DNA of 38,860 bases. Origin: an uncultured Candidatus Saccharibacteria bacterium (GTDB taxonomy: Bacteria > Patescibacteriota > Saccharimonadia > Saccharimonadales > Saccharimonadaceae). Shown piece by piece: positions 1-38,860 of this stretch. Each line of letters opens with the position of its first letter. The stretch's first letter is position 1. A program made the position numbers and the translations under genes. Location of the stretch: assembly GCA_946537195.1 (NCBI GenBank), contig CAMNFE010000004.1, positions 1 through 38,860 on the forward strand, given 5' to 3'. The notes below the pieces were generated by a model, which saw nothing but the letters and a program-made list of their open reading frames with translations, had not been told where the DNA came from and made no database searches.

Positions 1-1173
1 GATATCGAAAAAAGCTGCGGCAGCAACTGGAATTCCTTTGGAGGCGACTATCCGCAGCATTATCAAGGGAATTATTCAGAAAGTGACCACGAAAACAGTA
101 AGCACGACTGGACGGGCGACAGCTATGATGGCGGAACTATGTCCAACTCCGGCTGCGGCCCAACATCCGCAGCGATGCTTGCCACCGTCGCATCTGGACA
201 AGACATCTACCCAGACGATGTAGCTAGAGTGACCGGTCCAGGCAACTACGTCGACGACGGCGGTGTTGCTCTAGACGAAAAGTTAGGAGCGGAATATGGT
301 TTTGAGGTAAAAACCGAAACGCCATCAAGCAAAGAGCAGGCGGTATCCATGATGAAGGACTATCTCGATAAAGGATATATGATCCATACGTCCGGTTGCG
401 GCATTACTTACTCTCCTACCGGCAACTGCCACTATGTTGGTATCTTCGAACTTAAAGACGATCAGGCATTTCTCGCCGATTCTTCTGGACGTAGCAACCG
501 CTGGGTGAATTTCGAAGAATTCATTCTATCCGGCTACCATCTGAGTTTTACAGCAATCAAGGGCGGCAAAGGTGGCGGTGCATGCTTTAATTATTGTAAC
601 GGCGACACTTCCGTAGGCGAAGAAGGTCTCACCGTGGAGCAGGCCAAAACCTTCATGATGAACTACGGCGCAAACAAGAATGATAGTTCCGCAAAAGCAG
701 TCGGTGACTTATGGAATTTCTGCAACGGCGGCGGCTCAAACTGTGTCACTTTTTCGGCATTCTTTATGTACAAATTTACAAACATCCCGAATAAGGGCGC
801 AACCGGTAATGGTAATGAGGTCGTAGATACAGTAGTCGGATGGAACGTTGGTGCCACTCGCGGTACAGATCCAAAAGTATGGGCCATTATCAGTACAGAC
901 CCAATACACACCGCAGTAGTGCTAGGCCATCACGACGGAAAATGGATTATCGGTCATGCTAGTTGTAGCTATGGCGGTAGAGGCAAAGGAAATGGCGGCG
1001 ACGGCCACCTAAATAGTGACCCAGACAGCAAAGGTGGCGGCTCTGGCTTTATCGCCATCGAGGAAAGCGACGATCCTGGACAATGGCAATGGATGAACCC
1101 TGGAGTTCGCTTTGCTTATCCAAGTGAAGTATACGTAGATAAAATAGAGGAGTATTTGGAAAGTGGAGTCTAG
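1..1173 (+). CDS. Secreted/surface cysteine peptidase-like protein, 5' truncated; N-terminal C39-like domain plus C-terminal CHAP-like domain
   Basis: Frame 1 is open from base 1 to the TAG at 1171-1173, so the 139 start is probably internal. 'SNSGCGPTSAAML' resembles the C39-like catalytic Cys motif, with a later 'NCHYVGI' His. The second half has 'GGSNCVTFSAFFMYKFT...IHTAVVLG', a CHAP-like Cys/His arrangement. Confidence 0.7.
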   Translation, partial: DIEKSCGSNWNSFGGDYPQHYQGNYSESDHENSKHDWTGDSYDGGTMSNSGCGPTSAAMLATVASGQDIYPDDVARVTGPGNYVDDGGVALDEKLGAEYGFEVKTETPSSKEQAVSMMKDYLDKGYMIHTSGCGITYSPTGNCHYVGIFELKDDQAFLADSSGRSNRWVNFEEFILSGYHLSFTAIKGGKGGGACFNYCNGDTSVGEEGLTVEQAKTFMMNYGANKNDSSAKAVGDLWNFCNGGGSNCVTFSAFFMYKFTNIPNKGATGNGNEVVDTVVGWNVGATRGTDPKVWAIISTDPIHTAVVLGHHDGKWIIGHASCSYGGRGKGNGGDGHLNSDPDSKGGGSGFIAIEESDDPGQWQWMNPGVRFAYPSEVYVDKIEEYLESGV

Positions 1174-1936
1174 TTCATCACCATTCTTCGTTATCAAAAA
1201 TGGTAGCAAAAAATTAAGCCCTTTAGCTACAGCGTTTATCATTATTCAGCTAATATTTCTTATTATTGTTGTTGCTACGATAATCTGGATCAATAATAGC
1301 AACAACGAGCCAGACAGCAACGTAACACGCTACAAAAAAATACCGGAGCTCACTATTAAGGATTTAGCTGCCAACGCCCCTATATTATCTGAACCCGAAA
1401 TAGAAAGTATCCAAAAAAAGCTCTTTCAGGTTGTTAGCGAAAACGCCAGTAGTATCAATGTTAGCAAAATAGAAGCTGTAATTCGCAACGATGTTACGCA
1501 CGCGCAAAAATATAATAAATCAAGCTATCTAAACATGATTGTAGATATCCCAAGCCTGGAGCAATCTTACGAGGTTATCTATAGCACTAATGCTCTCATC
1601 GATCCCGACATAACAACATTCGTGCTATGCCTAGACGAGGATACGGAAGCAGTCTATAAGGATTTCGATTGCAAGAGTAGCGACGACAGCTCTACTCGAG
1701 AAAAAGTCGTTCAAGCATATCTAAAATACTTCAAATTCGATTATTTTACGGCTTATGTTAAACCTGACGATGCTGGCGTTATCGTTATTAGCCCAGCTAT
1801 TACTTATGAAAACTCCGAAGAAACCAAAGCAAAGTATATCGACGAAGTTAAAGAATCTATTGAATCTCTAGGCATGCATTCTGATGCGTACGAATACTAT
1901 GTTCGTACCGCTAAAGACGTCAATTATCGAAACTAG
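1163..1936 (+). CDS. Hypothetical protein with a single N-terminal transmembrane helix
   Basis: 257-aa ORF with GTG start overlapping the upstream gene; hydrophobic stretch AFIIIQLIFLIIVVATIIWI. Confidence 0.7.
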   Translation: MESSSSPFFVIKNGSKKLSPLATAFIIIQLIFLIIVVATIIWINNSNNEPDSNVTRYKKIPELTIKDLAANAPILSEPEIESIQKKLFQVVSENASSINVSKIEAVIRNDVTHAQKYNKSSYLNMIVDIPSLEQSYEVIYSTNALIDPDITTFVLCLDEDTEAVYKDFDCKSSDDSSTREKVVQAYLKYFKFDYFTAYVKPDDAGVIVISPAITYENSEETKAKYIDEVKESIESLGMHSDAYEYYVRTAKDVNYRN

Positions 1937-1950
1937 ACACGAAACAATAA

Positions 1951-1975
1951 AAAAATATCCCTACGGGATATTCTA
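1951..1975 (-). terminator. Rho-independent terminator for tRNA-Glu(CTC)
   Basis: Minus strand AATATCCC-GTA-GGGATATT followed by T-run. Confidence 0.75.
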
Positions 1976-1983
1976 ATTCAAAT

Positions 1984-2060
1984 TGGTGATCCCGGAGGGA
2001 GTCGAACCCTCGATTTTCTGGATGAGAACCAGACGTCCTGGACCACTAGACGACGGGACC
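1984..2060 (-). tRNA. tRNA-Glu (anticodon CTC), CCA encoded
   Basis: Reverse complement GGTCCCGTCGTCTAGTGG...CTGGTTCTCATCCAG...GGGTTCGACTCCC...CGGGATCACCA folds as a cloverleaf; anticodon loop TTCTCAT. Confidence 0.95.
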
Positions 2061-2173
2061 AATATGATTATTTTATCAAAAGCCCCTATCTTTTGCAAAT
2101 CTGTAAAATATGGTATAATATTCATAAGGTTTAGCGGAATTAACTGCTATACAATCGGGAGTGTTATAAAAAA

Positions 2174-2632
2174 ATGAACATCGTTCGTCGCTATTGGCGC
2201 ATTATCTTTCCAATATTTCTCGTAATATTGATTTGGGTTTTTTCTGAAGCAAACGGCCAGAGCTCACATTCACAGTCTAGCGATTTCGCCTCCTTCTTAG
2301 GCATCTCGAACGCCTTTGCCCGCAAATTGGCGCACTTTGTTCTCTTTGGTGCTTTAGCATATTCAATTGCGAGCTTCGTTAAGGGGCTCCATACGGCAGA
2401 ATTTCCAAACTTCACCCTCATGGTCTATCCAATCGTATTAACTATAGCCTACGGCGCTATTGATGAGGTGCATCAACTTACCGTGGTTGGTCGTAATGCC
2501 GCAATTAGCGATATCTTCCTCGATACACTGGCTGGCATTATTGGCACGCTCGTCTATATTGCTATTTTCTGTTTCTGGCGTCGCTGGCGCATCCATCGAC
2601 AAATGCGACAGATTCAAAAGGTTACAAGATAA
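2174..2632 (+). CDS. VanZ-like family membrane protein
   Basis: RKLAHFVLFGALAYS and GAIDEVHQLTVVGRNAAISDIFLDTLAGIIG are characteristic of VanZ-like proteins. Confidence 0.8.
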   Translation: MNIVRRYWRIIFPIFLVILIWVFSEANGQSSHSQSSDFASFLGISNAFARKLAHFVLFGALAYSIASFVKGLHTAEFPNFTLMVYPIVLTIAYGAIDEVHQLTVVGRNAAISDIFLDTLAGIIGTLVYIAIFCFWRRWRIHRQMRQIQKVTR

Positions 2633-2722
2633 TAAAAAAGACAGCCGCTAGGCTGTTTTTTGAAGTATACGTCTATTATATCACACTTGCGCTAATTTGT
2701 CAATTTTGCTAGAATATAAGGT

Positions 2723-4024
2723 ATGAAATTACCGGTAGTAGCAATCATTGGCCAGACTAATGCTGGCAAATCTAGTCTCTTTAATCGCCTCGTACGCAAA
2801 TCGCAAGCCATCGTCGCCCGCGAAGCTGGCACTACGCGCGACAATGTCGTAGGTAAAGTCGAAGGGAAGTATATTTTGATTGATACGGCTGGCCTTAAGG
2901 ATCCAGATGATGAATTTGAGGCTAATATTCAGAATCAAATTGACGACGCCGTTACTTCCGCGGATCTTATTCTTATTGCAATGGATTCAACCAAATACCC
3001 TAACCATGACGATAAGCTAATTGCTAAAAAAGCACTCAAATCCGGTAAACCAACCATTCTACTATTAAATAAGTCTGATATGGGCGATGCTTTGCCGCTT
3101 GAAGAATTCTATAGTCTCGGAGTTAAGAACCCACTTCGCGTTTCAGCTACCACCGGCATCCACCTCAACGAGCTGCGCGAGCAAATCGACCAAGAGCTTA
3201 GTGTACTCGGCTTTAACCTTAACGAAAAAGAGCAGAAAAATAATGCTCTCAAAATCGCTTTAATTGGTCGTCCAAATGTAGGAAAATCTAGCCTCTTTAA
3301 TTCGCTCGCTAAAAAACAGCAAGCCATTGTTGCAAATCTTTCCGGAACCACCCGCGACATTAACCGTACTGAACTTAAATACAAAGGTCAGACCATTGAA
3401 TTACTCGACACTGCCGGTTTGCGTAAACCAGGCAAAAGGGAAGTCGGTATTGAGAAATTCAGCGCCCTCAGAAGCCTTGCCGCCATCGAGGAGGCCGATG
3501 TATGCTGCCTTCTTGTCGATAGCACTGAACCACATTCTAAGCTTGACCAAACTCTTGCTGGCGAAATTACCAAGGCCGGCAAAGGTATTATTCTCGTCGT
3601 TACTAAAACTGACCTCGAACATAAAGATAGCGACGAAATCCTTGACGACCTCGAATATGATTTTAATTTCGTACCATACGCACCGGTCGTTATGACTTCT
3701 AGCTTAACAGGGAAGAATGTTACGAAAATCTTTGAACTCGCTCAGCAAATCGACCAAGCCCGTCACGCCGAACTTAAAACTTCAGATCTCAATAAGCTAC
3801 TCGAGGACGCAATCCGTTCGCATCCGCCGGCTGGCCTTAAGAATACGCATCCTAAGCTACGCTATATGGTCCAGACTGATACTTGCCCACCATGGTTCGT
3901 AGTTTATGGTAGCAATCTTAGCCTTCTACACTGGAGTTACAAACGATACCTCGAACGTCGCCTTCGCGAAGCTTTCGATTTTAACGGTACGCCAATCTTC
4001 TTTAGTTTTCGCAATCGCGACTAA
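2723..4024 (+). CDS. der: Ribosome biogenesis GTPase Der (EngA), two G domains plus KH-like C-terminus
   Basis: Two P-loops (GQTNAGKSSLFNRL and GRPNVGKSSLFNSL), duplicated DTAGL, C-terminal KYLERRLREAFDFNGTPIFFSFRNR. Confidence 0.97.
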   Translation: MKLPVVAIIGQTNAGKSSLFNRLVRKSQAIVAREAGTTRDNVVGKVEGKYILIDTAGLKDPDDEFEANIQNQIDDAVTSADLILIAMDSTKYPNHDDKLIAKKALKSGKPTILLLNKSDMGDALPLEEFYSLGVKNPLRVSATTGIHLNELREQIDQELSVLGFNLNEKEQKNNALKIALIGRPNVGKSSLFNSLAKKQQAIVANLSGTTRDINRTELKYKGQTIELLDTAGLRKPGKREVGIEKFSALRSLAAIEEADVCCLLVDSTEPHSKLDQTLAGEITKAGKGIILVVTKTDLEHKDSDEILDDLEYDFNFVPYAPVVMTSSLTGKNVTKIFELAQQIDQARHAELKTSDLNKLLEDAIRSHPPAGLKNTHPKLRYMVQTDTCPPWFVVYGSNLSLLHWSYKRYLERRLREAFDFNGTPIFFSFRNRD

Positions 4025-4079
4025 ATTACAACATTTTATTACGCATCTGTCCAATAAATCTTTTTTATGTTATACTGAA

Positions 4080-4122
4080 AATTAGACAAGGTGGGCTCTT
4101 TAAACGAGCCTTTTTTGTCTAT
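4080..4122 (+). terminator. Terminator-like hairpin in the 5' leader of the PhoH gene (possible attenuator)
   Basis: GGCTC-TTTAAAC-GAGCC-TTTTTT just downstream of a TATACT -10 and upstream of the phoH SD. Confidence 0.55.
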
Positions 4123-4162
4123 GTTCTTTAGCATACATGCCAAAAGCAAAGGAGGGGTTTAT

Positions 4163-5608
4163 ATGGCTAAAAGAAAGGATTTTCATCCTGCGCTAGTGCC
4201 CGCGCTCGATGCGCTTATCGGTGATCCCGATCTAGTCAAACCGACAAGAGATGGGAAGTTGAAGGCGGAAGATCTCTATATTCCGAATCAATACATTGAT
4301 CGTATTCGCGAGTTTCGCGACGAACAGAGCAGTCGCGGCGAGTCTGCTACCAAACTGTTAGGCTCATTTGCCTATATCCTGGAAGCAGTTCACTACAAAA
4401 ACAGCGACGACACTTTCGTCTGCGCGAATGGCATGCGTATTCATTTCGTGCCTAGTAAGGACCTCAAATTGACCAGTACTAATGGTCGCAGCGGATCCAC
4501 TACGCACGCTCTGGCCACTGCACGTTACGTGCAAGACATCGTTGGTAAGGATAATACCGCCATCTTGACCGGTGACAGTTATATGGCCGCCAAAGCCTTA
4601 GCCGACGATATTGATGTTGCTCGTATCAACCCAGACGTTTACACCGGACGCCGTAAGCTACTCCTGCCGGACGCACTCTACGAAGAATGGTTTATTCGTC
4701 GTCGCATCAGCAATGAAAGTTTTGCTCAGGCTTTTCCGGATCAAAATCCTCTTCTGCTCAACGAGTTTGTAGAGTTTATCATTGATCCGCCTGCCGCCTA
4801 CGTTTACGGCTACCAGCCGAACAACTACGCACAGCTGATTGGTCGCTTCGAATACGATGAAGAGAACGAATTCGCCGAGCTGCGCCAGCTTCATTACATC
4901 GACGCCTTGCCGCGCTGCATCCAGCCGCGTTCCGCAGGCCAAGCTATGTTAGCTGAAGTTTTGATGGCACCGCCGGAAGAAGTTCCAATCGTTATCTGTC
5001 CAGCCGTCTTCGGTACCGGCAAGACCTACCTTGCAACTTCTATTGGACTGCACTTGGTTGCGGACAAAAAGCCAAAGTACGATCGCATCTTCGTCGTGCC
5101 GAGAGACGCCGAGCTTGGAAAAGAAATCGGCTTTCTTCCGGGAGACGAGCGCGAAAAGACTCTTGCCAAGGCAATGCCTATCGTAGACAACGTTCGCGCA
5201 TTCATCAAGAACAAGGGTGACCGCAAAAAAGGCAATGTCGAAATGTCCGCTCAGGACATCAGTAAACGCGTTGACCAGGTAATTCAGGACCACTTTGAGT
5301 TCACTTCCATCATCAACATGGGTGGACGCTCGATCTCGGACTGCTGGATTATTTACGACGAGTCTCAGGACATGGAGCGCTTCCAAATCAATCAGTTGAT
5401 GAAGCGTATCGGCGACGGATCCAAGATGATAATCACCGGAGACCCGAACCAGGTATACAATAAGCACATGAACTACCACAGTAACGGCCTTATGTATGCC
5501 GCTACCAAGATGGCTGGTAGTCCATACGCCTCAGTCGTATCGATGTTCGAAGACGAGATCACTCGCTCCGAGGCCGCACGCGAAATTGCGCGTCTTCTTG
5601 ACCACTAA
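4163..5608 (+). CDS. PIN-domain/PhoH-family ATPase (YlaK-like)
   Basis: ATG at 4163 preceded by AAAGGAGG. Walker A-like FGTGKTYLA and Walker B-like IIYDESQD; ITGDPNQV is typical of PhoH, and the N-terminal region is PIN-like. Confidence 0.88.
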   Translation: MAKRKDFHPALVPALDALIGDPDLVKPTRDGKLKAEDLYIPNQYIDRIREFRDEQSSRGESATKLLGSFAYILEAVHYKNSDDTFVCANGMRIHFVPSKDLKLTSTNGRSGSTTHALATARYVQDIVGKDNTAILTGDSYMAAKALADDIDVARINPDVYTGRRKLLLPDALYEEWFIRRRISNESFAQAFPDQNPLLLNEFVEFIIDPPAAYVYGYQPNNYAQLIGRFEYDEENEFAELRQLHYIDALPRCIQPRSAGQAMLAEVLMAPPEEVPIVICPAVFGTGKTYLATSIGLHLVADKKPKYDRIFVVPRDAELGKEIGFLPGDEREKTLAKAMPIVDNVRAFIKNKGDRKKGNVEMSAQDISKRVDQVIQDHFEFTSIINMGGRSISDCWIIYDESQDMERFQINQLMKRIGDGSKMIITGDPNQVYNKHMNYHSNGLMYAATKMAGSPYASVVSMFEDEITRSEAAREIARLLDH

Positions 5609-5721
5609 TGGCAACTATGCAACGTTTAAGTTGTGTAATTCTGGTTTCTTCTTGTCAATAGCTTTAATTACTTTTAGCTGACAGAAAGATCTAGTCAGAA
5701 TTCTCAACAAAAGAGCCGACA

Positions 5722-5745
5722 CTCCTGTCGGCTCTTTTTCTATGT
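5722..5745 (+). terminator. Rho-independent terminator of the PhoH gene
   Basis: AAGAGCCGACA-CTCC-TGTCGGCTCTTTTT. Confidence 0.85.
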
Positions 5746-5757
5746 TAAAATTTAGCT

Positions 5758-6279
5758 ATGAAAATAATTGTTGGTTTTGGAAACCCTGGCAATCAGTATA
5801 ATTTTACTCGTCATAATCTCGGCTTTTTGGCCTTAGATTTTTACGCCAAAATCCATAAACTTGATTGGCAGAAGAAACCAAAATTCAACGCACTTGTCGC
5901 AAAAGACGATGAAAATGATATTTTATTCATTAAAGCTCAAACCTATTACAATGAAGTTGGCCAAAGCGTACGCGCTATACTCGACTTCTATAAGATAAAA
6001 CCGCAAGATATTCTTGTTATTTGTGACGATTTTAATCTTGAATTTGGCAAGATCCGCTTCCGCGAACGGGGCAGCGCAGGCGGCAATAATGGCCTTAAGT
6101 CTCTAATCGCCCATCTTGGAACAGACGATTTTCCACGCTTGCGCGTCGGAACCGCCAACGATAAGCTTCGCAGCCAAATCGGCGACACGGATTTTGTGCT
6201 GACACGTTTCAAAGACGACGAATACGAAAAACTACCCAAAATCCTTAGCGAAATTGAAGATTTTATTGTAAAATACTGA
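5758..6279 (+). CDS. pth: Peptidyl-tRNA hydrolase
   Basis: IVGFGNPGNQYNFTRHNLGFLALD, RERGSAGGNNGLKSLIAHLGTDDFPRLRVG are Pth signatures. Confidence 0.97.
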   Translation: MKIIVGFGNPGNQYNFTRHNLGFLALDFYAKIHKLDWQKKPKFNALVAKDDENDILFIKAQTYYNEVGQSVRAILDFYKIKPQDILVICDDFNLEFGKIRFRERGSAGGNNGLKSLIAHLGTDDFPRLRVGTANDKLRSQIGDTDFVLTRFKDDEYEKLPKILSEIEDFIVKY

Positions 6280-6408
6280 TTTTTCGGCAATTTTATAACA
6301 CTTTTTTTAAAAATAACAATAAGCACTTTCACCCCTGTTAAAAGAGGTAATATCCGCTCAAAAACGGCCAATTGAGAGTAGATTTTACAAAAAAATGTGT
6401 AAAAACCC

Positions 6409-6437
6409 TTGCATTATTTTCAAATACGTGCTATAAT
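6409..6437 (+). promoter_or_regulatory. Sigma-70 promoter for an orphan RNA
   Basis: TTGCAT - 17 nt - TATAAT, with TGC before the -10. Confidence 0.75.
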
Positions 6438-6443
6438 TCAAAC

Positions 6444-6738
6444 AGTTTTGGTTCGTAAGGACCAAATTACTGCACCTAAATAAATTGAAACGTTTGCTAA
6501 ATTTATTTAGCAATGTTGCGTGCTTTAGAAATCCTTTCGGCCTTCAAATTTCTCCTATAGTTTGAAGTGAAAAGTATTACCTCCACTTAGAAAGATCCTT
6601 TCTAAAGCTAGCAATCCCTATAACCGGCGGACCCCATGTGTGAGGTGGGTCACGCTTCCGGAGTCTCCGGATGCCTTAGGAGGTGTGTTGTAGGGCCAAA
6701 TAGCCCCAGGTGATGCCCACCCTTACCTGGGGCTTTTT
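6444..6738 (+). ncRNA. Candidate structured ncRNA of unknown family
   Basis: No credible ORF; promoter at 6409-6437; hairpins 6447-6466 (GTAA loop), 6476-6510 (11 bp perfect), 6522-6608 (10 bp closing stem); terminator 6702-6734. Confidence 0.65.
6702..6738 (+). terminator. Rho-independent terminator of the orphan RNA
   Basis: AGCCCCAGGT / ACCTGGGGCT perfect 10-bp stem followed by TTTT. Confidence 0.8.
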
Positions 6739-6744
6739 GGTGGC

Positions 6745-7098
6745 TTAAATTATCTCTATATGATCGCCACGCGACACCTCGTCACGTTTCATGTCTTTTA
6801 ATAGCAAGCCGACATTGTCGCCATTTTGTGCCATATCAAGCGTCTTGCGGAACGCCTCAATGCCTGCAATGGTCGTTTGTGCCACTACTGCACCATTACG
6901 CGTAATCCGCGCCGAATCATTAATTCGAATCGCGCCGTTAGCGCGTCCAGTCACCACAGTGCCACGTCCAGTGATACTGAAGACGTCCTCGACCACCATG
7001 CCGCCAGCACTATTGCCGTCCACATTCGCTGAAGGCTGTTCTACTTTTATGGGGTCCTTTATAATGTTGTCTTTTTTGCGAAAGAGATTGAATAACAT
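6745..7098 (-). CDS. Stand-alone EF-Tu domain II-like beta-barrel protein
   Basis: VEDVFSITGRGTVVTGRANGAIRI...TTIAGIEAFRKTLDMAQNGDNVGLLLKDMKRDEVSRGDHIEI closely matches EF-Tu domain II; no G domain and no domain III. ATG at 7098 sits 6 nt after TATAAT. Confidence 0.85.
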   Translation of the reverse strand: MLFNLFRKKDNIIKDPIKVEQPSANVDGNSAGGMVVEDVFSITGRGTVVTGRANGAIRINDSARITRNGAVVAQTTIAGIEAFRKTLDMAQNGDNVGLLLKDMKRDEVSRGDHIEII

Positions 7099-7168
7099 AT
7101 CATTATTATATCTTAAAAAGATTACACTTATGCTTTGTTGCAAAATTTAGTATGATATTATATGACAC

Positions 7169-9448
7169 ATGGGTAAAAACTTAGTTATCGTAGAGTCTCC
7201 GGCCAAAGCACACACTATCGAGAAATATCTCGGTAACGATTTTACTGTCTTAGCTTCCGTCGGACACATTCGCAAAGATACGAAGGTCGATAAGAATACT
7301 TTTGACGTCACTTATGAAATTGACCCTGGGCACAAAAGTGTTATTACCGATCTTAAAAAAGCCGCTAAAGCCGCCGACAAAGTCTGGCTCGCAACGGATG
7401 AAGACCGCGAAGGAGAAGCTATTTCTTGGCACCTTTGCGAGGTCTTAAAATTACCAAAAGATACCGCTCGCATTACTTTTCACGAGATCACTAAATCTGC
7501 CCTTGATGAGGCCATTAAACATCCGCGTACTGTCGATATGAACATGGTCGCCTCCCAGCAAGCTCGCCAAACGCTCGATATGCTAGTAGGTTTTGACTTG
7601 TCTGGTATCGTTCGTAAAAAAGTTCCAGGCGCCGTTTCGGCTGGCCGCGTCCAGAGCCCAGCACTTCGCCTCATCGTCGAGCGCGAACAGGCTATTGAAA
7701 AATTCGCCAGCAAATTTAGCTATAAAGTATCTGGCAATTTCGGTTTCGACGCTAAACTCGATCACGATTTTGACACCGAAGAAGAAGCGCGCGCTTTTCT
7801 CGAAAAACTTATTGGTGCAGATTTCAAAGCTAGCGCCATTGAGACTACCCCTGGTACACGCAAACCAGCTCCACCATTTACAACTGCTTCTATGCAAATC
7901 GAAGCTAACAGCAAACTCGGCTTTTCTACTCGCACTACCATGCAGGCCGCACAGTCGCTCTATCAGGCCGGTTTGATTACTTACCATCGTACCGACAGCC
8001 TAAATCTCAGCAAACAGGCCATTGCTAGCATGGCAAGCTACGTAGAGACTAATTATGGCAAAGATTACGTTAAAGTTCGCAACTTCAAGACTAAGTCCGC
8101 TGGCGCTCAAGAAGCCCACGAGGCCATTCGTCCAACCGATATCAGCCGCGAAACGGCCGGCAAAAACGATTACGAAAAGCGCCTTTATGCATTGATTCGC
8201 GGCCGCGCTCTTGCTACACAAATGGCCGACGCCCGCATCGAAACCACAACTATTACTGTCGCAACGCCTACCGAATACAACTTCGTAGGGAAGGGCGAAG
8301 TTATCACTTTTGACGGCTTCCTCAAAGTCTATGGCCGCATCAAAGAAAACGAATTGCCGCATTATAAAGTCGGAGATAAACTTACGGCAAATAGCATTAT
8401 CGCGCATCAAAGCTTCGCTAAACCACAGGCTCGCTACACCGAAGGTTCACTTGTTAAGAAACTCGAAGAACTCGGCATTGGCCGCCCAAGTACATACGCT
8501 AGTATCATGACCGCCATCCAGGCTCGCGGCTATGTCGTCAAAGGCGAAAGCGAAGGCGAAGAGCGCGAAGTCACCGAGCTTAAACTCGAAAATGGCAAAA
8601 TTACCAAAGAGTCCGTCAAAGAAAAATATGGCGCTAATAAAGGCAAACTTATGCCGACTCCTATCGGCGAGCTTATATCCGGCTTCTTGACAGATAATTT
8701 CAAGAATATCGTCGACTACAAATTTACCGCCAATATCGAAAAAGATCTCGACCTTATTGCCGACGCTAAGCTTGATCGCGTCAAGATGCTTCGCGATTTC
8801 TACGGTCCATTTAACAATGAAGTATTAGCTAGTGAAGGCATCGAACGTTATAATAATGCGCGCCTTCTCGGCCACGACCCGGAAACCGGCAAAGCTATCT
8901 ATGCCAAGGTCGGCAAAAATGGCGGCTTTATTCAGCTCGGCGAAAACGAAAAAGAAACCGGCGAGAAACCACGTTTTGCACCGCTACCAAAGCGCAAAAG
9001 TGTTAAGACCGTCACTCTAGAACAAGCCCTCAAGCAACTCGCCTTACCGCAACTTCCACGTACACTTGGCAAAGCTAAAGACGGTGCCGAGATTATTGCT
9101 GCAGCCGGTCCATTTGGCCCATATCTTAAAGGCGGCAAATATAATATTCCGCTTGGCAAAGAATTTGACCCATACACTATTACTCTTGAAGAAGCCGAGC
9201 CACTCTATGAGAAAAAACGCGATTCGTACATCGCCGATTGGGGCGAAATTCAAATCATCGAAGGAGCCTACGGGCCATATGTCAAAGGTCCAGGCCGCCG
9301 CAATTTTGTTCGCATTCCAAAAGATGTCGATCCAAAAACCGTTACCAAAGAGCAGGCTGAAGAATATCTTGCCAATAAACCTAAGAAAACTCGTCGTCCA
9401 GCTAAGCGCCGCACAACCACCAAGAAGACTACCTCGAAGAAAAAATAA
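7169..9448 (+). CDS. topA: DNA topoisomerase I
   Basis: NLVIVESPAKAHTIEKYLG, ATDEDREGEAISWHL, ITYHRTDSLNLS active-site region; Lys/Arg-rich C-terminus. Confidence 0.97.
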   Translation: MGKNLVIVESPAKAHTIEKYLGNDFTVLASVGHIRKDTKVDKNTFDVTYEIDPGHKSVITDLKKAAKAADKVWLATDEDREGEAISWHLCEVLKLPKDTARITFHEITKSALDEAIKHPRTVDMNMVASQQARQTLDMLVGFDLSGIVRKKVPGAVSAGRVQSPALRLIVEREQAIEKFASKFSYKVSGNFGFDAKLDHDFDTEEEARAFLEKLIGADFKASAIETTPGTRKPAPPFTTASMQIEANSKLGFSTRTTMQAAQSLYQAGLITYHRTDSLNLSKQAIASMASYVETNYGKDYVKVRNFKTKSAGAQEAHEAIRPTDISRETAGKNDYEKRLYALIRGRALATQMADARIETTTITVATPTEYNFVGKGEVITFDGFLKVYGRIKENELPHYKVGDKLTANSIIAHQSFAKPQARYTEGSLVKKLEELGIGRPSTYASIMTAIQARGYVVKGESEGEEREVTELKLENGKITKESVKEKYGANKGKLMPTPIGELISGFLTDNFKNIVDYKFTANIEKDLDLIADAKLDRVKMLRDFYGPFNNEVLASEGIERYNNARLLGHDPETGKAIYAKVGKNGGFIQLGENEKETGEKPRFAPLPKRKSVKTVTLEQALKQLALPQLPRTLGKAKDGAEIIAAAGPFGPYLKGGKYNIPLGKEFDPYTITLEEAEPLYEKKRDSYIADWGEIQIIEGAYGPYVKGPGRRNFVRIPKDVDPKTVTKEQAEEYLANKPKKTRRPAKRRTTTKKTTSKKK

Positions 9449-9745
9449 TTATTTCTTCGACGAATTATGGCACAGAGCAACCATTGCTAATAGCATTATG
9501 CCGGAAATACCGTACATTGACCCAATTATTGTACGTGTTGTGCCGACAGACAAATTAATAGCATTTGTATTAATCTTGCATTCAAGTTCATTATCTACTG
9601 GCTCATCATTGACATAACACGCCTTGTCAGAATCAATCTCCACATATAATCCACCCCAAAAAGCAACACAAGCCAACGCAATAAAAAGCACACCAATCCC
9701 CATAACTATATATTCTTTAAGCTTAAATTTATTCTTATTTTTCAT
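9449..9745 (-). CDS. Small membrane protein, two predicted TM segments
   Basis: ORF with SD-like GGAG; hydrophobic segments EYIVMGIGVLFIALACVAFWGGLYV and RTIIGSMYGISGIMLLAMVALC. Confidence 0.6.
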   Translation of the reverse strand: MKNKNKFKLKEYIVMGIGVLFIALACVAFWGGLYVEIDSDKACYVNDEPVDNELECKINTNAINLSVGTTRTIIGSMYGISGIMLLAMVALCHNSSKK

Positions 9746-9813
9746 GCGTATCTCCAATTGCTATTTTATGTAATTATAGAACATTTTTGTTTTTTACCAT
9801 ATGCATTAATCAA

Positions 9814-9842
9814 TTGACAAAATAAACTGTTTATGCTATAAT
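9814..9842 (+). promoter_or_regulatory. Consensus sigma-70 promoter with no obvious product
   Basis: TTGACA - 17 nt - TATAAT with TGC extended -10. Confidence 0.6.
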
Positions 9843-10029
9843 AATAGTATTGTAACGCCCAGGATTTTTCCTCGGTAGATATCTTTTGTAGTAAAAATAA
9901 CACCTTAAAACATCCATAATAGCAACATTTTCAGCACAATTCCGCTTATGCTTATAGTTTTATATAATTTTTTCGTAAAGTCGTAAAAAATGTGATACAA
10001 TAGTTTCTAAGTGAAAGTAATTTTACTTG

Positions 10030-10058
10030 TTGACAAAATAACATAGTAATGTTATTAT
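10030..10058 (+). promoter_or_regulatory. Promoter with inverted-repeat operator candidate upstream of the sigma4/HARE-HTH gene
   Basis: TTGACA - 17 nt - TATTAT; AATAACAT-agta-ATGTTATT perfect inverted repeat (10037-10056) in the spacer/-10. Confidence 0.6.
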
Positions 10059-10115
10059 ATTTACAAGTTAAGATATTAACCCTAATAAGACGGAGAGTTA
10101 AAGGAAAATAGTAGC

Positions 10116-11150
10116 ATGAACAATGCGGAAACAATTACTAAGGCTATCTCCAGTAGCCTCAGCATTATTGAACAAGAACGCGAAAGGGAAATAATTTCCC
10201 GTCGATTTGGGCTCAACGGACATAAGGAGACCTTAGAGCAGATCGGCGAAATGTTATCAATTACACGCGAGCGCGTACGCCAACTAGAAAAGGCAATTCT
10301 TATCCGTCTCCGCATAGCAGCTGAAGAAGGCAAGATTAGCGACCTAGCACCAGCCGAAAAGCTAATCGTCCGTAATCTAACCGAAATGGGCCGCGTCGCC
10401 CGCGCTTCGGACCTCGCCAAAAAGATTCTTGGCCACGAAGCTAACTCCGTCGAAAAATCTAATTTCAGTTTCTTGGGGGAAATCTCTCCAGTCCTAACTA
10501 TCGTCTCCGAAAACGACAAGTATCATAACGCTATTGGCATCGCTGAATATGGTGATGAAAAAGCTATCCGCAGCAAAGTCGACGAAATCGTCGCTCTTAT
10601 TAAAAGCAATAAAAAGCCAATGACGCTCGATGAACTCGACGAAAATCTTAACTACGAACATCCAAGCCACATCGAAGCTATTGCTCGTGTCAGCAAACTT
10701 CTTTCTACCTTGAATGGTCAATGGGGTCTCACTAAGTGGCCAACTGTTAATCCGAAAAACATCCGTGACAAGATTTATGTCGTACTAGAAGAAAAGAAAG
10801 AACCAATGCACTTTAATGATATCGCAAAGGCTATCAGCTCTTCCGATTTCAAGCGCAAAGATGTTACTGTTCAAGCCATCCATAATGAACTCATTAAAGA
10901 TTCTCGCTTTGTTTTGATCGGTCGCGGCATCTATGCACTCGATAGTTGGGGTTACCAGAAGGGCACCGTTTCCGATATTATTACCAAGATTCTCACCAAG
11001 GCCGGCGACGAAGGTCTTTCCCGTAAAGAAATCGTCAAGCAAGTTCTTAAAGAACGCAAAGTTAAAGAAACAACCGTTCTTCTTAACCTTCAGAACAAAA
11101 AGTTATTCGCAAAGGTTGGACGCGACGGTTACAAAATCGTTAAGCTCTAA
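10116..11150 (+). CDS. Sigma-70 region 4-like HTH fused to HARE-HTH/RpoE(delta)-like winged-helix domains
   Basis: IISRRFGLNGHKETLEQIGEMLSITRERVRQLEKAIL is a sigma region 4; NIRDKIYVVLEEKKEPMHFNDIAKAI...RFVLIGRGIYALDSWGYQ is HARE-HTH-like. Confidence 0.8.
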   Translation: MNNAETITKAISSSLSIIEQEREREIISRRFGLNGHKETLEQIGEMLSITRERVRQLEKAILIRLRIAAEEGKISDLAPAEKLIVRNLTEMGRVARASDLAKKILGHEANSVEKSNFSFLGEISPVLTIVSENDKYHNAIGIAEYGDEKAIRSKVDEIVALIKSNKKPMTLDELDENLNYEHPSHIEAIARVSKLLSTLNGQWGLTKWPTVNPKNIRDKIYVVLEEKKEPMHFNDIAKAISSSDFKRKDVTVQAIHNELIKDSRFVLIGRGIYALDSWGYQKGTVSDIITKILTKAGDEGLSRKEIVKQVLKERKVKETTVLLNLQNKKLFAKVGRDGYKIVKL

Positions 11151-11153
11151 ATA

Positions 11154-11184
11154 AAAAAACCAGCCGTAATGGCTGGTTTTTTTG
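11154..11184 (+). terminator. Rho-independent terminator of the sigma4/HARE gene
   Basis: AAAAACCAGCC-GTAAT-GGCTGGTTTTTTT. Confidence 0.8.
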
Positions 11185-11195
11185 TTGCAAAGCGA

Positions 11196-13013
11196 TTAGC
11201 CTATTTTCTTTTCGGCATCAATCACGTCTTTTAGACTTTCAAACAATAGACAATTATTGCGCACTAATTCTTCGTCCGTTGGCCATGGGCGAGACGAATG
11301 GTCGACGGGCGATTTTACGCAATACGCACGATAATTTCGTAAATCCTCGCAATTAATAATATCTTCGCGCTCGTCACCAACATGAACAGCTTCGTTAGCG
11401 CGAATATCCTCCACGCCATACAAATTCTTCAATTCATAACTACCATCGTGGAGTTGATGATCTCTAAAGAAATCCGATTTCTCACGTCGCGGCGTCGCTA
11501 AATAACGCGGGACGATATTCATTTGACGCAGAATTGGCAGTAAAACAGCTTTAAACTTTGCATCTTGAAAGGCCGGATCGCCATAAGTCAAAATCACCGC
11601 TTCAGCATCGTTACGTTCTTTAATATATTCAAGTAAATCCATAGCTCCCGGCAATAGATATTGTTGATATTTTTCATCTACCAATAATTGCTCCGCCATC
11701 GATTCATAGACATTTTGTGCCGTGGCTGAGCTAAGACGCTTCGATAAAATACGATTTAATGCTGTCGTCGGACTAAAGGTTGCATTTTTGCCCGCTAGAC
11801 GCATCTTGATATATTCATTCTTGTCATCAAGATTTAATTCGGTAAATTTCGTATCACGCGCAATTTGATAATTACGATAATCGCGCACTAACTCGCTACC
11901 TAAATGGTCCTGAAATTCGTTAGCCGCCTCGCAGAGACAATGAAATAGGGAACTGGTGCGAATCAAAGTTCGATCCATATCAAGCACATAAAGTGTCTTA
12001 ACTTCTCGAATATTCTCACTAGGCTTAGCGAAATTACCCAACACGCATTGTGCCATTCGGTCGCTATCGTGTCGAATTAACGCACGCTGCTCGGCTATCG
12101 CGTCGCTCAGATACTTATTCTGCCAAATCGTCCGCGATAATAAATCTGCACCACGCAATTTATAATGCCGCTCTGGTAAATTATCAATTATAACCGGCCG
12201 CTCGCCTTCAAGTGCATATTTATCAAGTAAGGCCTCACCTGGGGTGTTCGTATTATAAATTACTTCGTCTAAAAATTCCGTTCCAGCTAAGCGCTCCAGC
12301 TCATCCGCATAATCCACCACCGAAAAATTCGCCGTATGTCGGTCTTGATTCATCAAATTGCAGATATAAACTTTTTTGGCTGGCGACTGCGCCAATGCTT
12401 GTCCAAAACCTGGAATTATTAAAGAGGCGCCCAGACTTTCATATAGACCACCCGGCGCAATCACAATCAAGTCCGCTTCCGCTATCGCTTTAAGTGCGGC
12501 TCGGTTTGGTTCCGGATTAGGTTCTAAGCGCACTTGCGGTCGTTGATTCGCAAAAGCCGCGATTCGAATCTCGCGCTCATGTCGAATCTCTTTTTCGCCG
12601 TCATTTACTACTAAGGTAATCTTATCAAGCGTAGTTGGTATCACTTTATGGCCATTAATATCCAAAACTTGACCGGCCATATCTACCGCCTCAGGAAAAC
12701 TACCCGTCATTTTTTCGAGCGCCGACAAGAAAAGATTACCAAAAGAATGTCCTTTCAGATCGCCATCTTCGAAACGGTAATTAAATAGCTCTCGCACTTT
12801 TGGCGATTCCGATAGAGCCACTAAACATTGACGCGCATCACCAGGCGGCAAGACTCCCAACTCGTCACGTAGAGTACCAGTTGAACCGCCATCGTCCGCC
12901 ATCGAGACTAAAGCCGAGATGTGCTTTACATATTTTTTGAAACCAGAAAGGACCGCAAAACTACCCGTACCACCACCGATAACGACGACTCTTAAGTCTT
13001 CGGCTTCTTTCAT
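11196..13013 (-). CDS. YvcK/CofD-like (gluconeogenesis factor family) protein fused to a C-terminal HAD-like hydrolase domain
   Basis: VVIGGGTGSFAVLSGFKKY...MADDGGSTGTLRDELGVLPPGDARQCLVALS matches YvcK; the C-terminal half has LYVLDMDRTLIRTSS, ILTYGDPAFQDAKF and HVGDEREDI, which are HAD motifs. Confidence 0.85.
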   Translation of the reverse strand: MKEAEDLRVVVIGGGTGSFAVLSGFKKYVKHISALVSMADDGGSTGTLRDELGVLPPGDARQCLVALSESPKVRELFNYRFEDGDLKGHSFGNLFLSALEKMTGSFPEAVDMAGQVLDINGHKVIPTTLDKITLVVNDGEKEIRHEREIRIAAFANQRPQVRLEPNPEPNRAALKAIAEADLIVIAPGGLYESLGASLIIPGFGQALAQSPAKKVYICNLMNQDRHTANFSVVDYADELERLAGTEFLDEVIYNTNTPGEALLDKYALEGERPVIIDNLPERHYKLRGADLLSRTIWQNKYLSDAIAEQRALIRHDSDRMAQCVLGNFAKPSENIREVKTLYVLDMDRTLIRTSSLFHCLCEAANEFQDHLGSELVRDYRNYQIARDTKFTELNLDDKNEYIKMRLAGKNATFSPTTALNRILSKRLSSATAQNVYESMAEQLLVDEKYQQYLLPGAMDLLEYIKERNDAEAVILTYGDPAFQDAKFKAVLLPILRQMNIVPRYLATPRREKSDFFRDHQLHDGSYELKNLYGVEDIRANEAVHVGDEREDIINCEDLRNYRAYCVKSPVDHSSRPWPTDEELVRNNCLLFESLKDVIDAEKKIG

Positions 13014-13015
13014 TT

Positions 13016-13372
13016 TTAGCCTCGAAGCTCATTTAATAAATCTGCATAACGATCTTCCGTAGAGCTTATCCTATCAGCAATACTCATTGCCGATTCCCCC
13101 ATTCTTTCATTCCGACTCTCAATTTTTTCATATGACTCGGCGCTTTCCGCCTTAGATGCCTCCATTTGCGCAATTACTGCATCATCAGTCCTGGCATCCG
13201 CCCCAGAAATCGCCGCCCTAATTTCTTCGACTTCTTTTTGATCAACCTCATTATTAAAATTAGAATTAGATCCCAAGTCATCCCACCCAGTTTCTTTGCG
13301 AGCCTTTTTATAGCCTTCCGGATCATCGCCTACGTCAAGCTGAGAATTTCTTCTGACACTTTCAAACTTCAT
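13016..13372 (-). CDS. Small hydrophilic hypothetical protein
   Basis: 118-aa ORF, start overlaps the upstream gene's stop by 4 nt (translational coupling). Confidence 0.6.
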   Translation of the reverse strand: MKFESVRRNSQLDVGDDPEGYKKARKETGWDDLGSNSNFNNEVDQKEVEEIRAAISGADARTDDAVIAQMEASKAESAESYEKIESRNERMGESAMSIADRISSTEDRYADLLNELRG

Positions 13373-13974
13373 ATCGCATCCTTATAGTTTATCTTCACAT
13401 TCTCCGATACTTTTTCGTATTTCTTACGCGGAATTAAATTCCACTCGCCTAGAACTTCGCTAATTCGATCATAGACATCTTCTGGCGTACCCATGCCATC
13501 AACTTCGCGGATTAATACATTTTCCATACTCAAAGCGCGAATCATGCCCGTCATAGTGCGATCATGCAATTCATTACGACGTTCAATCGCCGCGCGTGTA
13601 TCGTCGACACGCTTACGATCCATTAAGCGTTTCCAAAGCTCGCCATGCGGCACGCGCAGAACAATTGCGCCCGTTAAATACTGAATTTCTTTATTGTCGA
13701 TCAACCAACGGACCTGTCGATAACTAGAAGGGAAGCCATCCAATACTACGCGCTCAATGCCGCGTGCATGAGCCTTACGCATTACGTCACGCATTAAATC
13801 ATTCATCGTATCATCATCGACAAACATACCATGGTCGAGTTTATACATAATATCTTTATTTTGCATACTAGAGAGCATGTCGCGTGAAGAATACCACGCC
13901 CAGCCTAGCTTCCTCGCAAGCATTTGACCTTGCTCACTTTTACCACTACCCGGCGCCCCAAAAAGTGTAATCAT
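13369..13974 (-). CDS. Adenylate kinase-like nucleoside monophosphate kinase
   Basis: MITLFGAPGSGKSEQGQMLARKLGWAWYSSRDML P-loop; VVLDGFPSSYRQ motif. Confidence 0.8.
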   Translation of the reverse strand: MITLFGAPGSGKSEQGQMLARKLGWAWYSSRDMLSSMQNKDIMYKLDHGMFVDDDTMNDLMRDVMRKAHARGIERVVLDGFPSSYRQVRWLIDNKEIQYLTGAIVLRVPHGELWKRLMDRKRVDDTRAAIERRNELHDRTMTGMIRALSMENVLIREVDGMGTPEDVYDRISEVLGEWNLIPRKKYEKVSENVKINYKDAI

Positions 13975-14035
13975 ACCCTAATTTTAACACAATATTAACC
14001 CCTCTATTTTATTGCTTTTATGCTAAAATAACAGT

Positions 14036-16864
14036 ATGGAGATTCTTCGCTTTTTTATGATGCCAATTGTTTGGATTCCGATTGTAGTTATCTTAATTAT
14101 TTTGACCGTCCGCAATTATCGTAAAGTTAACCGCCTCCAAGTTCTCAATGTCGATAGCGTTCTTTTGATGATGGAAATCCCAAAAGACAACGACAAAAAA
14201 GAGCTTGCCGCCGAACAACTTTTTGCATCCTTACACGGCATCCTGCGTGACGCAAACGAACTCCGAAACTCTGGCGGCGTTCAAGAGCATCTTTCTTTTG
14301 AAATCGCTTCCAGCGGTAATCAAATCCGCTTCTTTGTCTGGGTACCAAAAGTATTGCAATCATTTGTTGAAGGTCAGATCTATTCACAGTACCCAAGCGT
14401 GCAAATTTACCGCATGAAAGAGGACTATGTTGATCGTCGCGAAAAATATCCCGTCGCCTATAGCGCAGAAGTTACTCTGACCGAAAACGATGCATTGCCA
14501 ATTAAAACTTTTGAATCCTTCGAAGTTGACCCGCTCGCCGGTATTACTGGCACACTGGCTAAATTGAATCCAAATGGCGGCGAAGAGCTCTGGATTCAAA
14601 TTCTTACTCGTCCAATTCCTGACGATTGGCACAAAAAGAGCGATAACTGGATTAAAGCCGTTAAGGCAGGGAAGACTTTCGACCTCTTCCATATCGACTG
14701 GCAATGGTTTGGCGAAGTAATCGCCGCATTATGGCGCCCACCAGAGGGCGGTACTGAACAGCCAGTTAAAGTTGAACTATCCGAACGCGATAAAACGCGC
14801 GTCGCAAAGGCAGAAGAGAAGGCAACTAAGCTTGGCTATGCCGTAAAGATTCGCCTCGTTTACGTAGGCCAAGACGAAGTAAACGCTAAACTTAACATGC
14901 AAGCACTCGTTGGTACTTTCAAGCAGTACAACTCTACCAACCTCAACGGTTTCAAGATGCTTGGTGGCACTTTCGATAAAAACGCGCTCGATGCATACAA
15001 AGAGCGCCAATTTACCGATTCCGGCTTTATTCTTAATATTTCCGAGCTCGCATCAGTTTATCACCTTCCACACACCAACGTGGAAACGCCAAATATTGTT
15101 TGGGCTTCTAGCAAAACCGCCGAACCACCAGCAAAGCTTCCAATGCTCACTGGCGATCAAGCCGTCGACGAAAATATTTCCGCCTTCGGTCTTACCGATT
15201 TCCGTGGCATCAAACATCAGTTCGGCATGTACCGCCGCGACCGTTCACGTCACGTATATATCATTGGTCAAACCGGTTCCGGTAAGTCTGGTCTTTTAAC
15301 CCTCTTCGCATTAAGCGATATCTACCATAATCAAGGCTATTGTATTATCGATCCACACGGCGATCTCGCTATGGATAATCTTAAATTCATCCCCGAGAGC
15401 CGTGTTAAAGATGTTGTATATTTCAACCCTGCCGACACGCAATATCCAATGGCTTTCAATCCACTCGAAGTATATGATCCGGCTCGCAAGCCAAACATTT
15501 CTTCCGAGGTTATCGGCGTACTTAAACGTATATTCGGCGAATCTTGGGGTCCACGCCTTGAGCATATCTTGCGCTATACTTTGCTTGCTTTGCTCGATCG
15601 CCCAAATACCACCATGCTCGATATCTCCCGCATGCTAACCGATAAAGATTTCCGTAAAGAGACCTTGGAATATTGTAAAGACGTAACAGTCCTCCAGTTC
15701 TGGAAACAAGAGTTCGGCTCCTGGGGCGATAAACAGGTTACCGAGTCCGTTGCGCCAATTCTCAACAAGGTCGGCGCCTTCACGGCCAACCCAATTATTC
15801 GCAATATTATCGGCCAGCCAAAATCCAGCTTTGATATTCGCAAGATTATGGATGAGGGTAAAATTCTCGTCGTTAATCTTTCTAAAGGTCTGATTGGCGA
15901 AGACAACGCCGCATTACTCGGCGCCTTCTTAGTCACAAAAGTCCAGCTCGCCGCTATGAGTCGTTCGGATATTCCAAACGTCGAGGATCGTCGTCCATTC
16001 TATCTTTACGTAGACGAGTTCCAGAACTTTGCAACCGACTCCTTTGCGGTCATTCTATCCGAGGCGCGCAAGTACGGCTTGAACCTTACTGTAGCCAACC
16101 AGTACACTTCTCAGATGACAGAATCTGTGCGCGACGCCGTCTTCGGTAACGTCGGTACTACTATTAGCTTCCGTGTTTCTGCCGACGATGCGCCAATTCT
16201 TTCTAAACAATTTGAGCCAATCTTTGAGGCTCAAGACCTACTTAACCTTAACAACCGTCACTTTGTCGTTTCTATGATTATCAACGGCGAAAAAACTCCT
16301 GCTTTCTCGGCAACCACTCTTAGTATTCCGAAACCACCGAACGACCTTACGCCGCGCATCGTACGTAATTCCCGCTTAACTTACGCTCGCAATCGCGAAG
16401 AAGTAGAAAGAGATATTCGCGCTAATATTGAAGCGGCAGAGAAGTGGAAGAAAGATCTCTCAGATTCTGGACGTGCCGCCGGCGAACGCGGCTCGCAACC
16501 TAAAGAAAAACCAACCTACGCATTCGTACCAACTCCGCAACAAGACTTCCGTAAACAAAAGATCTCTCCTAACGCCGCTCAGGGCGAAGAAAACTCCGGT
16601 AACGGACTTAAAGACCTTAGTAAACTCCTCGGCGAAAAAGCACGTCTCGCAGAAAACGAGAAAAAGAGCCCAAATATCAAACCAGCCGTTATCGAGGAAG
16701 AGCCAGTAGAAGAACCGAAAGAAGAGCCAATCAATACTCGTCCGATGATCACTTCTGCTGATAATGGTGAAGTAAAAATCTCCAGCGCCTCTAACATGCA
16801 ACATGGCGGCGGCAAAAAGAAGAACCGTAATCGTAACCGTAATAAGAATAAAAATCGCTCCTAG
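14036..16864 (+). CDS. VirD4/TraG-like (DUF87/TraM-recognition) membrane-associated ATPase
   Basis: N-terminal TM; YIIGQTGSGKSGLLTLFALSDIYHNQGYCIIDPHGDLAMD Walker A and following region; RRPFYLYVDEFQNFATDSFAVILSEARKYGLNLTVANQYTSQM; basic C-terminus KKKNRNRNRNKNKNRS. Confidence 0.85.
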   Translation: MEILRFFMMPIVWIPIVVILIILTVRNYRKVNRLQVLNVDSVLLMMEIPKDNDKKELAAEQLFASLHGILRDANELRNSGGVQEHLSFEIASSGNQIRFFVWVPKVLQSFVEGQIYSQYPSVQIYRMKEDYVDRREKYPVAYSAEVTLTENDALPIKTFESFEVDPLAGITGTLAKLNPNGGEELWIQILTRPIPDDWHKKSDNWIKAVKAGKTFDLFHIDWQWFGEVIAALWRPPEGGTEQPVKVELSERDKTRVAKAEEKATKLGYAVKIRLVYVGQDEVNAKLNMQALVGTFKQYNSTNLNGFKMLGGTFDKNALDAYKERQFTDSGFILNISELASVYHLPHTNVETPNIVWASSKTAEPPAKLPMLTGDQAVDENISAFGLTDFRGIKHQFGMYRRDRSRHVYIIGQTGSGKSGLLTLFALSDIYHNQGYCIIDPHGDLAMDNLKFIPESRVKDVVYFNPADTQYPMAFNPLEVYDPARKPNISSEVIGVLKRIFGESWGPRLEHILRYTLLALLDRPNTTMLDISRMLTDKDFRKETLEYCKDVTVLQFWKQEFGSWGDKQVTESVAPILNKVGAFTANPIIRNIIGQPKSSFDIRKIMDEGKILVVNLSKGLIGEDNAALLGAFLVTKVQLAAMSRSDIPNVEDRRPFYLYVDEFQNFATDSFAVILSEARKYGLNLTVANQYTSQMTESVRDAVFGNVGTTISFRVSADDAPILSKQFEPIFEAQDLLNLNNRHFVVSMIINGEKTPAFSATTLSIPKPPNDLTPRIVRNSRLTYARNREEVERDIRANIEAAEKWKKDLSDSGRAAGERGSQPKEKPTYAFVPTPQQDFRKQKISPNAAQGEENSGNGLKDLSKLLGEKARLAENEKKSPNIKPAVIEEEPVEEPKEEPINTRPMITSADNGEVKISSASNMQHGGGKKKNRNRNRNKNKNRS

Positions 16865-16895
16865 AGCAAAATAAGGGCCAAATAAAGGCACTTAG

Positions 16896-16926
16896 AAAAG
16901 GACCTCCATCTTTCGTGGAGGTCCTT
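16896..16926 (-). terminator. Terminator hairpin between the convergent DUF87 and surface-protein genes
   Basis: AAAGGACCTCCA-tctttcg-TGGAGGTCCTTT. Confidence 0.75.
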
Positions 16927-16951
16927 TGGTCATAAAAAGGTTGGTAGGCAA

Positions 16952-18556
16952 CTATCTGCGTACCGTGTTTTTACGCATAAAGAGACCGAGGCCAAGAAGC
17001 AATACGCCACCTGCTACGGCTACCGCATCAATACCGTCAAAGGTATTTGGGTTCTTTACGTTTGGTTTAGCTGCCGGTTTTTGTGCTGGTTGGCTTGGAG
17101 CTACTGCACCCGTCAAACGTAGGTAACCACCATTTGCTTCACCGGTTACTGGGATCTTTGAGCTACCTTTAAGAGCTAGGCCAACACCAGCGAGAGAGGC
17201 GTCCTTTAATTCTGCTACATCGGCAACAAATTCATTACCGCCACCGTTATATTCATATTTGACGCTCATATCACGATTAAAGTTGATCATCTTTACAACA
17301 GACGAAACCCCATCCATGCTAAAACCGTCAACGAGGGCAACCGTAAAGTCTTTATAAGCGCGGACATTACCGATATTCATGGACGAAACGTTATATTCGC
17401 CTAATTTCTTGCCATTTTTATCAAAGCTCATCACCTTCACTACCTTGTGAGTATTAGCCTCCGTAGTAGCCACCATTACGTCACCTTGCTTGTTTGCGGA
17501 TAGTAAATACGATGAACTACTATCTACGCCTTCTAGTTGGCGTTGTTTTTCTGAGCCTAAGTTCTTACTAATATCAACTGTTTGGACTGTATATTTGTCA
17601 GTTGTCTCATCGTATGTAATCTTCTCCGCTACATACGAATCGCCAGCTGGGAACAAATTTACATACGTAACGTTTCCGCCCATAGGAGTACTCGCAATCA
17701 CATTACCTGCAGCATCAAGCGCCGCTAAAGCTCCTTCATGCCCTAGCTGAACAATGCTTGACCCATCATTATTAAAGTAGGCTTTACCAATACGATCCGG
17801 AGCATTGATGGAGCCCGCCGTTCCTTTGGCGCCGCTATTTGAGAAATTATAGATCATACCATAGCTAGTCATTAAGCGATAACCATTAGAAACTTTTTTG
17901 ACTGCAACCGGTTGTACGCTATCTTCAAAAGTCGTGAGCCATTCTTTCGTGCCATCCGTTTTGAATTTAGCAATGTAATCAATACAAGAAGCACGATAAG
18001 CATATTCTTCATCCGTACTACCTTTATCTGTCGCATATGATGCAAACACGTCTTGCTGGCCAAAGCCACAAGCTTTTGCCAAAAGTGTATTGCTAACATT
18101 ATCTTCAAAACTAGATTGAGCAGGCGTTCCGACTGCCCCCTGAATAGCCATAGATTTCGCAGCCGCGGATCCACGGTCTGTATTTTTAGGCGTTTTTATG
18201 GCGCCTGGATAATAGTTCCAAAAGTCCGCCCATTTATTATCTTGATAATATTTAATACATTCTTCGTACGGCGCTGCTTCAACATTCTTTCCTTCTGCAA
18301 AGTCTGAAACGTCCAAGCTCATAGCCTTAAGCTTAGTTTCAGGCTCATCGTCAATGTATTTATAGCAAGCTACTGTTTGGCCGCCCACAACGTAGCCGCC
18401 ATCGCTGGTCGCTTCTACGACCCAGTTTATTGTGTCGGCACCTTCTACCTGACCGACACTTTTTTCGTAATCAACCATACCTGCCGCCGAAACGCCACTA
18501 AATGGCAGGATCGCCGCAGCAAGAATAGCCGAAGCCCCCAATAGTACTCTCTTCAT
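16952..18556 (-). CDS. Surface protein, signal peptide, C-terminal NPNTFD-type sorting/anchor motif
   Basis: MKRVLLGASAILAAAILPFSGVSA signal peptide; C-terminus KNPNTFDGIDAVAVAGGVLLLGLGLFMRKNTVRR. Confidence 0.8.
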   Translation of the reverse strand: MKRVLLGASAILAAAILPFSGVSAAGMVDYEKSVGQVEGADTINWVVEATSDGGYVVGGQTVACYKYIDDEPETKLKAMSLDVSDFAEGKNVEAAPYEECIKYYQDNKWADFWNYYPGAIKTPKNTDRGSAAAKSMAIQGAVGTPAQSSFEDNVSNTLLAKACGFGQQDVFASYATDKGSTDEEYAYRASCIDYIAKFKTDGTKEWLTTFEDSVQPVAVKKVSNGYRLMTSYGMIYNFSNSGAKGTAGSINAPDRIGKAYFNNDGSSIVQLGHEGALAALDAAGNVIASTPMGGNVTYVNLFPAGDSYVAEKITYDETTDKYTVQTVDISKNLGSEKQRQLEGVDSSSSYLLSANKQGDVMVATTEANTHKVVKVMSFDKNGKKLGEYNVSSMNIGNVRAYKDFTVALVDGFSMDGVSSVVKMINFNRDMSVKYEYNGGGNEFVADVAELKDASLAGVGLALKGSSKIPVTGEANGGYLRLTGAVAPSQPAQKPAAKPNVKNPNTFDGIDAVAVAGGVLLLGLGLFMRKNTVRR

Positions 18557-18631
18557 ATTATTTAACCTTTTTATTTTGACCTTTATATAAGTCCATCCTA
18601 GCATAAGCTTTTTAAATGGTCAAGTGGGAAA

Positions 18632-18660
18632 AGAAAAGCCCCCACATGGGGGGCTTTGGT
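18632..18660 (-). terminator. Terminator hairpin between the tandem surface-protein genes
   Basis: AAAGCCCCC-acat-GGGGGGCTTT. Confidence 0.7.
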
Positions 18661-18682
18661 CATAAAAAGGTTAGGGAAGTAA

Positions 18683-20278
18683 TTATCTACGTGCCAAATT
18701 TTTGCGAAGGAATATACCAAATCCGAGCAATCCTAATCCGCAAATTATCGCTACCACATCAATACCGTCAAAGGTATTTGGGTTCTTTACGTTTGGTTTA
18801 GTTGATGGTTTTTGTACTGGTTGACTTGGAGCTGCTGCGCCCGTCAAACGTAGGTAACCGCCATTTGCTTCACCGGTTACTGGGATCTTTGAGCTACCCT
18901 TGAGCGCCAAGCCGACGCCTGCAAGCGAGTCATCTTTTAGCCTTGCCACATCGGCGACAAATTCATCACCACCACCGACATATTCATATTTAACACTTAA
19001 ATCACTATTAAAGCTTATCATTTTTACTAAACGCGCCGTTTCCGAGAACACAGCTTCTCCATCAACGAAACCGAGCGTAAAGTCTTTGAAGCTCTTAAAA
19101 CCTTCCATGTTAGCCGAACCGAAATCATATTGTCCAAGCTTATTACCGCTCTTATCGAAGCTTGCAATAATATTATCTTGCCCCTCAGAGCCTAGAGCGT
19201 AGAGACCGACAATAATGTTTCCCGCTCTATCGGCGCTTAGCAAAGCTGCTCCTTTCCCAGCTGGAACATTTAGCGAGCGCTTCGTAATAGTGCTTAAGTC
19301 CTTCGCGATATCAACTATTTCGCTACTAGATGAGGCTGGGTCACTCCCGAATATCTGTTTTTGCGCAACGTATCCGTTATCCGTCGGAAATAGATTGTAG
19401 AAAAAGCCGTTTTCTAGCCTCTCTGTTTTAAGAACTGCACCTGCAGCGCTATGCGCTACTAAAGTTTTCGAGCTTCCTGGTAGAGACCTGCCAACTAAAG
19501 CAATCGTCGACCCGTCGTCGTTAAAGTATGCGCTACTAATCATATCGTTTACACGGTTAACTCTATTCTCGCCCTTGGCACCAGTGCTAGAAAAGTCATA
19601 AACCATACCATACGAAGTCATTAGGCTATAACCGTTACCTACCTTCTTTACCGCTACAGGCCTTTGACTATCCTCTACGGTAGTTAACCATTGCTTTGTG
19701 CCATTCGACTGAAACTTTGCGATATAGTCAATACAAGAGGCAGCATATGAATATGTTTCATCGCCATCGTCATCGTCGTTGGCCCAATTGGTCACCAATC
19801 CGCCATCCCCGAAACCGCACACCTTGGCAATTAAGGTTTTACTTACATTCATCATGAACTCGTCGCCAGATGTGGACACCCCTCTCTTATCGTCGTCATT
19901 AGTATTAGCCCCTAAAACCGGCACCATGCCCGGATGATAATTCCAAGTCTCTATATATCCATGGTCTTGGTAATACTTTAAACATTCCGAGAAAGGTGCA
20001 ACCTCAACACCTTCTTCGTCCGCATATGAAAACGCTTTCATGTCGCCTTTCATCTGTAGGACTGGCTCCGGCAACATATCCTTGTAACACATAATGGTCT
20101 GGCCGCCTACAACGTAACCGCCATCATCAGTCGCTTCTACGACCCAGTTTACAGTATCAGCCCCATCTACTTGACCAATACTTTTTTCATAATCGACTAC
20201 GCTTGTTGCCGAAACGCCACCAAAAGGCAGTATCACCGCGGACAAAATAGCCAATATCCCCAATAGTCCTCTTTTCAT
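18683..20278 (-). CDS. Surface protein paralogue of the downstream gene, NPNTFD-type anchor
   Basis: MKRGLLGILAILSAVILPFGGVSA signal peptide; aligns end to end with the 16952-18556 product; C-terminus KNPNTFDGIDVVAIICGLGLLGFGIFLRKNLARR. Confidence 0.8.
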   Translation of the reverse strand: MKRGLLGILAILSAVILPFGGVSATSVVDYEKSIGQVDGADTVNWVVEATDDGGYVVGGQTIMCYKDMLPEPVLQMKGDMKAFSYADEEGVEVAPFSECLKYYQDHGYIETWNYHPGMVPVLGANTNDDDKRGVSTSGDEFMMNVSKTLIAKVCGFGDGGLVTNWANDDDDGDETYSYAASCIDYIAKFQSNGTKQWLTTVEDSQRPVAVKKVGNGYSLMTSYGMVYDFSSTGAKGENRVNRVNDMISSAYFNDDGSTIALVGRSLPGSSKTLVAHSAAGAVLKTERLENGFFYNLFPTDNGYVAQKQIFGSDPASSSSEIVDIAKDLSTITKRSLNVPAGKGAALLSADRAGNIIVGLYALGSEGQDNIIASFDKSGNKLGQYDFGSANMEGFKSFKDFTLGFVDGEAVFSETARLVKMISFNSDLSVKYEYVGGGDEFVADVARLKDDSLAGVGLALKGSSKIPVTGEANGGYLRLTGAAAPSQPVQKPSTKPNVKNPNTFDGIDVVAIICGLGLLGFGIFLRKNLARR

Positions 20279-20435
20279 GTTAATTTGACCTTTTTATTTT
20301 GACCTTTTTATGGAGAAATATTAACATAAGCATTTTTCAAAGTCAACCCCCTATTGATTTTTTATTAAAATAATGACATAATAATAGAGGACAAATGTAC
20401 AAATGAGACATTAGCACGTTAGGAGGATGATTAGT

Positions 20436-21434
20436 ATGAAAGATTTTCAGATTTTGACTGACGCTGTGGCTGACTTGCCCCAACAAATCAAGTCGCTCGA
20501 CTATATTACCGTGATCCCCACCCCAATCATCATATCGGGCGTCCATAATATCACGATAACTGATTTATCGCCCGACGATTTCGGAGAAGTTGAACGTTTT
20601 ATCAAGCAGGGCGATCGCGCCACTACCAGTCAACCGCAGGTGTTCGACCCATATCGCGAGAGTTTCAACAGTGTCGAGACTACTACGCGGCGCCTCGTCG
20701 AACAAGGCAAAGATGTCGTCTACATCACGATGAATAGCAGCCTCAGCGGCACTTTTAGCTCTGTTTCACTTTGCTATGCAGAACTTGAAGATTGGGCTAA
20801 AGAGCAGGGGAGAACAGTTCGCTGCGTGGACTCTAGATGTATGTCAACCGGCCTTGCACTTCTCTTCTTAGAGCTTGTCGAAGCAATTAATCATAACGAC
20901 GTCAAAAACGTCAATGATATCGTGAACTTTGTCGAGAAAGAGCGGGGACATATCGGCCACTTCTTTACCTGGGGAGAGCTCTCCTATATCAAGCTCTCTG
21001 GCCGTGTTAGCTCAGTCAAAGCAACGCTTGGCACTCTTCTCGGCGTTCGTCTGATTGGCTCAGCTCAATATGTCAATGGTGGCACGGAACGCAAGCTTGA
21101 GCACGTCAACCCGGGCGCTATGATTCGCAGCCTAGCTAAATTTGGCGACGTCATCGGCATTTATGCCCAAAAGCACATCAGCAACCCTCATGGGCCTATT
21201 ATCGTTGCTCACGGCAATGTGCCACGCGACGCAGCACTCGTCAAAGAACGTATGCAAAGGTATTTACCGAACGCAAACTTTCTCATTGGCCACGACTGGC
21301 GTTGCGGAGCCGGCATCCAAATCCATGGCGGCCCAACCTCTCTCCATATCAATTTCCGCACCGACAATATCGGAGACCTCGAAACTACGACTGAAGAAAT
21401 GGAGACAATTATCCGCAAAATGCGTAAAAAGTAA
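20436..21434 (+). CDS. DegV family (fatty-acid-binding fold) protein
   Basis: ILTDAVADLP...ITMNSSLSGTFSSVSLCYAELE...VDSRCMSTGLALL typical of DegV; SD TTAGGAGG upstream of ATG 20436. Confidence 0.85.
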   Translation: MKDFQILTDAVADLPQQIKSLDYITVIPTPIIISGVHNITITDLSPDDFGEVERFIKQGDRATTSQPQVFDPYRESFNSVETTTRRLVEQGKDVVYITMNSSLSGTFSSVSLCYAELEDWAKEQGRTVRCVDSRCMSTGLALLFLELVEAINHNDVKNVNDIVNFVEKERGHIGHFFTWGELSYIKLSGRVSSVKATLGTLLGVRLIGSAQYVNGGTERKLEHVNPGAMIRSLAKFGDVIGIYAQKHISNPHGPIIVAHGNVPRDAALVKERMQRYLPNANFLIGHDWRCGAGIQIHGGPTSLHINFRTDNIGDLETTTEEMETIIRKMRKK

Positions 21435-21447
21435 CTCGATCATCCAC

Positions 21448-21476
21448 TCAAAAGCCCTGCTTATGCGGGGCTTTTT
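21448..21476 (+). terminator. Terminator of the DegV gene
   Basis: AAAAGCCCTGC-TTAT-GCGGGGCTTTTT. Confidence 0.85.
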
Positions 21477-21732
21477 GCATTATTTGGCAAAAATTAACAG
21501 GGGTCCAACAGAGGTGAAAATAGGGTAGGGGAAGCGCAAAATTCGATTTTAGGCCATTTTGGGGTCATAATTGGCAATTCGACCATCAGCCACTTTTTTG
21601 ACAAATTTTCAAATCAAAATTTACAGCCTAAAATTTACGGAGAAAAAATTCGTGAAAAAAATTTTCAAAAAAATATTTCACAAAATTTTGATTTTTGGCG
21701 GGGGAAGTGCTAATTTTTCAATTTTAGCCCCC

Positions 21733-21807
21733 TACCCCTGTTATTCTTATATTCACCCCTGTTATACCCCTTTTCTACCCCTGTTAGAGGCCGATTTACC
21801 CCTGTTA
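21733..21807 (+). repeat. Iteron-like array: four direct copies of (T/C)ACCCCTGTTA at 21-22 bp spacing
   Basis: Copies at 21733, 21754, 21776 and 21797. Confidence 0.8.
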
Positions 21808-22013
21808 AATGTCAAAATCAGGCCTAAATTCAAAAATAGGCCTTAAAACGCGCTAGGACACGCGAAGATGCATAAGCAGTATACAAACACGTAAATATAG
21901 TTAGAACGGCATTAGAACGCAAAGTAGAGGCCAAATAGAGCAAAAGCCAGCCAGGACTTGAATTATAAGCATAAACGAGACGGGTGTACAATCAACTTTT
22001 CGCTATATTTCCA

Positions 22014-22041
22014 ATGTCGCACAATGTATATTTTACGACAT
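22014..22041. other. Candidate dif site (XerC/D recombination site)
   Basis: ATGTCGCACAA-TGTATA-TTTTACGACAT: 11-6-11 layout, arms 9/11 inverted-complementary, spacer identical to E. coli dif, in a convergent intergenic region. Confidence 0.6.
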
Positions 22042-22187
22042 ACATATATGCACACGCCAGTTATATAACAAATCATCGTACATAACACATACGTCTGCAG
22101 AAGAGCCCTATTAATAGATATAATTCTATTCTCGCGCTACATATTACAGATCTCCACGCCAAAATCAAAAAAACGCCAAAATAGGGG

Positions 22188-22216
22188 GCTCCCCCGGAAA
22201 AAATCTCCGGGGGAGC
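22188..22216. repeat. GC-rich perfect 11-bp inverted repeat
   Basis: GCTCCCCCGGA-AAAAATC-TCCGGGGGAGC. Confidence 0.8.
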
Positions 22217-22499
22217 GGCCGCTGCATTTTATCATTTGACATCAATGTTGTTATTTATACAATGCGACCCCTGTAAAACTACATATTAGAACATATTCAC
22301 GCCCATCCCGCTATATATTTCACGCGTGAAATCCCCAATTAATTTGACTTTTTTCTTGTTTTATTTTTTTATCGCTCCCCTACCCCCTTGGCCTGCTTTT
22401 TTGAAAGTCTTTTTCCTGCACACCCTTCCCGCACCGCTTCTTTTCCATTCACTCCACCCGAACAAAAACCGAACGCTCAGGGAACTCAGGGGAGTGGGA

Positions 22500-22524
22500 A
22501 CAAAAAACCAGGGGTCTACCCCTG
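22500..22524 (-). terminator. Terminator of the FtsQ-like gene
   Basis: Minus strand CAGGGGT-AG-ACCCCTG followed by GTTTTTTG. Confidence 0.8.
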
Positions 22525-22525
22525 A

Positions 22526-23143
22526 TTATTTGTAATAGGCTTTCCCCTCTACACGTAGATCAACGTATGAGGCTTTTATCTTTTTCTTATCAAGATAGCG
22601 GATCATCCGCGCCATATCTTCAGCTTGCACAGCGCTACTGCGATCAATTGTCATCTTATAGTATTCGTTACGATCCTTAATGTGGATATGGATTTCACGC
22701 ACCTTATTTAGTGGCAATATTACATGATCAACCTGATAGCCTTCGGATTTCACATCATCTTCTAGATGTGCCACAAATTCCTTCACGCGTGGCGAAACCT
22801 TCGTATCGGCATTCTCATCGGCGATATCTACAGTCGGCTCCGGCACCTTAACGACTTCTTTTTTCGCATTGTTTTCCGCAATCACGTCCGCTATATAGTG
22901 ACCGAACACCAAAGCAATTAGCGCCACAATCAACACTATGCCTATCACTGTCGCAATGTTTTTGCGCTTCGTCTTTTTGCGCTCTTTCATGCGTTCAAGC
23001 TTAGCCTTGCGCTCGTCAGAAAAAGCATCGCCCGCAATCGTACGCCCAATTCTGAAGCTCTCATTCTGGCGTCCTTTGCGGCGCGCCGGCACGGCTTCAA
23101 TCTTTATCTCTTGCTTTTTCTTCTTGCCACCAAGTAGCCCCAT
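22526..23143 (-). CDS. Membrane protein, divergent FtsQ/DivIB-like
   Basis: Basic N-terminus, one TM (NIATVIGIVLIVALIALVFGHYIADV), C-terminal ASYVDLRVEGKAYYK resembling the FtsQ 'DLR..gkayyk' ending. Confidence 0.6.
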   Translation of the reverse strand: MGLLGGKKKKQEIKIEAVPARRKGRQNESFRIGRTIAGDAFSDERKAKLERMKERKKTKRKNIATVIGIVLIVALIALVFGHYIADVIAENNAKKEVVKVPEPTVDIADENADTKVSPRVKEFVAHLEDDVKSEGYQVDHVILPLNKVREIHIHIKDRNEYYKMTIDRSSAVQAEDMARMIRYLDKKKIKASYVDLRVEGKAYYK

Positions 23144-23151
23144 TTATGCTC

Positions 23152-24222
23152 CTAGCGATCTTGTAATACTTCTAGTCCTGGCAATGTTTTTCCGGACAAT
23201 AATTCCAAGCTAGCGCCGCCACCAGTCGAAACTAAGCCAAACTTTAGATTTTCTTCTTTTAGAGACTCTACAAAGCCTGTTGTATCGCCACCGCCTACAA
23301 TCGAGAAACAATTCTCCTGAGAACCAATTGCGCGCGCTACTGCTAATGAAGCTTTAGCAAAACGCTCATCTTCAACCATACCAAGCGTACCGTTCCAAAC
23401 TACGGTCCTGGCTTGGTTCACCATCGCAATAATATCTTCTGCGCAGCGTAGTGAAATATCTAACTTTGCACCTTGCTCATCGGTTTCAAATTCATCTGCT
23501 ACGTAAATCTTTTCGTCGTAAGAGCGATATCCGTCCGCCGCAATCTTGCCACCTACAGCGATCCTGTCGGCAATTGGCAAAAACTTATCAATTAGAGGCT
23601 GTTTGTCTTCAACCTTTGCGCCGCCAATAATCACGAGTAGTGGGCGTGCTGGATTCTTCATGGCATTTTCGAGGCTTGAAACTTCTTTCTCAACCAAAAA
23701 TCCTGCTACGGCTGGAATCTTTTTCGCAATCGCCTCCGTAGAAGTGTGCGCACGATGAATTACTGCAAAACCGTCTTGCACGAAAATCTCTGCGCCAGTT
23801 GCGGCGATAATCTCGTCAGCAAAACTGTCTGAATTTTCTTCTTCTTGAGGCGAGAAACGTAAGTTCTCGAGCACCAAAATCCCACCTTGTGGCAATTCCG
23901 ATACCGCATTTTTAACTTCGTCGCCAACCGTTTCCTTAACAAAACGCACGGTCTTCCCTGGCATTAATTCTGCCAAACGCTCTGCAGTTGGCGCTAGGGA
24001 CATTTCTGGAACAACTTTCCCATCTGGACGACCGAGGTGAGAAATCAATATTATTTTCGCTGCGCCCTGCTCTATCAAGTATTCCAAAGTTGGAATGCTA
24101 GCGCTGATTCTCATGTCTTCTTTAATAACACCGTCTTTTACCGGCACATTGTAGTCAACTCGTACCAATACCGTCTTCCCTGCCACCTCTATATCACGCA
24201 CTGTCTTTTTGCGAAAATCCAT
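23152..24222 (-). CDS. pgk: Phosphoglycerate kinase (compact, 356 aa)
   Basis: VLVRVDYNVP, ISHLGRPDG, LENLRF, IGGAKVEDK, VVWNGTLGMVE, GGGDTT, STGGGASLELL. Confidence 0.97.
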   Translation of the reverse strand: MDFRKKTVRDIEVAGKTVLVRVDYNVPVKDGVIKEDMRISASIPTLEYLIEQGAAKIILISHLGRPDGKVVPEMSLAPTAERLAELMPGKTVRFVKETVGDEVKNAVSELPQGGILVLENLRFSPQEEENSDSFADEIIAATGAEIFVQDGFAVIHRAHTSTEAIAKKIPAVAGFLVEKEVSSLENAMKNPARPLLVIIGGAKVEDKQPLIDKFLPIADRIAVGGKIAADGYRSYDEKIYVADEFETDEQGAKLDISLRCAEDIIAMVNQARTVVWNGTLGMVEDERFAKASLAVARAIGSQENCFSIVGGGDTTGFVESLKEENLKFGLVSTGGGASLELLSGKTLPGLEVLQDR

Positions 24223-24242
24223 CTTTTCTCCTCTCTTATCGC

Positions 24243-25682
24243 TTAGATTTTGCGAATTTGAATTTGGTTCGTGCCACCTTCTTCGTCACGCAAACCAGAT
24301 ACCACTACTACCGTTAGTTCCTTTTGACCTTCCGGTAACTTTAAGTATCCGCTTGCCTTCAAATCTTGTACTGCCTCAATTGTATAATCCGTAGCGTACT
24401 CGCGTACATAGGCAGAGTTTGCATAAGTCAAAGCTAACTGACCAGCTACACGCGGATTACTTGTAATCGAAACCATTGGAATATTCGGGCGCTGTGCTGC
24501 AATTGCTTCAGCGGTCGCACCGCTCTTAGTTGCAATCGCGATCAAATCTGCATCAATCTGCTCTGCCAAGCGCACCACGGCACGCGAAATCGCATCGTAA
24601 TTCTTATAGTTGCCAGTTGTGTCTTTTTCGATTGGCAGAATCCTAGAATTATCCTGCGTATAGAGGATAACCTTTTTCATTTCTTTAATAGCCTCAATCG
24701 GGTACTTACCGTTTGCCGTTTCGTCGGAAAGCATCACCGCATCCGTACCTAGAAGTACTGCGGTTGCAACGTCGGATACCTCGGCACGAGTTGGACGTGG
24801 ATTATCTACCATTGAACCCATCATCTGAGTCGCTACGATACACATCTTCGCATATTGGCGACAAAGTGCAATTAGCTTACGCTGCACAATCGGCACAACT
24901 TCCGCACCCGCCTCATAGGCGAGGTCGCCACGTGCTACCATGATACCGTCGCTCGCTTTTACGATTGCTTCCATCGCTTCATCGCTTTCGACAGCTTTCT
25001 TGGTCTCAATTTTCGAAATAATTCGTGCTGTCGAACCGTGCGAAACTAGAATCTGACGTAGTTTATCGACATCGTCGGCGCATTGAATAAAACTCATTGC
25101 CACAAAATCGAAATCACGACTCGCACCAAACTCAATATCAGCTAAATCTTTCTCGGTAATTATGTCGCCACCCATATCAGTATCAGGCAAATTAATACCC
25201 TTGCGGCTCATGACGTAACCATCGTTATTTACCTTAATTTTAATGGCAGTATTCGAAACTTTTTCGATCATTTCGCCCTCAACCTTGCCATCAAATAAAA
25301 GTACCGGCTCGCCTACCTTGACCTTTTCTGCCAAATTGTACTGTACCGGCAAGACATAACCACCGTCATGTTCTTTACAGGCATAATCGAGTATTATTTC
25401 ATCCCCAGTTTTTAGATCCAAATGATTTCCCTTTATATCTCCTAAGCGAATTTTTGGACCCTGTAAATCCTGTACTAGCGCCACAGATTTACCGCGCTCT
25501 GCCGCATAACGCCGCACAATCGCAATTTGCTGATCACGCTCATCATAAGTACCATGACTAAAATTAAAACGAAAACCGTTTACGCCCGCATAGACCATTT
25601 CTTTCAATTTCTCTTCTGCAAATACGGATGGGCCAACCGTCGCCAAGATTTTTGTACGTTTAAATAACTTATTAGAACTCAT
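24243..25682 (-). CDS. pyk: Pyruvate kinase
   Basis: KRTKILATVGPS, FNFSHG, ISKIETKKAVE, GIMVARGDLAYE, ATQMMGSMVDNPRPTRAEVSDVA. ATG at 25682, 7 nt after TATAAT. Confidence 0.97.
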   Translation of the reverse strand: MSSNKLFKRTKILATVGPSVFAEEKLKEMVYAGVNGFRFNFSHGTYDERDQQIAIVRRYAAERGKSVALVQDLQGPKIRLGDIKGNHLDLKTGDEIILDYACKEHDGGYVLPVQYNLAEKVKVGEPVLLFDGKVEGEMIEKVSNTAIKIKVNNDGYVMSRKGINLPDTDMGGDIITEKDLADIEFGASRDFDFVAMSFIQCADDVDKLRQILVSHGSTARIISKIETKKAVESDEAMEAIVKASDGIMVARGDLAYEAGAEVVPIVQRKLIALCRQYAKMCIVATQMMGSMVDNPRPTRAEVSDVATAVLLGTDAVMLSDETANGKYPIEAIKEMKKVILYTQDNSRILPIEKDTTGNYKNYDAISRAVVRLAEQIDADLIAIATKSGATAEAIAAQRPNIPMVSITSNPRVAGQLALTYANSAYVREYATDYTIEAVQDLKASGYLKLPEGQKELTVVVVSGLRDEEGGTNQIQIRKI

Positions 25683-25713
25683 AATACTAATTATACCCCA
25701 GAAAAGCTCAAGC

Positions 25714-25739
25714 ATAAAAAAATGAGGCTTTAGCCTCTC
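25714..25739 (-). terminator. Terminator immediately upstream of the pyk promoter
   Basis: Minus strand GAGGC-TAAA-GCCTC-A-TTTTTTT. Confidence 0.75.
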
Positions 25740-25751
25740 AAGAAGATATGA

Positions 25752-26214
25752 GGGCGCCGCACTCTAAGTGCTGGCGCCCTGTTTGTTTGGCCTTCGCTGG
25801 TTTAGATCAATTCATTACATCCCTGCATTTCGTCCAATGGCACCTTTTTGGCGCCCGCTATGCCAAGATTGACTTCCAGTTTCGTCCGTCACCGGTGACG
25901 AACAATTCTTTCCATCTCACCTATAGCTCGCTACTACGTACGATCAAAGACATTTGTCTGGCCCCTCAGGGCCTCGTCCGTCGTCGTGCGTAGCGACTCC
26001 ACCGGCCCCTCTGGGCAGGCGGAGATAGCAACCCCAAGCGCATATAACGAGCGTCCCCCCTATATTGCTCAGGTTTATGGTCCTCCATACACTTCTGTAA
26101 TGCTATGATCGGGATTCCCCTACCGGCACAACGCATCCGGTTAGCGTGCATCCAGCTCAGCCTAAATATGCTGCTTCATCACAGCAATACCTCCTACTCT
26201 TCCGAATAGAACAA
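25752..26214 (-). ncRNA. Candidate ~460-nt GC-rich structured ncRNA of unknown family
   Basis: Consensus promoter 26221-26249 (TTGACT-17-TATAAT); no credible long ORF; many stems (GTCACCGGTGAC, GGCCC-TGA-GGGGCC, GGCGCC-AAAAA-GGTGCC); two-part GC-rich hairpin 25752-25779 at the 3' end. Confidence 0.65.
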
Positions 26215-26220
26215 CTAGCA

Positions 26221-26249
26221 TTATAGCATATAATGTAGAAAAAGTCAAT
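26221..26249 (-). promoter_or_regulatory. Consensus sigma-70 promoter of the orphan RNA
   Basis: Minus strand TTGACT - 17 nt - TATAAT with TATGC extended -10. Confidence 0.8.
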
Positions 26250-26269
26250 AGTATTCATGCCAACCTATC

Positions 26270-26299
26270 AAAAATACCCCTTTTTACAGGGGTATTTCA
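26270..26299 (-). terminator. Terminator after tRNA-Glu(TTC)
   Basis: AAATACCCC..GGGGTATTT hairpin followed on the minus strand by TTTT. Confidence 0.75.
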
Positions 26300-26308
26300 A
26301 ATTCAACT

Positions 26309-26384
26309 TGGTGATCACGGTGGGAATCGAACCCACGATTGCCAGGATGAAAACCTGGAGTCCTAACCACTAGACGACGTGACC
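26309..26384 (-). tRNA. tRNA-Glu (anticodon TTC), CCA encoded
   Basis: Reverse complement GGTCACGTCGTCTAGTGG...CCAGGTTTTCATCCTGG...GGGTTCGATTCCC...CGTGATCACCA. Confidence 0.95.
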
Positions 26385-26424
26385 AGTACTCCTATTTTAA
26401 CAAGATATCTTGCTTTTGGCAAGT

Positions 26425-27600
26425 CTACTTCTCTTTTGCGACACTAATCACGGTTTCCGCCAAACTTTCAGCGGCATTATCTTTCGTGAAACTATGCAAA
26501 TTAGCGGATAATTTATCACAATCTCTTTCACTACGTAGTAAATGCGTCACCGCATCCAGCAATAACTCTGGTTTTTTCATCATCTTCGAATCGGACACTA
26601 CAATCGCCGCCTCGGCTTTTTCATAAGCTTTTGCATTTTTAACCTGATGACGACCTGGTAATTCTTCATTTGGCACCATAATCACCGGTTTCGCCATACC
26701 TGAAAGCTCTGTCATAGTTGAAGCACCAGCGCGCGAAATCACAATATCTGCCGCACCAAACAACTTCCACATTTCGCTCGAAAACTCAATCATTCGGAAG
26801 TTTGACTTCAGCTCACCGTCTTCCCACTTTTCATAATCTTTCAAATCCATCATATCCGGATAGCGTTCACGGCCCGCCACCAACATCACAGAGGCCTTCT
26901 TTAAGAGCTCCGGGAGAATTTCGCGCATTGTTAGATTAATATCCTCTGCACCGAGACTACCACCGGTGGCTAAAACTAGCTTCTTCTCTGGATCAAAACC
27001 TAACTCTTTCTTCAAGGCACGCTGTTTTCGTTCTGAGACCGGGCGAAATTCCTCGCTAATCGGAATTCCTGTCCACTCTGCCTTATGTTCAGGATAAGAA
27101 TAGTAGCTGAGCGGCATTCCCGTTGCAATCTTTGCCGCTTTCTTTGAAAGCAATCGATTCGTTAAACCTGGAGTAGCATCGCTGTCGTGAATTACATATG
27201 GGATTCTAAGCAAACGTGCCGCTAAACCAACCGGCAAACATACGTATCCACCCTTTAAGAAAATCGCATCAGGTCGCTTGAAGACCAATCGGAAAAAGCT
27301 CTGGAAAAAGCCACCAATCGTCTTAAAGAGATCGACAAAGTTATTAAGTACGATGTCAAAATGGCGCAAATAATCCATGAAACTAAAACCGGCATAACGA
27401 CGCAGTTTACCGGCCGCCACCTTTTTGATATCGATTTCCATCCCGTTTTCAATTGTAATTTTACGGGCGTTTTTGTAGTATTTTTTATCAGTCCAAAAAT
27501 CTATCTTGGCTCGTGGTCTTTTTTTCCAAATTTCACGTACGACGGCGACTACCGGCGTAACGTGGCCCCCGCTGCCCCCGCCCACTACTAGAATCTTCAT
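26425..27600 (-). CDS. murG: UDP-GlcNAc:undecaprenyl-PP-MurNAc-pentapeptide GlcNAc transferase
   Basis: VVGGGSGGHVTPVVAVVRE, IHDSDATPGLTNRLLS, ATGGSLGAEDIN, VISRAGASTMTELSGMAKPVIMVPNEELPGRHQVKNA. Confidence 0.95.
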   Translation of the reverse strand: MKILVVGGGSGGHVTPVVAVVREIWKKRPRAKIDFWTDKKYYKNARKITIENGMEIDIKKVAAGKLRRYAGFSFMDYLRHFDIVLNNFVDLFKTIGGFFQSFFRLVFKRPDAIFLKGGYVCLPVGLAARLLRIPYVIHDSDATPGLTNRLLSKKAAKIATGMPLSYYSYPEHKAEWTGIPISEEFRPVSERKQRALKKELGFDPEKKLVLATGGSLGAEDINLTMREILPELLKKASVMLVAGRERYPDMMDLKDYEKWEDGELKSNFRMIEFSSEMWKLFGAADIVISRAGASTMTELSGMAKPVIMVPNEELPGRHQVKNAKAYEKAEAAIVVSDSKMMKKPELLLDAVTHLLRSERDCDKLSANLHSFTKDNAAESLAETVISVAKEK

Positions 27601-28714
27601 CTATTGCTTCTCTTTTTGTCCATCTAGATATTTGTAATGTCATGCCGACGGCAAATGCTACGAACATCATGCTCGAGCCTCCGTGGCTCAGGAATGGCAG
27701 CGTAATTCCCTTCATTGGTATTAGCGCTAGCATTCCACCTACGTTGATTATAACATGAGCAAAAATCCAGGCAAAAACCCCAAGCGTAAAGAAGCTTTGC
27801 GCCTCATCTTCCGTCTTTCGCGAAACGTCAATCAAATGCCATAGTAATATTGCATAAATCAGCAAAATACCAACCGCGCCGATAAAACCCCAGGCTTCGC
27901 CTACTACCGAAAAAATCGAATCACTCGGCGCCTCTGGTAGATAACCCGTCGTCTGTACGCTATTGCCCAGGCCAACCCCAAAAGCACCACCCGTACCAAA
28001 ACCAATCAACGAGTTCATGATATGAAAATCATCGCCCTGCCCGCTAAAACTCGCCAAACGCGTCAAACGGTGCGGCGCAATATTAATCAAAAGAATCACG
28101 CAAGCAAGTACAACAAGAGCAAATACGCCTAACTGTTTCCAAGGCATTTCGCCTACGAACATCATCGCGCCTAGCATAATATAAATTACCGCTGTGCTAC
28201 CTAAATCTTTCTCCAAAAACGCCACAATAAAGGCAATTGCTGCAATCAAGGTCACCATCGGCACCCAGAATTCCCCCTTATCTAGCTGTTTATTCTTGCG
28301 TCGGTCTGACACCAACCAAGCACCATAAAATAGCACCGCTATCTTTAAAAGCTCTGCCGGCTGTAAGCTTCCCATTATTGGAATCCTCAAAGCACGGCAC
28401 GCACCTTCGTCACAAATCACTAAGGATTCCGCACCAGCTCGGCCCAAAACTGCCGTCAAAAAGCATAAAACCAAAGATACGGCAACAGCCGCCTTGCTGA
28501 CTTTTCCAAGCTTTTTATATGGTATTAAAGCGCCTGCAATTAAAGCCAAAACGGACGCAAATACGCTTTTCAGTTGTCCTGAAAAATAGTAGTCATTCGA
28601 GAAACCTTCCGATTGCGCCGCACGCGGACCAATCGCGTAAATAATCACCAGCCCGGCCGCCATCAGCCCCACCGTCAAAAGCAGAATCGTGAAATCCGGT
28701 CGGTGTTTTCTCAC
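27533..28714 (-). CDS. ftsW: FtsW/RodA/SpoVE-family lipid II polymerase
   Basis: Multi-TM; LQPAELLKIAVLFYGAWL, FLEKDLGSTAVI, GIGLGNSVQ-like FGVGLGNSVQTTGYLPEAPSDSIFSVVGEAWG, LPFLSHGGSSMM. Confidence 0.95.
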   Translation of the reverse strand: MRKHRPDFTILLLTVGLMAAGLVIIYAIGPRAAQSEGFSNDYYFSGQLKSVFASVLALIAGALIPYKKLGKVSKAAVAVSLVLCFLTAVLGRAGAESLVICDEGACRALRIPIMGSLQPAELLKIAVLFYGAWLVSDRRKNKQLDKGEFWVPMVTLIAAIAFIVAFLEKDLGSTAVIYIMLGAMMFVGEMPWKQLGVFALVVLACVILLINIAPHRLTRLASFSGQGDDFHIMNSLIGFGTGGAFGVGLGNSVQTTGYLPEAPSDSIFSVVGEAWGFIGAVGILLIYAILLWHLIDVSRKTEDEAQSFFTLGVFAWIFAHVIINVGGMLALIPMKGITLPFLSHGGSSMMFVAFAVGMTLQISRWTKREAIDEDSSSGRGQRGPRYAGSRRRT

Positions 28715-29742
28715 TTAATTATGCCCCCACCCATTGCTAGAAATATACCAAGCATTGCCGTTACGCCACCGATAATCCAGAAGCGCATTACTACTTTACT
28801 TTCTTCCCATCCTTTGGCTTGCAAATGATGATGAATTGGTGCCGAAACGAAGACCTTTTTATGGAAGAAACGTTTCGAACAGATCTGAATTAAAGAACTG
28901 CCGGCTTCTACTACAAAAAGCGCACCGATGATCGGTAGCAACAAGAAAGAATTGGTCATCATCGCCACCACACCTAAACCAGCGCCCAGCGCAAACGACC
29001 CAGTGTCGCCCATCATAAAACGAGCCGGATAGACATTAAACCAAATATAAGAAAGCAAAGCACCAATCACAATAAAGCAGAATCCTGCTAAGAACCATTG
29101 GCCTTGCAAAAGCGCAATTACGCCATAAGAACCGTAAGCTAACATGGCAAGGCCACCCGCCAAACCATCCATACCATCCGAAATATTTACTGCGTTACCA
29201 GTTGCTACCACTGCAAAAGTAAAGAGCGCGATCATGCCGACAATACCGATATTAATCTGCCCCACATAAGGTACCATTACCGAAGTCCACCCAAGCTTTA
29301 CGGCAAAGAACCAACCTAGCGCTAAACCTAAGGCCGTAATCATCGCAAACTTAACTGGCGCACGCAAACCGGCAGCAGCATTTTTGCCGAACAAATTGAT
29401 TACGTCGTCAATAAAGCCAATAATACCGCCACCAACAAAAGCCGCAATCGGTAGCCATGTTTGACCACGATTTAGACATTCACAAGCAATCAGCACGATC
29501 GGCACTGCAACTAGCATAATCATGCCCGCCATCGTCGGAAAATGTCGCTGAATTTTGTCCTTATGCAGCTCGTTCATGACCTTTAATTCTTTGCCCGTCA
29601 CATCAACGCTTTTTTGGCGTTTCCATAGTTTGTGCTTATAGGCAAAAGTTGTATAAATTGGCGTCAAAAACATCGAAAGCAAAAAAGCACCAAGCGCGAG
29701 AATCAACTCGTATCCTATATATGAATTAATACTATCTAACAT
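28711..29742 (-). CDS. mraY: Phospho-MurNAc-pentapeptide transferase
   Basis: FPTMAGMIMLV, GFIDDVINL, NISDGMDGLAGG, FMMGDTGSFALGA, PIHHHLQAKGWEE. Confidence 0.95.
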   Translation of the reverse strand: MLDSINSYIGYELILALGAFLLSMFLTPIYTTFAYKHKLWKRQKSVDVTGKELKVMNELHKDKIQRHFPTMAGMIMLVAVPIVLIACECLNRGQTWLPIAAFVGGGIIGFIDDVINLFGKNAAAGLRAPVKFAMITALGLALGWFFAVKLGWTSVMVPYVGQINIGIVGMIALFTFAVVATGNAVNISDGMDGLAGGLAMLAYGSYGVIALLQGQWFLAGFCFIVIGALLSYIWFNVYPARFMMGDTGSFALGAGLGVVAMMTNSFLLLPIIGALFVVEAGSSLIQICSKRFFHKKVFVSAPIHHHLQAKGWEESKVVMRFWIIGGVTAMLGIFLAMGGGIIK

Positions 29743-29757
29743 CCGGCTTTATCCTTT

Positions 29758-31503
29758 CTATTTTATCGGCTCTATCCTTAAATATTCTAACAAATAATTG
29801 CTAATCTCGGTAAATACTGGCACCGCATCCAACGATCCCCAGAGCAAGCTGCTACCATCTAGACGCACCATTATGACGTATTCCGGCAATGACCCGTTCG
29901 TGTTTTTGCGACCATAACCAATCACGCTCGCAATTGTTGCGTCTGAAGTATATTTACCGCTCGCATCATAAGTTTCCGAGGTGCCGGTTTTAATTCCGAT
30001 CTTGTAACCCGCCTTGTCGCCAGAACGCGGCACTTCATTAGCGCGCACCTCTTCTAGCATCGAACGCATCTCCTCGCTCGTGCCTTTTGTTATTGTTTGC
30101 CTGACCGGTCCTTTATCATCATCTTTATAGAAAGATTTATTTTTCATCACTCCCGCTATCACTGTAGGAGTATAGTAATCTCCGCCATTTACTAACGACG
30201 AAAAACCAGCCGCCACCTGCAACATCGTCAAGTTCATACCCTGGCCGAAAGTCATATTCGCATAGCGTACCGCATTCCCCTCGTCTTCTTCCGGGCTAAT
30301 AATAACACCCGGCGCATCATATATTTCTACGCCCGTTCTCTTCCCTAAACCAAAATGATCAGTTAGATAGCTATAAAGTTTTCGACGCGCATCCTTCGTA
30401 ATTGAACCTCCCCCCAAACGACGCAGGGCTTCAATCGATCCGGTATTAAATGAATAATCTAATGCCGTTCTGAAAGAGATCTGGCCTAGAGCTTTATTTG
30501 TTAACGCGTTCTGCATTCTACGGTCTTCGACGTAAGTATAGCCAGCGTTATAATAAGTGTCGTTCGGCCTTAATACTCCTTCATTAATCGCCGCAGCATA
30601 CGTAAAAGTCTTACAAACCGAAGCTGGCTCATAAGGCGATTCGGTTACGCGATTAATAAACAAAGACGCATCTTTTTCTTTGTAGTAAGTTTCCGGATTA
30701 TAAGATGGGTAATTCGCCATCGCCATAACTTTACCGTTATTCGGATTCATTACAATTGCGCTGGCTGCCGTGATTGCACGATTATTCTCCATTCTAGTCT
30801 TCAAAATCTTCTCGATTTTGCGCTGGATATTTTCGTCCACCGTCAAAACTATGTTTTCACCATCTTGCGCCGGAATCTCAATATTATCATCTCCAATAGA
30901 AAGCGGAATATCATGTACGTCTGTAATGGTTTTAAGCATACCATTTTTGCCCGCCAATCGATCATTTAGTGAGCCCTCCAAACCCGTGCCTACCCCCTCC
31001 GCATTTACGAAGCCTAGTATTTGTGCGCCTAATTGTCCGGCCGGATAAACTCTACGCGAAGTTTCTTTTTGCCCTACCCCGCGCAAATTTGCCTCTCGTA
31101 CTTTAGTTACGGTCTCATAGTTCACATGTTTTGCAATTTCAACATAGCCGCTCTTCATGTCAGACCAAACTTTATCCCAAGTCGTAATCATTTGATTTCC
31201 GAGAATATTCGACAACTGCGCCTGGACTTTGTCTTTATCATTTACATAACTTGGATCAACGAAAATCAACCAGGTGCGCTCGTTCATAATAACTGGAGTC
31301 GTCGCGTTTTCGCCGTCCATCATATAAACTTCACCGCGTTTTGCGAGTAAAGAATACTTCGAAACGCGCATCTCACTTGCCGCATCAACATATTTACGGT
31401 GATCAATAATTTGCACCAGGAATAATCGCACCACTGCAATAAAAACAGCCATGAAAATAGCTATTTTCATCAATAAATAACGCGATCTGCGCGACATAAA
31501 CAT
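29758..31503 (-). CDS. ftsI: Penicillin-binding protein 2/FtsI-like transpeptidase
   Basis: SXXK-type YEPASVCKTFTYAAA, SFN motif DYSFNTGSIEA, KTG motif GIKTGTSETYD. Confidence 0.93.
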   Translation of the reverse strand: MFMSRRSRYLLMKIAIFMAVFIAVVRLFLVQIIDHRKYVDAASEMRVSKYSLLAKRGEVYMMDGENATTPVIMNERTWLIFVDPSYVNDKDKVQAQLSNILGNQMITTWDKVWSDMKSGYVEIAKHVNYETVTKVREANLRGVGQKETSRRVYPAGQLGAQILGFVNAEGVGTGLEGSLNDRLAGKNGMLKTITDVHDIPLSIGDDNIEIPAQDGENIVLTVDENIQRKIEKILKTRMENNRAITAASAIVMNPNNGKVMAMANYPSYNPETYYKEKDASLFINRVTESPYEPASVCKTFTYAAAINEGVLRPNDTYYNAGYTYVEDRRMQNALTNKALGQISFRTALDYSFNTGSIEALRRLGGGSITKDARRKLYSYLTDHFGLGKRTGVEIYDAPGVIISPEEDEGNAVRYANMTFGQGMNLTMLQVAAGFSSLVNGGDYYTPTVIAGVMKNKSFYKDDDKGPVRQTITKGTSEEMRSMLEEVRANEVPRSGDKAGYKIGIKTGTSETYDASGKYTSDATIASVIGYGRKNTNGSLPEYVIMVRLDGSSLLWGSLDAVPVFTEISNYLLEYLRIEPIK

Positions 31504-31558
31504 AAGTAGATTATACTACATTTAACCCCTTATTCTATATAGAAAAGCATAAAAACTA

Positions 31559-31587
31559 TTGACTTTTTCGCAAAAGTATGCTATAAT
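31559..31587 (+). promoter_or_regulatory. Consensus promoter divergent from ftsI
   Basis: TTGACT - 17 nt - TATAAT, with TATGC extended -10. Confidence 0.8.
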
Positions 31588-31651
31588 CTCTCGCAATATC
31601 GTAAGGGGTGGGGTACGAAGTACCTTACCGGACAAGAGAAAGGTGGAGACC

Positions 31652-31945
31652 ATGGCTTACGTGCCGCGTTTCCCCAATGTCACAGCCGCCGAGATCGTCA
31701 ACAAGTACCACTTCGACGAAGCGGCCGAAGAGCTCCACATGAAGCCCTTCGAGTCGCACCTCTGCGAGATCCCCAACGTCGCCATTTCCGACTATTGGCG
31801 AGAGGAGGAGTACCTTCGCGAGGAGGTCGAGCTTTGCGGGCGCCTGCTGTTCGTCCTCCCCATCGATGAATGCACGATGGATGACCGCATCGCACTCGCC
31901 GAACGCAAGGCTCTCGTCAACTGGTGGCTGTCCGCACTCTACTGA
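31652..31945 (+). CDS. Small acidic hypothetical protein (97 aa), unusually GC-rich codons
   Basis: Own promoter, SD-like AAAGGTGGAG before ATG, followed by a terminator at 31962-31990. Confidence 0.7.
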   Translation: MAYVPRFPNVTAAEIVNKYHFDEAAEELHMKPFESHLCEIPNVAISDYWREEEYLREEVELCGRLLFVLPIDECTMDDRIALAERKALVNWWLSALY

Positions 31946-31961
31946 TATCCACCCCACTACA

Positions 31962-31990
31962 AGGGCCCCGAGCTAACTCGAGGCCTTTTT
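31962..31990 (+). terminator. Terminator of the 97-aa ORF
   Basis: GGCCCCGAG-CTAA-CTCGAGGCC-TTTTTT. Confidence 0.75.
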
Positions 31991-32055
31991 TCCTTCTCCG
32001 TAAAAAATTCCGGCCAAACACTTACCGGAATTTTTTCATACAAGAAAAATGTATA

Positions 32056-32418
32056 TTATTCTTTTACAAAATCCGCACTGTTGGCGTCAGCCATTGCTGC
32101 TGCCACCTGATTTTTATCCTCATCGGCTGCCGCCGCGGTAATCTTCGCATTTTCCACCGCTAGAGCGTCGCGTTGCGCTTCGAGGTTTACAATTTCACTA
32201 TCTACCTCGGCTATTTCGACATCATAATTAGTCACTTTAGTACTTTGCGTCAGAAAAATTAAGCCAGTTAGTAGCACAATTAGCACAATAGTAATTGTAT
32301 GACTAACCGGCCCCAGGACTATCTTTGAATTATGACGTACATCATTACGATTACGCGCCCAAGTATTACTTGTGCTTCTCGTTCCCGTCATTCTTCTGGT
32401 TGCATAATATGCTGGCAT
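32056..32418 (-). CDS. FtsL-like small bitopic protein
   Basis: Position between rsmH and ftsI; single TM (TITIVLIVLLTGLIFLTQS) followed by a coiled-coil-like segment. Confidence 0.65.
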   Translation of the reverse strand: MPAYYATRRMTGTRSTSNTWARNRNDVRHNSKIVLGPVSHTITIVLIVLLTGLIFLTQSTKVTNYDVEIAEVDSEIVNLEAQRDALAVENAKITAAAADEDKNQVAAAMADANSADFVKE

Positions 32419-32461
32419 CAAAATATTCCGTTTTTGTTTTTATTTTTTCTCTACACTTAAG

Positions 32462-32512
32462 CTTTGGCGGTGAGCTGGACGACAAGAGAAAAACGTCCAG
32501 CTCCTACCAAAG
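32462..32512 (-). promoter_or_regulatory. Long hairpin upstream of the ftsL-like gene
   Basis: CTTTGG...GAGCTGGACG/CGTCCAGCTC...CCAAAG, 16 paired bp with an internal loop. Confidence 0.6.
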
Positions 32513-32678
32513 AAGGTCAAAAATGTTTTTTAGTTTACACACTCCGCACTAACTACACCTATTGTAGAGGCACCCCGTTATCGGGGCATATAGGTCTTGT
32601 TCGCGTTTTTAGCATCAAAAAGATTGTTTTATCGGTCAAAATAAAAATCTATTTGTTGGTCAAAATTACTGCTAAATA

Positions 32679-32741
32679 CTAGCGGAAGTGAACTTTAACT
32701 TGTTGTGCACGGCTTCTGTTCGTGACAGTAATCTTTGCCAT
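32679..32741 (-). CDS. Candidate 20-aa small ORF MAKITVTNRSRAQQVKVHFR
   Basis: ATG preceded by AAAAAGGAGTAAGGAGT (strong SD) between rsmH and the ftsL-like gene. Confidence 0.45.
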   Translation of the reverse strand: MAKITVTNRSRAQQVKVHFR

Positions 32742-32815
32742 ACTCCTTACTCCTTTTTGTTTTTTGTTTTTACGATGGCGCCTTAGTCCAGGACTTCAAG
32801 TGCCATCAAGATTGG

Positions 32816-33691
32816 TCAGATCTTTTCGGCCACCCTAAGTTTTGCACTACGCGCACGGGGATTATTAACAATTTCGATATTGTCCGCAATAATCGGTTTC
32901 TTAGTAATTATCTTCAGTGTCGACTCTAGGCCTTTGCTGCTTTCGTCCTTAAAATACTCTTTAACGAGTCGATCCTCGAGGCTATGGAACGTAATAATCG
33001 CTACTCTTCCGCCCGGATTCAATAATTTGGGCAATAATGGCAATGTTTTCTCGATAATTCCGAGCTCGTCGTTCACGACAATCCTTATTGCTTGAAAAAT
33101 CCGTGTCGCCGGATGCGTATGCGAGTACGGTGATTTTGACTTTATTAAATCAGCGAGTTCGGTAGTTGTTTCGACTGGCCGATTCATGCAGATTTCGCGG
33201 GCTAGCAATTCAGCACGACCACGTCGTTCCTCTGCGTATTTCTCAAAAATATCCGCTAGTTTTCGTTCGCTCCACTTATTTACTACCGTCCATGCGTCCA
33301 ATTCTTGCGACTCGTCCATTCGCATATCGAGTCGTGCCTTTTTCGCAAACGAAAAACCTCGTTCCCCCTCGTCTAATTGCGGTGAAGAAACTCCAAAGTC
33401 CGCCAAAATCATATCAAAGCTAATTCCACTCTCCACAAGTAGTAGCGCAGTACTATAAAAATCATCATGCATCAATTTCGGCTTCACCTCTTGGTACTTC
33501 GCTTCTAAGAAATTAATTGCATTTTGATCACGGTCATTCAGGACCGCACCTTTATAGTTCCGAGTTACTTCCAAAATTTTATCAGCATGCCCACCGTATC
33601 CCGCCGTGAGATCTAAATATGTCTCGCCATTTTGCGGCTGCAGATACTCTAATACGCTCGATAATAATACTGGAATATGAACTTCATTCAT
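32816..33691 (-). CDS. rsmH: 16S rRNA m4C1402 methyltransferase
   Basis: HIPVLLSSVLEYL, YLDLTAGYGGHADKIL, DFGVSSPQLDEGERGFSF, RMDESQ, ATRIFQAIRIVVNDELG, ITFHSLEDRLVK. ATG at 33691, 6 nt after TATAAT. Confidence 0.96.
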   Translation of the reverse strand: MNEVHIPVLLSSVLEYLQPQNGETYLDLTAGYGGHADKILEVTRNYKGAVLNDRDQNAINFLEAKYQEVKPKLMHDDFYSTALLLVESGISFDMILADFGVSSPQLDEGERGFSFAKKARLDMRMDESQELDAWTVVNKWSERKLADIFEKYAEERRGRAELLAREICMNRPVETTTELADLIKSKSPYSHTHPATRIFQAIRIVVNDELGIIEKTLPLLPKLLNPGGRVAIITFHSLEDRLVKEYFKDESSKGLESTLKIITKKPIIADNIEIVNNPRARSAKLRVAEKI

Positions 33692-34383
33692 TTCTTCATT
33701 ATATCTTAGTTCGAACCCGAGCATCTAGAAATTTCAGGTGTTTGTGTTTTTTGTTGTTTATTTTATCCTTTACACATTTAAGATTCCACAATTACAGCCA
33801 GCTTATAGCCAACCCATTAATTATGGAGTTGAGAGACTTAATTTGTGTGAGGTGGAGTTATATGTTTGGGAGGTGTGTATTTTATAGAATGAACCTACGG
33901 TTTCTTTTTCGCGTATCCTAAACGCGCCTAAAACTCCTAGATGTCCGAGTTCGAACGCTATTAATGTGCATAAAAATAAAGACCAATATTAGTGCTTTGA
34001 AAGGGTAACAATCTGGTATGCATTCGATTGGTCTTTGATCTCAATCTTCCTTTTCATACTTTTTATTTTTCCAACCGTCCTTTGGTTTTTATTTTTATTT
34101 CGTGGTGTTTATTTTGTTTCCACTTGTCCTTAGTTTAAGCAACAAATCCAAAAATTTCAAGACCCATTTTTGCCTAGTTTTCCACATTTTGGTGTAAAAC
34201 ATGATCAATTAACAGGGGAAAAACCGAACAAAATATTTGTTTTACTTATGTTTTTCCACACTTGCAAAACTTTATTGACAATGTTTTAAAAACCGAACAG
34301 CAAAGCCCTTGAAATTATTACAATTTATTGCAAAACTATTGCCCTGCCCGCTCTTGATTATTTCGCAAAATATTTCTAAATAA

Positions 34384-34418
34384 AAAAGGCTCAGAACTTC
34401 CCTGTTCCGAGCCTTACG
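34384..34418 (-). terminator. Terminator after the 34420-34971 gene
   Basis: Minus strand AAGGCTCGGAAC-AGG-GAAGTTCTGAGCCTTTTTTATTT. Confidence 0.85.
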
Positions 34419-34419
34419 T

Positions 34420-34971
34420 TTAGTAATTTCCTAGCCACAATGGATAAAATGCCCAATAATTCGACGTCCGCATCACCGCGTAGCGACGATCTTTCTCTGG
34501 ATAGTCCTCCGGCGACCAAAACTCCATTTCGAGCTCAAATTCCTCGCCATCAAGCTGCTTAAACACCGCAATGTCCTGTTTCGTTTCTTCATCGAATCTA
34601 ATGTGGTCAAACCGTCCAATTAACGGTACAATGCAAAACTCATATATTAGCGTAAAACACCCGCTAACTATCCATCCCAACAGACAACCGCCTTTAATCA
34701 CTCCGGCCGGGATAAAGATAACCATCAAGATTACACCCACCAGGTATAGAATGAAGCTTGCCGCTGTTCGGATGATAATGTTGAAGCCCTGAGCTCTAAT
34801 GTTCGGATCTTCGAAGTATCCTCGCCCTTTGTACTCTAGGTATGCCACCACGAAACCTAACGCATAAGGATAAACCCAACACGTCATAATTGCAGATATC
34901 AATAATTCCGCCGCTATGTAAGCGATTATTGCAAATAGGATAACTAAACCAATACTTTTAAGGACTAGCAT
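34420..34971 (-). CDS. Hypothetical multi-TM membrane protein
   Basis: 183-aa ORF with several hydrophobic segments and a following terminator. Confidence 0.65.
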   Translation of the reverse strand: MLVLKSIGLVILFAIIAYIAAELLISAIMTCWVYPYALGFVVAYLEYKGRGYFEDPNIRAQGFNIIIRTAASFILYLVGVILMVIFIPAGVIKGGCLLGWIVSGCFTLIYEFCIVPLIGRFDHIRFDEETKQDIAVFKQLDGEEFELEMEFWSPEDYPEKDRRYAVMRTSNYWAFYPLWLGNY

Positions 34972-35057
34972 ATTACCACCCCCTTCATCAAAAATGACCT
35001 AGATCACATGCTCCAGGTCTATTCTCTATTTTTTCTTCTTCAACGTCAAACTTAAGC

Positions 35058-36413
35058 TTAATTAATCAAGCCATCTTCACGCATCGTTTGAAGCAGTGTT
35101 TCTCTTTTTTGCTCCAAAAAATCGTTTTTACCAGACAAGAACAGCGTACGCATCAATAATTCGCCGTCATCGATGTGTAGCTCAATAAACTTCCAAACCG
35201 ATACGTAGCCACGATAATAAGCTAAGTCGGCATTAATCGGCAAAACCCCCGTCCCACGAAATGCCCGCTGCACTATTCCAAAGCTATTCTCCCGCGAGCG
35301 TCCACAAGCTAAATACTCTAAACGCCATAGTATCTCGAATGTCTGCCTAAAGTTTTTCTTACACACTTGCGCCAAACCAATCGCTAAGTATCGCGCAACG
35401 CAAAGATCATCAAATTTACCATCGATTGCCTGTTCGCATGCTTTTGCCAAGCCTTCATCTGTTAAACGACTATACATTCCACTTTTTGGATATAAAAGAA
35501 CTGGCAAATTTCCCGCACCAGAATCCTTCGTAACAGCACGTAGCACATGTACGCCCAACTCGTGTACAATTATCTTCTCTAGTTCAATACGAGAATAGTT
35601 CTTTTCGCGCGCACCCGGTAAATAGATTCTCTGATCTGTCGCCTTTGTCACTGCCGTCAAAATGTTATCATCCACTTCAGCGCGATAAGGAATACGCAAC
35701 TCTTCGTCTATTATTTCGTTAATAATATTTGCCGCTTCTGGAACTGTAAATTCTTGTTGGCCTTCTGGGATATGGCGCATTACGCTACCAAAAAGACCAT
35801 CAAGCATCTTTTTGAATTTGCGGATTGTTTCCGGTTTAGGTTTGTAATGCTTTTTACGATTACGCCCCATCACGCCAATCATACTGAGCATTTCGCGATA
35901 AATTATTTGTTCATTTTCCGATAGCTTCTTTTTATCTATAGATGCTACTCTTTCGCGGAGCAAAGACCAAAACGTGTCTTCATGCATTCTGCCCAATGCC
36001 GCATCGCTTGCCCGCTGGAAGCGGCGCTTTGCGCGTGCCTTCTCGACGCCATTATTAAAATCGTACGAAGCAGATATTAACTCCGTATGATACCAACTTT
36101 GCCCTAAATCCTTAGTTAAAGATTCCCTAAGTTCATCCGGTAGATCTACCCTTTTTCTAACTTCTTCAAGGTTGGCCAATATTTTTGCACGTCGTCTGCC
36201 TAGCTTTCGCTCGTCCAACACTTTATATCTGTATGGCGGGTATACCATCTGATTGTCGGCTAAAAATAAATCCCTTACCTCTGCTTCATTTGTGGGGCGT
36301 ATATATTCAACATAATTTATCCGACGAGAAACTACCTCTTCGACTAAATCGAACAGGTCCTTGCTCCCCACCGAAGCATTAGCGTCATGCATATAGTCTA
36401 TATTATAACTCAA
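35058..36413 (-). CDS. DUF1704-family putative metallopeptidase (tyrosine/MATCAP-like)
   Basis: HELGVH (HExxxH) in IIVHELGVHVLRAVTKDSGAGNLPVL, followed by a downstream LTDEGLA region typical of the family. Confidence 0.75.
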   Translation of the reverse strand: MSYNIDYMHDANASVGSKDLFDLVEEVVSRRINYVEYIRPTNEAEVRDLFLADNQMVYPPYRYKVLDERKLGRRRAKILANLEEVRKRVDLPDELRESLTKDLGQSWYHTELISASYDFNNGVEKARAKRRFQRASDAALGRMHEDTFWSLLRERVASIDKKKLSENEQIIYREMLSMIGVMGRNRKKHYKPKPETIRKFKKMLDGLFGSVMRHIPEGQQEFTVPEAANIINEIIDEELRIPYRAEVDDNILTAVTKATDQRIYLPGAREKNYSRIELEKIIVHELGVHVLRAVTKDSGAGNLPVLLYPKSGMYSRLTDEGLAKACEQAIDGKFDDLCVARYLAIGLAQVCKKNFRQTFEILWRLEYLACGRSRENSFGIVQRAFRGTGVLPINADLAYYRGYVSVWKFIELHIDDGELLMRTLFLSGKNDFLEQKRETLLQTMREDGLIN

Positions 36414-36415
36414 AA

Positions 36416-38236
36416 TTACAATTGATGATTGCGTTGACGCTTACGCATAGTCGGGTTCAATTCCTTTTTGCGTAAACGAAGAGACTTAGGTGTAACTTCA
36501 AGAAGCTCATCTTCCATCAAAAAGTCCAAGCACTGCTCAAGAGATAGCTGCGTATAAGGCGTAAGCTGAATCGCACCATCCGAAGCGTGCGTACGCATAT
36601 TTGTAAGCTGCTTTTCGCGACACACATTAATGTCTAGCTCGTCTTTCTTCGACAAACCAACAATCATCCCCATATAAACATCAACCTGAGGTGGAATATA
36701 GAGAATTCCACGTGCCTGCGCTGCGTCTAGCGCATAAGCCGTACTTTGGCCAGCTTCAGAGGCCACCAAAGCACCATTACGTTCTTGACGGTAATGTGAA
36801 GTAGCCGGCTGGTATCCCTTTGGCAAGGTGTTCATAATTGCCGTACCTTTTGTTTCGGTCAAAAGATTATTGCGAAGACCAATCAAGGCTGCAGTCGTAA
36901 TGACGTAACGGAAGCGCGTGCTACCAGTCGTGGTCATTTCTTGATCGACTAGTTCTGCCTTGCGTACGCCTAATTCTTGCGAGACCGCGCCGACAAATTC
37001 TGGCGCCACCTCAATCGTAAGCTCTTCAACCGGCTCCATCTTTACACCATCTTCGGTCTTATAGACAACTTCTGGACGACCAACTTCCATTTCATAGCCT
37101 TCGCGACGCATAGTTTCGATCAAAACCGAGAGATGCAACTCGCCACGGCCGGAAACTTTGTAACCTAAACCTTGTGGTTCTAGGCGCAAAGCAATATTGG
37201 TCTCTAATTCGCGTTTCAAACGGTCGCCAATTTGGCGTGAAGTCGTAAACTCACCTTCGCGTCCTTTAAGCGGCGAAGTATTTGGGCCAATATAAATACT
37301 AAGCGTTGGCGCTTCTAGCTCAATCGTTGGCAAAGCTTCTGGATTATCGCCAGTGGCTATCGTATCACCAATCGAAGCAGCGCCAAGACCAGCCAAGGCA
37401 ACAATATCACCCGCAATCGCCTCGGTGGTTTCTTCACGCCCCAAGCCACGATAGGTATACAAGCTATCAATCTTCCCCTTTACAACCGAACCGTCCGTCT
37501 TCATGATCGAAACAGACTCATTTTTCTTTAATTTTCCACGGAAAATCTTACCGATTGCATATTTACCGAGATAACTATCCGCAGCTAATGCGGCCACTAA
37601 AAGCTGTGCGCCTTTTGAATCATCAACGTCTACTCGCGGTTCTGGAATTTCATTAATAATAGCGTCAAATATCACATGTAAATCATCTTCAAGATCCGGA
37701 GTTCTACCTGCGCGGCCATCACGCGCAATTGCATAATAAGTTGGATATTTTAGTTGTTCTTCGTTCGTGGCTAATTCCAAGAAAAGATCAGCAATTTCGT
37801 CTTCTACTACACCTAAACGTGCCGCAGGCTTATCAATCTTATTGATTACCACAATCGGCGTTAGAGACAATTCTAGGGCTTTTTGAAGCACAAATTTCGT
37901 CTGTGGCATTGGCCCCTCTTGTGCATCTACAATCAAAAGCACGCCATCTGCCATATTAAGAGTACGCTCTACCTCACCAGAAAAGTCTGCGTGCCCTGGC
38001 GTATCGATAATATTAATCTTATACCCATCATAAAAAACCGCAGTTTGTTTTGCAGTAATCGTAATACCGCGCTCATGCTCCTGATCGCCAGAATCCATAA
38101 TAAGAGTCTGCCCCATCTCAGCCTGATTTTCGCGAAAAGTATTGCTTTGCTTCAAAAGAGCATCCACCAAAGTGGTTTTACCATGATCTACGTGGGCGAT
38201 AATCGCCACATTGCGAATTTTGCTCTTATCTTTCAT
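36416..38236 (-). CDS. typA: Translational GTPase TypA/BipA
   Basis: [51 protein letters not shown]-terminal [41 protein letters not shown]. Confidence 0.97.
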
Positions 38237-38398
38237 ATTATTTTCCTCACCCGTTTTCAGGTTTTCTATTGAAGACTCACTATCTCTTCTGGAATGGGTA
38301 AAATTGTCTAGATTGGTATTTTCTTTATGTCTGGCGCGGTTTTTTAGCCGAGCCATGACAGAAAAAAATGCCAAAATAGGCAATTTTAGACTTCCAGA

Positions 38399-38475
38399 TG
38401 GTGGGCGGTAGAGGATTTGAACCTCTGACCTCGTCTACGTCAAAGACGCGCTCTAGCCAACTGAGCTAACCGCCC
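38399..38475 (-). tRNA. tRNA-Val (anticodon GAC), CCA encoded
   Basis: Reverse complement GGGCGGTTAGCTCAGTTGG...CGTCTTTGACGTAGACG...AGGTTCAAATCCT...CCGCCCACCA. Confidence 0.93.
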
Positions 38476-38568
38476 ATAAAGTCTGCGTTTATTTTACCAC
38501 AGTTAAGCTTCCCTCGCAAGCGTGTTGCGCTTGATTTTATCTCAAATGAGAGTATAATACCTTGTATT

Positions 38569-38645
38569 GGGTCCGTAGCTCAGCTGGTTAGAGCACCTGC
38601 CTTTTAAGCAGGGTGTCGTGAGTTCAAGTCTCACCGGACTCACCA
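38569..38645 (+). tRNA. tRNA-Lys (anticodon TTT), CCA encoded
   Basis: GGGTCCGTAGCTCAGCTGG...CCTGCCTTTTAAGCAGG...GTGAGTTCAAGTCTCAC-CGGACTCACCA. Confidence 0.95.
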
Positions 38646-38800
38646 TTTTTTTGGAGAAAAAATGTGAGACGGTCAGATTTGAACAATTGAAAATCGAAGC
38701 CGGACTCACCATTTTTTTGGAGAAAAAATGTGAGACGGTCAGATTTGAACAATTGAAAATCAAAGCCGGACTCACCATTTTTTTGGAGAAAAAATGTGAG
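38634..38800 (+). repeat. 66-bp tandem repeat (2.5 copies) starting within the tRNA-Lys 3' end
   Basis: CCGGACTCACCATTTTTTTGGAGAAAAAATGTGAG... starts at 38634, 38700 and 38766. Copies 1 and 2 differ at one position; the third is 35 bp. Confidence 0.95.
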
Positions 38801-38826
38801 GGCTTTTGCCCTCACTTTATTTTTTA
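38795..38826. terminator. Bidirectional intrinsic terminator downstream of the tRNA-Lys repeat array
   Basis: GTGAGGGC-TTTT-GCCCTCAC followed by TTTATTTTTT; T-run also on the minus strand. Confidence 0.85.
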
Positions 38827-38860
38827 ATCTTCTTTTACCTCTATTACGACCGGTTTCTTC
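38824..38860 (-). CDS. C-terminal end of a minus-strand gene running off the window
   Basis: Minus strand reads ...KKPVVIEVKED* ending at 38824, after a convergent terminator. Confidence 0.4.
   Translation of the reverse strand, partial: KKPVVIEVKED

Follow-up and report, generated by a model that had tools for sequence, protein, structure and literature searches.

A probable dif site of Saccharibacteria is conserved across much of the CPR and lies apart from the GC-skew switch

A 28-bp sequence in a Saccharibacteria genome is very probably the dif of this type of chromosome, and one instance of a dif common to much of the CPR at which an Xer/FtsK/KOPS system would resolve chromosome dimers. 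Judged from the genomes compared here, it is most likely the site at which fused sister chromosomes come apart in Saccharibacteria and in ultra-small bacteria related to them. It has an 11-6-11 layout with partly inverted arms, is present in one copy per chromosome and is conserved above its surroundings, both in relatives and across the phylum. These genomes encode a single cognate Xer recombinase with intact catalytic residues, together with an FtsK gamma domain; polar motifs converge on the site, which is displaced from the point where GC skew switches. No published CPR dif or KOPS was found among the open-licence papers searched.

Results

Layout and surroundings of the site

The window, by which we mean the whole stretch of DNA analysed (38,860 nucleotides), is contig C4 of an 835,831-bp assembly in 65 contigs that is 86% complete. 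At 22014-22041 it reads ATGTCGCACAA-TGTATA-TTTTACGACAT, which is the canonical 11-6-11 layout that a sequence-only reading of this DNA had described. Direct comparison bore out the inverted complementarity of the arms at 9 of 11 positions and the identity of the spacer with that of E. coli dif, while the earlier estimate of about 19 identities in 27 with E. coli dif is close to our own count of 18 in 28. The site and its neighbours are as follows.

22014..22041, plus strand: predicted dif site, 28 bp, 11-6-11 (sequence; single in its own genome; relatives; phylum-wide core)
22014..22024, plus strand: putative left Xer-binding arm ATGTCGCACAA, counterpart of the XerC arm of classical dif (direct comparison)
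22025..22030, plus strand: central 6-bp spacer TGTATA
22031..22041, plus strand: putative right Xer-binding arm TTTTACGACAT, at the XerD-arm position (direct comparison), with TTT-R-CGAC conserved (column table)
22016..22039, plus strand: 24-bp conserved core GTCGCACAAT...CGAC, the pattern for the phylum-wide search
21435..22525, no strand: non-coding region around dif, 1,091 bp (ORF list)
20427..21434, plus strand: DegV-family protein gene, left neighbour, which differs among relatives
22526..23143, minus strand: gene for a 205-aa membrane-anchored protein, right neighbour, beside dif in most of the genus
23152..24222, minus strand: phosphoglycerate kinase gene, beside dif in most of the genus and not in other families

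The non-coding region, previously put at about 1.1 kb, contains a lone ORF of 91 aa, which has a TTG start and is of low complexity, and no Rfam family reached its gathering score within it. Genes converge on the site, as had been noted: the DegV gene ends at 21434 on the plus strand, and the main genes from 22526 onward lie on the minus strand. To the left, gene strands are mixed close to the site, where two large minus-strand genes lie at 16952-20278, and are mostly plus further out. These two genes (16952-18604 and 18683-20278) are tandem paralogues; the encoded protein is of a secreted type, with a signal at its N terminus and an anchor-like segment at its C terminus. On the right, a minus-strand division and cell-wall cluster (26425-33724; MurG, FtsW, MraY, FtsI-like and RsmH, named by eye) starts about 4.4 kb from dif, a proximity that may be of interest. 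The region beside dif also holds, at 21734-21807 and 21495-21504, four direct copies of ACCCCTGTTA spaced 21-22 bp and one inverted copy, with looser copies at 22265 and 22515; elsewhere this 10-mer is scattered, with 12 copies in about 600 kb of a genome of the same genus (G034). CCCCTG favours the same strand on either side of dif in most of the genus.

Copy number and conservation

At up to three mismatches, no other copy of the 28-mer was found in the window (100 shuffles gave 0) or in the whole 835,831-bp assembly. Within a set of 61 genomes, made up of this genome, 34 more of the same genus and 12 other families of the order, the site was found at the same threshold in 47, nearly always once, and a reversed-pattern control gave 0. 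The single copy and the conservation among relatives that the sequence-only reading had set as checks were thus both found, and the conservation survives the loss of neighbouring synteny: while the right-hand neighbour genes are retained within the genus, in other families no tested neighbour gene was convincingly beside the site, which argues that the site is conserved in its own right. Two apparent two-copy genomes were set aside as evidence for integrated elements. Both matches in G003 belong to a single site, at which assembly contigs overlap by 55 nt, and G163 looks like two near-identical strains.

The 24-bp core was then sought in 384 genomes drawn evenly across the CPR/Patescibacteria phylum. 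It was present at up to two mismatches in 202 of these (the reversed control matched 1); in the other 182, where it has more than two mismatches or is absent, the core appears to be either not universal or divergent. A scan with a degenerate form of the core over 85,462 species gave at least 118 stretches. Among the matches listed, nearly every named organism belongs to the CPR (Saccharibacteria, Nomurabacteria, Kaiserbacteria, Moranbacteria, Berkelbacteria, Doudnabacteria and others), the exceptions being one Rhodoplanes and one Gammaproteobacteria bin, both possibly misbinned. Across 160 distinct sites, conservation drops outside the 28 bp, in a column table whose core columns are partly fixed by the search pattern and whose outer columns are free; within the spacer the second place is R, and bases become mixed towards the end.

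A partial palindrome between convergent genes might also be conserved as a regulatory palindrome or as a terminator of transcription in both directions, which we regard as highly improbable. There is one copy per genome, the neighbouring genes are not shared across families, and the sequence lacks a T-run hairpin layout, the terminator-like elements of the region being a separate GC-rich hairpin at 22188-22216 and another hairpin at 21450-21475. Furthermore, the site carries the 6-bp spacer and core of known dif and shows KOPS polarity (see below).

Phages and possible integration at dif

Phages are known to use dif, CTX phage being one example. The core was found in 85 IMG/VR stretches; 72 of the 80 examined are intergenic, and several adjoin terminase and portal genes. 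Together with the contigs of G003, which end precisely at the site and overlap by 55 nt, this could be taken to mean that the site is mainly an attB for phages and mobile elements, conserved through their use. We consider this highly improbable: conservation at about one copy in element-free genomes is not expected of a bare attachment site, and neither would such a site draw KOPS-like motifs from both sides. Because phages use dif elsewhere, use as an attB fits identification as dif rather than replacing it.

The IMG/VR stretches that carry the core, among them contigs L369, L371, L389, L391, L413 and L415, have the appearance of CPR phages or prophages using the host Xer at dif, and the arms of their sites often come still closer to a palindrome (GTCGYACAAT...TTGTRCGAC). 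The break between G003 contigs C6 and C7 (L488:1-55 and L489:13022-13076) suggests a population branch, with variable integration, at dif. In several other bins, dif lies less than 200 bp from a contig end.

A single Xer recombinase and FtsK

One PF00589 protein, of 314 aa, was detected in the genome under study, on contig C2. Exactly one strong PF00589 protein was likewise found per genome across 12 genomes, with weaker extras, probably mobile, in two. Six residues (R157, K181, H257, R260, H283 and Y292) are invariant across ten aligned Xer proteins. No second recombinase that would make up an XerC and XerD pair was found in this genome or in near-complete relatives, and the near-symmetrical arms fit a single recombinase.

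The 314-aa protein scores about 250 bits against each of the XerC and XerD models, well below their equivalog cut-offs, and passes the NCBIfam XerA_Arch cut-off (224 vs 220 bits), a pattern shared by 9 of 10 relatives; among solved structures, an archaeal XerC-like protein (4a8e) is its best match. Its raw bits are nevertheless higher for the XerC and XerD models, yet under their cut-offs, so that its ancestry could lie with either kind. Against the XerS model it reaches 123.6 bits (cut-off 267), which places it outside the XerS/difSL type, and it matches XerH weakly. FtsK_gamma was above its cut-off in all ten genomes searched, this one included.

Polar motifs converge on the site

In E. coli, the KOPS is GGGNAGGG. 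In six genomes, motif discovery sought short words directed towards dif whichever strand the genes are on, and still so directed between the skew switch and dif, a stretch that is diagnostic because a G-rich word merely following skew should flip there. This revealed a family of overlapping words (AGGGCA, AGGGAA, AGAGAA and AGCAGGG), summarised as AGRGNAG.

We then used the 118 dif loci from the 85,462-species scan, none of which had entered motif discovery, as a test set. AGGGNAG occurred 478 times towards dif and 74 times away from it, with ratios of 286 to 29 in dif-directed genes and 42 to 6 in genes running away; by locus, 108 lean towards dif and 4 away. It ranked first of 4,145 patterns of the same shape (z 9.0, against a general spread of 1.3) and first of 15 anagrams (log-odds 2.08, against at most 0.83 for the others), and was denser within the first 600 bp from dif. 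Its resemblance to E. coli KOPS emerged blind and was not built in. Polar motifs converge on dif, and AGGGNAG would be the sequence that FtsK binds and loads on.

Within the window, AGRGNAG occurs 20 times on the plus strand and 3 times on the minus strand to the left of dif, and 2 and 17 times, respectively, to the right; overall 37 copies point towards dif and 5 away, a count for which the coding-strand control is weak because few genes there run away from dif. Copies directed towards dif include the following.

21522..21528, plus strand: KOPS-like AGGGTAG, nearest on the left
20806..20812, plus strand: KOPS-like AGGGGAG
20801..20807, plus strand: KOPS-like AGAGCAG
18673..18679, plus strand: KOPS-like AGGGAAG
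22375..22381, minus strand: KOPS-like AGGGGAG, nearest on the right
23953..23959, minus strand: KOPS-like AGGGAAG
24175..24181, minus strand: KOPS-like AGGGAAG

GAAGAAG, the KOPS of L. lactis, was rejected as a candidate, its polarity being gone after coding-strand balancing. A raw ranking of 7- and 8-mers without coding-strand control was uninformative.

The site is displaced from the skew switch

The sequence-only reading had also proposed the site as a candidate chromosome terminus where forks meet, and had set a GC-skew extremum at this locus as a check. That check failed, and the proposal is not supported. GC skew in the window is negative on both sides of the site, with no sign change. 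As dnaA was not found in the 65 contigs of this assembly, its own origin could not be placed, and with the assembly so divided the outcome rests on the window and on relatives, several of them metagenome assemblies, in which the switch was located from sampled 10-20 kb stretches with a simple ORF caller. In G034, skew changes sign at dnaA, which lies at about 180 kb on contig C2, and a second time at about 190-200 kb on C1, where dif is at 422 kb. The switch lies at about 240-270 kb in G129 (dif at 119 kb), at 515-550 kb in G061 (CP023991.1; dif at 762 kb, dnaA antipode at 548 kb), at about 632-740 kb in G258 (dif at 858 kb), at 662-680 kb in G198 (dif at 753 kb, dnaA antipode at 678 kb) and at 712-740 kb in G287 (dif at 665 kb). 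Across these six CPR genomes with usable skew, the switch is thus tens to hundreds of kb from dif, or about 6-25% of the chromosome, and it falls near the dnaA antipode.

Gene polarity and KOPS track dif, not skew. Of the coding bases that lie between the switch and dif in the six genomes, 62-73% are still oriented towards dif. In this stretch, fourfold-site skew (gene-corrected, on the towards-dif strand and taken as the mean of the two gene strands) carries the opposite replichore's sign in G034, G129, G061, G258 and G198, with means of -0.09 to -0.29 as against +0.03 to +0.32 elsewhere, and is intermediate in G287 (+0.04). In addition, in 8 of 10 single-contig genomes transcription of dnaA heads into the arm that carries dif, which is 0.29-0.41 of the chromosome from dnaA.

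Two genomes were left out of switch location because their skew is nearly one-signed throughout: G305:C1 (L335-L354) ranges from -0.08 to -0.46, and G228:C1 (L315-L334) from +0.05 to +0.27 apart from a single sampled stretch at -0.01, and in both the skew additionally steps at dnaA. One-directional replication could account for this, as could a strong strand-wide bias.

It might still be argued that the site is dif and also the terminus at which forks meet, the skew being merely noisy. Gene orientation and KOPS polarity do switch at dif, and in Proteobacteria and Firmicutes dif lies within 0-1.39% of the genome (one standard deviation) of the skew shift-point, with outliers at most 3% away (PMC3025954). 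We nonetheless think it unlikely, given that skew is negative throughout the window, that fourfold-site skew between switch and dif takes the opposite replichore's sign in five of six genomes and that the switch sits near the dnaA antipode in G061 and G198. As far as composition tells, dif would not be the point where forks meet; the point that mutation bias marks is a different one, close to the antipode.

Opinion could fall either way on a broader proposal: that in the CPR the FtsK/KOPS/dif axis is stably separate from the fork-meeting axis across several lineages. Forks would then meet near the origin antipode and dif would lie some 6-25% away, with gene orientation following the FtsK/dif axis and leaving a stretch in which most genes run against the fork. 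Gene order may follow dif because FtsK translocation, with KOPS kept in coding strands, exerts selection on it; alternatively, it may record a former terminus at dif, the skew having been re-set later. A steady state is favoured because the sense of the offset is the same in several lineages (only six genomes were sampled).

Discussion

The proposal that this 28-mer is the Xer dimer-resolution site of its lineage is strongly supported by its near-single copy per genome, its conservation across the phylum, the single Xer, the FtsK gamma domain and the convergent KOPS-like motifs. We infer that Xer binds and cleaves the site, that FtsK activates the reaction and that chromosome dimers are resolved there. 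The single 314-aa Xer tyrosine recombinase most likely binds both near-palindromic arms and acts as a homotetramer across a pair of sister sites. Working at the division septum, FtsK would load on AGGGNAG-type KOPS, polarised to dif from both sides, and pump the chromosome until dif is reached; its gamma domain would then activate strand exchange, through which the dimer would become two monomers.

A large section of the bacterial tree, most of it uncultivated, is given here a concrete dif sequence, a recombinase and a motif that would guide FtsK. With dif separated from the skew switch, CPR genomes offer natural tests of two long-standing questions: do forks terminate at dif, and does replication or the FtsK/dif axis determine how genes are oriented? 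CPR phages and integrated elements that use the host Xer are also flagged by the site, which aids host assignment.

Like archaeal XerA/dif, the CPR system has a single Xer, one that passes the XerA_Arch cut-off, but its raw bits are higher for the XerC and XerD models. Archaea in general are not known to have FtsK or KOPS. The systems of streptococci (XerS/difSL) and of Helicobacter and relatives (XerH/difH) likewise combine one recombinase with two arms, whereas the CPR protein matches both XerS and XerH weakly. The difSL site is longer and adjoins xerS; the CPR site resembles classical dif more closely, and in the genome under study xer is on another contig than dif. Compared with the dif/XerCD systems of E. 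coli and B. subtilis, the CPR has one Xer and not two, its arms are nearer to a perfect palindrome and its right arm is unlike the TTATGTTAAAT XerD arm; furthermore, in contrast to the dif of Proteobacteria and Firmicutes, CPR dif lies away from the GC-skew switch. With E. coli and B. subtilis it shares a 28-bp, 11-6-11 site in single copy with a common CGCA.AATGTATATT centre, the FtsK gamma domain, and polar KOPS-like motifs aimed at the site, AGGGNAG in the CPR as compared with GGGNAGGG.
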